The notes below the pieces were generated by a model that did no database searches, was not told the origin of the DNA, and saw only the letters and a program-made list of their open reading frames with translations. Both the position numbers and the translations under genes were made by a program. A stretch of DNA of 64,000 nucleotides, taken from NCBI GenBank assembly GCA_031280435.1, contig JAITGS010000010.1, positions 1 to 64,000 of the forward strand. The letters run 5' to 3'. Below are positions 1 to 64,000 of the stretch, one piece after another (within the stretch, counting starts at the first letter, position 1; every line of letters starts with the position of its first letter). The stretch is from Tannerellaceae bacterium (GTDB lineage Bacteria; Bacteroidota; Bacteroidia; Bacteroidales; Tannerellaceae).

Positions 1-52
1 GTTTATGGGAGGCAGAAACGGGCTTATAGTACACCATAATATATATATGTAG

Positions 53-499
53 ATGAAGGAGATAAACTGGAGGCGCAATGTCGCCCTGTTTCTTAGCGGT
101 CAGGCCGTTACGCTGTTCGGTTCGCAGCTTGTGACCTTCGCTATTATGTGGCATGTTGTGCTTGAAAGTCAGTCGGGCTCCGCCATGACGCTTTTTATTC
201 TGGCCGCCATGCTTCCAACGTTTTTTATGTCGCCATTTGGAGGCGTATTGGCGGATCGTTATAACAGGAAGCATCTGATAAACCTTGCCGACGGCGGTAT
301 TGCGCTGCTGACACTGGCCGTGGCTCTGCTTTATATGTCCGGGTACGATTCTATGTGGATATTGCTGGCTTGCAGCGCCTTTCGTGCCTTAGGTCAGGGC
401 ATACAGGTGCCCGCCGTGAGCGCATTCCTGCCCCGCATCCTAAAAGTAAAAGTTGCAGTGTGGTTTATGGGAAAAAGCATTCCGGTATTTGGCCTATAA
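53..499 (+). pseudogene. Truncated MFS transporter (N-terminal about 130 aa only)
   Basis: MFS N-terminus with FGGVLADRYNRKHLI motif and about 4 TM segments; homology-like sequence stops at about residue 129 and ends in an unrelated 19-aa tail. Confidence 0.75.
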
Positions 500-520
500 T
501 AAAACAATACGTACATTTGC
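488..520 (+). promoter_or_regulatory. Bacteroidetes-type promoter (TTTG-N20-TACATTTGC) for rpsU
   Basis: TTTG at 488-491 and TACATTTGC at 512-520, 66 nt before the rpsU ATG. Confidence 0.6.
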
Positions 521-585
521 GGCCATATTAAAAAATCAAATAAATAGTAATTCAATCAATAATTTTTAAAGTCAAGAAGTAATTT

Positions 586-777
586 ATGATCGTAGTCCCA
601 CTGAAAGAAGGCGAGAACATTGAGAAAGCGCTCAAGAAGTTTAAGAGAAAATTTGAGAAGACAGGAATTGTTAAGGAATTGCGCAGCCGTCAGGCGTTTG
701 CAAAGCCGTCGATTACAAAGCGCAAGCAAGTTATGAAAGCCATATATGTGCAACAGTTGCAGCGTTCGGAAGATTAG
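586..777 (+). CDS. rpsU: 30S ribosomal protein bS21
   Basis: 63 aa, MIVVPLKEGENIEKALKKFKRKFEKTG. Confidence 0.95.
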   Translation: MIVVPLKEGENIEKALKKFKRKFEKTGIVKELRSRQAFAKPSITKRKQVMKAIYVQQLQRSED

Positions 778-847
778 GAAAAATCCTTTTAGAGTTTGTT
801 AGTACGGAATCTATTACCTACATTCGTTGCTCAAACAGTGAAGTAAT

Positions 848-1780
848 ATGCAGCAGGTGATAGATTCTTTTTTATGCTACCTCAGAGAAGAGCGGAACTA
901 TTCGGTTCATACTCTCCTGTCATACGGCGAGGATCTGCGCCAGTTTGAGGATTACGCAAAAAATCATTACGATGGGGTTTTCAGCCCGGAGGTTATAGAC
1001 CGGGACATTGTCAGGAACTGGATAGTGTTCATGATGGAGCAGGATCTGGCGTCTTCGTCTATTAATCGTAAGCTTAGTGCGTTGAAGTCTTTCGTTAAGT
1101 TTCTTGTAAAGCAAGGTATCATGCAGTCTAATGTTCTTAGGTTTCTTAACGGTCCTAAGAAGAAGAGGCCTCTTCCATGCTTTGTTCGTGAAGCCGACAT
1201 GAATGACTTGCTCGACGCGGAAGCCGATGCCACCGACTTTGAAGGAGTACGCAATCGCTTGATTGTGGAGATGCTGTATGACACCGGGGTGAGATGCTCG
1301 GAGCTTGTTGGGCTCAAGAATACTGATATTAATTATGATAGCTCACTGCTTCGCATCAACGGCAAGAGAAATAAGCAGCGTCTGATCCCTTTCGGCCCCG
1401 TCCTGAAGGAACAGATGCTGGCTTATACGTCTATTCGCAAGCGCGAGGTTGGTATGGAGAGCGATATGTTTTTTGTCAGGAAGAATGGCCGAGGCGTCGG
1501 CACCTATACGGTGTATGCCATAGTGCACAAGCAGCTGCTGGAGATTCCGTCGCTGTCGAAGCGCAGCCCTCACGTATTACGACATTCGTTTGCAACCGGT
1601 ATGCTGAACAACGGCGCTACGCTGAACGCTATCAAAGAGCTCCTCGGGCATAGTGATCTGGCGTCGACCGGCGTTTATACGCATACGACATTTGAGGAAT
1701 TAAAAAAAGTGTATAATGCTCATCCGCGAGCGAAAAAAAAAGAGACTTATGGAAATAACAATTCAATCAATTCATTTTGA
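848..1780 (+). CDS. xerC: Tyrosine recombinase XerC/XerD family
   Basis: 310 aa; DTGVRCSELVGL, HVLRHSFATGMLNNGATLNAIKELLGHSDLASTGVYTHT catalytic signatures; located between rpsU and hpf. Confidence 0.9.
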   Translation: MQQVIDSFLCYLREERNYSVHTLLSYGEDLRQFEDYAKNHYDGVFSPEVIDRDIVRNWIVFMMEQDLASSSINRKLSALKSFVKFLVKQGIMQSNVLRFLNGPKKKRPLPCFVREADMNDLLDAEADATDFEGVRNRLIVEMLYDTGVRCSELVGLKNTDINYDSSLLRINGKRNKQRLIPFGPVLKEQMLAYTSIRKREVGMESDMFFVRKNGRGVGTYTVYAIVHKQLLEIPSLSKRSPHVLRHSFATGMLNNGATLNAIKELLGHSDLASTGVYTHTTFEELKKVYNAHPRAKKKETYGNNNSINSF

Positions 1781-2120
1781 TGCTACGGCTAAGCTGGAGG
1801 CATTTATTGAGAAGAAAGTATCCAAACTCGAGCACTTCTACGACGGTATTCCTACGGCCGAAGTTGTGCTGAAAGTGGTGAAGCCGGAAACGATTCAGAA
1901 CAAAAACGCTTCGATTAAGCTTAAGATCAAGCACGGCGATCTCTTTGCCGACAAGACGAACGATAGCTTTGAGGGCGCTATCGACGACTGCGTTGAGGCT
2001 TTGTCTAAGCAATTGTCGAAGTACAAAACCAAAAGCGTATCTAAAAAGAAGAAACACGAACCGGAGGATTTTATAGACACTACCGACGAGGATACAGACT
2101 CAATTATGGATGATATTTGA
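1749..2120 (+). CDS. hpf: Ribosome hibernation promoting factor (HPF/RaiA/YfiA)
   Basis: MEITIQSIHFDATAKLEAFIEKKVSKLEHF; start moved to the internal ATG. Confidence 0.88.
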   Translation: MEITIQSIHFDATAKLEAFIEKKVSKLEHFYDGIPTAEVVLKVVKPETIQNKNASIKLKIKHGDLFADKTNDSFEGAIDDCVEALSKQLSKYKTKSVSKKKKHEPEDFIDTTDEDTDSIMDDI

Positions 2121-2180
2121 GGTATTACCAAAATATTGCTTGACGGTTTTGGAGATATAAGATTTATTGTTTAAGTTTGC

Positions 2181-2217
2181 AGCCGTTTCGCTCAAAAAAC
2201 GAAGCGGCTGTATTTTT
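2181..2217 (+). terminator. Hairpin between hpf and tRNA-Thr
   Basis: AGCCGTTTCG...CGAAGCGGCT followed by a T-rich run. Confidence 0.5.
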
Positions 2218-2291
2218 GCCTCTTTAGCTCAGTTGGCCAGAGCACGTGATTTGTAATCTCGGGGTCGTTGGTTCGAATCCGACAAGAGGCT
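2218..2291 (+). tRNA. tRNA-Thr (TGT)
   Basis: GCCTCTT acceptor paired with AAGAGGC; anticodon loop TTTGTAA; GGTTCGAATCC T-arm. Confidence 0.9.
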
Positions 2292-2306
2292 CGAAAGAAA
2301 AAGCAA

Positions 2307-2389
2307 GGGCAGTTACCAGAGTGGCCAAATGGGGCTGACTGTAACTCAGCTGACTTACGTCTTCGGTGGTTCGAATCCATCACTGCCCA
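2307..2389 (+). tRNA. tRNA-Tyr (GTA)
   Basis: GGGCAGT/ACTGCCC acceptor, long variable arm, CTGTAAC loop. Confidence 0.93.
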
Positions 2390-2429
2390 CTTCTTTTTTC
2401 CGGAGTTCATTTAAGAAACGGTAGAACAT

Positions 2430-2502
2430 GCGGAAGTAGCTCAGTCGATAGAGCATTAGCCTTCCAAGCTGAGGGTCGCGGGTTTGAGCCCCGTCTTCCG
2501 CT
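2430..2502 (+). tRNA. tRNA-Gly (TCC)
   Basis: GCGGAAG/CTTCCGC acceptor, CTTCCAA loop; CCA follows. Confidence 0.93.
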
Positions 2503-2534
2503 CCATCAAACAAAGTTTTTTAATTGCGGATGTA

Positions 2535-2572
2535 GCGCTCCCTTAATCGGTTGATTGAGGGGGCGCTTTTTT
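2535..2572 (+). terminator. Rho-independent terminator after tRNA-Gly
   Basis: GCGCTCCCTTAATC-GGTT-GATTGAGGGGGCGC then TTTTTT; 14-bp stem. Confidence 0.8.
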
Positions 2573-2655
2573 ATGTAGTCGCCGAATGTCGGCGCGGATA
2601 ACCGTCGCTTGCTGTTAGCGGAATCATGCGGGGCGGGGGCAGGTTCGGGAGAGCA

Positions 2656-5166
2656 TCAGGGTGCGGCTCTTTCCGGAACGGCTTCGGCTTCGGGCATGGT
2701 TCTGGGAAGTCTGAAGGTTGTGCCGGATTTGTTGCTGAAGTAGAGGTAGGAGACCGAGGGCTGCCGTCCGTGGCCGTCGGCCCATATTGCATAGAAGTCG
2801 GGGTGAGCGTTTATAGGTCGGCGAACGTAGGTGTGGTTCCGGGGGCTGTCCTTTGTTAGCTGTCGCTCCAATTGCCAGCTCTTGCCGCCATCTTGGCTTG
2901 CCCAGATCGCTACTTCTCCTCCGGGATTATATTTTTGAGGGCCCTGTATTGCAGGCGCAATTACTTTTATTTCGGTTGGAGATTCGAAATAGATGGAGCC
3001 CATATCGTAATTATTGTCGGATGTGGTGACTATGCTGTGCTCCCAAGCGTTCCGGTATTGGAACAGGCGCCATTGTCGGGGAGCGTTCTCGGGGCCGGGC
3101 TGATAGCCTCGGCTTGTGACTACCATTATGGCAGGCTCGGCTTTGGAGTTCAGGGCGATGTCGAGCAGATAACAATTCAGTCCGGGAGTTGTGAAGTCGT
3201 GCACCAGCGCCGGATTATTAATTTGCGTCAGCGGAAGGCTAACCTCCTCTCCGGAGCGGGTTTTCCAGCTCCGGCCGAAATCCGAGGACTCAAGGTAGTA
3301 GAGGTTGGTGCGATAGTTCAGGCCTTTCGCCTGGGGATGATAGTCGAAGGCGATGCAGACCTTTCCGTCGGCTTCGGCGCTCACCTGATAGTGTCCTTTG
3401 TCGATATAGGCTATCACTTTCCATTCGTTCCAGCGCACTCCGTCTCGACTTGTGTTAAAGCCAATCACTCTGTTGCCCTTATCATATTTGGTGAACATGG
3501 CGATAAAACCTTTGCCCTTGACGTGATATACCTGGAAGTAAGAAAAGTTGGTGAAGGGCTGTTCGCGACCGTCTATCACTTCGGTGGGATGTATTGTTTC
3601 AAACTCGCTAATATCATAGGCTCTTTTACTTTTATGGATATAAGACGGACGTGTAATGCCGTGCGATGTCGAGAATATCCATACGAATCCTTTGTCATCT
3701 ACGGAAATCACGGGATTATCATGGGCGTCGGTCGTATTTTTGTCCAGCAGGATTGTTGGGCGGGCCACTTTACCGCTACGATGGTCATAATATGAAACAT
3801 TGTGATAGAGAGTGGAATTTGTATCGTCTGTACCTCCGAAGCAGAAAAAGGTTTTGTCTACGGCCTTGCAGTAGATTGCAAACGGACGGTGATTGGCCGG
3901 ATAGGTTGCCAGGCCTCCGCTGTATTTGTAAACATATTCATCGTTGGAGGCCTGATTCATGTACCATATACCTTTAAATCCGTCGGCTTTGGTTTGGAGG
4001 ATTGTTGCCTGGGCGCTATTGCCGTCGGTCTGTATAAAGCCTATGCGCTTAAGGGCATAGGCGCACCAGATGAGCGGAGCCTGCCCGTGCAGGTCGCCTG
4101 TGATTCGGGGGCGGTCAAGGTAATATTGATAATCATTTTTGATGTTGGTGCCGGCACACACATCCGTTATTTCGTCCTCATTATTGATATATGTGACCAA
4201 AGCGAGCCAGGCTTTACGCGCCGCCGCTCCATAGAGCTTCGCGTCGAGCCAGCCGCTCTTAACGCCGGTTATGAAGGCATAGGCGAACATTCCCGTGCAG
4301 GAGCTCTCTTTCCAGGCCCTGTTATCGTCAACCAGTTGACGCCACATGCCATCTTCGGCCTGATAAGCCAGCAGCGTGGCCATCATTTTACGGTATGCTT
4401 CCATAATTACAGCTCTGTTTGGATTATCTCCCGGCAGCATCCGCAGTATCTCGGCCATCCCGACGGCCATCCATCCGTTACCCCTTCCCCAGAAAAAAGG
4501 TGTGGTAGGCGAATGATGGAAGAGGCCATTAGGCCGTTGTATTTCCTTCAGATACAGAACCATTTCGGCTGCGGCCCGGTCGATGTACTTCCTGTCGCCC
4601 GTTGCTAAGTAGGCCTGCGCCTGCACAGCCGTAATCATAAACATATCGTCTATCCATATACGAGTTTGCCAGGAAAATCCCTTGTCGGCCCATGCTTTTT
4701 CCTCCGGCTTGGCATCCGCAGGCGCCTCCCACTGCGTGTCGGCATAAAGCAGGCCAAGGTCGCGATACATAGTCTCCTTATTTTTTTGATATATAGCTAA
4801 GGGAATGGCGCCGAACACATTATTATCTACGTGATTAGGCTTGGGCTGCAAATGCCTTTCGGAGGAAAACAGCGGCCGGAAGCGCATCAGCAGCCTGTCA
4901 TACAAATCGCCGTTGGCCGTTGCATCTGCAAACCACAGGCCGCCGAGCCAGGCGCAAACGTCGGGGTAGGTTATCTGGGCAGGCGGCGTCTCCCATTTTG
5001 TCACACCATAGCGCGAGTGGGGAGACGCAAGGTATTTATTGATAATTCGCAGGCCGATTTCGTCCGGCGAGCTGCCTTTTGGGAAATCCTTCAGGTTATA
5101 ATCCTGAGCGTTCATACTTATTGTGCCAAAGGCAAATAGAAGTGCAAAAAATAAAATATTCTTCAT
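2656..5166 (-). CDS. Two-domain secreted enzyme: GH105-like unsaturated glucuronyl/rhamnogalacturonyl hydrolase fused to a BNR-type beta-propeller
   Basis: Signal peptide MKNILFFALLFAFGTISMNAQ; GH105-like HVDNNVFGAIPLA, WIDDMFMITAVQAQAY, FFWGRGNGWMAVGMAEIL; C-terminal half with BNR_4-like PTILLDKNTTDAHDNPVISVDDKGFVWIF. Confidence 0.75.
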   Translation of the reverse strand: MKNILFFALLFAFGTISMNAQDYNLKDFPKGSSPDEIGLRIINKYLASPHSRYGVTKWETPPAQITYPDVCAWLGGLWFADATANGDLYDRLLMRFRPLFSSERHLQPKPNHVDNNVFGAIPLAIYQKNKETMYRDLGLLYADTQWEAPADAKPEEKAWADKGFSWQTRIWIDDMFMITAVQAQAYLATGDRKYIDRAAAEMVLYLKEIQRPNGLFHHSPTTPFFWGRGNGWMAVGMAEILRMLPGDNPNRAVIMEAYRKMMATLLAYQAEDGMWRQLVDDNRAWKESSCTGMFAYAFITGVKSGWLDAKLYGAAARKAWLALVTYINNEDEITDVCAGTNIKNDYQYYLDRPRITGDLHGQAPLIWCAYALKRIGFIQTDGNSAQATILQTKADGFKGIWYMNQASNDEYVYKYSGGLATYPANHRPFAIYCKAVDKTFFCFGGTDDTNSTLYHNVSYYDHRSGKVARPTILLDKNTTDAHDNPVISVDDKGFVWIFSTSHGITRPSYIHKSKRAYDISEFETIHPTEVIDGREQPFTNFSYFQVYHVKGKGFIAMFTKYDKGNRVIGFNTSRDGVRWNEWKVIAYIDKGHYQVSAEADGKVCIAFDYHPQAKGLNYRTNLYYLESSDFGRSWKTRSGEEVSLPLTQINNPALVHDFTTPGLNCYLLDIALNSKAEPAIMVVTSRGYQPGPENAPRQWRLFQYRNAWEHSIVTTSDNNYDMGSIYFESPTEIKVIAPAIQGPQKYNPGGEVAIWASQDGGKSWQLERQLTKDSPRNHTYVRRPINAHPDFYAIWADGHGRQPSVSYLYFSNKSGTTFRLPRTMPEAEAVPERAAP

Positions 5167-5269
5167 GGCATATTGTTTTTTTATCCTGAAAAGGATGTGC
5201 GTTAATGGGCTAAAAGTACTCATTCCTCCGGGATTAAATTTTCCTTGCGTATAACCTCCGGGCCGGCTT

Positions 5270-6240
5270 CACTATTTCCGTCGCAAGCCAAACTAACGTC
5301 GGTTTGGCTCAAATATTCTATCCGCAAGCAAAACCGACGCAAGTTTGGCGCCATGTTTTATACGCGGGCCAAACCGACGCAAGTTTGGCCCAAAATTTAT
5401 TTCCGCAAGCCAAACCGACCTTAGTTTGGCTCAAAATTTATTTCCGCGGGCAAAACCGATGTTAGTTTTTTATCAATTCTATTTTTTCGGGCAAAACTGA
5501 TGTTAGTTTTGCTCAAAAAAATTTTCCGCGGGCAAAACTGATGTCGGTTTTGCTCAAAAAAATTTCCGCAAGCCAAACTGACGTCAGGCTGGCGCCAGGT
5601 TTCTTCCGTAAGCAAAACCGACGTCAGGCTGGCGCCAGGTTTCTTCCGTAAGCAAAACTGACGTCAGGCTGGCGTCAATTTTCTTCCGCAAGCCAAACTG
5701 ACGTCAGGCTGGCGTCAATTTTCTTCCGCAAGCCAAACCGACGTCAGGCTGGCGTCAATTTTCTTCCGTAAGCAAAACCGACGTCAGGCTGGCGCCGAGT
5801 TTCTTCCGCAAGCCAAACCGACGTCGGTTTGGCTCAAAATTTATTTCCGCGGGCAAAACCGATGTTAGTTTTTTATCAATTTTATTTTTTCGGGCAAAAC
5901 TGATGTTAGTTTTGCTCAAAAAAATTTTCCGCGGGCAAAACCGATGTTAGTTTTTTATCAATTCTATTTTTTCGGGCAAAACTGATGTTAGTTTTGCTTA
6001 AAAAAATTTTCCGCGAGCAAAACTGATGTCGGTTTTGCTCAAAAAAATTTTCCGCGAGCAAAACTGACGTCGGTTTGCCTCCAAAAAAATTTCCGCAGGC
6101 CGGCCCGACGTCAGGCTGGCGCCAGGTTTCTTCCGCAAGCAAAACTAACGTCGGTTTTACTCAAATTTTCTTAGTGGAGCCAAACTGACGTCGGTTTGGC
6201 TTTGATTTTTTCCGCGGGCCAAACCGATGCAAGGCTGACC
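5270..6240. repeat. Array R1: about 24 tandem 40-41-bp units with palindromic core AGCCAAACCGACGTCGGTTTGGCT and TTTTCCGCAAGC-type linker
   Basis: Core starts at 5541, 5581, 5621, 5661, 5701, 5741, 5781, 5821 etc.; unit-by-unit alignment by eye. Confidence 0.92.
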
Positions 6241-6380
6241 ATCAAAATCTCTTTCCGGGAGCTGTTACGGGGGGCGGAAGGCGACTAAAAGGGCCGGCGG
6301 CGGCTTGTCACCACATATTATTATATACAGAAAATATGCCGCAGGCAAAAAATGCCCTGAAAAGCCCTGCGCCTATGGAG

Positions 6381-6411
6381 TTTGACTATTCAACTCATTT
6401 CATACCTTTGC
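6381..6411 (+). promoter_or_regulatory. Bacteroidetes-type promoter TTTG-N18-TACCTTTGC
   Basis: TTTG 6381-6384, TACCTTTGC 6403-6411, upstream of the ORF at 6446. Confidence 0.65.
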
Positions 6412-6445
6412 AGCAGTTCAAATTATATTATAAAACCTGTTTATT

Positions 6446-6796
6446 ATGAACAACATGTACAAATGCTGCATTTATTGCGGCGCAGAACTTTACAGAGACG
6501 AAAGCCGGTGCAGATATTGCCGAAAATGGCAAAACAAGTTTGACGACAGCTATGACGAACCGCCCCGTTACGACGATCGTTATGAGAATCTCGACAGCTA
6601 TTCCGACTTGGATTGCGACAGGGATTGCGAGCCTGATTATCAGTGTCGGAACCATTCGCGCTATTCCGGCTGCGACTCTTATCCCCCGGAGGGGCAGAAT
6701 TTCCGGGCGGCGGGCCGACAGATGTCGGGCGTAGAGATAGGGGCTATCGTTGTGGTTGTTGCGCTCGTGGGCCTGATTATATCCTTGCTGCTCTGA
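6446..6796 (+). CDS. Zinc-ribbon protein with C-terminal transmembrane anchor
   Basis: CCIYCGAELYRDESRCRYCRKW double CxxC; C-terminal hydrophobic GAIVVVVALVGLIISLLL. Confidence 0.7.
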   Translation: MNNMYKCCIYCGAELYRDESRCRYCRKWQNKFDDSYDEPPRYDDRYENLDSYSDLDCDRDCEPDYQCRNHSRYSGCDSYPPEGQNFRAAGRQMSGVEIGAIVVVVALVGLIISLLL

Positions 6797-6832
6797 CCGA
6801 TTTTTTTTTACAACAAGCCCAATTAAACGCCA

Positions 6833-9800
6833 TTGGGAAGGCTATCCTATAAAAAGTTCTCCCGCCGGACGAAGCGACTGCTACTGCTCTGTTTGGCGCC
6901 TGCCGCCATTATTTTTATGGCGGTTTTGATTTTGTTTGTGCCTCCGGTTCAGAACTATATGCTGAAGCAGGCGCTGCGCTATGCGGGTCGTAAGGCGGGG
7001 CTGGAACTTGCGGCCGACAGGCTTAGGCTCCGGCTCCCCTGCGAGCTCAGCGTCGAGAACCTCAGAGCCTCGGCTCCCGGGGCCGATTCGCTGCTGAGTT
7101 TGCAGTCGCTGAGGCTTGGCTTGCGGCCTTCGCTTTCTATGGGCAAGAGGCTTGCTGTCGAGAGGCTTGAGATGCTAGGGTTGTCTATAAATTCCGGGGC
7201 TTATGTGTCCGGAACTTATGTTTATGGTCGATTGGACAGTTTGAGCCTGAGTGGATTTGTCGACTTTAAGACGGGCCATGCCGATGCCGATGCGGTGGAA
7301 TTATCGGGTGCAAATGTTTTGGTTGAGGCTTATCCGTCGCCTGATACTACAAATTCGGAGGCTTCGGCCTGGACTGTCAGGCTTGGGCGCTTGCTTTTCA
7401 GTCGCACGGTGGCGGAGCTGCGGTTGCCGGCCGACAGCCTTGGTTTGTATGCGTTTATTCCGCGGGCAGAGGTGCGGGAAATTAATTTGGGGTTGGCGGC
7501 TTCGCTATACGCTGCGGCGAGTGTGGCTGTAAGCGATGCGGCCGTTGCTGTGGAAAGCGGTTCGGGCCGGGCGGCTTCGGGTTTCGATTGGCGTCACATC
7601 GAGCTGACGGAGCTGAATATGAGGCTGGATTCGGTTGAATATCTGGCCGGTGCTATGCAGGGTCAGCTTAGCTCGCTGTCGGTTTCCGAGCGGTCGGGTT
7701 TGCAGATTAGTTCGCTCAGCGCGCGGGCCCGTTCGGACAGCGCAGGGGCGGATTTGTCCGAATTTGAGCTCCGCACGGCACATTCGTCGCTCAGCCTTCA
7801 GGCTCGGATTCCTTCGGATGCCCTGAGTGCGGAGCCGGTCGGCAGCTTAGAGGCGCGGCTGTCGGCATCGGTGGGCAAGGCCGATTTGCCTTTTTTTGTC
7901 CTGCCCTCAGGCGATTTTGAGGCCCGCTATCCCGATAGCCCGCTTCGTATAGAGTTGGAGGCCAAAGGCAATAGCCGCTCGGTGGAGATTCCCCGGCTTC
8001 AGCTTAACCTGGCCGGGGCATTGCGCCTGCATGCCTGGGGAGCCATAGCCCGGCCACTCGACAGCCTTCGGCGCTCGGCTCGCCTCCGGCTGTCGTCGCG
8101 CGTGTATCAGCCTGGGCTCGACGTGACGGGCGAGCTCGATTACAGGCGTCGGACAGCCGGCGTCGAGCTCTCGCTGAGCGATGCGGCCAGGGCGCATCTG
8201 AGTGCGAGCTTCGGCCTTGCGGATGATAGCTATTCGGTTTTTTTGCAGGTCGACAGCTTGGTTCCGGCCGGCTTCACGGCCTTCGATTCGGCCGCCTTCG
8301 TTTCCGCCGTGCTGCGTGCGCAGGGGCATGGCTTCGATTTTTTTGCCGATTCCACGGTTGCCAATCTGCGCGGCCGAATCAATGAGCTTAGGTACGCTAA
8401 CAGTCGCTTGGGGCCTGTAAGATTCAGGGCTTCGCTGGTCAATCATAAGGCAGAGCTCGAAATGGAAAGCGATGATCCGGTTGCGAAGATGGACTTCAGC
8501 TTCATCGGCAGCCTTAGTCGCAATCGGATGACGGGCATGCTAAGCGGCAATGTCGACAGCCTCGACCTGTATGCGCTCCGCCTGACGGAGGCTCCTTTCT
8601 CCACTTCCTTCCAGATATTTGCCGAAGCCGAAAGCGACCTGGGCGTAAGGCACGGGGCCGACGTCACGCTCGGAAACTGGGAGCTCAACCTTGCCGGCAG
8701 CCCTTTCCGGGCAAAAACCCTAACGCTCAAAGCTCATTCGGATGCCGACACCACCGACATCAGCTTCAATGCGGGCGACCTGGGGGTTAGGCTGAGCGGC
8801 GGCTACGGGATTGAAGCGCTGGCAGGTCGGGCCGGACGTCTGGCTGAGGCCGTCGGCCGCAGGATGCGCACGGATTCGGCCGTCCGACTCAGCTCCGTGC
8901 AGCCGCTCTTCCCCGCCATGTCGCTGTCCGTGCATGCCGGTAAGGACAATCCGCTGCACGCGGCTTTGCGCCGCAATAACATTGAGTTCGACAGCTTCAG
9001 CCTCGAGCTGAGCTCTTCGCCCTCAGAGGGGCTCAGCGGCTCGGCCGGGCTGTTCGCTCTCTATCGCGATACTCTGCGCATAGATACTCTGCGCGCCAAG
9101 ATCGTTCCGGACGGCCGGGGCCTTACTTTCGGAGCCGAGGTTCTGAAAAACCGCTTCCTGAGGCAAACGCCCTTCACTGCTCGGCTTCAAGGCAGCCTGC
9201 GGGATGAATATGCAGAGGCCGAAGTGATGTATACTAATCACCGGGCTGCTACCGGGCTGCATCTCGGATTGCGGGCGGCCAAAACTCCGCAGGGCTTCCT
9301 GCTGAACTTTTTCCCCGACACTGCTGTTATCGCCTTCAACGCTTTCGCTCTGAACAGTAACAACAGCCTGCTTTTTAAGAGCATCCGGAACATAGAAGCC
9401 AACCTGCGATTCTCCGGAGCCAATAACAGCCTGCTGTGGATTCACTCTACGAAAGACAGCGCGACCGCCCCCTACCCCGTCCTCCGCGCCGAGCTCAGCA
9501 ATATTCCTCTGGGAGTGATTACGCGCGGATTCATCAGCCTGCCGTCGCTGGAAGGCTCGGCCAGCGCGGATTTTCAGTACATGCCCACAAGCGAATCGTT
9601 TACGGTGGCAGGCGAAGTTCATGTAGACAATCTCAGCTACGAAGGCGGCCGCGTAGGCGAGCTGATGCTCAACGGCACTTATATTCCTCTGGCCGGGAAT
9701 ACGCATGAGGTGGATTTGCATTTTTTCCGTAACATGAACGAGGTTAGCTCCGCCCTTGCAGTATACGACCCCGGGCGCGACAGGCTCAGCGGCTCGCTTC

Positions 9801-11341
9801 GCTTCGATGCCCTGCCGCTGGAAATGTTCTCGGCCTTCGTTCCTCATACCACCTTCGCCGGAGCCCTTAACGGGCAGGCAGAGATCAGCGGCACCGCGGC
9901 CGTTCCGCTGGCGACCGGCTTCTTGCAGTTAGACACAGCCTCGGTTTTCTCCGGGGCCGTATCGTCTCAGTTCAGGCTCGACAGCAGCCGCGTGAGCATA
10001 ACCGACAACGTGGCGAGCTTCAACAGCTTCAGGATATTTGCCTCCGGAGAGAATCCGTTCGAGATTAACGGCAGGCTGAACTTTGCCGACTTGGGAAGGG
10101 CCGAGGCCGACCTGCGCCTCGGAGGCAATAACATCAGGATACTCGACGCCAAACGCAGGCCCGAAAGCATTGCCTACGGCAGGCTGCTGGCCGACGTTTC
10201 GACCACCATAAAAGGATCGCTCTCCGCCCTGACTGTTCGCGGCAACGTGCGGCTTCTGGGAGGCACCAACCTCACCTACGTGATGCAGGAATCGCCTCTG
10301 ACGGTGGAAGACAGGCTGAAGGACTTGGTAACGTTCACGTCTTTCGCCGATTCGGCTCTGATGCGCCGGCGCCGGTCGCAGACTGCTCCGCTACCGCTCG
10401 GCGGCATAGACATGCTGATGCTGGTGCACATAGATCCTGTCGTGCAGCTCAGCGCCGATATTAGTCCGGACAAGTCGAGCTACCTGAACCTCGAAGGCGG
10501 CGGCGACCTCTCCTTCCAATATAACAGGCAGGGACATACGGTTGTGAACGGCCGCTACACGCTTTCGGGCGGCAAACTCAAGTACGCTCTGCCCATAATC
10601 CCGCTGAAGGAGTTCGGCATCAAGCCCGACAGCTACATACAATGGGACGGCGACCCCTTCAACCCTCTGCTCGGCCTGGCCGCCACACAGCGGATGCGCA
10701 GCACGGTGAGCCTTGCCGGCGAATCTCCCCGTCCGGTCGACTTCGAGGTGGGAGTAGACGTGCGCGAACGCTTAGACAACATGTCGCTGCTCTTCACCAT
10801 AGCGGCTCCCGACGACGCCTCCGTACAGTCGGAACTCGACCGCATGGGCGCCGAGGGACGCTCCACACAGGCCGTCGGCATGATGGTGACAGGCCTCTAC
10901 CTGGCCAACGGCAGCGGCGGCAAGGCCAACATGGACATGGGCGACGCGCTCAACAGCTTCCTCCAAAGCGAAATCAATCACATAGCCGGCAGCGCCCTTC
11001 GCACCGTCGACATCTCCTTCGGCATGGATTCATACAACCAGGCCCCCGAAAGAGGAGGCGGCCAGCGTACCGACTATTCCTTCCGCTTCGCCAAACGATT
11101 CTACAACGACCGCCTGCGCATAATGCTCGGCGGGAAATTATCTTCGGGCGACGTGCCGCAAAAGGAGGCCTTCATCGACAACGCCTCGCTTGAGTGGCGG
11201 ATGAACAGCGCCGGCACCGGCTACCTGAAGCTCTTCCACGACCGCAACTATCAGAGCATCCTCGACGGCGAAGTGATAGAAACCGGAGCCGGCATAGTCC
11301 TCCGCCGCCGCATGCTCCGCCTCTCCGAGCTCTTCAAATGA
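6833..11341 (+). CDS. tamB: TamB-like (DUF490) translocation/assembly protein
   Basis: 1502 aa; N-terminal TM, long beta-repeat body, C-terminal VNGRYTLSGGKLKYALPIIPLKEFGIKPDSYIQWDGDPFNPLLGLAA and FMDSYNQ...YSFRFAKRFYNDRLRIMLGGKLSSG. Confidence 0.85.
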   Translation: MGRLSYKKFSRRTKRLLLLCLAPAAIIFMAVLILFVPPVQNYMLKQALRYAGRKAGLELAADRLRLRLPCELSVENLRASAPGADSLLSLQSLRLGLRPSLSMGKRLAVERLEMLGLSINSGAYVSGTYVYGRLDSLSLSGFVDFKTGHADADAVELSGANVLVEAYPSPDTTNSEASAWTVRLGRLLFSRTVAELRLPADSLGLYAFIPRAEVREINLGLAASLYAAASVAVSDAAVAVESGSGRAASGFDWRHIELTELNMRLDSVEYLAGAMQGQLSSLSVSERSGLQISSLSARARSDSAGADLSEFELRTAHSSLSLQARIPSDALSAEPVGSLEARLSASVGKADLPFFVLPSGDFEARYPDSPLRIELEAKGNSRSVEIPRLQLNLAGALRLHAWGAIARPLDSLRRSARLRLSSRVYQPGLDVTGELDYRRRTAGVELSLSDAARAHLSASFGLADDSYSVFLQVDSLVPAGFTAFDSAAFVSAVLRAQGHGFDFFADSTVANLRGRINELRYANSRLGPVRFRASLVNHKAELEMESDDPVAKMDFSFIGSLSRNRMTGMLSGNVDSLDLYALRLTEAPFSTSFQIFAEAESDLGVRHGADVTLGNWELNLAGSPFRAKTLTLKAHSDADTTDISFNAGDLGVRLSGGYGIEALAGRAGRLAEAVGRRMRTDSAVRLSSVQPLFPAMSLSVHAGKDNPLHAALRRNNIEFDSFSLELSSSPSEGLSGSAGLFALYRDTLRIDTLRAKIVPDGRGLTFGAEVLKNRFLRQTPFTARLQGSLRDEYAEAEVMYTNHRAATGLHLGLRAAKTPQGFLLNFFPDTAVIAFNAFALNSNNSLLFKSIRNIEANLRFSGANNSLLWIHSTKDSATAPYPVLRAELSNIPLGVITRGFISLPSLEGSASADFQYMPTSESFTVAGEVHVDNLSYEGGRVGELMLNGTYIPLAGNTHEVDLHFFRNMNEVSSALAVYDPGRDRLSGSLRFDALPLEMFSAFVPHTTFAGALNGQAEISGTAAVPLATGFLQLDTASVFSGAVSSQFRLDSSRVSITDNVASFNSFRIFASGENPFEINGRLNFADLGRAEADLRLGGNNIRILDAKRRPESIAYGRLLADVSTTIKGSLSALTVRGNVRLLGGTNLTYVMQESPLTVEDRLKDLVTFTSFADSALMRRRRSQTAPLPLGGIDMLMLVHIDPVVQLSADISPDKSSYLNLEGGGDLSFQYNRQGHTVVNGRYTLSGGKLKYALPIIPLKEFGIKPDSYIQWDGDPFNPLLGLAATQRMRSTVSLAGESPRPVDFEVGVDVRERLDNMSLLFTIAAPDDASVQSELDRMGAEGRSTQAVGMMVTGLYLANGSGGKANMDMGDALNSFLQSEINHIAGSALRTVDISFGMDSYNQAPERGGGQRTDYSFRFAKRFYNDRLRIMLGGKLSSGDVPQKEAFIDNASLEWRMNSAGTGYLKLFHDRNYQSILDGEVIETGAGIVLRRRMLRLSELFK

Positions 11342-11630
11342 TGCGGCTTCGGCTTGCTGCACACGTTCGGAGACATCGCATCCCCAAGCTTCTCACCACC
11401 TGATTCCTCCTGCCAAACAACCTCAGTTGCGCAGAGGCGAGGAATCAAAATCGCAATGTAAAAGGAACTGAGGCGAGCTGAGGCGACATCGTTTTTTTGT
11501 CAAGAAACTATTCTCGCCTTGTCGCAACATTTTAATCCCGCAAAAAAAATAGCCGCAGCCTGTCCAAAAACTTTCATCCTCTCGACGGAGCTGCGGCGAC
11601 ACATCGCAACGCTTCATTATCTCGCCGATA

Positions 11631-11975
11631 CAACGGCACGATAAACAAGCGTTCCGGTTTCGCGACGTTCAAACGGCACGATAAACAAGCGTTTAGCTTT
11701 CGCGACGTTTAAACGGCACGATAAGCAAGCGTTTAGCTTTCGCGACGTTTAAACGGCACGATAAACAAACGTTTAGCTTTCGCGACGTTTAAACGGCACG
11801 ATAAACAAGCGTTTAGCTTTCGCGACGTTCAAACGGCACGATAAACAAGCGTTTAGCTTTCGCGACGTTCAAACGGCACGATAAGCAAGCGTTTAGCTTT
11901 CGCGACGTTTAAACGGCACGATAAACAAGCGTTTCATTGTCTCGCCGTTGTAACGGCACGATACTTAAACGTTTT
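11631..11975. repeat. Array R2: about 9 units of exactly 40 bp (AAACGGCACGATAAACAAGCGTTTAGCTTTCGCGACGTTT)
   Basis: AACGGCACG recurs at 11631, 11671, 11711, 11751, 11791, 11831, 11871, 11911, 11951. Confidence 0.95.
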
Positions 11976-12115
11976 GATTGCTCCACGATAGATTTCGCAA
12001 GCCGATGAAACTGTTTGACGCCTCCAATTTTTTTTGTGAGCATGTAAAAGTATTTGGTTTGTATGCCGAAAATATTCTATGCTGGGATTACTTTTTGCAC
12101 CGCCCCCAAAATATC

Positions 12116-12233
12116 ACCGGCCCCCATTGCATCAATGTCGTTGCACCAATGACGCCGCCGCAAAGGCATTGGCCGACGGTTTTATTCGGGTCGAAAATGT
12201 TAGCCCCCTACGGGACCCCTGTTTGGGCAGACG
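12116..12233 (+). repeat. Dispersed repeat D, copy 1
   Basis: Matches the reverse complement of 20014-20144 over about 120 bp with a 15-bp repeat-number difference. Confidence 0.85.
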
Positions 12234-12319
12234 AATGACCCCTTTGGGCAGGCGCGAATTATTTTGATACAATCCTTTTCAGACAGGAGCGGCGTTTTAA
12301 ACCCCCCAAAACGCCATTA

Positions 12320-12351
12320 TTTGCCCAAACCATATTGTTTCATATCTTTGG
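12320..12351 (+). promoter_or_regulatory. Bacteroidetes-type promoter TTTG-N19-TATCTTTGG for aldA
   Basis: TTTG 12320-12323, TATCTTTGG 12343-12351. Confidence 0.65.
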
Positions 12352-12389
12352 AGCCGTTCACAATGCAATTATCCTAAACATATATATTT

Positions 12390-13820
12390 ATGAATACCCT
12401 TAAACAGTTTATCAACGGACAATTTGTTGAGCCTCTTTCGAAGCGACAGCTCGAAGTTGAGGATCCTTTCGAAGGAAAAATCATCGCATCGGCTCCCGAT
12501 GGCGACGAGGCTGATGCCGACGCTGCTCTTCAGGCCGCCGCTGCCGCACAGCCTTCGTGGGCCAAGAAGTCGGCGCCCGAACGGGCATCCTATCTGAGGC
12601 TTATGGCCGCACAGATTCGGGCAAACCGAGTTGAGCTCGCACAGACGCTGGCGCGCGAACAGGCCAAGATTATGCCTCTCGCACAGGTGGAAATCGACTT
12701 CACCGCGGACTATTTCGAGTACTACGCCGGCTGGGCGCGCATCTACGAGGGCGAGATTATACAGAGCGACCGCCCTAACGAAAACATATTCCTTTTCCGC
12801 AAGCCTATTGGCGTCGTGGCAGGGATTTGCCCGTGGAATTTCCCCTTCTTCGTGATGGCCCGCAAGGTGGCGCCCTCGCTGCTGGCGGGATGTACGGCGG
12901 TGATAAAGCCCAGCAGCCTGACGCCGCTGACTACCTTTGCCTTCGCGCGCCTCATCGAGGCCACCGGATTGCCTCCGGGCGTGGTGAACTTCGTAAGCGG
13001 ACGCGGCTCCACCCTTGGCAACGCACTTGTGACGCACGAGCTGACCGACATGGTTTCGCTCACGGGAAGCGTTGAGGCCGGGCGCGACATCATACGGGCA
13101 TCGGCCGAGCGCATCACCAAGGTTTCGCTCGAGCTGGGAGGCAAGGCGCCGGCCATAGTCTTCAAGGATGCCGACATAGACCTGGCCGTGAAAGCCATAG
13201 TCGACTCCAGAGTTATCTTCGGAGGACAGGTGTGCAACTGCGCCGAGCGGGCCTACATACATGAGGCTATCTTCGACGAGTTTGCCGACAAGCTTGCCAA
13301 AGCGATGGCCAAAGTGACGTACGGCAGCCCCTTCGCATCGCCATCGCCGCAGATGAGCTCGCTTATCGACAGCCGGCAGCTCGAAAAAGTGGAGGCCATG
13401 GTATCGAGAGCCGTAGCCGAAGGCGCTCAGGTTCTGACCGGAGGCCGTCGCGCCGACGCTCCGGGATACAAGTACGAGCCTACGGTTCTGGCCGGATGCT
13501 CGCAGCAATCGGAGATGGTGCAGAGCGAAGTCTTCGGCCCCGTGCTCCCCATCCTCCCCTTCAACTACTACGACGAGGCCATAGCCATGGCAAACGACAG
13601 CCGCTACGGGCTGACCTCCTCCGTGTTCACCACCAACGTCAGCACCGTGATGCAGGCGCTAAAGGATTTGCGCTTCGGCGAGACCTACGTCAACCGCGAG
13701 CACTTCGAGGGCATGCAGGGCTTCCATGCCGGATGGCGTCAGTCGGGCATAGGCGGAGCCGACGGCAAGCACGGACTGATGGAGTACCTCCAGTCGCAGG
13801 TGGCCTACGTGCAATACTGA
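12390..13820 (+). CDS. aldA: NAD(P)-dependent aldehyde dehydrogenase, AldA (lactaldehyde/glycolaldehyde) type
   Basis: GICPWNFPFFVMARKVAPSLLAGCTAVIKPS, VSLELGGKAPAIVFKDADID, FGGQVCNCAERAY. Confidence 0.88.
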   Translation: MNTLKQFINGQFVEPLSKRQLEVEDPFEGKIIASAPDGDEADADAALQAAAAAQPSWAKKSAPERASYLRLMAAQIRANRVELAQTLAREQAKIMPLAQVEIDFTADYFEYYAGWARIYEGEIIQSDRPNENIFLFRKPIGVVAGICPWNFPFFVMARKVAPSLLAGCTAVIKPSSLTPLTTFAFARLIEATGLPPGVVNFVSGRGSTLGNALVTHELTDMVSLTGSVEAGRDIIRASAERITKVSLELGGKAPAIVFKDADIDLAVKAIVDSRVIFGGQVCNCAERAYIHEAIFDEFADKLAKAMAKVTYGSPFASPSPQMSSLIDSRQLEKVEAMVSRAVAEGAQVLTGGRRADAPGYKYEPTVLAGCSQQSEMVQSEVFGPVLPILPFNYYDEAIAMANDSRYGLTSSVFTTNVSTVMQALKDLRFGETYVNREHFEGMQGFHAGWRQSGIGGADGKHGLMEYLQSQVAYVQY

Positions 13821-13848
13821 TTTAATCACCATATAAATTCAAAAGAAG

Positions 13849-14175
13849 ATGAAGAAAACTATCTTACTTTTGGCCGTCATCATACTGACAGCCGGCGGCG
13901 CCGCCGCAAAAGACACTAACGCCAGCCTCCGCGTGCAGGGCAAGTGCAACATGTGCAAGACTAAGATTGAGAAGGCCGCCAAGGCCGTAGAGGGCGTATC
14001 CGTAGCCGAATGGAACAAGGAAACGAAAGTGCTGCGCCTGCGCTTCGACGATTCCAAGGCCAAGCTCGACAACATCAGCCAAGCCGTAGCCAAAATCGGA
14101 TACGATACCGATAAGGACAAGGCTCCGGACGAGGCTTACTCGGCCATGCCCAACTGCTGCAAGTACCGCGAGTGA
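13849..14175 (+). CDS. Secreted heavy-metal-associated (HMA) domain protein
   Basis: Signal peptide; CNMCKTKIEKAAKAVEGVSVAEWNKETKVLRLRFD. Confidence 0.82.
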   Translation: MKKTILLLAVIILTAGGAAAKDTNASLRVQGKCNMCKTKIEKAAKAVEGVSVAEWNKETKVLRLRFDDSKAKLDNISQAVAKIGYDTDKDKAPDEAYSAMPNCCKYRE

Positions 14176-14197
14176 CTCCGCGCCGCAAGGCGAATAC

Positions 14198-14239
14198 AAA
14201 AAGGGCCGTCTAACGATTGAAGTTAGACGGCCCTTTTTT
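14198..14239. terminator. Bidirectional terminator between HMA gene and secA
   Basis: AAAAAGGGCCGTCTAAC-GATTGAA-GTTAGACGGCCCTTTTT. Confidence 0.92.
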
Positions 14240-14259
14240 GTAGGAACTGCCTCTAAGGC

Positions 14260-17200
14260 TCAGAGGCCTTGCCCGTGACAGCTCTTGTACTTTTTGCCGC
14301 TTCCGCAGGGGCAGGGATCGTTGCGGCCTACCTTCTTCTCGGCCCTGACTGGCATCTGAGGCTTAGGCTTAGTCGGGCCTGTGGGAGGCTTTTCGCCAGG
14401 CTCGCCTGAGGTGGGCCCGGCCTGAACGGCTTCGCTCTTTTCGGCGCGATAGCGGCTCATGTCCTGCCTGCGCTCGCGGGCTGCCTGCTGTACGTTCACG
14501 TGCCGGCCCTCGCTTGCTCCGGGAGCCTGTTCGTGCAATTGCCCGCGCATCAGTATGCCGGCGCTCTTGCGGTTCATGGCATCTACCATAGCCTTGAAGA
14601 GGTTGTAGGATTCGAGCTTATATATCAGCAGCGGATCTTTGTTCTCGTAGGTTGCATTCTGAACGGAGTGGCGCAGCTCGTCCATCTCCCGCAGATGCTC
14701 TTTCCAGGCCTCGTCTATGGTGTGGAGCAGGATGGCCTTCTGGAAAGCCTTAGGTACGGCTTTGCTGTTGGTTTCGTAGGCTTCCTTCAGGTTGCAGATG
14801 ATTTGGTAGACGCGCTTGCCGTCGGTGATAGGTATCACTATGTTGTCGTACATGGCTCCCTGCTCTTCGTAAACGCGCCTGATGACGGGGTTTGCGGTTT
14901 GGATCATATTCTCCATGCGCCTCTTGAAGTGCTTGAGGGCATCGTCGAAGAGAGCCTCGGCCAGCGCTTTCGAGTTGCCGCCTGCAAATTCCTTCTCGTC
15001 GAAGGGCGATTCCATGGCGAAGGTGCGGAAGAGCTCTAAGCGGAAGTCGCTGAAGCTGTCGCTGTCGGAATACTGTTCGACTATGGCCGTGGCATTGTCG
15101 TAAATGGTATGCAGCACGTCGAGGCCTATGCGTTCGCCAAGGAGAGCGTGGTGGCGGCGGGTATAGATCACCTTTCGCTGTATGTTCATCACGTCGTCGA
15201 AGTCGAGCAGGCGCTTGCGGATGCCGAAGTTGTTTTCCTCCACCTTCTTCTGAGCCTTCTCTACGGCTGAGTTGAGCATGGAGTGTTCGAGCATCTCCCC
15301 GGTTTTGAAGCCAAGCCTGTCCATCAATCCGGCTATGCGGTCGGATGCAAACAGGCGCATCAGGTCGTCTTCGAGCGAGATGAAGAACACGGAGGAGCCG
15401 GGGTCGCCCTGGCGTCCGGAGCGTCCGCGAAGCTGCCGGTCTACCCTTCGGCTCTCGTGTCTTTCGGTGCCGATGATGGCAAGCCCTCCGGCTGCCTTCA
15501 CTTCGGGCGATAGCTTGATGTCGGTACCGCGACCGGCCATGTTGGTGGCTATGGTGACGGTTCCGCGCTGTCCGGCCTGGGCAACGATGTCGGCCTCGCG
15601 CTGATGGAGCTTTGCGTTCAGAACGTTGTGCGGTATGCGCCGGATGTTGAGCATCCTGCTGAGAAGCTCGGAGATCTCAACCGATGTGGTGCCGACCAGC
15701 ACCGGGCGTCCGGCATTCACTAAGGCATTGATTTCGTCGATCACCGCATTGTACTTCTCCCGCTTGGTCTTGTAGATGCGGTCGTTCATGTCGGTGCGAT
15801 CTATGGGGCGGTTGGTTGGTATCACTACCACGTCGAGCTTATAGATGTCCCAGAACTCGCCGGCCTCCGTTTCGGCCGTACCCGTCATCCCGGCCAGCTT
15901 TTGATACATGCGGAAGTAGTTCTGGAGCGTGATGGTGGCGTAGGTTTGCGTCGCGGCTTCCACTTTGACGCGCTCCTTGGCTTCTATGGCCTGGTGGAGG
16001 CCGTCGGAGTAGCGCCGGCCCTCCATGATGCGTCCGGTTTGCTCGTCCACTATCATCACCTTGTTCTCTATAACCACATATTCGTCGTCGCGCTCAAAGA
16101 GCGTATAGGCCTTGAGCAGCTGGTTGATTGTATGGACTCGCTCGCTCTTGACGGAGTAGTTGGCCAGCAGCTCATCTTTACGGGCCTGCTTCTCCTCATC
16201 GGTGCCCTGCATGTTATCAACCTGCGACAGATCCAGGGCGATGTTGGGCAGGACGAAGAACTGCGGGTCGTCGGACTTGCCGGTCAGCAGGTCGATGCCC
16301 TTGTCGGTAAGCTCTATGCTATGGTTTTTCTCGTCTATCACGTAGTAGAGGGCTTCGGTGACGAGATACATCTGCCGCTGGTTATCGGCCAGGTATACGG
16401 CTTCGGTTTTGTTCATGGCCGCCTTGATGCCCGGCTCGCTCAGGAACTTTATCAGCGCCTTGTTGCGCGGGTTGCCCTTTGAGGAGCGGAAGAGCAGCAG
16501 AGAGCCTTCCTCGGCCACCTTCTCGTCCTTGCTTTGCATCTTTTGCTTGGCCTCGGTGAGAAGCCTTGTGCAGAGGTTGCGCTGAGCATTGACCACTACC
16601 TCAACGTTGGGCCGGAACTGCTCGAAGAGTTGCACTTCGCCTTTCGGAATGGCGCCTGAGATGATGAGCGGCGTGCGGGCGTCGTCGATCAGGACGGAGT
16701 CCACCTCATCCACTATGGCATAGTTGTGCTTGCGCTGAACCAGATCTTTAGGGCCGAGGGCCATGTTGTCGCGCAGATAGTCGAAGCCGAACTCGTTATT
16801 GGTGCCGAAGGTGATGTCGGCAAGGTAGGCTTTGCGTCGCGCATCCGAGTTCGGCTCATGCTTGTCTATGCAGTCCACCGACAGTCCGTGGAACATGTAG
16901 AGAGGCCCCATCCATTCGGAGTCACGCTTGGAGAGGTAGTCGTTCACCGTCACAACGTGCACTCCGTTTCCGGTAAGCGCATTGAGGAAGACCGGCAGCG
17001 TTGCCACCAGGGTTTTACCTTCTCCGGTAGCCATTTCGGCTATGTATCCCTTCACGCGCTTGCTCAGCTTGGTGTCTTCGGTGTCCTTTTCGTATTTCTT
17101 CGGGCTCGGATTGTGGAGCACTACCCCGCCCATGAGCTGCACGTCGAAGTGTATCATATCCCAGGTGATATGATTGCCGCCGGCCGTCCAGTGGTTGCTG

Positions 17201-17661
17201 TATACGGCCTTGTCGCCTTCGATCACGACGAAGTCGTGCGCGATGGCCAGCTCGCGATCAAAGTCTGTTGCGGTCACTACGATGCGTTCGTTTTGCACGA
17301 AGCGCCGGGCCGTATCTTTCACTATGGAGAATACTTCGGGGAGTATGCGGTCGAGCTCGCGTTCCTGTATCTGAAGTATCTCTTTCTCTATTTCGTCGAT
17401 CTGCGCCCAGAGCTTCTCGCGCTCTTCGAGTTCGAGGCTTTCGATCGATGCTTTGAGCTCGTCGGCCTTGCGGCGCTCGTCCGTAACGACGGCGGCAAGC
17501 TGCCCGCGGAGCTTTGCGGAGTATGCTCGGAGCTCGTCGTTGCTCATCTTCTCAACTTCCGGATATACGGCTTTTATCTTGTCGACGTACGGCAGTATAT
17601 CCTTAAGGTCGCGCTGCGACTTGTTGCCGAAGAATTTCGATATAAATTCGTTTAATCCCAT
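14260..17661 (-). CDS. secA: Preprotein translocase ATPase SecA
   Basis: 1133 aa; [49 protein letters not shown]-terminal [14 protein letters not shown]. Confidence 0.98.
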
Positions 17662-17789
17662 AATGCTTTATCAAGAGTTTAATTAAGATATTTAGAAAAT
17701 AGTGATAGTGGAAACAGGTATACTATATTGATGCAGCCGCATACGAGCCATACCTCCGGGCCGGCAGGCCCTCGCCTTGACAGTATAGT

Positions 17790-19376
17790 TCAGCGCTGAG
17801 CCAGCTCGTGGAGGGGCTGCTGCCGGCTGGCGTTAGGCGGCCTTATTCTGAGGATATAGGTGACGGATGGAGCTACCTCCTCCGCTTTGACTTCGCGGTA
17901 CAGATGCTGCGGCTTCAGTCCGCTGCCCATGAACACGAGTGGCGTGACCACCGCATTGTTTCGCACGAGCTCGACGGTTGAGCCCGGCTCCTCGCTGTTG
18001 ATGCGCCATCCGGGCTGGAGTTCCACCACCAGGTCGCCTCTCCCTATGTGATGCGTACCCTTGTAGAGAGCCGCATTGCCTTCGTACCAGTTGCCGTTGC
18101 GCAGGTCGCAGTCGGTGATGACGCTCTGTACGCCGGCAAATTCGGCTACGAAGACGGCCGATTGCTTCTGTATCTCCTCCAGAGGAATACGCGCCTCTTC
18201 GGCAGCCTTTCGGTTGAGGAAGATCTGGCGGTCGTAGTAGCCGTTCACCCAGGATTTCTGGCCGTAGAGCTGCATGAGGTACATGTTCAGCAGGGCCACG
18301 CATCGCTTGGGATAAAAGAGCCCGCCTCCCAGCGTCATGTCCTGCGGTATTATCTCCTCGCTACGGAAATATCCGGAGCCGGAGAAGACTATCAGCACGT
18401 TGCTCATGCCCACCTTCCTGTCTATGGCGGCAAAGAGCTGCTCCAGGCATCTGTCGAGCCGGCAGTATGTGTCTTGTATTTCGGGCGTATAGTCGCTGCT
18501 GTTTTTGCGGCTGAAGCTGCCTGCATAGTAGGTGATGGCGAGCATGTCGGGGCAGGATCGCGAGCCGAATCCGGCGTACTCTATGAATCGCAGGGCAAGG
18601 TTATTGACCTCGGCATTCACCATTCCCGACGTTTTGAAGTCCGGATAGCAGTCTCGGCTTCTCTCCTCGAAGTGATGCCTGAAGGGCCTGTTTTCCGTTG
18701 TATAGGGGAAGGCATTGTATCGTTCGGCCGGCAAGGCAGGCTCCCAGGAGGTCTTGCCTATGCGTGCCGACAGCGATTCGGGCCCGTTATTGTATCGGTC
18801 TACGTACCACGGAAGGCTTTTATAATATGTGGTGGTGGCCCATTTACCGTTGATGTCGTCTATCCAGAAGGCGCCGTTGGCGGCATGTCCGGCGGAGAGT
18901 ATGGCCTGCGAGGCTTCCGGGGCTATGGCATAAACGTCGCTTTTGCCTTGCGAGGCCAGCTTGAGCTCGTCGCCTATGGTAGAGGCCAGCAGGCGGGCGG
19001 GCGAGAAGCGGTCGCGGGTGAAGTTGCCCAGAAAGTCGGGGTCGTGAAGCGCGGGCAGCTCCCTGTTATCATAAAAATCAAATCTTTTTTCGGCCGATAT
19101 GCCGTGAAAGCATGGGTTGCTGCCGGTGAAGAGTGTGGCGAAAGCGCTTGCCCTGTCTATGTTCGTGAATGAGAAGCTGAGGTTGCGATAGCTCACACCC
19201 TCGTTCAGCAGCCGCTTAAAGCCCTGTTCTCCGAATGTATTATAGAAATAATCGAGATAATCACCCCTTAGCTGGTCTACCGTGATGCAGACTACCAGCT
19301 TGGGCACCTGCCTTCCGGAGGCTCCCATATTCGCTATGGCAAGAACAGTGAGGATTGATGTGAGGATTGTTTTCAT
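17790..19376 (-). CDS. Alkaline-phosphatase-superfamily (PafA/phosphodiesterase-like) secreted protein
   Basis: KLVVCITVDQLRGDYLDYF, NIDRASAFATLFTGSNPCFHGISAEKRFD, GTHHIGRGDLVVELQPGW. Confidence 0.82.
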   Translation of the reverse strand: MKTILTSILTVLAIANMGASGRQVPKLVVCITVDQLRGDYLDYFYNTFGEQGFKRLLNEGVSYRNLSFSFTNIDRASAFATLFTGSNPCFHGISAEKRFDFYDNRELPALHDPDFLGNFTRDRFSPARLLASTIGDELKLASQGKSDVYAIAPEASQAILSAGHAANGAFWIDDINGKWATTTYYKSLPWYVDRYNNGPESLSARIGKTSWEPALPAERYNAFPYTTENRPFRHHFEERSRDCYPDFKTSGMVNAEVNNLALRFIEYAGFGSRSCPDMLAITYYAGSFSRKNSSDYTPEIQDTYCRLDRCLEQLFAAIDRKVGMSNVLIVFSGSGYFRSEEIIPQDMTLGGGLFYPKRCVALLNMYLMQLYGQKSWVNGYYDRQIFLNRKAAEEARIPLEEIQKQSAVFVAEFAGVQSVITDCDLRNGNWYEGNAALYKGTHHIGRGDLVVELQPGWRINSEEPGSTVELVRNNAVVTPLVFMGSGLKPQHLYREVKAEEVAPSVTYILRIRPPNASRQQPLHELAQR

Positions 19377-19654
19377 TGGGCCCAAAAGTATGGCATTTTT
19401 TTATTGATGCCAAACGGAACATGTAAAAAGCCTGCCCCCGCACATAGCCGGGCTGCCGGGCCGGGGCTATTGCCTGCCCACCTCAGGGGCCTGTTCCGGC
19501 CGGCAAACCGCATCCGAGGCCCGTCCCTAATCCGTTTTGAGGCCGGAGCGGATGCTGCACTCCATCCCCTGTTTATTTTCAGCCCGCCGGGCATTTCGCA
19601 ACAAAAAAAATGTTAATCGGCTGAACTTCTGTGTTTAATAAAATCCAAGCCTCT

Positions 19655-19978
19655 CTTTCCGGAGGCCATCTAAGTCCTTAGATGGGCTGAATTTTTTTTC
19701 CGCAAGCCATCTAAGTCCTTAGATGGGCTGAATTTTTTTTTCGCAAGCTATCTAAGTCCTTAGATGGGCTGAATTTTTTTTTCGCAAGCTATCTAAGTCC
19801 TTGGATGGGCTGAATTTTTTTTTCGCAAGCTTTCTAAGTCCTTGGATGGGCTGAATTTTTTTTCCGCAAGCTATCTAAGTCCTTAGATGGGCTGATTTTT
19901 TTTTTCGCAAGCTTTCTAAGTCCTTAGATAGCTTGAATTTTTTTTCCGCAAGCCATCTAAGTCCTTAGAGGGGCCGAC
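19655..19978. repeat. Array R3: 8 units of exactly 41 bp, dyad core ATCTAAGTCCTTAGAT with TTTTTTTCCGCAAGCC linker
   Basis: TAAGTCCTTA at 19671, 19712, 19753, 19794, 19835, 19876, 19917, 19958 (TTGG/TAGA variants). Confidence 0.96.
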
Positions 19979-20013
19979 GGAACCGGGTCGGCGTTTTGCA
20001 AAAAAAACATTGC

Positions 20014-20144
20014 CGCCTGCCCATGCAGGGGTCTCGTAGGGGTCGAATATTTTCGACCCGAATAAAACCGCCTTCAATGCCTTTGCGGCGGCGTCATTGA
20101 TGCAACGGCATTGATGCAACGTCATTGATGCAATGGGGGGCGGT
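20014..20144 (-). repeat. Dispersed repeat D, copy 2 (inverted relative to copy 1)
   Basis: See copy 1 at 12116-12233. Confidence 0.85.
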
Positions 20145-20230
20145 GATTTTTCGGGGGGCGATGATTTTTCGGGGGCGGTGATTTTTCGGGTCGAAAATTT
20201 TCGACCCCTACGAGCCTGCATACATTGTCG

Positions 20231-20239
20231 TATCTTTGC
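20231..20239 (+). promoter_or_regulatory. -7 element TATCTTTGC
   Basis: Bacteroidetes -7 consensus 78 nt upstream of the next ORF; no clear TTTG -33 box seen. Confidence 0.45.
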
Positions 20240-20316
20240 CTGCGGCGGCTATCAAGGCGCCGGTGTTAAAACATCAGTCAAACCGTCGGGATATATCACC
20301 CCAAGCTTCCTAAACA

Positions 20317-23202
20317 TTGAACATTATGCCCATCTCGCTCAAATATCTTTTATGCTTTGCGGCCGCAATGATTGCTCAGGCTTCGTCGGCCCAGTTTCTG
20401 GACTATGGCGTCGATCCTCTGCGCTACAAGTGGAATATTGCGCGGCTTCCGCATTACAACCTTATATATCCGCGCGGGCTCGACTCGCTGGCATACCGCT
20501 ATGCCCTCTACCTCGAAAATGCTTACGGGCCTCTGGAGAATACGGCCGGACGGGTTCGTACCAAAGGCTTCCCGGTGGTGATGCATCCCGGAGCCATGGT
20601 GCCAAACGGGATGGTGGCCTGGGCTCCGAGGCGCATGGAGCTGCTGACCACTCCCTCGGCGCGGCATCATGCGGAGCCCTGGGAGCAGCACCTCGCAATA
20701 CACGAATCGCGTCATGTGCTGCAAATGGGCAAGCTTGCCACGGGCTTCTTCCGCCCTTTTTACTTTCTGGTAGGCGAACAGATGGGAGGGGTTGCGGCGG
20801 CCTTCGTGCCGCGATGGTACTTCGAGGGCGATGCCGTAAGCGCCGAGACTGCCCTTACGGGGAGCGGACGGGGCAGGCTGCCGGAGTTTCAGATGATTTA
20901 CAGGGCGCAGATGCTCAGCGGCCGCTTCTTCTCCTTCGACAAGTGGGCATTAGGCTCGTACAAGAATCAGGTTGGGACGTATTATACCCTCGGATATGAG
21001 ATGGCGGCCTACGCTCGCTATCGCTACGGTGCGGATGTATGGAGCAAAACGACTTCGAGGTACGCGGCCCGTCCGATAAGCCTGAGGCCCATGTCGGACG
21101 CATTCCGCAAGCATACGGGCATAGGCTTCGGGAGCCTGTTCCGCCAAACCTTCGACTTCCTCCGAAGCGAATGGGAGCGGACGGACACAGGCTACATCAC
21201 TCCAGCCTACCTCAGCCGCACGCACAGGCACTACACCTCCATGCAGTATCCCCAACTGCTGAACGACTCCACCGTTGTATGCATCAGAACCGGCATGAGC
21301 GACATCGCCGCCATAGTGACGCTGAGCGGCGGGCGGGAGCGCAGGCTGACCTACGCCGCAGCCGTCACCGGCAAGCTTCAGACAGCCGCCGACAGCAGCG
21401 ACAGCCTGCGCATATACTGGCTGGAAACCACAGGCGGCATACGCTGGACGCACGAAAGCTTCGCCAGGCTGAAGTACATGGAGCCGGGGTCGACAGTGGT
21501 GCGCACCTTCGCGCCGGCCTACTCGCGCATAGTGCAGTTCGATGCCTCGGCCCGTTCCGTAGCCCTGTCGCTCATCGACGAGGCGGGCGCAGGCCGTATA
21601 GCCCTGGTTGATGTTGAAACCGAAAGGGAAACAGGCTCCATAGCGCTGCCTTCGGGCACCTTCGTGAAGGAGCTGGCCTGGGGCGATGCCGGAGAGCTCT
21701 ACGCCGCCACCGTAGGCGCCGAAGGCATCGGCATCCACCGCATAGATACCGCCTGCGGCGAATGGACAAGGCTACTCGAGGCCACCCGCGCCAACATAAG
21801 CGGCTTCGCATGGCACAAGGGCCGACTGCTGTTTGAATCCGGCCTCAGCGGCATCAACAACATCTACGCCCTGAATCCTGAGGACAAAGCCGTCCGACGC
21901 CTCACCCGATCGCGCTTCGGCGCCTTCCAGCCGACGGTGCACAACAACAGCCTCATCTTTGCGGACTATCAGAGCACGGGATACCGCATAGCTTCGCTGC
22001 CGCTCGACAGCGCTGCCTGCGATGAGGCCGACTTCGCCCGCCCTTACCGCTTCGCCCTCGCCGAGGCCATCGCCAATCAGGAGCCGGAGCATATCTCAGC
22101 CGACAGGCTCAGCCCCGTAAGCTTCAGCCCCAAGCCCTACCGCAAGGCATCCCACCTCTTCAAGCTGCACAGCTGGGCGCCGCTCTACTTCAACATCAAC
22201 GATATTATAGCGAGAAACACCGACGCTTTCCTCACAGCCGTCAGGCCGGGCCTGATGCTCATCTCGCAGAACTCTCTGAACACTGCCGTCAGCCAGGCTG
22301 CATGGTACTATGCCGACGGACATCATCACGGAGCCTTCCACTTCACCTACATGGGCCTGATGCCCGTCGTAAGCCTGAAGGCCGACATGGGAGGGCTGTC
22401 GCACGACATGATCTGGAAGGTGAACGCCGGCAAGGAGTCGTCGCTCGTAGCCCGGCAGGCTTCACGCACGGCGCTCAATCTGGAGGCCAACGCCTACCTG
22501 CCGCTCGTGTCGCACAAGGGCGGATACATTCGCGGGCTGCGTCCGTCGGTCTCATGGGTGTTCGCCAACGACAGGTATCAGCAATACCAAAGCAAGCGCA
22601 TGCCCTACATGCAGTACCTCCGCAGCGAGATATGGCTCTATGCTTACAGGCGGATGGCCGCGCAGGAGCTGCTCCCGCGGCTGGGCTGGCAGTTCAGGCT
22701 CCAGCATCTCACAATGCCTTTCCAGCCGGAGAACATAGGCGACCTTTATGCGGTGCGACTTACCGGATACCTGCCCGGCATACTGCGCTCCCACTCCCTG
22801 ATGCTGCGGGCCGGATGGCAGTATCAGGATCTGGACGGCAAGGCGCTCTACAACTTCAACCGGCTGCTGGATGCACCCCGCGGACATGCAGCCGAACTCC
22901 GCACGCAGCATCAGGCGCTCGCGCAGGCCGACTATGCTTTCCCGCTCGTATCGCCCGACCTGAGCATATTCTCGCTGGCATACATACGGCGCATACGGGC
23001 CAATATCTTCGGCGATATAAGCCTGAACAGAGCTAAGGAGGATGTGCCGTGGGATAAGCCGCGATATTCTTACGGCAGCGATCTGCTGGTTGACTGGAAC
23101 GCGCTGCGGCTGCCCTATGCGCTGCAAACAGGCGTTCGGCTGGTGTATCCTGTGGGAGTCGGGCAGATGCGGGTTCAGCTCATCTCATCAATAAGCTTCT
23201 GA
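20317..23202 (+). CDS. Secreted/outer-membrane protein with gluzincin-like HExxH domain and beta-propeller-like region
   Basis: Signal peptide; AIHESRHVLQMGK (HExxH) and downstream RWYFEGDAVSAE; mid-region propeller-like repeats; beta-rich C-terminus. Confidence 0.65.
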   Translation: MNIMPISLKYLLCFAAAMIAQASSAQFLDYGVDPLRYKWNIARLPHYNLIYPRGLDSLAYRYALYLENAYGPLENTAGRVRTKGFPVVMHPGAMVPNGMVAWAPRRMELLTTPSARHHAEPWEQHLAIHESRHVLQMGKLATGFFRPFYFLVGEQMGGVAAAFVPRWYFEGDAVSAETALTGSGRGRLPEFQMIYRAQMLSGRFFSFDKWALGSYKNQVGTYYTLGYEMAAYARYRYGADVWSKTTSRYAARPISLRPMSDAFRKHTGIGFGSLFRQTFDFLRSEWERTDTGYITPAYLSRTHRHYTSMQYPQLLNDSTVVCIRTGMSDIAAIVTLSGGRERRLTYAAAVTGKLQTAADSSDSLRIYWLETTGGIRWTHESFARLKYMEPGSTVVRTFAPAYSRIVQFDASARSVALSLIDEAGAGRIALVDVETERETGSIALPSGTFVKELAWGDAGELYAATVGAEGIGIHRIDTACGEWTRLLEATRANISGFAWHKGRLLFESGLSGINNIYALNPEDKAVRRLTRSRFGAFQPTVHNNSLIFADYQSTGYRIASLPLDSAACDEADFARPYRFALAEAIANQEPEHISADRLSPVSFSPKPYRKASHLFKLHSWAPLYFNINDIIARNTDAFLTAVRPGLMLISQNSLNTAVSQAAWYYADGHHHGAFHFTYMGLMPVVSLKADMGGLSHDMIWKVNAGKESSLVARQASRTALNLEANAYLPLVSHKGGYIRGLRPSVSWVFANDRYQQYQSKRMPYMQYLRSEIWLYAYRRMAAQELLPRLGWQFRLQHLTMPFQPENIGDLYAVRLTGYLPGILRSHSLMLRAGWQYQDLDGKALYNFNRLLDAPRGHAAELRTQHQALAQADYAFPLVSPDLSIFSLAYIRRIRANIFGDISLNRAKEDVPWDKPRYSYGSDLLVDWNALRLPYALQTGVRLVYPVGVGQMRVQLISSISF

Positions 23203-23206
23203 AGTC

Positions 23207-24526
23207 GTGATTGGCAGCAAAGACCTCACCGCCGGCCCTATCGGCAGGCAGCTATTCCGATTGGCAAGCCCCATCATAGGCACTTCCTTCATACAAATGA
23301 CTTACAGCCTCACCGACATGGCATGGGTGGGGAGGCTCGGAAGCACCTCGGTGGCCGCTATCGGAGCCGTGGGCATACTCACCTGGCTCACGACCAACAT
23401 ATCGCTGCTGACGAAGGTAGCCTCCGAAGTGAGCGTCGGTATGAGCCTCGGCTCGCGCAACAGCTCCGACGCACGCATGTATGCCGGGCACAACTTCACT
23501 ATCGCCCTTCTGCTGTCCGCTGTCTGGGGAAGCGCCATGTTTGCCTTCGCGCCCTCGGTGCTGAGCCTGTACGGACTGTCGGAGAGCATCACAGCCGAGG
23601 CCGTAACCTACCTTCGCATAGTGGCGCTCGGCTTCCCCTTCGTGTTCCTGAGCTCGGCACTAACGGGGATATACAACGGCGCAGGGCTCAGTCGCATACC
23701 CTTCTACATACACGGCGCAGGGCTTCTGCTCAACATCACGCTCGACCCGCTATGCATCTTCGGCTTCAGCCTTGGCTCGGCCGGAGCCGGCGTAGCCACA
23801 TGCATATCCCAGGCCTCCGTCTTCCTTATCTTTATATATATAACAAAGCGGAAAACCCGGCTGCTCGGAGGCTTTCCGCTGCTCTGCATGCTAAGGGGAG
23901 CGCCCACGAGGCGCATCTTCCGCCTCGGCCTGCCCGTGGCTATGTTCAACAGCCTGCACTCTATAATCAACCTGCTTATGGGCCGAACGGCTTCGCTGCA
24001 CGGTGGGCATATAGGGCTGACAACGCTCACGGCAGGCGGACAGATTGAGGCCCTCGCCTGGAACACATCGCAGGGATTCAGCACGGCGCTGGGCTCCTTC
24101 GTGGCGCAGAATCATGCCGCCGGCAAAAAGGAGCGCGTCCATGGAGCCTATCGGGCAACGCTGCTGATGACCATGCTCTTCGGCATCTTCTGCACGCTGC
24201 TCTTCGTATTCTTCGGCGAAGAGATCTTTGCGGTGATAGTGCCGGAGAAGGCCGCGTGGATAGCCGGCGGCGAGTTCCTGCGTATAGACGGCTATTCGAT
24301 GATGTTCATGATGTTCGAAATAACCATGCAGGGGCTCTTTTACGGCACCGGACGCACCATTCCTCCGGCAGCGATAAGCGTGGCGTTCAACCTTGCCCGC
24401 CTGCCGCTGGCTGCAATACTGGCGGCGACCTCCCTCGGCGTGGCCGGCGTATGGTGGGCCCTGTCGCTTACCAGCATGGCCAAGGGGATAGCTTCCTTTA
24501 TCTACTGGCGGAGTATCAAACAGTAG
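23207..24526 (+). CDS. MATE family efflux transporter
   Basis: 12-TM; IQMTYSLTDMAWVGRLGSTSVAAIGAVG; GTG start 2 nt after preceding stop. Confidence 0.88.
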   Translation: MIGSKDLTAGPIGRQLFRLASPIIGTSFIQMTYSLTDMAWVGRLGSTSVAAIGAVGILTWLTTNISLLTKVASEVSVGMSLGSRNSSDARMYAGHNFTIALLLSAVWGSAMFAFAPSVLSLYGLSESITAEAVTYLRIVALGFPFVFLSSALTGIYNGAGLSRIPFYIHGAGLLLNITLDPLCIFGFSLGSAGAGVATCISQASVFLIFIYITKRKTRLLGGFPLLCMLRGAPTRRIFRLGLPVAMFNSLHSIINLLMGRTASLHGGHIGLTTLTAGGQIEALAWNTSQGFSTALGSFVAQNHAAGKKERVHGAYRATLLMTMLFGIFCTLLFVFFGEEIFAVIVPEKAAWIAGGEFLRIDGYSMMFMMFEITMQGLFYGTGRTIPPAAISVAFNLARLPLAAILAATSLGVAGVWWALSLTSMAKGIASFIYWRSIKQ

Positions 24527-24541
24527 GGCGCCGGGAGCAGC

Positions 24542-25105
24542 TCAGGCTCCTACTATATCCTCGTAGAGCCGCCTCAGCCGCTTGCGCAAGTGCAGCACAG
24601 CATAATGCTTGCGCGAGCGCAGCGTGTTGACGGACAGGCCGGCTGCCGCTGCAATCTCCTTGATCGGTAGGCCTTCCAGCTCCGTAAGCTCATAAATCTC
24701 GCGCTGGGCGGGCGGAAGTTCGGCCAGTGCAGCTTCGAGCTCGCTCCACAAAAGCGATCGCAGGTAGTCTGTTTCGGGCGAGGGCGAGGCGCCGGCTTCG
24801 AGCAGCACATCCGTCAGCTCCATGGCCATCTCCTCCTCGCTGTCGATGGCACATGCGGGCCATTCCTCTTCGCGCTTCCTGAGGCCGTGGTTGATGATAG
24901 TGTTGCGGGCCACGCGATAGAGCCATGCGGCAACCTGCTCTATGGGGTCGACGGCAAAGCTCACAGTCTTGACGAAGCTAAAGAAAACCTCTTGCAGAAT
25001 ATCGTCGGCATCGCTGCGGTTCATAACCTTGCGGCGGATGAACTGCCTGAGCTTGGGATGATACTCTGCAATCAGCTGCTCCATATCCGTCTGTCGGACG
25101 GGCAT
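24542..25105 (-). CDS. ECF-type RNA polymerase sigma factor
   Basis: RSDADDILQEVFFSFVKTV (region 2), LPPAQREIYELTELEGLPIKEIAAAAGLSVNTLRSRKHYAVLHLRKRL (region 4). Confidence 0.88.
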   Translation of the reverse strand: MPVRQTDMEQLIAEYHPKLRQFIRRKVMNRSDADDILQEVFFSFVKTVSFAVDPIEQVAAWLYRVARNTIINHGLRKREEEWPACAIDSEEEMAMELTDVLLEAGASPSPETDYLRSLLWSELEAALAELPPAQREIYELTELEGLPIKEIAAAAGLSVNTLRSRKHYAVLHLRKRLRRLYEDIVGA

Positions 25106-25106
25106 C

Positions 25107-25451
25107 TCAGTCTTTTCGTTCGGCTTCAGCGTCATGCCGATGGGCGTGGTGCAAATGATGCTTCACAAATTCCTTTCGCTCGTCGTCCGACATCCGCATC
25201 CATTTTTTGTGCATCTGCCCGCGGTGGAACATCCTGTGCTTCATGCCGAGCCACCGATGAGCCCCGCCGAAGCCTCCGAACAGTATACGAGCCAGCGCCA
25301 GCAAGCCGAGGGCCTGCAAAGCATCTATCGTTTTCAGCCCGAAGATGTCGGGCAGCAGTGCATTCCAAAGCAGCATCACTGCGAAGCTGCACGCGGCCGC
25401 CATAACCATGCCTATGGCGATGTGGCCTGCAAAATGTAACATCTTTTTCAT
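25107..25451 (-). CDS. Small two-TM membrane protein with His-rich tail, upstream of the sigma factor
   Basis: 114 aa; two hydrophobic segments; tail KHHLHHAHRHDAEAERKD; stop adjacent to sigma-factor ATG. Confidence 0.65.
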   Translation of the reverse strand: MKKMLHFAGHIAIGMVMAAACSFAVMLLWNALLPDIFGLKTIDALQALGLLALARILFGGFGGAHRWLGMKHRMFHRGQMHKKWMRMSDDERKEFVKHHLHHAHRHDAEAERKD

Positions 25452-25486
25452 CTCTGTAATCTTTTAAAATTTAGTGTTATACGGTT

Positions 25487-25608
25487 GGGAACTTCTGATA
25501 ATTAGATTTTTCAAGGCTTGCGACGGAGGCAAAAGCGGAGTGTACTTTAGTACATGAGCATTTTGCCGACGGAGCGAAACGCAGAAAAAGCAATTAGTAG
25601 ACGTTCCC
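25487..25608. mobile_element. 122-nt MITE-like symmetric hairpin element
   Basis: Termini GGGAACTTCTGATAATTA / TAATTAGTAGACGTTCCC-type inverted repeats; inner GGCAAAA..TTTTGCC and TGTACT-TT-AGTACA; centre at 25547.5 equals the arithmetic midpoint. Confidence 0.6.
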
Positions 25609-25812
25609 GGTTTTTAATTCAATGGCTTTACGTGGACAGATGCGCGCACATAGTCCGCATCCGGCGCAGGCGTCGGCGCTCCTTAGCCGCACCGCAGCCC
25701 TGTTGTGCACGGTGTACATCTCAAGTGCGCTGCGCCGGCAGCCTTTTATGCAGATTCCGCAGAGGTCGCATCTGTCGGCATCAACATTCGCAATCTTCTT
25801 CTTCCAAAACAT
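25594..25812 (-). CDS. 2[4Fe-4S] ferredoxin-like protein
   Basis: CDLCGICIKGCRR and CAGCGLCARICP. Confidence 0.88.
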   Translation of the reverse strand: MFWKKKIANVDADRCDLCGICIKGCRRSALEMYTVHNRAAVRLRSADACAGCGLCARICPRKAIELKTGNVY

Positions 25813-25939
25813 ATCTATTACTCATTATTATATATTACTACTAAGCGATATGAGGGATACCCCTCTATTATATCAGACAAGCCAAAGCCAAAGATATTTT
25901 ATACATCACAAAAAAAAATTTTAGCCGGACTAAGATATT

Positions 25940-26338
25940 TCTGCATAGAAATCACCTCCCGCCGGCCGGCCCGAAACCGTAGCTGCGCAGCAAGAGGTTC
26001 CCTCAGCCGCAATAGAAGCCATAGCTGCGCAGAAATGTATAGCCGCAAGCCTTTTTGAGGCGATTTCTGCGCAGCAAAAGCCTCCCGCAGGCCTTTTTGA
26101 GGCGATTTCTATGCAGCAAAAGCCTCCCGCAAGCCTTTTTGAGGCGATTTCTGCGCAGCAAAAGCCTCCCGCGGGCCTTTTTGAGACCTTTGTTGCGCAG
26201 ATATGCCTTCCCGCAAGCCGGAACGAAGCTTTTGTTGCGCAGAAATGTATAGCCGAAGGCTCAAACGAAGCCCTTGCTGCGCAACAATTATCTCCCGAAG
26301 GGCAGACCGAAGCTTTTGTTGCGCGGCAAGGGGCATAA
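25940..26338. repeat. Array R4: about 9-10 units of 42 bp containing CTGCGCAG palindrome and CCCGCAAGCCTTTTTGAGGC
   Basis: Motif GCAG/GCRR at 25987, 26029, 26071, 26113, 26155, 26197, 26239, 26281, 26323 (42-bp steps). Confidence 0.93.
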
Positions 26339-26409
26339 AAAAGAGCTCCCCCGCTTGGAGGAGCTCTGCAACATGCTGATACCTATAAAAAAAATACCTG
26401 CGGCTTTGG

Positions 26410-27450
26410 TCAATACAGCAGGATCTGCTTCATTCTTTCCTGTTGCTTTTCCGATATATTCAGCACGTCGCGCAGGTATGTGATTAGCGTTCCGTGTTCC
26501 TTTTTGATTTTGTTCAGGGCGAGGTTTATGAAGACATCGCTGGTCGACAGAACGGTTGTGAGTGCTTCCTGGATGTCGTTGTCGGCATCTGCGACGAGGG
26601 GCGCGTATTGCTTGTAGTTCACAGCTTCGCTGCCTCCGGTGTAGTCGCGAACGATGTTGCGGTCGCTAACGTCGAGTGCGGCCAGCAGCATGGCCGAGAG
26701 GTATCCGGCGGCGTCCTTGCCGTTGGCATCGACTATCATGACGGGGTAGTTGGCGGCGTCTGCAAAGATTGTCATGGCATGGGCGAACGGCTTTGTTTGC
26801 TCGGTGAATTGCAGGAACATGTCCTGGAGGTACAGTGATGCGTCGCCTTTGCGCATGCGTCCGTTGAGTACCTGCTTGGTGACGTACTCGGCGGCGGTTG
26901 TGACCGGCATGGCCACCACCTGTATGTCGGGATAGCTGATGGGAGTTGCAAGCGCTTCGCCGTCCATTCGCATGTCGATGATGGTTTTGATGTGGAGGTT
27001 GCGCACTCGCATGGAGTCCCATGTACTCATTGGGCCTATGGTTCCCATGCGGAATACTTTCCCCCAGCGCACGGTCTTTTTCTCTCGCGTTGGGTATCCT
27101 CCGAGGTCTCTGATGTGCGAGGTGCTGTCCATTTTGATTATGCGCGCTGCAACTATTGCCTGGTGGTTCTTGTTGAATACGAGGCGGAAGTATTTGCGTG
27201 TAAACTGGTCGCGGGTAATGTATCTTTTGACGCCGTCGTTTATTGGTGCGTATCCTTCGGGCGATGCCTGTGCCAGGTCGGGGTCGTCGGATGCGAAGAT
27301 CTGCACTTTCCCTTTCATCTTCGGGAATGTTTCCCATTTGATAAGATAATTGCCGATGGAGTCTTGCTGGCAGGCTGTGTTGATTTCGTGCTTCTGCGAG
27401 AAGCAGGCTGTGAGGGCTATTGCTGCTGCGATTAGTACATATTTTTTCAT
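26410..27450 (-). CDS. Tyrosine-phosphatase-like (Y_phosphatase3-type) lipoprotein, probably catalytically inactive
   Basis: Lipobox-like LTAC; HIRDLGGYPT and GKVFRMGTI; active-site loop reads IVDANGKDAAGY instead of HCxxGKDRTG. Confidence 0.7.
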   Translation of the reverse strand: MKKYVLIAAAIALTACFSQKHEINTACQQDSIGNYLIKWETFPKMKGKVQIFASDDPDLAQASPEGYAPINDGVKRYITRDQFTRKYFRLVFNKNHQAIVAARIIKMDSTSHIRDLGGYPTREKKTVRWGKVFRMGTIGPMSTWDSMRVRNLHIKTIIDMRMDGEALATPISYPDIQVVAMPVTTAAEYVTKQVLNGRMRKGDASLYLQDMFLQFTEQTKPFAHAMTIFADAANYPVMIVDANGKDAAGYLSAMLLAALDVSDRNIVRDYTGGSEAVNYKQYAPLVADADNDIQEALTTVLSTSDVFINLALNKIKKEHGTLITYLRDVLNISEKQQERMKQILLY

Positions 27451-28382
27451 AGTGGGCGAGCTATATATTGTGATGCAAATTGGGTTGATATGTAGTTGTC
27501 GCTGCCGGTGCATGCTTCGGTGGCGAAGTCGATAGCGCAGTTGATGAGCTTGGTCCATTTGTCGAGGGGCATATCGGCGAGCTCGCTGCGCCGTACCTCG
27601 TATCTGAGCAGGCCGTAGATGATGCCGGCGTTGAAGTTATCTCCTGCCCCTATGGTGCTTTGGGGCTGTATCTGCCTGACGGGATATTCCCGGCAGTGGC
27701 TTCCTGCATATAGCTTCACTGCGCTGCTTCCTCCGCCGGTGATTATAAGCCTTGGGCAGTAGTATTTGATATGCTCGCTGAAGACGCGGCTCATGTCTGT
27801 TTCCTTAAAGATGTTCCGGAAGTCTTCGTCGGAGCCTCGTATAATATCGGCGTATTCAAAGTTTTCGAGCATGGCCGGCCGCAGCTTTACGGTTTCGTGT
27901 GCATGAGCGTCGCGGAAGTTCGGGTCGTAGTATATGATGGCGTTCCGGCTGCGGGCATGGTTGAGCAGCTCGGTTATGCGTTCGCGCAGTACGGGGTTGA
28001 GGGCATAATATGAGCCGAAGACGAAGATGTCGTCTTCGTTGATTTCGGGCAGGACGGTGTCGAGCCGCTGGTTGGGATAGTCTTTGTAGAACAGGTAGTC
28101 GGCCTCGTTCTGCTCGTTGAGGAAAGCTATCGACAGGGGAGTTTTGCTGTTGGGGAACCGGCTGATGCTGCCTGTCGGTATGTTGTTGCTTTCCATGAAG
28201 GCCAGGATGATGTCGCCCACTCTATCGTTACCTACTTCTCCTATGAAGCATAGGGGTACGTTCATCCGCCCTAATGATACGAATGCATTGAAGACGGAGC
28301 CGCCGGGCAGTGCCGCCTTCGGCCGGTTGTTTTTAAAGACTATGTCGAGTATGGTTTCTCCAACGCCTATTACTTTTCTCAT
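27447..28382 (-). CDS. PfkB-family carbohydrate kinase (fructokinase-like)
   Basis: GGSVFNAFVSLGRM, YYDPNFRDAHA, STIGAGDNFNAGIIYGLL. Confidence 0.88.
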   Translation of the reverse strand: MRKVIGVGETILDIVFKNNRPKAALPGGSVFNAFVSLGRMNVPLCFIGEVGNDRVGDIILAFMESNNIPTGSISRFPNSKTPLSIAFLNEQNEADYLFYKDYPNQRLDTVLPEINEDDIFVFGSYYALNPVLRERITELLNHARSRNAIIYYDPNFRDAHAHETVKLRPAMLENFEYADIIRGSDEDFRNIFKETDMSRVFSEHIKYYCPRLIITGGGSSAVKLYAGSHCREYPVRQIQPQSTIGAGDNFNAGIIYGLLRYEVRRSELADMPLDKWTKLINCAIDFATEACTGSDNYISTQFASQYIARPL

Positions 28383-28400
28383 ATATCCGGGCTTAAAAGG

Positions 28401-29015
28401 TTAGAGTTCGTGGCCGCACTGCCTGCGGCTTTTAGATCCGAGATAGCCGCCGTGATGCCTCTTGGCATAGTCGCTATACCCGAAGTTGATGCGCTTCATG
28501 ACGCTAACGACGAGTATGTCGCCTATGACGTTCATCACTGTCGTGGAGGTAGTGGGAGTCAGTCCGAGCGTGCAGACTTCGTCGGGCTCCCCGGTGAGGA
28601 GGCACACGGTTGCCTCCCGTGCAAGCTCGCTGCCTGCGTTGCCCGTGATGACTATGAACCTCATCTGCCCGTGCAGTCCGCGGGTGAGCTCAACGAGCTC
28701 GACCAGCTCTCGCGTACGTCCGGAGTTCGACACCAGCATCATGATGTCGTTCGGGCAAACGATGCCGAGGTCCCCATGCTGCGCCTCGCTCGGATGGAGG
28801 AAAAAGGCGGGCGTACCGGTCGAGCTGAAGGTGGTGGCTATGTTCATGGCTACCTGCCCCGCTTTGCCCATGCCGCTGGTTATGAGTTTGCCGTTCTTCT
28901 TGTGTACGTATTCGGTTATAAGCTCTACGGCCCTTTCGTAGTTATCGGATACAGGTATATTCATCACCGCTTCAGCTTCCTTTCGTATAATATTCAATAC
29001 TTCTTCATTCATCAT
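28401..29015 (-). CDS. SIS-domain sugar-phosphate isomerase (KpsF/GutQ/KdsD-like) without CBS domains
   Basis: KLITSGMGKAGQVAMNIATTFSSTGTPAFFLHPSEAQHGDLGIV, MLVSNSGRTRELVEL, TPTTSTTVMNVIGD; about 204 aa. Confidence 0.83.
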   Translation of the reverse strand: MMNEEVLNIIRKEAEAVMNIPVSDNYERAVELITEYVHKKNGKLITSGMGKAGQVAMNIATTFSSTGTPAFFLHPSEAQHGDLGIVCPNDIMMLVSNSGRTRELVELVELTRGLHGQMRFIVITGNAGSELAREATVCLLTGEPDEVCTLGLTPTTSTTVMNVIGDILVVSVMKRINFGYSDYAKRHHGGYLGSKSRRQCGHEL

Positions 29016-29209
29016 TGCTGTTGTTATTTTACCTTTCGCAAAGGTATCCGAATTATCGGCATTGCAGCTCAGGAGTATGGTAAAAAGCTTTAAAATGCGT
29101 ATGTTGCAGCCTTGAGAGCCTGTTTTCCGACGGCTAAGCATGCTCGTCCGACGCCTCTGTCCGGCAGGCTGAGGCGAGAGCCATCTGCTTGCGCCAACAA
29201 TAAAATACG

Positions 29210-29218
29210 TACTTTTGC
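29210..29218 (+). promoter_or_regulatory. -7 element TACTTTTGC
   Basis: Bacteroidetes -7 consensus about 40 nt before the ATG at 29258. Confidence 0.5.
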
Positions 29219-29257
29219 ACATCTTCAACAGTATGATAAACACAGTCCACAGATAAT

Positions 29258-29989
29258 TTGATGAAACAAATAAACAATTACTACTTACGAAAACTGGAAC
29301 AGCGCGATTTACTGCTATTCTTCGAGCTGGTGGCCGAGCAGATCCTGCTCATAGCCGACGCTAAGTTCCTGCATACGCTCAACAAATTCCTCCACGCGGT
29401 CGACATATACCGTGAGATACTTCAGGCCGAAGCGCCAAGAGGCTTGCCCTCACAGCTCGACAGCGAAGAACGGAACGGCAAAAGCGTATGGGCTACCATC
29501 CGCAAGCTAACCGACAGCCTCATGGCTCACTACGGCAATGTTACACGAGCTACCGGCAATAAAGTCAACTCCATACTCGCCGACGAGGGCTCTCCCGACG
29601 GCCTGTCGCAGGCATGGCTCACTATCCTCTTCTCCAGGCTTATCAAACGGTTCGAGAGCGAGATTCGGCGCGACGAGCTCCAGCGCGTAGGGCTGCTCGA
29701 CTGGGTGCTCGAGCTCGAACGCTCGAACAGGCGCCTGCTCGAGCTCGGCCGAGAACATTATAAGGAAGCGACCAAGACGTCGCCCAACGTCACTATCGCA
29801 AATGCAAACGCACGCAGCACAGCCGAAAAGCAATACGCCAACGTAACGATCTTCATCAATGCCATGTCTATATACCTCAACGATCGGAGCAGCCACCTCA
29901 TAGTAGACCGCATCAACGATATTATAGAGCAGGCTAAAACCGGAACCTTGCCGGAACCTTCTTCATCAGCAAGCGAAATAAACCCATAA
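29258..29989 (+). CDS. Conserved-looking hypothetical protein (possibly DUF6261-like)
   Basis: 243 aa helical protein; plausible start and promoter; family assignment from memory only. Confidence 0.5.
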   Translation: MMKQINNYYLRKLEQRDLLLFFELVAEQILLIADAKFLHTLNKFLHAVDIYREILQAEAPRGLPSQLDSEERNGKSVWATIRKLTDSLMAHYGNVTRATGNKVNSILADEGSPDGLSQAWLTILFSRLIKRFESEIRRDELQRVGLLDWVLELERSNRRLLELGREHYKEATKTSPNVTIANANARSTAEKQYANVTIFINAMSIYLNDRSSHLIVDRINDIIEQAKTGTLPEPSSSASEINP

Positions 29990-30001
29990 TAACCGCAAAC
30001 A

Positions 30002-31672
30002 ATGACCGACGACTTGGAGAAATCATTTGCAGACGCCCTGCACATCCTCAACATGTATTACACCGAGGATGCCTTCAGGCAGGCGCTCGAATACGCACAG
30101 CGCATCAAAAACAAGTACGAGCAGCACTTCGATCCGGCGCACGAGGGCTTCTTCGACCTCTACCTGAAGCTCGGAATACTCTACGGCTTCAACGGAATGC
30201 ATGCCGAACAGCTCGAAGCCTGCCTCAAAGCGCAGGAAACCTTCCACTGCCAGATAAGCGGAAATCCTGAGAAAGTGCTTGCAATGAATCGCAGCCTGCT
30301 CACCGCATACAAAGACATGCACTACTATCCGCAGGCGCTCGAGTGCGCCGAAAAAACCATGGCATTATTCCGCGCAAATCCCGAGCTGTACACCGACATC
30401 GCCGAGTTGGACATCAACGCAATGCTCGCCGACCTGTACAGATTGAACGGCATGCACGAAAAAGCCATCGAATGGTATCTCAAGTGCAACGAGCTCTATG
30501 CGCGGATGTTCGGCAGAAAGCACGAAGGAATAGCGCACGGCTTCAGGCTCATCGCCCACATATACTCGCAAAACGACCAGCAAGCCAAGGCACTCACATG
30601 GCTCCTTAAGTCCCTCGCACTGCTCGAAAAGCTGCCGAACAAAGACTGCCCCGCCCTGGTTTTGACCCACTCGGCCCTCGCACTCCAGTACGCAATTATG
30701 GGGCAAAGCGCCAAGGCCTCCGAATATCTGAACAAAATGATAGCCGCATTCGAGCGCGCAGCATGGCTGCCACGAGAGTCACGCATTCTACTCGCAGCCA
30801 ACATCTGCGGCGTATTGCTCCAAAAAGGAGAGTACAAACAGGCGCTCGAGTGGCAAAAGCAATCTGTCTCCATGTCCGAAAAATACTACGGTAAGGAGGA
30901 CCCGAAAACCGCAATAGAGTACAACAACCTTGCCGAAGTATACACAGCAATGGGCAACCATAACATGGCAATAAAGTACAACACCAAAGCATTTAACCTG
31001 CACAATGCGCTTTTTGGACTGGAACATGCGGCCACAATCAGCGCCATGGAAAGGATAGGACAGGCCTACGCCTTCACCGGAAATCACGACAAGGCCGAAG
31101 AAATACTGCTGTCGGCAATAGAAAACGGCGAAAAACTATACGGGAAAAATGAACCGTACAGGCTACTGTTTGCCTACCTGAGCATAGCACGCAGCTACAC
31201 CATTTGCCACAAAATGGAGCAAGCCGAGCAATATTTCGACAAGGCCGTATACCTGTACGAGCGCTTTACCGACAAAATAAATACCAGGCACATGGACGGT
31301 TTGCTCAACCTCTTGGCGCAGTTCTACATGCTAAAGCCCGACTATGGACTTGCCCTGAAATTCGCAACCATGCGCTACGAGTTTATACGGAAAACGCACA
31401 ACAAGGACAACAATCTCTCGGTGCTTGCACTCTGCGAGGTGGCCAGGTGCCACACCGGGCTGCAAGACTACAACACAGCCATAGAGCTGTATTTGCAGGC
31501 AATCCGCAGCTTTATCAGCAGATATGGCCTTAATAATGAGCATTGCCAGGCCGTGTGGAGCGAACTTCTTATCAACCATAAGCTTGCCGGAATACAAGAG
31601 GAGTTCTCCGCATGGTTCATACGCCAAATAGAAGATATACCCCTGCACAAAATAGTTCGCAAGCCCAAGTAA
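30002..31672 (+). CDS. Tetratricopeptide-repeat protein
   Basis: 556 aa; repeated TPR helices, e.g. AIEYNNLAEVYTAMGNHNMAIKYNTKAFNLH. Confidence 0.85.
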   Translation: MTDDLEKSFADALHILNMYYTEDAFRQALEYAQRIKNKYEQHFDPAHEGFFDLYLKLGILYGFNGMHAEQLEACLKAQETFHCQISGNPEKVLAMNRSLLTAYKDMHYYPQALECAEKTMALFRANPELYTDIAELDINAMLADLYRLNGMHEKAIEWYLKCNELYARMFGRKHEGIAHGFRLIAHIYSQNDQQAKALTWLLKSLALLEKLPNKDCPALVLTHSALALQYAIMGQSAKASEYLNKMIAAFERAAWLPRESRILLAANICGVLLQKGEYKQALEWQKQSVSMSEKYYGKEDPKTAIEYNNLAEVYTAMGNHNMAIKYNTKAFNLHNALFGLEHAATISAMERIGQAYAFTGNHDKAEEILLSAIENGEKLYGKNEPYRLLFAYLSIARSYTICHKMEQAEQYFDKAVYLYERFTDKINTRHMDGLLNLLAQFYMLKPDYGLALKFATMRYEFIRKTHNKDNNLSVLALCEVARCHTGLQDYNTAIELYLQAIRSFISRYGLNNEHCQAVWSELLINHKLAGIQEEFSAWFIRQIEDIPLHKIVRKPK

Positions 31673-31708
31673 GGCCCTTCTAACCACTTAAGCACAACCG
31701 GCTTGCAC

Positions 31709-31752
31709 CGTCGTTTGCCCTCTCTGCCACAGTGCAGGCAGGGCAAACGACG
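31709..31752 (+). terminator. Strong hairpin downstream of TPR gene
   Basis: CGTCGTTTGCCC ... GGGCAAACGACG (12-bp perfect arms); no T-tract. Confidence 0.5.
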
Positions 31753-31799
31753 CGTTTGCAGCCTCCGTTTCATCCGCTTTTACATATAACAGCCACGGA

Positions 31800-31888
31800 T
31801 GCCGCATTTATCTGCCAGTACTGCCGCATTTATCTGTGAGTACTGCCGCATTTATCTGTGAGTACTCGCAGATTTATCTGAGCGTATG
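31800..31888. repeat. Array R5: about 4 units of 22 bp (TGCCGCATTTATCTGTGAGTAC)
   Basis: Unit starts at 31800, 31822, 31844, 31866; followed by inverted AGATAAATCTG. Confidence 0.88.
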
Positions 31889-32137
31889 GTAAGATAAATC
31901 TGTGCAGGCTGTTTTGTATCCTTCAAAAGCTGCTTGTGTTTTTGCCGGTGGCGGTGCGTGTTTTTTTGCGGGCTTTGTTGGAGGAGCCTGTTGGGAGGGG
32001 GTGCAAATGCGCAGGAGATTGCTCTTTTTTTTTGGCATATAACTGCATTTACCGGGACAAGTTGTATTATATAGCCGCAAGGCGTACAAAAAAATCTTGC
32101 AATTTCTTACATTTGTGTAAATATTAATTTGAAAATT

Positions 32138-32830
32138 ATGAAGAAAATCGTTGTACTGACGGGCGCCGGCATGAGCGCCGAAAGCGGCATCTCTACGTTT
32201 AGGGATTCGAACGGCTTGTGGGAAGAATACAGGGTGGAGGACGTGGCTACTCCGGAGGCTTTTGCGAAAAATCCGGCGCTGGTGCTGGACTTTTATAACC
32301 AGAGGCGCAGGCAGTTGCTGGGCGCGGAGCCGAACGGCGGGCACTATGGCCTGGTGGAACTTGAGAAGGATTTTGAGGTGAGGATCGTTACGCAGAACGT
32401 GGACGACCTGCACGAGCGGGCGGGCAGTACGAGCGTGCTGCATCTGCACGGCGAACTGATGAAGGTGTGCCCGGCCGACGACATGAAAACGACTTACGAG
32501 CTGAGCGCGGAGCGTCCCGAAATAGGGGTGGGCGACACGGACGAGCGCGGCGTGCAGCTGCGGCCCTTCATAGTGTGGTTCGGCGAGCCGGTGCCTATGA
32601 TTATGAAAGCTGCGGAAATTGTTGAGCAGGCCGACGTATGTGTTGTTATCGGCACGTCGCTCCAGGTGTACCCTGCGGCGGGGCTTCTTAATTACGTGCG
32701 GCGCGGTACGCCTATCTACCTTATTGATCCTAAGCCGGTACCGACGGTGGTGCACGAGGTTCGCATCATAAAAACGGGTGCTACCGAGGGCGTTCGGCAG
32801 CTGGCTATGATGCTTGAGGATTATGTGTAG
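32138..32830 (+). CDS. cobB: NAD-dependent protein deacylase (sirtuin, CobB)
   Basis: VVLTGAGMSAESGISTFRDSNGLW, TQNVDDLHERAGS, VVIGTSLQVYPAAGL. Confidence 0.93.
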   Translation: MKKIVVLTGAGMSAESGISTFRDSNGLWEEYRVEDVATPEAFAKNPALVLDFYNQRRRQLLGAEPNGGHYGLVELEKDFEVRIVTQNVDDLHERAGSTSVLHLHGELMKVCPADDMKTTYELSAERPEIGVGDTDERGVQLRPFIVWFGEPVPMIMKAAEIVEQADVCVVIGTSLQVYPAAGLLNYVRRGTPIYLIDPKPVPTVVHEVRIIKTGATEGVRQLAMMLEDYV

Positions 32831-32837
32831 GGGGGAG

Positions 32838-33296
32838 ATGATGGTGCATTGGCTGTCGCCTGTCGGCTGCCTGGCGGTGAGGTGTTCGTACACTCGCTTG
32901 CTGGGCATCAGCCGCGTGGAGGCAGCGGATCCGGCTCTGCTTGAGGCGCCTGTGTGCGAGCTTGCGGGGGAAACCATCAGGCAGCTCGGCGAATACTTTG
33001 AGGGCCGTCGGAGGGAGTTCTCGCTGCCTGTGGAGCAGGAAGGTACGGCCTTCGAGCAGAGCGTCTGGCGGGAGCTCTGCAATGTCCCGTACGGCAGTCG
33101 CATCTCCTATCGGGAGCTGGCAGAGCGCATCGGCAAGCCGCGGGCGTACAGGGCCGTGGGCAATGCGAACGGTCGGAACAGGCTTTGCATCATAGTGCCC
33201 TGCCATCGCATCATACGCTCGGACGGCGCAACGGGCGGCTATGCATACGGCCCGCAGATGAAGGAATACCTGCTGGAGCTGGAGCGCAAGGCATAG
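32838..33296 (+). CDS. ogt: Methylated-DNA--[protein]-cysteine S-methyltransferase
   Basis: GSRISYRELAERIGKPRAYRAVGNANGRNRLCIIVPCHRII. Confidence 0.9.
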   Translation: MMVHWLSPVGCLAVRCSYTRLLGISRVEAADPALLEAPVCELAGETIRQLGEYFEGRRREFSLPVEQEGTAFEQSVWRELCNVPYGSRISYRELAERIGKPRAYRAVGNANGRNRLCIIVPCHRIIRSDGATGGYAYGPQMKEYLLELERKA

Positions 33297-33371
33297 GGGC
33301 CGCCACGGGGCCGGCGGCTTGAACATCCGGCGAACTGTTATATATTTGTATGCAAATCAAAAAAAATCTTT

Positions 33372-33911
33372 ATGCGCAGGATTCAGTTAAAAGATAAGCA
33401 ATTTGAATTATTTATCACCGAAGAGCAGCTTAGCGATGCGATAAGCCTGATGGCCGCGAAGATCAAGGCGGACGCGATGGATATGAACCCTTTGTTCGTG
33501 GGTATACTTAACGGGGCATTTATGTTTATAGCGGACTTGATGCGCCGGCTGAACGGGCCGTACGAACTTGCTTTTGCGCGCTATTATTCTTATCACGGCA
33601 CGGGCTCCACGGGCTGCCTGCAGGAGGTGATGCCGGTGTCGGCCGACGTGAAAGGACGGCGGCTGATTCTGCTCGAAGATATAGTCGATTCCGGCTATAC
33701 CATGCATAGCCTCAAGAAAAAATTTAAAGCCGACGGAGCGGCCGAGGTGAGGATAGCCACAATGCTGTTCAAGCCTTCGGCGATGGAGTACGACGCCCGT
33801 CCGGACTATGCCGCAATGGAGATTCCTAACGATTTTATAGTGGGGCACGGGCTTGATTACAACGGAATGGGCCGCGCCTACCGCGATATATACAGGATTG
33901 TAAACGACTAA
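33372..33911 (+). CDS. hpt: Hypoxanthine phosphoribosyltransferase
   Basis: GILNGAFMFIADLMRRL; GRRLILLEDIVDSGYTMHSL PRPP motif. Confidence 0.92.
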   Translation: MRRIQLKDKQFELFITEEQLSDAISLMAAKIKADAMDMNPLFVGILNGAFMFIADLMRRLNGPYELAFARYYSYHGTGSTGCLQEVMPVSADVKGRRLILLEDIVDSGYTMHSLKKKFKADGAAEVRIATMLFKPSAMEYDARPDYAAMEIPNDFIVGHGLDYNGMGRAYRDIYRIVND

Positions 33912-33923
33912 AACAATTTTTTT

Positions 33924-34496
33924 ATGCTAAACATTATTATTCTGGGCGCCCCCGGTTCGGGGAAAGGTACGCAGAGCGAGCTTATGATAGCAGCCTTCGG
34001 GCTCGATCATATCTCGACAGGCGAAATCATGCGCGCCGAAATCAAAAAAGACACGGAGCTGGGGCGGATAACCGCCGGATACATCAACAACGGCGGCCTC
34101 CTGCCCGATGAACTCACGCTGAACATCCTTGCCAAAGCCTTAGACGAACGAATGCATCTCAGCGGAATAATCTTCGACGGCTTCCCGCGAACGCTCAACC
34201 AGGCCGAAGCGCTGGACAGGATGCTGGCCGGGCGTGGCGAGGCAGTGTCGGCCGTCATAGAGCTCAAGGCCGACGACGAAGTGCTGGTCGAGCGCCTGCT
34301 CCGGCGCAGCAAGATCACCGGGCGGCCGGACGACAACGACGAGAGCACCATACGGCAGCGCCTGGCCATCTATCATCAGCGAACCGAACCGCTTGTTGCC
34401 TTCTACAAAGCATGCGGCAGGCATTATGCCGTTGACGGCATAGGAACAGTAGAGGACGTATTCAACAGGATCCGGGAGATATGTCGAACTTTGTAG
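33924..34496 (+). CDS. adk: Adenylate kinase
   Basis: [36 protein letters not shown]. Confidence 0.95.
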
Positions 34497-35632
34497 ACTA
34501 CGTCAAGATATACTGCCGCTCAGGCAAGGGAGGACGCGGCTCTATCCACTTCCGACGCGAAAAGTACATACCCAAAGGAGGCCCCGACGGAGGCAACGGA
34601 GGCAAAGGAGGCAGCGTATACCTCAAAGGCAACCGGCACTACTGGACGCTGCTCCACCTGAAATATCAGCGACACATCATCGCAACCGCAGGCCAAAACG
34701 GCAGCTCGGCACGCAGCACCGGACGCAGCGGCGACGACCGCATCATAGAAGTGCCCTGCGGAACCGTAGCCTTCGACGCCCTCACAGGCGAGTACCTCTG
34801 CGACATAACGGCCGACGGACAACTGGCTCTGCTGCTGCCCGGAGGCCGCGGAGGCCTGGGCAACTGGAACTTCAAGACCGCAACATTGCAGACTCCGCGC
34901 TTTGCTCAGCCGGGCGAACCCTCGCAGGAGCGCACGGTTATCCTTCAGCTGAAATTGCTGGCCGACGTAGGCCTGGTCGGCTTCCCTAACGCAGGGAAGT
35001 CGACGCTGCTATCGGTTGTTTCGGCAGCCAAGCCCAAGATTGGCAACTATCCCTTCACAACGCTCGAACCAAACCTCGGAATAGTCAGCTATCGAGATAA
35101 CCTCTCCTTCGTCATGGCCGACATACCCGGCATCATAGAGGGAGCAAGCGAAGGACGCGGGCTGGGGCTGAGGTTCCTGCGCCATATAGAGCGAAACTCG
35201 CTACTGCTCTTCATGATTCCGGCCGATGCCAACGATATAAGGGCTGAATATGATGTGCTGCACAACGAGCTGGTGAAATATAATCCCGACCTGCTCGGCA
35301 AGAGCCGCGTCCTTGCCCTCACCAAGAGCGATCTCATTGACGATGAGCTCCGCGAAGCCATTGCGCAGGAGCTGCCCGACAATATCCCCGCCGTCTTCAT
35401 CTCCTCCGTAACGCAGCAAGGCTTAGGAGAGCTGAAAGATTTGCTATGGAAAGAACTCAACCGCGAGACATTCCACCAATCGGAGCTCATAGTACACAAG
35501 AACCTCGACCTGAGCGCCCTCGACTTCGGTGAGGACGACGACGACACCTTCTCCCCCTCAGAAGAGGACGAGGATGACGACAGCTTCGAGGAAGACTTCT
35601 ACGACGACGACTTTGAGGACGACCAGCCTTGA
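34481..35632 (+). CDS. obgE: GTPase Obg/CgtA with acidic C-terminal tail
   Basis: [68 protein letters not shown]; tail [23 protein letters not shown]. Confidence 0.96.
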
Positions 35633-36335
35633 GGACTACCCTCGCGGATGGCTCCGCTTCCCCAGCCTCGCCGCCCGGCCCGAAATCACTCACTTTGCAT
35701 GCACGCTGCAAGAAGCGCCGGCGCTGCAGGAAGCCCTCAAGGCCCGGCGCTTGCATCTCTCCCGACAAATACATTCGAACCGCATCGCCATTGTAGATAG
35801 CCGGACAGGAGAGCTGCACGGCTTCGACGCCTTAGTGTCGGCCGAGGCAGGCATTTGCGTAGGCGTATCGACAGCCGATTGCGTCCCGGTGCTGCTCTAC
35901 GCTCCCGACAGGCGCGTGGTAGCCGCCGTGCATGCAGGCTGGCGCAGTACGGTCGGGCAGATAGCGCGGGCAACGGCAGCGCTTATGGCCGACACCTTTG
36001 GCTGCGAGCCCGCCCTCATGCTCGCCGGCATAGCTCCCGCCATTGGCTGCGAAGCCTTCGAGGTCGGGCCCGAAGTTCCGGAGGCATTCCTCAGCGCCGG
36101 CATCGACATCAGCTCCTTTCACTTCAGGAACCCAACAAGCGGAAAATCGCATATAGATCTGAAAAGGGCCAACTACAATCAGTTGCTTTCAGCCGGCCTT
36201 GCGGCCTGTAATATAGCCGTGGCCGACGCTTGTACGTTCGGCGATGCCGCAACTTTCAGCTCCGCCCGCCGCCAGGGAACCGACTGCCGGCGCATGCTTT
36301 CGGGCATAATGTTGAGAGCTGAGGGCCGGCCTTAG
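35574..36335 (+). CDS. pgeF: Polyphenol oxidase (laccase-domain) family protein, PgeF/YfiH
   Basis: [50 protein letters not shown]; start ambiguous (35529 or 35574), inside obgE. Confidence 0.85.
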
Positions 36336-36478
36336 AGCTGCTCCGGCAAAAGCTCTACCTTTTGTTGCACATTCAGCTCCGCCGCGATAATATCCGCCCC
36401 CATTGCCGGACTGTCAACGGCTTCCTCTAAATAGATGGCGATATTGCCATGATGGAAATGGGCTGCGTAAATGTAGTT

Positions 36479-36532
36479 CGCTCGAACAATAGGTCATTCC
36501 CGCCTTCGCGGGAATGACCTGTCTTTCGAGCG
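36479..36532. mobile_element. Small palindromic element (REP/MITE-like, GTCATTCCCGCcttcGCGGGAATGAC class)
   Basis: CGCTCGAA-5nt-GGTCATTCCCGC-CTTC-GCGGGAATGACC-5nt-TTCGAGCG. Confidence 0.7.
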
Positions 36533-36565
36533 CAACCTGCTTTTTGTGCACGTTCATAGAATGTT

Positions 36566-36945
36566 ATTCCTTCCGACAAATCGCTGGAGCCGTTGCCATG
36601 ATGGAAATTCCTTCCGACAAATCGCTGGAGCCGTTGCCATGATGGAAATTCCTTCCGACAAATCGCTGGAGCCATTGCCGTAATGTAAATTCCTTCCGAC
36701 AAATCGCTGGAGCCATTGCCGTAATGTAAATTCCTTCCGACAAATCGCTGGCGATATTTACGGTCTGTAAATGGCTCGCGACAAATCGCTGGCGATATTT
36801 ACGGTCTGTAAATGGCTCGCGACAAATCGCTGGAGATATTTACGGTCTGTAAATGGCTCGCGACAAATCGCTGGAGATATTTACGGTCTGTAAATTCCTT
36901 CCGACAAATCGCTGGAGCCGTTGCCATAATGGAAATGGGCTGCGG
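36566..36945. repeat. Array R6: 9 units of exactly 41 bp, constant linker CGACAAATCGCTGG with at least two different cores
   Basis: CGACAAATCGCTGG at 36574, 36615, 36656, 36697, 36738, 36779, 36820, 36861, 36902. Confidence 0.96.
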
Positions 36946-37160
36946 AGGATAACTGTCTTGGTCATTGTTCGCAAGGCTGTGAAAACTGTTCCCGGGCTTT
37001 TAAGTTATGCAGTATAATCCTTGAAATTATTTCTTGCCGGCTGTTGCCGTCGGGTAGGGCATAGTTTTTTTCCTCTTAATCATTATATTTGGGCTATAAA
37101 TGGAAAAGACATTGTAACGGCACAGCTTCAACATATCAATCCAACTAAACTTTATACCCA

Positions 37161-38321
37161 ATGAGAAGAATTCTGCATTGCTTCCTTATTATTCTTAGCT
37201 CCGCTACTGTTTGGGGGCAAACGGCCTTGAGCGACAGGGCGCTTATCAGCTTGGTTACTTATGACCCTTCGGAGGGCGCGGTCTTTACCGTCTACGGGCA
37301 TACGGCCATCAGAGTGAACGACCCGGACAAGGGCATTGATGCAATATTCAACTACGGCATATTCGACTTCGGCGAGAGCAATTTCATCTATCGCTTTACA
37401 AAGGGCGAGACGGATTACAAGCTGGGAGTGGTAGACTTCAGGCATTTGCTCGTTGAATGTGAGTTGCGCGGATGCGGCGCGCGCGAGCTTGTACTGAACC
37501 TGCTGCCCCGCGAGCGGCAGGCCATCTGGGAGGCTCTGCTGCTGAACGCACGGCCCGAGAACGCTACTTATCGCTACAACTTCTTTTTCGACAATTGCGC
37601 CACCCGCCCTCTGCTGCTCATCGAGAAGTACGTGTCGGGCGTTATTGTGTATGCGCCTGTTCCCAAGCTCCACAGCTTCCGCCGGCTTATCAACGACTGC
37701 ATGCGCAACAATCCCTGGACTATCTTCGGGACGGAGCTTGTGCTGGGCAGTCCCACCGACCGTACGGCCACGCCGCACGAGGAGCTCTTCCTGCCGCTCT
37801 ACCTCGAGGCTGCCTTTGCCTCCGCATGGATAGTGGATTCCTCCGGCTCGGAGCGCAAGCTCGCAGGGCAGAGCAATGTGCTGGCCGTGGGCCGCGAGCA
37901 GGATACGTCGCGGGCGCCTGTCGGTCCGCTGGGCTGCGGGCTGCTCATGCTTGGCGCGGCTATTGTGATTCTGGCCTGGGAGATGCACAACAACAGGTAT
38001 TGCCGCTGGTTCGATGCCGTGCTGCTGCTGGTGGGCGGGCTGGCCGGCTGCCTGATTTTTTTCCTTGCCTTCGTGTCGGTGCACCCGGCCACCTGGCCCA
38101 ATTGGAACGTACTCTGGCTTCATCCCTTTCATCTGGCCGGCCTTGTGTTCGTACTTGTAAGGCGGTGGAGAAGGGCCGCCGGCTTGTATCACATCCTTAA
38201 TGTTTTTTCCATAAGTATACTGATACTCGGCTGGCCGCTGATTCCTCAGCAGTTCAACATAGCTTTCCTGCCGATGATGCTGGTGCTGGGGCTCCGCTCG
38301 GCTGCTTCTATTGCGAGATGA
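37161..38321 (+). CDS. DUF4105 / Lnb N-terminal periplasmic domain membrane protein
   Basis: VFTVYGHTAIRVNDP, FNYGIFDFGESNFIYRFTKGETDYKLG, YRYNFFFDNCATRPLLLIE; C-terminal TM segments. Confidence 0.85.
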   Translation: MRRILHCFLIILSSATVWGQTALSDRALISLVTYDPSEGAVFTVYGHTAIRVNDPDKGIDAIFNYGIFDFGESNFIYRFTKGETDYKLGVVDFRHLLVECELRGCGARELVLNLLPRERQAIWEALLLNARPENATYRYNFFFDNCATRPLLLIEKYVSGVIVYAPVPKLHSFRRLINDCMRNNPWTIFGTELVLGSPTDRTATPHEELFLPLYLEAAFASAWIVDSSGSERKLAGQSNVLAVGREQDTSRAPVGPLGCGLLMLGAAIVILAWEMHNNRYCRWFDAVLLLVGGLAGCLIFFLAFVSVHPATWPNWNVLWLHPFHLAGLVFVLVRRWRRAAGLYHILNVFSISILILGWPLIPQQFNIAFLPMMLVLGLRSAASIAR

Positions 38322-38420
38322 AGAGCTGCCGAGCCTGTCGGGGCCCGGCAGCCTTGGAAATACACAGTGGATCGGGCAACGAGAATTATAGATATTTACA
38401 AGGTCGGATGCCTGTTATTT

Positions 38421-39503
38421 CTAATCTAATGCGAAGGCAACGATTGCGTTCTCGGCAAAGGATTTGCCTCCCATTTGCCTTATCCGTATGCTGTTGCCTG
38501 CTAAGGAAAGTCCGCGCACGTCGCCTATGCTATATTCAAAGCGAACAGGGTCGGGCGTTGTATTTTTCATTACGAGATAGCCGCTTATGATGTTCTTACC
38601 CGGATATGCCCGTCCGGATATCAGGTAGTTGTTCCCCACGTAGTAGTTTGGGTTGAAGTTGCTTTCTCCTACTTTGATTAGGGTGCTTTTGACCCAGAGC
38701 CGGTCGCTAATCTGTCCTCCGTCTATCAGTACGTGCATGGTTACCATGACGAACCATTTTCCGGGAGGCAGTGTGATGAAGGTTCCTGCTCCGTGCCAGC
38801 TGTTCCAGTCGGAGGGCTTGAGCATGGTTCCCGTATCCGACATTTGCGTGGGCGGGGAGGTTCGCAGGGCATGGTTGTTTTGCCAGGTGCCTACTCCGTT
38901 ATCATCGGCTATGATGATTTTGCCTTCGCCGGGCTGTCCGTGTGTGTAGAGCAGCAGGTTGGTGAGGCTGACGCCTGTGGCGAGGTTCAGCTCTCCGGAG
39001 CCGTCGAAGCTGATGGCATGCCCGTTGGTGTTGAAGCTCATGTCTTTTGTTAGCGAGCCTCCTATGTGCAGGGAGTCGTTGATGATGGTGAGGCCGTTGC
39101 CGGCTCCGTAGGCAAATCCCCAGGAGTTCTCCCAGCGGCTGCCGTTCCAGCTATAAACGCCGGGGCTGAAGATGCTGTTGCTTGTGAGGTTGTAGACGGT
39201 AAGGCCGGCGTGGGTTTCCTTGATCCTGCTGCTTGAGTTGTCAATCCAGTCCGGGTCGGTGATGGCGATGAAGGGTTCGAGCGTGGCGGTATCCTTCAGC
39301 ATTACTCTGGTGAGCATCAGCCCTCCCTTGTCGGAGGTGACGTTGGCAGGGTCGTTGGCCGAGGCCGGATTGGCTGCGTCCTGTGTCCTGAGCTCGAGTA
39401 TGGCGGCACGTGCGGAGCGGCTGTCGGAGCCTATTGTTACCTGTGCCTCTGCGGCTATTATAGAGCCTGCTGTTGCAATGACTGCAAGAAGTATATGTTT
39501 CAT
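38421..39503 (-). CDS. Secreted fibre-like surface protein, paralog 1 of 3
   Basis: Signal peptide; VTIGSDSRSARAAILELRTQ..., GGLMLTRVMLKDTATLEPFI..., C-terminal FITLPPGKWFVMVTMHVLIDG...ENAIVAFALD. Confidence 0.7.
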   Translation of the reverse strand: MKHILLAVIATAGSIIAAEAQVTIGSDSRSARAAILELRTQDAANPASANDPANVTSDKGGLMLTRVMLKDTATLEPFIAITDPDWIDNSSSRIKETHAGLTVYNLTSNSIFSPGVYSWNGSRWENSWGFAYGAGNGLTIINDSLHIGGSLTKDMSFNTNGHAISFDGSGELNLATGVSLTNLLLYTHGQPGEGKIIIADDNGVGTWQNNHALRTSPPTQMSDTGTMLKPSDWNSWHGAGTFITLPPGKWFVMVTMHVLIDGGQISDRLWVKSTLIKVGESNFNPNYYVGNNYLISGRAYPGKNIISGYLVMKNTTPDPVRFEYSIGDVRGLSLAGNSIRIRQMGGKSFAENAIVAFALD

Positions 39504-39540
39504 CTTAATCTCTGCTGTTATCATTTAAGCGAAGCTTTGC

Positions 39541-40662
39541 TTATTGTACGAGCGCAAAGGCTACGATTGAGTTTTCGCCTGCATTGGCGCTGCCGTAGGA
39601 GTTTACGTATGCGCTGTTGGAGGCGCTTGGCCGTATCACTACTACCTTGTTGACTTTGTAGGTATAAGAGACGAGGCGGTTCTCAGGGTTCTCTATTATG
39701 ACGAATCCGCTTATTACATTGTAATTGTCATATATATGCCCTGAGATAGTTGTGTTGTTGCCCACGAAGATGCTCTTGTCTAAAACGTCGGCGTCTTCCT
39801 TATAGAACGATGATTCAACCCAGAACCTGCCCTGGCTGGTGCCGTTGATCACTGATGCGAGCATGGTGACCACTACGAACCATCGTCCCTTGGGCAACTG
39901 TATGGTTGCTTTGGTACTTCGCAGGTCGGAATTGCTGCTGCCCAGATCTACCCTCACGCCGTAGTAGTCTAATGTTGCTATGGGTGCGGCAGAGGGGCTG
40001 ATGTTATCCTCCCAGACGGCATTGCCGTCGGCGTCCGACATGATCACCCGGTTCTTGGCGTACGCAGAGCCTGTATACCGCAGTTCGCCGCTGAGCCTTA
40101 CGGGCACTGCAACCTCTACGGCCTTGCTTCCGCTGATGCCGAACCGATGCACGTCGGTGTTGAAGCTTATCGGCCGGCTGAGTTGCTCGCCGAGCCCTAT
40201 TTTGCCGCCGCCGTCCGCCATGAGCCCGTGTCCGACGGCTATGGGAGGCCTGTGGGAGGCCATCCACCGGTCGCCGTTCCATGTGTAGACGCCCGGCCTG
40301 AAGGGAGCCCGGTTGCTGATGTTATACACCATCATTCCCGCATGCATCTCCTTAAGCCGGGTAGAGGCGTTGTTTTGCCAGTCGGCGTCGGAGGTAGCGA
40401 TGAAAGGTTCGAGCGTATACCGGTCGAGGAGCTTCACCCTGGGCAACAGCAGGCCGCCCGTCACGGAGGATACATTGAGAGGGTCGGTTGCGCCGGGCGG
40501 ATTCACCGCATCCATGCTTTTGAGGTCGAGCAGAGCCGCACGTGCCGGAAGGCCGCCCGAACCTATGGTGACCTGGGCATGCAAGGCTCCGCCGACGGCC
40601 GTCAGAGCGCAGCAGACTATGACTGTGGCGGCAATCAGGCTACATCTGTTTCTTACATTCAT
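39541..40662 (-). CDS. Secreted fibre-like surface protein, paralog 2 of 3
   Basis: VTIGSGGLPARAALLDLKSMDAVNPPGATDPLNVSSVTGGLLLPRVKLLD...ENSIVAFALVQ. Confidence 0.7.
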   Translation of the reverse strand: MNVRNRCSLIAATVIVCCALTAVGGALHAQVTIGSGGLPARAALLDLKSMDAVNPPGATDPLNVSSVTGGLLLPRVKLLDRYTLEPFIATSDADWQNNASTRLKEMHAGMMVYNISNRAPFRPGVYTWNGDRWMASHRPPIAVGHGLMADGGGKIGLGEQLSRPISFNTDVHRFGISGSKAVEVAVPVRLSGELRYTGSAYAKNRVIMSDADGNAVWEDNISPSAAPIATLDYYGVRVDLGSSNSDLRSTKATIQLPKGRWFVVVTMLASVINGTSQGRFWVESSFYKEDADVLDKSIFVGNNTTISGHIYDNYNVISGFVIIENPENRLVSYTYKVNKVVVIRPSASNSAYVNSYGSANAGENSIVAFALVQ

Positions 40663-40686
40663 ACGTATATATATATAAGGTGTGTG

Positions 40687-41895
40687 TTACTGTTCCACCA
40701 GAGCGAAAGCCACTATGGTGTCCTCCTCCCAATGCGAGCTCCCGAATCGGTCGAACGGGATAGGGTCGCTGATGCTTACCCGCCCAAGCTCTACTTCTCC
40801 GAAGTGATACCTGAACTTGACGGACGAGCTTGTTGCATTGTTTATAATCACATACCCGCTTATGGTTACAAAGCTCTTATACAGGCGCCCGGAGATAAGG
40901 CTGTTATTGCTGTCGAAGTATACAGGGTTCGGGAGGCTTTCGTTTTCGGCAATGAAAGTGGTTCGCAGCCACAGCCAGTCCTCGTCCTGAAGATTAGGCT
41001 GGTCGATGCTGGAGCGCATGGTTACCATCACGAACCAGCGTCCGGGCGGGAGCATAATATAAGCATTGGTGTCCTTCCAGTTGTCGGCGCCCACGTAGTC
41101 GCGCAGGTCAACATTGGCCGAGAGGCCGGCACCGTCGGCGGTGAAAACAGCCGTGGGCGTCGGAGGCAGCGAAGCCTGAGGCTGCCAGGAAGCATATCCG
41201 TAGCGGTCGGACATGAGCAGCTTGCCCTCGCCCTGGTTGCCGTCCACATATTTAAACGTACCGGAAATAGTGAGGGGAGTGGCTATCCTGACTTCGCCCT
41301 GACCCGCCAGCGTCACCGTCCTGCTGTTGTTGTCAACCGAAACCGTCCGCGTCAGAGTCCCGCCAAGCTCCACAATGCTGTCCGCCAAGGTCAGCCCGCT
41401 GCCCACGTCAATGTTGCTTGAGGCCACCAGCCGCCAAAGGTCGCCCGTCCAGCTATAAACTCCGGGGACGAAATAGGCATCGGAGGTGAGATTGTAAACG
41501 CAGAGGCCGGCATGCGTCTCCCTTATAGCCGCAACGTTGCCCGCCCAGTCCGGATTGGCCTCCGGGATGAAAGGCTCGAGCGTAGTAGGGCTCACAAGGC
41601 GCACGCGCGGCAGCAGCAGGCCACCCTTGGTAGAGGTAACATTCGCATCATCACTCACCGAGGATATATTATCCCTGTCGGCGCTTTGCGATTTCAGCTC
41701 CAGCAAAGCCGCCCGCCCCGCATCGCTCGCAGAGCCAATCACCACCTGAGCCGCCGCAGCATAAGGCATAGCCGTGAGAACCAGCATAGCGCACAGCCCG
41801 GCAAGGTGGCGCTTACAGAGATTGTCGGCCGGCGCCCCTGTTACCGGGCGCCTGCCTTCAATCAGAAAATGGAGAGTGATTGCTTTGGCGTTCAT
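40687..41895 (-). CDS. Secreted fibre-like surface protein, paralog 3 of 3
   Basis: VVIGSASDAGRAALLELKSQ...GGLLLPRVRLVSPTTLEPFIPEANPDW...EDTIVAFALVEQ. Confidence 0.7.
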   Translation of the reverse strand: MNAKAITLHFLIEGRRPVTGAPADNLCKRHLAGLCAMLVLTAMPYAAAAQVVIGSASDAGRAALLELKSQSADRDNISSVSDDANVTSTKGGLLLPRVRLVSPTTLEPFIPEANPDWAGNVAAIRETHAGLCVYNLTSDAYFVPGVYSWTGDLWRLVASSNIDVGSGLTLADSIVELGGTLTRTVSVDNNSRTVTLAGQGEVRIATPLTISGTFKYVDGNQGEGKLLMSDRYGYASWQPQASLPPTPTAVFTADGAGLSANVDLRDYVGADNWKDTNAYIMLPPGRWFVMVTMRSSIDQPNLQDEDWLWLRTTFIAENESLPNPVYFDSNNSLISGRLYKSFVTISGYVIINNATSSSVKFRYHFGEVELGRVSISDPIPFDRFGSSHWEEDTIVAFALVEQ

Positions 41896-42092
41896 CTTAG
41901 AAAAAAATTCTCATTTGAAAATCAATCATGTTTGCGAAACTGTATTGTCCTTACTGCTTCTTGCGTTTAAGTTTCACCAAAGATATAGCAGCGCCCGCAA
42001 GCCCATGTGTACAAAAACGACCATTCGCAGCCGCCGGCTAAAGAACGACTTTGTCGTATATAATGTGGCAGCCGTTATGCTGACGCGATAAC

Positions 42093-42270
42093 GGGCATTT
42101 ATCGATCCCCCGCCTTAGCATTTATCGATCCCCTGCCTTACCGTTTATCGATCCCCTGCCTTAGCATTTAGCGATCCCCTGCCTTACCGTTTAGCGATCC
42201 CCTGCCTTAGCATTTAGCGATCCCCTGCCTTACCGTTTAGCGATCCCCCGCCTTAGCATTAACCGACGCG
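42093..42270. repeat. Array R7: about 8 units of exactly 23 bp, alternating GCCTTAGCATTTAKCGATCCCCT and GCCTTACCGTTTAKCGATCCCCT
   Basis: GATCCCC at 42104, 42127, 42150, 42173, 42196, 42219, 42242. Confidence 0.96.
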
Positions 42271-42446
42271 GTAAATATAAGTCCGGAGAATATCAGCCAA
42301 AGCAGACGGACAAGAGGCGGATTATAGTCATAAAGCCCGCCCGATGCATCCATAATTCACAGCTCACAACACAAAATTCGGAAAGTTCGTAATTCATAAT
42401 TAACTTGCGCCTTTATTCTAACACTATAAACAGTAATATAGAACAG

Positions 42447-43688
42447 ATGCAATCAACCGTTGATTTTTTACAGGAGCGCGTCCATAGAATAAAGTCTCTC
42501 AAGCCTTTCAGCAAGGATTTAGACGTTCTGTCGGGCATAGCGCAAGGAGCCAGAGTTGTCGCCATAGGCGAAGGCTCGCATTTTATCAGGGAATACTGGG
42601 AACTGAGGCAGCGATTGTTCGAGTGCCTCCACAGTAGTGCAGGCCTCGGAATCTTCGCCATGGAATTCGGATTTTCGGAAGCCCGGTTAGTCAATCGGTG
42701 GGTGAACGGAGAAGCCTCCGAGGGCGATTTGCACAGGTTTAGCGAGAGCATTGACAATTGGGGAGCAGGCGAAACCATACGATGGCTGCGGAGATACAAC
42801 GAACTGTCGGGCGCGCACATAGCCTTCGCCGGCATAGACATACCCGAAGCCGCCGGAACCCTGCTGCCCTCCCTCCTTCCCTTCTACGAATTTGCCCAAA
42901 GCATATCCATGCCCACGGGCGATTTGCGTGAAGCAATTCTTATATGTGATGAATTCGCATCCAAATCAGCCGTCACAGCCGCAGCCAAATGGAAGAAGAT
43001 GCCCGCCACGCAAACCGACAGGCTCGCAGCCATACTTGCCAATACTCTCACCCGCTTCACATCCCTGCGGGATTACTACACGGAAACAATACCGGCAATG
43101 GATTATCAAATCGCCCTGCGCCACATAGAAGCCGCCGTATACGCCGAGTTTATGATCCGAGCCGTAGCCAACGCCGACCGCAAGGCCGCCTTCCTGCCCG
43201 ACATGTCGGCCCGAGAGTATTTCATGGCACGCTCCGTGATGTGGCATCTCGACGCACATCCGGGCAGCAACATGTTTCTGCTGGCCCACAACAATCATAT
43301 CCAGAAAGCCAACGTGGTGTACGGGCAACACACGGCCGCCGTCCCAATGGGCTTCTTTCTCAACAAGTTCCTGGGAGACAAATACTGCGCCGTAGCCGTC
43401 ACCAGCACCGACAATCACACCGCCGACATGAGCTTGGACCCATCGAGGCCGGTCGGATTCAAAGTCGTCGACGTCGAACTCGGCAAAGCAAAGGAAGGCA
43501 GCTTTAATGCCTTTATAGAAAACAACAGCCTCGCCGACTGCATCACGCTAACCGACATGCGCGGCTCCGAAACCGACTTCAGCAGCATCCGGAGCCAGAG
43601 CGCCTTTGTAGACGTATCGGTGCGACAAGCCTTCGATGCGGTGATTAATCTGCCGGAAATAAACGTAGACAGCAAGCTCGGCCTGTGA
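42447..43688 (+). CDS. Erythromycin esterase superfamily protein
   Basis: ARVVAIGEGSHFIREYWELRQRLFECL, AMEFGFSEARLVNRWVNG, LLAHNNHIQKA. Confidence 0.85.
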   Translation: MQSTVDFLQERVHRIKSLKPFSKDLDVLSGIAQGARVVAIGEGSHFIREYWELRQRLFECLHSSAGLGIFAMEFGFSEARLVNRWVNGEASEGDLHRFSESIDNWGAGETIRWLRRYNELSGAHIAFAGIDIPEAAGTLLPSLLPFYEFAQSISMPTGDLREAILICDEFASKSAVTAAAKWKKMPATQTDRLAAILANTLTRFTSLRDYYTETIPAMDYQIALRHIEAAVYAEFMIRAVANADRKAAFLPDMSAREYFMARSVMWHLDAHPGSNMFLLAHNNHIQKANVVYGQHTAAVPMGFFLNKFLGDKYCAVAVTSTDNHTADMSLDPSRPVGFKVVDVELGKAKEGSFNAFIENNSLADCITLTDMRGSETDFSSIRSQSAFVDVSVRQAFDAVINLPEINVDSKLGL

Positions 43689-43756
43689 CTTTTGTTTCCG
43701 GGCGATGACAAGCCAAACGCCCGCGACAGGATGAGAACCTATCGCGGGCGATTTGC

Positions 43757-44113
43757 TTAAGGATGCACCAGCCTGTTCGTAGAAGTATCCGGGAAAACAA
43801 TAGCCGGCCGGAAGGCTTTTGCCTCCTCAAAGTCCATCAGCGCATACGACATGATGATGAGAACGTCGCCGGGCTGCACCTTACGGGCTGCAGCGCCGTT
43901 GAGGCAGATGGTTCCCGTGCCGCGCTCGCCCTTAATCACGTATGTCTCAAAGCGCTCGCCGTTGTTGTTGTTAACCACCGACACTTTCTCGTAGGGGATA
44001 AGATTCGCAGCGTCCATAAGGTCTTCGTCAATTGTGATGCTGCCGATGTAGTTCAGATTGGCATCGGTAACGCTCACGCGATGTATTTTAGATTTTACAA
44101 TTTCTATCATCAT
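43757..44113 (-). CDS. panD: Aspartate 1-decarboxylase
   Basis: [60 protein letters not shown]. Confidence 0.95.
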
Positions 44114-44117
44114 AGCA

Positions 44118-44969
44118 TTAATTCCTGTAAGTAATATTATCAATAAGCCTAACCTCCCCGCAATAAACGGCAATGCAGCCAACGGCGCCCGCCTCATCAG
44201 AATCGCTCCAGGCTCGCAGCGGCATGAGCGTCACCGGATGCACAATTTCAAAATACTCCAGCCTTAGCAATGGCTCCGAAGCCAATGCAGCGCCAACGAA
44301 GGCCACAACATCGGCAAGGCTACTCGACGGCGCAAGCTCCCGACTATGCCTCAGCGCACGGAAAATCTCAGGCGCCGCGGCTCGCTCCTCAGCCGACAGA
44401 CGCATGTTGCGGCTACTCATGGCCAGCCCGTCGGCCTCGCGCACAATGGGGCAGGCAACGATGCCGACCGACATGCCGAGCCGGTCAACCAGCCTGCGGA
44501 TAACGGCAAGCTGCTGGAAATCCTTCAGCCCGAAGTAAGCCCGGCAAGGCCCGACAATATCAAACAGCCGACTGACAACCTTAGCCACGCCCTGGAAATG
44601 TCCCGGACGAAATCGCCCCTCCATGACCTCCACAAGGCTGCCGAGATCAAATTCCCTAAGATCCGGCGCCGGATAAATCTCCTCCACTGCCGGAACAAAA
44701 ACTATGCTGCAACCCGCGCTCTCAAGCATAGCGCAATCCGCCTCCACAGTTCGCGGATAAGAGGCCAGATCCTTAGGATCGTTAAACTGCGCCGGATTAA
44801 CAAAAATGCTGACTATGCAAACGTCGCTCTCGGCGGCGCACTGCTTCACAAGGCTCAGATGGCCCTCATGCAGAGCGCCCATCGTCGGCACGAATCCGAT
44901 AGAGTTGCCGGCAGCTCGCATCTCATCAAGAGCGCATCTCAAACGCTTTACGGTATTTATTATTTTCAT
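44118..44969 (-). CDS. panC: Pantothenate synthetase
   Basis: [51 protein letters not shown]. Confidence 0.96.
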
Positions 44970-45090
44970 CAATAATTAAAAATGGTGAGGCTGCAAAGCT
45001 AATAATATGGATTGATAATATTTAAGCAAAGAGCTTTTTTAAGCGCCACAGAAGCCGCCGCTCATAAGAAAGCCCCAAAAACCCCCGATC

Positions 45091-45372
45091 GGGAGGCCGG
45101 CACAACGATGTTCCGGCGTCAGATCAAAAATATTGGGGCCGGCACAACGTTGTTCCGGCGTCAGATCAAAAAATTTGGAGCCGGCACAACGTTGTTCCGG
45201 CGTCAGATCAAAAAATTTGGAGCCGGCACAACGTTGTTCCGGTGTCAGATCAAAAATTTGGAGCCGGCACAACGTTGTTCCGGGGCCAGATCAAAAATTT
45301 GGAGCCGGCACAACGTTGTTCCGGGGCCAGATCAAAAAATTTGGAGCCGGCACAACGATGTTCCGGGGTAAA
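45091..45372. repeat. Array R8: 7 units of 41-42 bp, near-perfect 22-bp palindrome GCCGGCACAACGTTGTTCCGGC plus GTCAGATCAAAAAATTTGGA linker
   Basis: GGCACAACG at 45099, 45141, 45183, 45225, 45266, 45307, 45349. Confidence 0.96.
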
Positions 45373-45600
45373 AACACGACATTTCTTTTGACAAAGCGAT
45401 TGTTTTGCCCACAATTAAGCGCATTAATAGAAAAGCGACCTTGCCGCGTTTTCCATCAGGAAGAATCCGGGGGTGCATCCTTGCGGCAAGCCTTCGAATC
45501 TGCAGGGCTTGCTCATGACAATTATTTCGGAGATAAAGAGTAGAAACAAAATGGAACGGTTTTTTTATTTAGGCAAAAAGATACAAACAAAAATAATTGA

Positions 45601-45609
45601 TAACTTTGT
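45601..45609 (+). promoter_or_regulatory. -7 element TAACTTTGT for kdsB
   Basis: Bacteroidetes -7-like element 55 nt before the ATG. Confidence 0.45.
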
Positions 45610-45663
45610 CCGGCATGAGACATTCTATTGCGAAAAACATTAATAAGAGACAGAGTTAGCTAT

Positions 45664-46419
45664 ATGGAAAAGAGATTTATAGGAATAATACCCGCCCGCT
45701 ATGCATCCACCCGTTTTCCCGGCAAGCCATTGGCGGATTTGGGGGGTAAACCAATGATTCAACACGTTTACGAGCGCGCCCGATCGGTTTTGGACTGCGT
45801 TTATGTTGCAACAGACGACAAGCGTATCGCGCTGGCGGTTGCTTCGTTCGGAGGAAAAACCGTGATGACTTCCGGCGCACATCTTAGCGGAACCGATCGC
45901 TGCTGCGAAGCCTATCTGAAAATTGGCCGGGGCTACAACGTTGTAATCAACATTCAAGGCGACGAGCCCTTCATCCGTTTTGAACATATCGAGCTGCTGA
46001 AATCCTGCTTTGTTGATCCGGGAGTCCAGATCGCTACGCTGGTGAAGCCGGTTGTTCCCGGCGAAGATTTTGCAACCTCGCTGTCGTTGAACACTCCCAA
46101 AGTTGTAATCAACAAATATCGCGAAGCGATGTTTTTCAGTCGCTCAATTATTCCCTACTATCGCGGCAAGCCTCACACCGAGTGGCTCAATTCTCACACG
46201 TACTATCGACATATCGGGCTGTATGCCTACCGCGCGGATGTTTTGAACGAGATTACGCAATTGCCGCCGTCGCCACTTGAGATTGCCGAGAGCCTCGAAC
46301 AGCTCAGGTGGCTGGAAAATGGGTATAAAATTAAAGTTGGGATTACAAATATTGATTCGATTGGGATAGATACGCCGGAAGATTTGGTTCGCGCGCGTGG
46401 CCATTGGGACTCCAAGTGA
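45664..46419 (+). CDS. kdsB: 3-deoxy-manno-octulosonate cytidylyltransferase
   Basis: FIGIIPARYASTRFPGKPLADLGGKPMIQHVYERA, INIQGDEPFI. Confidence 0.95.
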   Translation: MEKRFIGIIPARYASTRFPGKPLADLGGKPMIQHVYERARSVLDCVYVATDDKRIALAVASFGGKTVMTSGAHLSGTDRCCEAYLKIGRGYNVVINIQGDEPFIRFEHIELLKSCFVDPGVQIATLVKPVVPGEDFATSLSLNTPKVVINKYREAMFFSRSIIPYYRGKPHTEWLNSHTYYRHIGLYAYRADVLNEITQLPPSPLEIAESLEQLRWLENGYKIKVGITNIDSIGIDTPEDLVRARGHWDSK

Positions 46420-46612
46420 GGACAAAATAAAAACGGCTACCTTCGCAAGCAACCGTTTTCTGTGTTTTTAATTCTCAATTCTTTAGACCAATGTAAAATA
46501 CTAATTCTTATTATTAACATATCTCCAATCTTATTCAATAGATTGTGGCTGCAAAGGTAGAAACTATATTGAGTTCTCCAAATACTTTCCGAAAAAAATA
46601 ATAGTGCTGCAA

Positions 46613-46656
46613 ATAAAAAAAGCTCCTTTAGGTTTTTGACCATTCGGGAGCTTTAA
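46613..46656 (-). terminator. Terminator of the rpoBC operon
   Basis: On minus strand: AAAGCTCC...GGAGCTTTTTTTATTT. Confidence 0.75.
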
Positions 46657-46680
46657 AATTAGCAATTAAAAACCCATAGT

Positions 46681-49600
46681 CTAATCTATTCTGTCTGATT
46701 TCTTGTCCATCATATTGAGCTCTCCAATGTTTTTGCGATTAGCAAAGATTTTGTCAAACTCATCTTTAGCGCCGACCACAAGCTTGTCAAAATCACGCTG
46801 CCCTGTACCGGCGGGGATTAAGTGTCCGCAAATCACGTTTTCCTTTAGCCCTTCAAGTCTGTCGATTTTGCCGTTGATGGCGGCTTCGTTGAGCACTTTG
46901 GTGGTCTCCTGGAAGGATGCGGCCGACATGAAGCTGTTGGTTTGCAGAGCTGCTTTGGTGATGCCTTGCAGGATCTGGTTGGAAGTTGCCGGAACTGCAT
47001 CCCTGGCTTCAACGAGGTGGAGGTCGCGTCGCTTGAGCATGCTGTTTTCGTCTCTCAACTTGCGTGCAGTCACGATTTGCCCGGCCTGCATGGTCTGCGA
47101 ATCTCCCGGCTCAATAACAACTTTCCTGCCCCATATACGGTCATTCTCGTCCATGATTTCCAGCTTGTCCACCACTTGCTGTTCAAGGAAGCGCGTATCT
47201 CCCGGATCAACCACTTCCACCTTACGCATCATTTGGCGAACGATAACTTCAAAGTGTTTGTCGTTGATCTTCACGCCTTGAAGCCGGTATACGTCCTGTA
47301 CTTCATTAACGATGTATTCCTGTACGGCGGTCGGGCCCTTTATCGCTAAAATATCCGAAGGAGTAATCGCGCCGTCCGAAAGTGGCATACCCGCACGGAT
47401 ATAATCATTTTCCTGAACGAGTAATTGCTTAGAAAGCGGCACCATATATTTCTTGATTTCACCCAGCTTGGATGTGACTGTGATTTCGCGGTTACCGCGT
47501 TTCACTTTACCGAAGCCGATTTCGCCGTCGATCTCGGAAACTACTGCCGGATTAGAAGGGTTGCGTGCTTCAAACAATTCGGTTACGCGCGGTAATCCCC
47601 CTGTTATGTCGCCGGTTTTACCTACGGCTCGTGGAATTTTTGCAAGCACTTCGCCGGCTTTTACGGCATCATTATTTTCTTTTACAACGTGTGCTCCCAG
47701 CGGCAGTGTATAGTTTTTGAGCGGCTTACCTTCGCTGTCCACTACATGAACCAACGGAATCTTGGTTTTATCCTTAGACTCAATAATGATCTTTTCCTTC
47801 AAACCGGTTGTTTCATCACTTTCTACGGCATAGGTTATACCTTCCTGCACATTTTCAAACTCAAGCGTACCGGCAACTTCCGATACAATGACTGCGTTGA
47901 ATGGATCCCATTCTACAATTACGTCTCCTTTCTTCACTGTACTTCCATGATTGAAATACAATTTAGAGCCGTACGGGATATTGTGCGTAAGCAGTACGAT
48001 TTTTGTGTTTGGATCAACAATGCGCATTTCCGCCAGGCGACTTACCACAACCTGATACGTCTTTCCCAGAGAATCCACAGACGATACTGCGCGCAGTTCG
48101 TCGATTTCGAGTATGCCGCTATATTTTGTAGCGATGCTATTCTCTGTTGCGATGTTGCTCGCTATACCTCCAACGTGGAAGGTACGCAAGGTCAACTGTG
48201 TTCCCGGTTCACCAATAGACTGTGCTGCAATAACGCCAACCACTTCGCCCTTCTGCACCATTTGCCCGGTAGCCAGATTACGGCCGTAGCATTTGGCGCA
48301 TACGCCTTTTTTAGATTCGCAAGTGAGAACCGAACGGATTTCTACGCTTTCAATAGGCGATTCTTGTATTTTCCGAGCAGCATCTTCCCGAATTTCTTCA
48401 CCGGCCTCAACAAGCAGCTCGCCGGTAATAGAATGTTGAACGTCATGCACCGAAACGCGGCCTAAAATGCGCTCGTATAAGGATGCAATCACTTCTTCAT
48501 TGTTCTTCAGCTCTGAGCATACCAGCCCGCGAAGCGTGCCGCAGTCTTCTTCATTAATAATAACGTCGTGGGAAACATCCACTAATCTGCGCGTCAAATA
48601 TCCTGCGTCTGCAGTTTTCAGAGCCGTATCGGCCAATCCCTTGCGTGCACCATGCGTAGAAATAAAATATTCCAGCACCGAAAGTCCTTCTTTAAAATTG
48701 GAGAGGATAGGATTTTCGATAATTTGTCCGCCTTCTGCTCCGCTTTTCTGGGGCTTAGCCATCAAACCGCGCATACCGGAAAGCTGCCGAATCTGTTCTT
48801 TTGAACCGCGCGCACCGGAATCCATCATCATGTACACAGAGTTGAACCCGTCATTATCCGCCGCGAGTTTATTGATAAGTATTTCCGACAGCCGACTGTT
48901 AACATGCGTCCAAATATCTATAATCTGGTTGTAGCGTTCATTCATAGTGATGAAGCCCATGCTATAATTTTGCATGATTTGCTCGACTTCCTGATAGCCT
49001 TCTTCCACCAGACTGTCTTTTTCTTCAGGGATCAGCACATCGGAAAGATTGAATGATAACCCGCCCTTGAAAGCCATTTGATAGCCTAAATTCTTTATAT
49101 CGTCGAGGAATTGTGCAGTTCGAGCAACTCCGCACACCTTAATAACATTGCCAATAATGTCGCGAAGCGCCTTTTTTCCAAGAAGTTCATTTACAAAGCC
49201 AACTTCTTTGGGAACAAACTCATTGACCAAAACACGGCCAACGGAGGTCTCAAGCATTATCTTGCCAAAGTTGCCATCTTCGTCTAAAGTCTCAACGGCC
49301 ACTTTAATAGGAGCATGAATATCTATTTTTCCTTCATTATATGCTACTACCGCTTCTTCTACACCGTAGAATATTTTGCCTTCTCCTTTAGCTCCCGGAC
49401 GCAATTTGGTTATGTAATACAAACCAAGAACCATGTCTTGTGAGGGAACTGTAATGGGGGCGCCGTTTGCCGGATTTAGTATGTTATGGGAAGCAAGCAT
49501 CAGCAATTGAGCTTCCAGAATAGCTTCATTTCCAAGAGGAAGGTGAACCGCCATTTGGTCGCCGTCAAAGTCTGCATTGAACGCAGTACACGATAGCGGA

Positions 49601-50979
49601 TGTAATTGAATTGCTTTCCCTTCTATTAGTTTAGGCTGAAAGGCTTGGATACCCAGTCGGTGCAACGTCGGTGCACGATTGAGTAATACGGGATGCCCTT
49701 TCATAACATATTCCAGAATGTCCCAAACTACCGGCTCTTTCCGATCGACAATCTTTTTAGCCGATTTAACAGTTTTAACGACACCACGCTCTATCAGCTT
49801 ACGAATTACAAAAGGCTTATACAGTTCAGCCGCCATATTCTTAGGGAGCCCACATTCGTGCATTTTAAGTTCCGGCCCTACCACAATTACGGAACGAGCA
49901 GAATAGTCTACTCGTTTGCCAAGCAAATTCTGACGGAAACGTCCCTGCTTCCCTTTTAAGCTGTCTGAAAGTGATTTGAGAGGACGATTGGCATCGGTTT
50001 TAACCGCGCTTGATTTCCGCGAATTATCAAATAATGAATCTACGGCCTCCTGCAACATGCGCTTTTCATTACGGAGAATGACTTCCGGAGCTTTAATGTC
50101 GATTAATCTTTTCAAGCGGTTATTGCGAATGATAACACGTCGGTAAAGATCGTTCAAATCGGATGTTGCAAAACGTCCACCGTCCAATGGTACCAAAGGA
50201 CGCAACTCCGGAGGAATCACCGGAATCATTTTAACAACCATCCATTCAGGATGATTACGACCACGCGCCGAACGGAATGATTCTACGACCTGAAGGCGTT
50301 TCAAAGCGTCATTTTTACGCTGTTGGGAAGTATCGGTACTTGCTCTATGGCGTAATTCGTAAGAGAGTGAATCTAAATCCAAACGAGTGAGCAAATCATA
50401 AATCGCTTCCGCTCCTATTTTAGCGATAAATTTATTCGGATCTGAATCCTCAAGCATCTGATTTTCCTTAGGTAAGCTATCAATAATATGCAGATACTCC
50501 TCTTCTGCAAGCAGCTCCAACGGACCTACCGAATTGACGATTCCCGGCTGAATTACCACATATCGCTCGTAGTAAATAACCGAATCAAGTTTTTTTGTGG
50601 GGATACCGACCAAATAACCAATCTTATTGGGAAGAGAACGAAAATACCAGATATGCGCAACGGGAACCACTAAATGTATATGCCCCATACGCTCACGTCT
50701 TACTTTCTTTTCCGTAACTTCCACTCCACAACGGTCACAGATAATGCCTTTATAACGAATACGTTTGTATTTTCCGCAATGGCACTCATAGTCCTTAATC
50801 GGACCAAATATGCGCTCACAGAACAGACCATCTCGTTCCGGCTTGTATGTTCGGTAATTGATCGTCTCCGGTTTCAATACTTCTCCACTCGAATTTTCAA
50901 GAATTTCTTCAGGGGAAGCCAAGCCTATCGTAATCTTCGAAAAGTTACTCTTTACCTTATTTTCTTTTCTAAAAGCCAT
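46681..50979 (-). CDS. rpoC: DNA-directed RNA polymerase subunit beta'
   Basis: 1432 aa; [40 protein letters not shown]. Confidence 0.99.
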
Positions 50980-51498
50980 ATTGAAAGATATATGAGTTTA
51001 TTAATAGATGGCAATATATAATGCATCAAGTCCGTACTTCAGCTCATTTTTGATTCTGCCATATTGTCGTTTCAGAATTTTACAAAAGCGTGAACCCATT
51101 CCTGCCGAAAAGCGAAAATCTACTTGATTCATAGGATTCAGGCCCAGCATAATTTATAAGGAAATTCTCGCCAACTGCACAAAGACTGAAACTTCAAAAC
51201 TGTACTTAAATGATTTTTTACAAGCTCTTGAATTGTCTTACAGATTCGCAAAAAAAAACTTTGCGAAGAGAAGACTTTCTCATGCACATAGAAAGTGATT
51301 TTCCTGAGCGAGAAAAATATCCAGAATATTGAAGCAAAAACCAAAGGCGCGAAAACGTTTGAAGTTGCGTTAAAGAAATTGCGAAATTGACAGCATAGCA
51401 CTTTGTCGTACACAGGATTGGGAATTAGTCCGGCGTTATGTTCCGCTATTCTATTTTTCGCAAAAAATCTCGTTATGAAAATCATGCTTTCCAAAGGT

Positions 51499-54400
51499 CT
51501 AATCAAGCGTAAAACTCAAACCAAGCCCTTTTAATTCATGCAATAAAACGTTTAGAGATTCGGGTATTCCAGGGTGTGGCATGGGCTCACCCTTCACAAT
51601 CGCTTCATAAGCTTTCGAACGTCCCACAACGTCATCAGATTTGATGGTAAGTATTTCTTGCAAAATATGCGCTGCACCAAATGCCTCCAGCGCCCAAACT
51701 TCCATTTCTCCAAAACGCTGACCTCCAAATTGTGCTTTTCCTCCTAATGGTTGTTGAGTGATAAGTGAATAGGGCCCAATCGAACGAGCATGCATTTTAT
51801 CATCAACCATATGTCCAAGCTTTAAGAAATACGTGACTCCTACTGTTGCCGGTTGGTCAAAACGCTCTCCAGTTCCTCCATCATAGAGGTATGTTTTTCC
51901 GTAGCGTGGTAATTTTGCCTTATCTGTCCATTCATTTAAATCATCCAAAGAGGCTCCGTCAAAGATCGGTGTTGCAAATTTCACATTCATAGCCTGACCT
52001 GCCCATCCTAAAACGGCTTCAAAAATTTGTCCCAAATTCATACGCGAAGGCACTCCAAGAGGATTTAAACAAATATCTACGGGAGTTCCGTCTGCAAGGA
52101 AAGGCATATCTTCTTGACGTACAATTTTAGAGACAATGCCTTTATTGCCGTGACGACCTGCCATCTTATCTCCCACTTGTATTTTGCGTTTCTTTGCAAT
52201 ATAAACCTTCGCCATTTGCACAATACCGGTAGGGAGCTCATCACCTATTGTAAGATCAAACTTTTTACGCCTCAATTCTGCATCAAGTTCTTTGTACTTC
52301 CTTATATAATTTTGGATGATTTCTTTGATCAATTCATTTCGGGATTGATCCGCCGTCCATTTAGTCATCTGCACCAAACTAAAATCCAGAGATTCTAATT
52401 CTTTATGGGTAAATTTGACTCCCTTTGCAATCAATTCTGTGCTATTGGTAATGTCTTTTACGCCTTGCGAAACCTTCCCATTAACAATGGTAATAAGTTT
52501 ATCTACCAGCACGTTTTTCAACGCAGCCATCTTTTCTTCATACTCTTCATCCAATTTGGGCAAAAGAGCTTTGTCGGTCAAGCGTGATTTGCGTTTCTTA
52601 ATTGCCTTGGAAAAAAGATTTGTTCCGATCACCACTCCTGAAAGTGAAGGGGTAGCTTTCAATGATGCATCTTTTACATCTCCAGCTTTATCACCAAATA
52701 TGGCTCGCAATAACTTTTCTTCTGGCGAAGGATCGGATTCTCCTTTAGGCGTAATTTTCCCGATCAGTATGTCACCAGGTTCAATGCGCGCCCCCAAACG
52801 AACAATACCCTTATCATCAAGATCACGTGTGGCTTCTTCACTTACATTAGGTATATCTGAAGTTAATTCTTCCATCCCTCGCTTTGTTTCACGAACTTCC
52901 AGAATATATTCATCAATGTGTATTGAAGTAAAGACATCTTCCCATACTATTCGTTCGTTTAAGACTATGGCATCTTCATAATTATAGCCCTTCCACGGCA
53001 TATATGCAACTTTTACGTTCCGTCCTAAAGCGAGTTCTCCTTTTTGAGTCGAATAGCCTTCTGTTAATATCTGACCGGCCTTCACACGATCTCCACGTTC
53101 ACATATGGGATGCAGATCGACAGATGTACTCTGATTGGTTTTGCGCCATTTAGGGATATTATATGTATGCACAGCATCATCAAAACTGACAAATTCCTCA
53201 TTTTCTGTCCGGTCGTATTTGATTTTGATTGTTGTGGAATCAACATAAATCACTACGCCATCATGCTCCGCTATAATTTGTGTACGTGAATCTCTCGCAA
53301 CTTGAGCTTCTATACCTGTTCCAACAATAGGTGCTTCAGGACGTAATAAAGGAACTGCCTGGCGCATCATATTCGAGCCCATAAGCGCACGATTGGCATC
53401 ATCATGCTCAAGGAAAGGGATTAGCGATGCTGCAATGGATGCAATTTGTGTTGGAGAAACATCCATCAAATCTACTTCGCTGGGAGTTACTTGAGGGAAA
53501 TCCGCTTCGAGTCGTGATTTAACTCTCTCTTTAACAAACTTTCCGGAGTTATCCAACGATGCATTTCCTTGAGCTATGGTCAATTTTTCTTCTTCTTCAG
53601 CAGTATAATATCGTAATCCTTCATCAGAAAAATCGACTACACCATCTTTAACCCTACGATATGGAGTGGAAATAAAACCTAGTTCATTGATTTTGGCATA
53701 TACGCAAAGTGAAGAAATCAACCCGATATTTGGGCCTTCCGGAGTTTCAATAGGGCACAAACGTCCATAATGTGTATAATGCACGTCACGAACTTCAAAG
53801 CCGGCTCTTTCTCTCGACAACCCACCTGGCCCTAAAGCTGACAAACGACGTTTATGAGTGATTTCTGCCAATGGATTCGTTTGGTCCATAAATTGCGACA
53901 GACCGTTTGTCCCAAAAAATGAGTTTACAACAGAAGATATTGTTTTGGCATTAATAAGATCAATTGGGGTAAAAACTTCATTATCCCTTACATTCATACG
54001 TTCGCGCACTGTTCGTGACATACGAGCCAAGCCTATGCCAAATTGATTATATAATTGTTCTCCAACAGTACGAACACGCCTATTACTCAAATGATCTATG
54101 TCATCAACTACAGCCTTGGAATTAATCAGTTCAATCAAATACTTGATGATTTCTATAATATCTTCTTTTGTCAGAACTTTGACATCCTGACTTGTTGTTA
54201 GATTTAGTTTCCTATTGATTCGATATCGTCCGACATCACCCAAATCATAGCGCTTTTCTGAAAAAAACAAGTTGGCAATTACTTCACGCGCACTAGCTTC
54301 ATCTGCAGGTTCGGCATTTCTCAGTTGTCTATAAATGAATAAAACTGCCTCTTTCTCAGAATTGCTAGGATCTTTTTGAAGGGTATTATAAATAATTGCA

Positions 54401-55314
54401 TAATCAGAAAGAGTCCGATCATCACGGTGCAACAACACATTCTGCGCACCAGATTCTAATATAGCCTCTATATTCTCTCTACTTAAAATGGATTCCCGAT
54501 CAATAATAATATCGTTGCGTTCTATGGACACAACTTCTCCCGTATCTTCATCCACGAAATCTTCTACCCAGGTTTTCAATACACGAGCAGCCAATTTACG
54601 TCCTACCAGTTTTTCTAAATTTGGTCTGTTTACAGCTTCCTCTTCAGCAAGGTTGAAAATCTCAAGAATATCTCGGTCACTTTCAAAACCAATCGCTCTT
54701 AACAGAGTGGTGACCGGCAATTTCTTCTTACGATCAATATAGGCATACATTATATTATTAATGTCAGTGGCAAATTCAATCCAAGATCCTCTAAATGGGA
54801 TGATCCTGGCTGAATACAACTTTGTGCCATTGGCATGTAAACTTTGCCCAAAAAATACCCCTGGCGAACGATGCAACTGTGAGACAACAACTCGTTCCGC
54901 TCCATTAATAACAAAAGCTCCCTTTCCTGTCATATATGGAATAGGTCCTAAATAAACATCTTGTATGACTGTATCAAAATCTTCGTGATCTGGGTCTGTA
55001 CAATACAGTTTCAATTTGGCTTTCAAAGGAACGCTGTATGTTAAACCACGGGCAATACATTCGTCTATTGTATAACGGGGAGGTTCTATATAATAGTCGA
55101 GGAACTCCAATACAAAATTGTTACGTGTATCAGCTATTGGGAAATTTTCCGCAAAAACTTTATACAAACCTTCTTTTTTCCTTTTGTCTGTAGGAGTATC
55201 TATCTGGAGAAAATCCTGGAATGACTTTAACTGAACTTCGAGAAAGTCCTGATAGGAAAGTGGATTTTTAATCGAAGCGAAATTAACTCTTGAATTTACT
55301 AATGTAGAAGACAT
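51499..55314 (-). CDS. rpoB: DNA-directed RNA polymerase subunit beta
   Basis: 1271 aa; [42 protein letters not shown]. Confidence 0.99.
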
Positions 55315-55420
55315 TTAGTTGGAAATTTATTAAACCAAATGTAAATACAGATGTAAAAGGTTAAGAATCTCCGTATACGGAAATTCTTAACCAATCACCT
55401 GGAATTTTAGAATTATAAAA

Positions 55421-55798
55421 CTATTTAAGCTCAACTTCAGCTCCAGCTTCTTCCAAGCTTTTCTTTAGTCCTTCTGCATCTGCTTTAGCGATACCTTCTT
55501 TAACAACATTAGGAGCGCCGTCTACTAAATCTTTAGCCTCTTTCAGAGTCAAACCTGTCAGTTCTTTAACCAACTTGACAATCGCCAATTTGTTGGTTCC
55601 TGGAGCTTTCAGCACTACATCAAAAGATGTCTTTTCTTCCACAACTTCGGTCGAAGCGCCTGCTGCAGGAGCAGCAACTGCAACTGCAGCAGCTGCAGGT
55701 TCAATACCATATTCTTCTTTCAGAATGGTTGCTAATTCACTAACTTCTTTTACGGTCAAATTCACCAATTGTTCTGCAAAAGCCTTCAAATCTGCCAT
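55421..55798 (-). CDS. rplL: 50S ribosomal protein L7/L12
   Basis: 125 aa; [41 protein letters not shown]. Confidence 0.98.
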
Positions 55799-55841
55799 TT
55801 TTCTATGTAATTTAAATTGTTATTAACTATAAACGATAACT

Positions 55842-56375
55842 TTATTTCTCTTCCAAAGTTTTCAATATACCCAAAATTGTTTGTCCTGATGACTGTAGAG
55901 CCGAGATGACATTCTTTGCTGGAGACTGCAGCATTGCTATTACATCTCCAATAAGCTCCTCTTTGCTCTTGATAGTGACTAATGCCTCCAAGTAATCTAC
56001 CCCAACATAAAAGCTCTCCTGTACATAGGCAGCCTTCAGTTGTGGTCTAACATTTTTCTTGTCTTTTGCAGCTTTAGTAAACTCTTTAATCAGGCGAGCC
56101 GGAACATTCGCCGTATGTGAAAACATAATAGCAGTATTACCCTTCAAGGCTACATTCAAAGCCGAATAATCCCGTTCCATGTTCTCAAATACTTTTTTCA
56201 GTAATGTATTCTTAACTACAATTAATTTTACATTCTGTTTAAAACATTCCCGCCTCAATGCACTTGTTTTATCTGCATTCAAAGCTTCAATATCTGTCAG
56301 ATAAAAATTTGGGTATTCGTTTACAACTTCTGAAAGTTGTTCTATAATCTGAGCTTTACCTTCCTTTTTCATCAC
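55842..56375 (-). CDS. rplJ: 50S ribosomal protein L10
   Basis: 177 aa; FYLTDIEALNADKTSALRRECFKQNVKLIVVKNTLLKK; operon position. Confidence 0.95.
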   Translation of the reverse strand: MMKKEGKAQIIEQLSEVVNEYPNFYLTDIEALNADKTSALRRECFKQNVKLIVVKNTLLKKVFENMERDYSALNVALKGNTAIMFSHTANVPARLIKEFTKAAKDKKNVRPQLKAAYVQESFYVGVDYLEALVTIKSKEELIGDVIAMLQSPAKNVISALQSSGQTILGILKTLEEK

Positions 56376-56384
56376 TAACCATTT

Positions 56385-57083
56385 TTACATTTCATCCACT
56401 GATTTAGGTTCTACTTTAATACCTGCACTCATAGTGCTTGAAAGATAGATGCTCTTGATATAGGTTCCTTTTGCTGTAGATGGTTTCAACTTTATCAATG
56501 TTGAAACAAACTCCTTAGCATTCTCACGTATTTGGTCGGGATGGAAAGTGATTTTCCCTATTGAAGAGTGAACAATACCGGTCTTGTCTACCTTGAAATC
56601 TATTTTCCCTTGTTTGACTTCTTTGATAGCCAGCCCGATGTCATTGGTAACTGTACCACTCTTAGGATTAGGCATCAAACCACGTGGGCCCAAAATCCTT
56701 CCCAAAGCCCCGATTTTGCCCATGACCGAAGGCAACGTAATAATTACGTCTATATCGGTCCATCCACCTTTGATTTTGTTGATATATTCGTCCAATCCCA
56801 CATAGTCGGCACCAGCCGCTACGGCTTCGGCTTCCTTATCTGGCGGACATAACGCAAGAACCCTGACTTGCTTTCCTGTGCCATGAGGCAACGATACAAC
56901 ACCTCTCAACATTTGATTGGCTTTACGGGGATCAACCCCCAAACGGACATCCATATCTACCGAAGCATCGAATTTGGTTGTCGTAATTTCTTTCACCAAC
57001 GCCGACGCTTCTTTAAGTGTATATGCTTTCCCTGTTTCAATTTTTTTTGAAACCAGCTTTTGATTTTTCGTAAGTTTACTCAT
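56385..57083 (-). CDS. rplA: 50S ribosomal protein L1
   Basis: [49 protein letters not shown]. Confidence 0.98.
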
Positions 57084-57101
57084 ATCTCTCAACTGAATTT
57101 T

Positions 57102-57545
57102 TTAATTATTATCAGGGAATGTTCCTTTGACCGTTATACCCATGCTTCTCGCTGTCCCTGCGACCATTTTCATGGCGGCACCCACGGTAAAGCAATTTAA
57201 ATCTACAAGCTTATCCTCTGCTATAACCTTTACTTGTTCCCAAGTTATTTCCGCAACTTTCTTGCGGTTGGGCTCAGCAGATCCACCTTTAATTTTAGCC
57301 GCTTCAAATAGCTGAATGGCCACTGGAGGTGTTTTTACGACAAACTCAAACGATTTATCCGTGTAGTAAATAATTACAACCGGCAATATTTTACCACCTT
57401 TATCCTGGGTTCTGGCATTAAATTGCTTGCAAAACTCCATAATGTTTATACCTTTAGAACCCAAAGCGGGTCCTACTGGGGGAGAAGGGTTTGCTGCTCC
57501 TCCTTTAATTTGCAATTTGATTTGTCCTGCAATTTCTTTTGCCAT
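57102..57545 (-). CDS. rplK: 50S ribosomal protein L11
   Basis: [40 protein letters not shown]. Confidence 0.98.
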
Positions 57546-57610
57546 TTTTTTTACTTTTTTATAAACTACAAATAACTCAACAAGAATAAAAACTCCGTAA
57601 CATAAGTCTA

Positions 57611-58153
57611 TTATTCCTTTTCCACTTGCATATATCCCAATTCCAATGGCGTCTTTCTGCCAAAAATCTTCACCATCACCTTCAACTTCTTCTTCTCAGC
57701 ATTTACGCCTTCTATTACACCTGTAAATCCGCTAAATGGTCCAAAAATGACTTTTACGGTTTCACCGACATAATACTGAACTTCTAATTCATTTTTCAGC
57801 TCTTGCAATTTATCTACCGTACCTAATATGCGCTTTACTTCTATTGGGCGCAAAGGTACCGGCTCTTCTGAACCGCCAAGAAAACCTATCACATTGGGAA
57901 CGTTTCTTAACCTATGAGTAACTTCTCCAACCAAAACCGCTTCAATTAATACATAACCCGGAAGATAAGCTCTTTCTCTCATTACTTTCTTTCCATTACG
58001 CAAAACGTAAGTTTTTTCAGTCGGAATCAATACTTGCGAAACATAGTTTTTCAAATCTGTATTCTTTAATTCGGCTTCCAGATATTCTCTAACTTTATTC
58101 TCCTTGCCACTAATTGCACGTAGAACATAAAACTTTTTCTCAACGTCAGACAT
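57611..58153 (-). CDS. nusG: Transcription termination/antitermination protein NusG
   Basis: [66 protein letters not shown]. Confidence 0.96.
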
Positions 58154-58171
58154 ATCTATTGCTGCTGAATA

Positions 58172-58372
58172 TCAAAATAATATCCTGTAAACCATTCGCA
58201 TGATGTTCTCAAAAGCAAAGTCAACCATAAAAATTAGTACTGCGATTATAAGGGAAGCAAACATCACAACCACAGCACTGCTTGATAGCTCATTTCTGGT
58301 CGGCCAAGAAACTTTATAAACAAGTTCGTTATAAGATTCTTTGAAATAATTTATTATTTTATTCATCTGCAT
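58172..58372 (-). CDS. secE: Preprotein translocase subunit SecE
   Basis: 66 aa; INYFKESYNELVYKVSWPTRNELSSSAVVVM; between nusG and tRNA-Trp. Confidence 0.95.
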   Translation of the reverse strand: MQMNKIINYFKESYNELVYKVSWPTRNELSSSAVVVMFASLIIAVLIFMVDFAFENIMRMVYRILF

Positions 58373-58382
58373 TATGCATTAA

Positions 58383-58457
58383 GCACGGATAGAGAGACTC
58401 GAACTCCCGACACCTGGTTTTGGAGACCAGTGCTCTACCAACTGAGCTACATCCGTG
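58383..58457 (-). tRNA. tRNA-Trp (CCA)
   Basis: CACGGAT/ATCCGTG acceptor; anticodon loop CTCCAAA. Confidence 0.94.
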
Positions 58458-58497
58458 ATTCCTCCCTTTTATTTGAGCAATTGGGAGGGTATATTAA

Positions 58498-59685
58498 TTA
58501 GTCTAATAATTCTGTTATCTGACCTGCACCAACTGTGCGTCCGCCTTCACGAATAGCAAAACGCAAACCTTCGCTACATGCAACCGGATAGATTAGGTCT
58601 ACAGTAATAGATACGTTATCTCCCGGCATAACCATCTCTGTTCCTTCAGGAAGAGTTATCTCTCCGGTAACATCCAATGTGCGGATATAGAACTGAGGAC
58701 GATATTTGTTGTGGAACGGGGTATGACGTCCGCCTTCTTCTTTCTTCAAAATATAAACCTCAGCTCTTACTTTGGAATGAGGTTTTACCTTATTCGGATG
58801 AGTAATAACCATGCCGCGTTTTATCTCATGCTTGTCAATACCACGTAACAGCAAACCGACATTATCTCCGGCTTGGCCTTCGTCAAGAATCTTACGGAAC
58901 ATTTCAACGCCTGTCACAACCGACTTCAATCCTTGTGCACCTAAGCCAATGATCTGTACTTCTTCACCGGTTCTAATAATTCCGGTTTCAATACGTCCGG
59001 TAGCAACTGTGCCACGTCCTGTAATTGAAAATACGTCCTCAACGGGCATAAGGAATGGCTTATCTATTTCGCGCGGAGGTAATGGTATCCAAGTGTCGCA
59101 TGCTTCCATAAGCTCTACAACTTTGTCTTCCCATTGTGCATCTCCATTCAATGCGCCCAAAGCGGAACCACGAATAACCGGGGTATTGTCGCCGTCAAAT
59201 TCATAGAATGACAGAAGTTCTCTCATTTCCATTTCAACGAGCTCCAACATCTCTTCGTCATCAACTGAGTCGCATTTGTTCATGAAAACCACTAATTTGG
59301 GTACATTCACCTGGCGAGCCAAAAGAATATGTTCGCGTGTTTGGGGCATCGGGCCGTCAGTAGCGGCAACAACGATAATTGCACCGTCCATTTGAGCTGC
59401 ACCTGTTACCATGTTCTTGACATAGTCGGCATGTCCGGGACAGTCTACATGCGCATAGTGACGATTTGCCGTTTGATATTCCACGTGGGCCGTGTTAATA
59501 GTGATACCCCTTTCCTTTTCTTCTGGGGCATTGTCGATAGAGTCGAAGGAGCGTACTTCAGAAAGACCTTTTTTGGCTAATACTGTCGTAATAGCAGCTG
59601 TCAATGTTGTTTTACCGTGGTCTACATGGCCTATTGTACCAATGTTAACGTGAGGCTTTGTCCTGTCAAAATGTTCTTTTGCCAT
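58498..59685 (-). CDS. tuf: Elongation factor Tu
   Basis: 395 aa; [48 protein letters not shown]. Confidence 0.99.
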
Positions 59686-59745
59686 AGCTTAAATGTTCTT
59701 GTTCTTTATATTAATTATCTTGTTCAAATATTTTATTGTTTGTTG

Positions 59746-59817
<72 letters not shown>

Positions 59818-59863
59818 CAAATATGCGTAATATTAGTGAAATCTCTTTGTGGATTTTCCGGGC

Positions 59864-59872
59864 GCAAAGATA
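59864..59872 (-). promoter_or_regulatory. -7 element TATCTTTGC upstream of tRNA-Thr-tuf
   Basis: Minus-strand TATCTTTGC with upstream TTG-rich region. Confidence 0.55.
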
Positions 59873-59997
59873 ATGTTTTTTATTCTACAAACAAGAGCTG
59901 TCTAAAAAAGTTTCCGCTTGTGAATATCAAAAACAGGGTGAATCTTTTTAAACAGCTCCAAAATTTATGCGTATCACACACAATTCTCTGAAATCGG

Positions 59998-60070
59998 AGC
60001 GGAAGACGGGACTCAAACCCGCGACCCTCAGCTTGGAAGGCTAATGCTCTATCGACTGAGCTACTTCCGC
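59998..60070 (-). tRNA. tRNA-Gly (TCC), second copy
   Basis: Differs from 2430-2502 by one T-loop base (GAGT vs GAGC). Confidence 0.93.
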
Positions 60071-60137
60071 AAACCCCTCTTCCCCGTTTTCTATATACAT
60101 ACCAACATGCTAAAATCTGAAACCAAAGAAGAGAGGG

Positions 60138-60220
60138 TGGGCAGTGATGGATTCGAACCACCGAAGACGTAAGTCAGCTGAGTTACAGTCAGCCCCATTT
60201 GGCCACTCTGGTAACTGCCC
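60138..60220 (-). tRNA. tRNA-Tyr (GTA), second copy
   Basis: Identical by eye to 2307-2389 on the opposite strand. Confidence 0.94.
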
Positions 60221-60228
60221 TTTGCGCC

Positions 60229-60237
60229 GCAAAATTA
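60229..60237 (-). promoter_or_regulatory. -7 element TAATTTTGC just upstream of tRNA-Tyr copy 2
   Basis: Minus-strand TAATTTTGC, 8 nt before the tRNA 5' end. Confidence 0.55.
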
Positions 60238-60241
60238 TTAA

Positions 60242-60736
60242 TTAGTCTCTTATCTGCAAATTTAATTGCGCCATTTTTATTGCCGTAATGGCTGCTTCTT
60301 CTCCTTTATTGCCGTATATGCCGCCGGCACGGTCTTCGGCCTGGCTTTGCGTATCGGTAGTTAACAGGCCGAAGATGAACGGGATCTCGTAGTTCAGATT
60401 CAAGTCCGTTATGCCTCTGGTCACGCTGGAACAAACGTAGTCGAAGTGGGGGGTTTCGCCTCTGATGACGCATCCGAGTACGATAATTGCATCCAATTCC
60501 AGCATTTCGGCCAAGAGTCTTGCGCCGTAGGTCAGCTCAAAACTGCCGGGAACTCGCAGGGTCTGAATATCCGATGCCTGTACGCCGTGATGCTCCAGAG
60601 TGCTGCATACGCCCGCAAGAAGCTTATCTGTAATCTCTTCATTCCATTCGGATACAACTATGCCGAACTTCATTCCGTCGGTACTCGGAACTGCATCGGC
60701 TTTGTAATCGGATAGATATAGACGGGTTGTTGCCAT
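60242..60736 (-). CDS. ribH: 6,7-dimethyl-8-ribityllumazine synthase
   Basis: [61 protein letters not shown]. Confidence 0.95.
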
Positions 60737-60741
60737 AAAGA

Positions 60742-61431
60742 TTAGTTTTTTGCGAGTTCGGATGCGCGAATGATGTATTTGTCTATGGAAGCGGCTTCCT
60801 CGGAATTAAAATATTTTTCTTTGATCGTCGTATAGACTTTAACGGCATTGTTATATTCTTTTAATTCTTCGTATACCAAACCGGCTTTTTTCAGGAAAAC
60901 GGGACCAAGGACTTCGTTGTCGGCCTTATTGGCGGCTTTCTCAAAGTAGGGTATGGCTTCTTTGAACCGGCCGGCATTGACGTGGCAGTCGCCTATCAAA
61001 CCAATAACTGCCGGTGAAATCATCTTGTCTTTTCCTTTGAATCCTTTCAACAACTTTAGGGCATTTTCAGGATCGCCCATCCTAAAATAGCATATGCCTG
61101 CATAGGCCTTGGCCAGGTTTGCGCTCGAGCTCGTGCCGTAGTCGTCGATGATGGAGAGAAAGCCGGGATAGTCGGCCTGATTGCCGTGCAGAGCAAGGGC
61201 AAAAGAGTCTCTGGCAAAATACTGTTCGCCTTTGAAGATAGTTATTGCCGCTTGCTTTTCTTTGGGAATCAGATAGCCGTAATAAGTACCGAAGATACCG
61301 GCAACTACGATGGCTATGCCTGCAATGCAGTATATGATTCGCTGCTTGTGTTTCTCTATAAATTGCTCGGATTTTGAGACGATGTCGCCCACTTCGATTT
61401 CTTTGCTTGCACCTTTCTTGGGGGTTGCCAT
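60742..61431 (-). CDS. Membrane-anchored TPR protein
   Basis: N-terminal [27 protein letters not shown]-like repeats; adjacent to ribH. Confidence 0.75.
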
Positions 61432-61478
61432 AATTAATATGAATTACATTAAATATTTAGTGATTGTTTTTTCAGGCT

Positions 61479-61487
61479 GCAAAGATA
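61479..61487 (-). promoter_or_regulatory. -7 element TATCTTTGC for the TPR-ribH unit
   Basis: Minus-strand TATCTTTGC about 48 nt before the ATG. Confidence 0.5.
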
Positions 61488-61716
61488 TTTTATTTATGAA
61501 TATCAACCAATGCCGCCATCATATATTTCGCGGCAAATGCATTTAATCACGAGAACTTGTCCGGCGTACAACTCATATAACATTATATTTGGTTGGAATG
61601 GACAATGGCTCAGATTGCTTTTGCCCACGCTGCATCCGGACAGATGCAGGCTTGTTCTGCATCTTAAATGGCTGATAACAGGCCGGCTGCGTTTATACAA
61701 GCGACAGAATCGCACA

Positions 61717-62032
61717 TCCCCGAAATGTTTTTGAGTGTTCCCGAAATGTTTTTGAGTGTCCCCAAAATGTTTTTGAGTGTCCCCAAAATGTTTTTGAGTG
61801 TCCCCAAAATGCTTTTGAGTGCCCCAAAATGCTTTTGAGTGCCCCCAAAATGTTTTTGAGTGTCCCCAAAATGTTTTTGAGTGTCCCCGAAATGATTTTG
61901 AGTGTCCCCCAAATGCTTTTGAGTGCCCCCAAAATGCTTTTGAGTGTTCCCAAAATGCTTTTGAGTGTTCCCAAAATGCTTTTGAGTGCCCCCGAAATGT
62001 TTTTGGGGACACTCAAAATGCTTTTGAGAACG
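61717..62032. repeat. Array R9: about 14-15 units of 21 bp (CCCCAAAATGTTTTTGAGTGT)
   Basis: GAGTG at 61733, 61754, 61775, 61796, 61817, then 61837 (one 20-bp step), 61858, 61879, 61900, 61921. Confidence 0.95.
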
Positions 62033-62186
62033 TCCGCGATGCCTCCGGGAGCACCCGCTATGATTTCAAAAAGCCGGTGCTGCCGGGCAGAGACTCGCAT
62101 AGAGAAACGTCGTACGCGTATATGCTTACTATATATATAATGTGTAGGATGCAGAAGGGGGAAATTTCAAAATCAAAGCAGTTGTT

Positions 62187-62195
62187 TAACTTTGT
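62187..62195 (+). promoter_or_regulatory. -7 element TAACTTTGT for recF
   Basis: 21 nt before the ATG at 62216. Confidence 0.45.
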
Positions 62196-62215
62196 GCGGT
62201 CAACATACTTCCAAA

Positions 62216-63316
62216 ATGATACTCAAACGAATTTCTATACTTAATTTCAAAAATATACAGCAAACCGACTTGTCGTTCTCGACGTCAATGAATTGTTTTT
62301 TCGGCAATAACGGTATGGGCAAAACAAATTTGCTCGATGCCGTTTACTATCTGTCATTCTGCAAAAGTCACCTGAACAGCCAGGATAATCAGCTTGTTAT
62401 GCACGGCGAAACCTTCAGCGTGCTTCAGGGTACATACGAGCGCGAAAGTAGGGAGGAAAATATTTTATGCGCCATACGTCCGGGGCAAAAAAAACAATTC
62501 AGCCGCAACAAAAAAGAATACGAACGCCTCTCCGAACACATAGGCCTGCTGCCTCTCGTCATGGTATCGCCGGCCGATTCCGAACTGATTAGGGGTGGAA
62601 GCGGCGAACGGAGGCGTTTTCTCGATATAATCATTTCGCAACACGACCGAAAGTATCTTTACACCCTTATACATTACAACCGCTTATTGCAACAGCGAAA
62701 CGCTCTGCTTCGCAACCGTGCTTCAGACGCTTCGCTTTACGAAGTGATTGAAATACAGCTCGAACTGTACGGGATGGAACTATACAAAATGCGATGTGAA
62801 ATAACAGAAAGCTTCCTGCCGCTGTTCAAATCATGCTACCAAACCATAGGCGCCAACTCCGAATCTGTTAACATCACCTATATTTCGCAAATGGAAAACG
62901 GCGGCTTAGCAAAAAAACTTGCCGAAAATCGCGAACGCGACCTGCAAATCGGCTTCACCTCCTGCGGAATCCATAAAGATGAGCTGGAAATGAAGCTCGA
63001 ACACTCGCTCATACGGCGTTTAGGCTCTCAAGGACAAAACAAAACATTCCTCGTTGCCCTCAAGCTTGCCCAATTCATTTTCCTCAAGCAAAAAGGCGAA
63101 ACAACCCCCATCCTTCTGCTCGACGATATTTTCGACAAGCTTGATGCCGAGCGCGTAGAGCGTATCATCCGCTTGGTTAACGACCCCGGCTTCGGGCAAA
63201 TTTTCATTACCGACACCAACCGCAAGTACCTCGATCGCATACTGCTTTCCGTAGGCTCGGCATGCGAGCTTTTCAGGGTTGACAATGGCACCGTCCACAA
63301 CATGACACATATATGA
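62216..63316 (+). CDS. recF: DNA replication and repair protein RecF
   Basis: MILKRISILNFKNIQQTDLSF, FFGNNGMGKTNLLDAVYYLSFCKSH, LGSQGQNKTFLVALKLAQ, LLLDDIFDKLDAERVERI. Confidence 0.96.
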   Translation: MILKRISILNFKNIQQTDLSFSTSMNCFFGNNGMGKTNLLDAVYYLSFCKSHLNSQDNQLVMHGETFSVLQGTYERESREENILCAIRPGQKKQFSRNKKEYERLSEHIGLLPLVMVSPADSELIRGGSGERRRFLDIIISQHDRKYLYTLIHYNRLLQQRNALLRNRASDASLYEVIEIQLELYGMELYKMRCEITESFLPLFKSCYQTIGANSESVNITYISQMENGGLAKKLAENRERDLQIGFTSCGIHKDELEMKLEHSLIRRLGSQGQNKTFLVALKLAQFIFLKQKGETTPILLLDDIFDKLDAERVERIIRLVNDPGFGQIFITDTNRKYLDRILLSVGSACELFRVDNGTVHNMTHI

Positions 63317-63606
63317 GAAAACACCAGGCAAAAGCAATAGGCGAATTGTTGAGCGACTTCTTTGCCGACAACGAACCTCTCCGTGAAAAGCTACAAGTCA
63401 TGCGCGTGCAACGGGCATGGGGCGAGCTGCTTGGCTCGTCCATAATGCAATATACGTCCGGCATATACGTGCGCAATCGAGTGTTTTACGTATCGCTCAC
63501 ATCTTCCGTCCTTCGCAATGAGCTTATCCTGAGCCGCGAGCGATTAATCAAAAGCCTGAACGATCATGTAGGCGCCCAGGTGATCGACAATATCGTGATA
63601 CGTTGA
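63313..63606 (+). CDS. DUF721 domain protein
   Basis: 97 aa; overlaps recF stop; VQRAWGELLGSSIMQYTSGIYVRNRVFYVSLTSSVLRNELILSRERLIKSLN. Confidence 0.85.
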   Translation: MRKHQAKAIGELLSDFFADNEPLREKLQVMRVQRAWGELLGSSIMQYTSGIYVRNRVFYVSLTSSVLRNELILSRERLIKSLNDHVGAQVIDNIVIR

Positions 63607-63723
63607 TTAATAGCACCGCCTCTGCCGATATTATTTCCCGCCACTGAGCCTCGGCATACGGTTTATACGGGAAAAAGCCGGGAAGATTCGTTTTGAGCAG
63701 CAACAGGAAACTTGCAGTCAAAA

Positions 63724-63750
63724 AAAAGGGTGTCGCAAGTACACCCTTTT
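63724..63750. terminator. Terminator hairpin
   Basis: AAAAGGGTGT-CGCAAGT-ACACCCTTTT. Confidence 0.75.
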
Positions 63751-63791
63751 AAAGTTGAATTGAGTTGAAACAATCAATCAATGATACCCGG

Positions 63792-63998
63792 CTATGTATC
63801 CAGTTCTTTTAGTTTTTGCAACTGCTGTTCGATAGATTCTTTTTCCTTAATTAATCGCAATTCTTCTCTGCCTAATTGTTCTTTTTTATACCGTTGGGCA
63901 ATTGCAATTATGTCGTCAAGTTCAGCATAAGTAAGATATTTCAAATGCTTCTCCGCAACTTCGAAAGCTTGTTGTTTAGCTAAACGCCGTTCAACTTT
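63792..63998 (-). CDS. 3' part of an ORF running off the window; charged coiled-coil-like C-terminus
   Basis: Reverse reading KVERRLAKQQAFEVAEKHLKYLTYAELDDIIAIAQRYKKEQLGREELRLIKEKESIEQQLQKLKELDT*; 5' end outside window. Confidence 0.55.
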   Translation of the reverse strand, partial: KVERRLAKQQAFEVAEKHLKYLTYAELDDIIAIAQRYKKEQLGREELRLIKEKESIEQQLQKLKELDT

Positions 63999-64000
63999 TT

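Follow-up and report, generated by a model that had tools for sequence, protein, structure and literature searches.

Period-locked intergenic tandem arrays with unrelated unit sequences in a Tannerellaceae genome

Intergenic tandem arrays in the genome of a Tannerellaceae gut bacterium fall into two narrow period classes, 40–42 bp and 21–23 bp, independently of the sequence of their units and with a tolerance of about ±1 bp. Palindromes are enriched and conserved within the units, and the distances between palindromes follow a quantum of about 20.5 bp. These regularities are shown by our data. Our reading of them, that the arrays form a class built from modules of about 20.5 bp whose neighbouring palindromes are kept about two or four turns apart, stands close to a coin toss (probability of roughly 0.45). 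Bacterial tandem repeats are usually treated as sequence families of arbitrary unit length; here, in some 4% of the DNA sampled and across one bacterial family, it is length that is kept and not sequence. A physical question thereby becomes testable, namely what gauges a DNA length of 20.5 or 41 bp in the cell, and period combined with palindrome spacing offers a way to find elements that homology searches miss. The full-text literature searched, which did not cover subscription papers, yielded no account of Bacteroidales arrays locked in period.

A 41-bp array with mosaic units

The array at 36566–36936 (+ strand) of the window, by which we mean the whole 64,000-nucleotide stretch of DNA analysed, contains nine units, each with a head CGACAAATCGCTGG, a mosaic core with a 6-5-6 dyad and an interchangeable tail. 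The heads start at 36574, 36615, 36656, 36697, 36738, 36779, 36820, 36861 and 36902, all steps being 41 bp, and Tandem Repeats Finder (TRF) reports 36566–36936 with period 41, 9.0 copies and 0% indels; both confirm the original prediction, made from sequence alone, of nine copies exactly 41 bp apart (36574–36902). Its further claim that the core switches type mid-array holds as described, the order being AGCCGTTGCCATGATGGAAATTCCTTC, AGCCATTGCCGTAATGTAAATTCCTTC, (C/A)GATATTTACGGTCTGTAAAT followed by GGCTCG or TCCTTC, and then back to AGCCGTTGCCATAATGGAAAT. As a refinement, the two main core types are not unrelated: a 6-5-6 dyad occupies one position in both, reading ATTTAC-GGTCT-GTAAAT in one and, with one mismatch, ATTGCC-ATRAT-GGAAAT in the other, of which a perfect version, ATTGCC-ATGAT-GGCAAT, is present at locus L004. 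The 6-bp tail (TCCTTC, GGCTCG, CTGTTC or GGCTTC) is swapped as a separate module, as is the head (CGACAAATCGCTGG or CTCTAAATAGATGG), so that units of this family are mosaics of head, dyad core and 6-bp tail whose modules are exchanged between copies.

The related core reported outside the array (about 36438–36467) is itself a 5′ unit of the same array, cut off by an interspersed element. The outlying 5′ units (36403–36467, + strand) comprise a degenerate core followed by a unit whose head is the alternative CTCTAAATAGATGG (36425–36438) and whose core, GATATTGCCATGATGGAAAT, ends in GGGCTGCG; the 5′-most units at other loci (C71, C107, C10 and C3) also have a CTCTAAATAGATGG-type head. Between the outlying unit and the array lies an internally shortened copy of a short interspersed element (approximately 36468–36565, + strand), which carries the palindrome GGTCATTCCCGCCTTCGCGGGAATGACC at 36492–36519 and has many copies in the genome. 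The interspersed element with palindromes ATTCCCGCCTTCGCGGGAAT is also found at L004, at L005 and in many other contigs, and, within 41-bp-family arrays, repeatedly sits at one particular junction (after ...GGGCTGCG).

The array is flanked upstream by a gene of the Cu-oxidase_4 family (PF02578; 35529–36335, + strand) and downstream by a gene of the Lnb family (PF13387 and PF25221; 37161–38321, + strand), this being the sole locus looked at for neighbours. Next to the Lnb gene lies a tandem of three minus-strand genes similar to one another (38421–41895), with apparently more copies in a relative, G018 (C152, 2174–13308).

The periodicity is far above chance: the same unit family occurs in at least seven other contigs of the genome, always at 41 bp, and the period is common to dozens of unrelated arrays. 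An exact 41 bp characterizes this family; periods of 40 or 42 bp are found in other arrays, so the tolerance is about ±1 bp.

Two period classes across the genome and its relatives

The genome that contains the window (hereafter G000) is a fragmented Tannerellaceae MAG of 3.06 Mb in 143 contigs, 83% complete, and the nearest named relatives found for it are MAGs of Tannerellaceae, along with Parabacteroides and Tannerella. Our survey of 691 kb, about a quarter of this genome, returned 107 tandem arrays (about 155 per Mb, 3.8% of the DNA), with a period of 40–42 bp in 84, of 21–23 bp in 19 and of another length in four (one of 33, two of 63 and one of 146). The 84 arrays of the 40–42-bp class represent 44 unit families with unlike consensus units; cyclic identity between families is below 66%, and shuffled units reach at most 54%. 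At L144 (9191–11038), arrays of 63-bp period resemble protein-coding leucine-rich repeats (21 aa).

Four of the 107 arrays overlap called genes, and arrays typically lie a few hundred base pairs from genes. The gaps that bear them are tandem in 29 cases, divergent in 21 and convergent in 10, as judged with gene calls from a simple script with a rough gene caller; all three orientations being occupied, a terminator or promoter role inferred from gene orientation was rejected. Carriage by a fixed mobile element was rejected as well, with an interspersed repeat at most 60 bp away in 29 of the 107 and most flanks unique. Nor is the 41-bp period a doubled sequence repeat of 20.5 bp, as no identity peak exists at lag 20–21; the half-unit signal of the 41-bp units is in dyad position and not in sequence.

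Unit length is held tightly. Anchor-to-anchor spacings between units are 40–42 bp in 458 of 466 cases and 39–43 bp in 465, the one exception being 35 bp. Alignment of units to their consensus gives 1,463 mismatches and 170 indel events (ratio 0.12), all of 1–2 bp and 166 of them of 1 bp, whereas alignments of an interspersed element from that genome, taken as the control, show 239 indel events against 1,385 mismatches (ratio 0.17), including 73 events of 2–6 bp, 39 of which are of 3–6 bp. With an ordinary rate of single-base indels in the arrays, larger ones are nearly absent there and numerous in the control; larger changes therefore do not persist. The ±1-bp changes resemble ordinary slippage, about half falling in short homopolymer runs (26 of 47 length changes between neighbouring units are in runs of at least three identical bases). 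Small length changes thus arise freely and larger ones are not retained, which shows, as a length rule, that length is constrained and not merely inherited. The original prediction had taken strict length as evidence for either a constraint on spacing or a copying mechanism that preserves length, an inference now supported by a rule that holds across the sampled part of the genome.

A comparison with relatives had been set beforehand as a test, and it gave no refutation. Other Tannerellaceae genomes place 62 of 69 arrays in the 40–42-bp or 21–23-bp class. G072 is excluded from this tally; this genome, of isolate quality, has few arrays, mostly of other periods, which shows that TRF does not force arrays into the two classes. 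Array density is patchy between relatives. Of 28 genome loci with an Lnb orthologue, 6 have arrays in the 1.5 kb upstream of that gene and none has any downstream, and further upstream arrays were found at named loci, including those of Parabacteroides goldsteinii and P. faecalis. The period of every Lnb-upstream array is 21, 22, 41 or 42 bp, and by eye their units are unrelated, apart from one locus listed twice. The gap orthologous to the one that holds the 23-bp array at 42095–42260 of the window contains, in G018, a 42-bp array of an unrelated unit, and a named isolate scaffold of Tannerella forsythia OH1426 carries a 41-bp array. An interspersed element of about 120 bp at 25487–25608 of the window is common to G000 and G018, with about twenty copies in the latter that are 75–95% identical.

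Palindromes and the 20.5-bp quantum

Palindromes are enriched in the units and conserved within them. The best-dyad score of 41-class units averages 12.75, versus 8.84 for shuffled units, and reaches at least 12 in 59.5% of 41-class arrays; several 23-bp arrays are without a good palindrome. Strong dyads (score 12) are found in 30 gap-free arrays, compared with 6 when columns are permuted, and variation per site in those arrays is 0.052 in the dyad arms and 0.099 elsewhere (permuted ratio 1.02 ± 0.35). Two dyads are present in 14 of the 44 families, against 2.2 expected, and in 8 of these 14 the dyads lie 19.5–21 bp apart, which is half a unit (24% expected). The idea that compensatory base changes prove hairpins was rejected: compensatory double changes within arrays number 6, against 36 over six slid controls (6 per control), and are not in excess.

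The spacing of palindromes is also seen where unrelated DNA lies between them. In G018, the region upstream of the Lnb orthologue contains six palindromes of the TCCACA..TGTGGA type that follow one another at +41, +50, +41, +41 and +41 bp, separated by spacers that are only 12–50% identical. Similar decayed strings of palindromes occur in G000 (L141 at 9971 and L150 at 17136, about 41 bp) and in the relative G016 (L193 at 10816, 22 bp), where the palindromes CGCCATATGGCG and CGCCAATTGGCG differ yet stay palindromic. A test across all sampled genomes, restricted to pairs of non-coding palindromes whose arms are alike but whose flanks differ and which lie over 300 bp away from any array (n = 20), shows distances in multiples of about 20.25–20.5 bp (R = 0.66, P = 0.004, period scan accounted for). 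The 10.25-bp harmonic is weak in this test (n = 20), so the quantum is two turns and not one. A coding origin of the palindrome distances of 63–66 bp was rejected, the signal remaining after an open-frame filter.

AT-rich dinucleotides inside the 41-bp units of G000 arrays recur at about 13.7 bp (41/3), with lags of 14 and 27 (z about 3.3).

Proposed mechanism, rival explanations and known systems

In the model that we propose, a module would be about 20.5 bp, or about two turns of DNA, many modules containing a palindrome. One module amplified in tandem would give the 21–23-bp class, and two different modules the 40–42-bp class. Unit number and sequence would turn over fast, through slippage or unequal recombination and through the swapping of modules among dispersed copies; only copies whose neighbouring palindromes keep a distance of about two or four helical turns would survive. 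The most likely cause is that palindromic sites must share one helix face for a dimeric DNA-binding protein or proteins, forming a regular protein–DNA structure; by analogy with BIMEs (PMC2817692), its role could be in nucleoid organization, supercoiling or insulation. Helical phasing as the cause, the bound protein and the cellular role are all inferred. Dimeric protein is the simplest putative reader, and none has been identified; the number of unrelated palindromes suggests that a reader would be sequence-tolerant or that several proteins would be involved.

Several observations speak against the model. Spacings of about 31 and 52 bp would be equally allowed by pure helical phasing, yet they are not seen; cumulative phase drifts in arrays of 40 and 42 bp; a good palindrome is absent from some units; no single sequence-specific protein can be expected to serve the 44 unrelated palindromes found in one quarter of the genome; and the AT-rich recurrence of about 13.7 bp in 41-bp units is not predicted. 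A bolder reading, which we consider more doubtful than the phasing model, is that hundreds of sequence-unrelated intergenic palindrome strings, quantized at about 20.5 bp, reflect an undescribed organizing principle of Bacteroidales chromosomes. If true, such strings would keep arising anew in the same places, which implies a chromosomal protein system that reads structure and tolerates differences in sequence.

Two alternatives remain possible, both with clearly lower confidence than our model and the first slightly ahead of the second. Under measured copying, an enzyme or a replication process would duplicate DNA in steps of about 21 or 41 bp, turning whatever intergenic stretch it met into an array of that period, a mutational ruler without selection on spacing; Cas1–Cas2, which sets spacer length, is an analogue. 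A period independent of sequence, a ruler-like spread of ±1 bp, the lack of any special position relative to gene orientation and the patchy density between relatives all fit. However, palindromes are still 41 (or 22) bp apart where the spacers are unrelated, and a ruler acting only at birth would not keep them in place; for this reason, we favour the spacing constraint over the copying mechanism. Further, variation in dyad arms is half that of the remaining sites, 26 of the 47 ±1-bp changes lie in homopolymer runs of at least three as in ordinary slippage, and neither Cas1 nor Y1_Tnp/RAYT was found in G000 (83% complete). Alternatively, each unit may fold, as RNA or as single-stranded DNA, into one or two small hairpins, acting as a cruciform, transcript end or slippage substrate without a sequence-specific protein, the module of about 20.5 nt being hairpin plus linker. 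The many unrelated palindromes of similar layout and the L193 palindromes that differ and remain palindromic agree with this, and it would explain the coexistence of 44 families. Against it, compensatory double changes are not in excess, the ±1-bp tolerance is tighter than hairpin linkers should need, the CCAC/GTGG arms in G018 are kept with unrelated spacers, and the window arrays match no Rfam family, a search of the window having returned tRNAs only.

Descent of ordinary VNTRs from one founder, an ancestral 41-bp repeat that spread and diverged with its period merely inherited, is very unlikely. Some families are clearly dispersed copies (that of the 36566–36936 array is at eight or more loci) and motifs such as CCGCAAGC are common to some families, but the 44 families have less than 66% cyclic identity to each other, length kept without larger indels over such divergence still needs a constraint, and the same quantum appears in 21–23-bp arrays and in other species. 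An artefact of short-read metagenome assembly can be all but ruled out: although contigs C48 and C124 end inside arrays, and 21 and 41 resemble common k-mer sizes, the arrays avoid genes, their units carry substitutions and ±1-bp changes, periods of 40, 41 and 42 bp coexist within one assembly, and arrays are present in named isolate scaffolds, such as that of T. forsythia OH1426.

Among known systems, the arrays resemble REP/BIME elements in being extragenic, dispersed, palindromic, mosaic and variable in copy number, with many copies in regularly spaced groups. BIMEs and REPs bind gyrase, IHF and Pol I (PMC2817692), and in Stenotrophomonas BIMEs the inter-REP segment varies substantially in length (PMC2817692), whereas the array period is locked at 40–42 or 21–23 bp. 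Dozens of unrelated palindromes take the place of one or a few families, and the units are head-to-tail direct repeats, not of alternating orientation. No match to RAYT (Y1 transposase, PF01797) was found in G000, an absence that is not absolute at 83% completeness, and the REP foot tag is not general, since GTAG occurs in only 3 of the 44 unit families and CGTC in 11, whatever their place in the unit; on these grounds and that of direct orientation, REP/BIME identity was rejected. The decayed arrays look like CRISPR in having palindromic repeats with unrelated spacers of similar length, but the repeat is only about 15 bp and degenerate, and intact arrays repeat the whole 41 bp; with cas1 (PF01867) also unmatched in the 83%-complete G000, CRISPR was rejected. 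Plasmid replication iterons (such as those of 22 bp) and centromere repeats (such as the 20-bp parC repeats) are direct repeats phased for protein binding. The 20.5-bp quantum similarly places repeats about two helical turns apart; unlike iteron and centromere arrays, those described here number about 155 per Mb and have unrelated unit sequences. VNTRs and minisatellites are likewise head-to-tail and intergenic with copy number varying between loci, but here unit length falls into two narrow classes regardless of sequence.

TRF finds ten arrays in the window, with periods of 40, 40, 41, 42, 42, 22, 41, 23, 42 and 21 bp. Besides the array at 36566–36936, these are a complex array of periods 40–41 (multiples 81, 82 and 120) at 5302–6100, an unrelated 40-bp unit in 8.3 copies at 11632–11963, a 41-bp unit with dyad ATCTAAGTCCTTAGAT in 7.8 copies at 19656–19974, two adjoining 42-bp arrays at 26043–26324, a 22-bp array of 3.7 copies at 31800–31880, the 23-bp array of 7.2 copies at 42095–42260, a 42-bp unit with palindrome GCCGGCACAACGTTGTTCCGGC in 6.5 copies at 45096–45366 and a 21-bp array of 14.9 copies at 61717–62028. 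The motif CCGCAAGC / GCTTGCGG and runs of 7–8 A/T recur across otherwise unrelated unit families, at 5564–5825, 19656–19974, 26043–26219 and in other arrays, as if one half-unit module had been reused.
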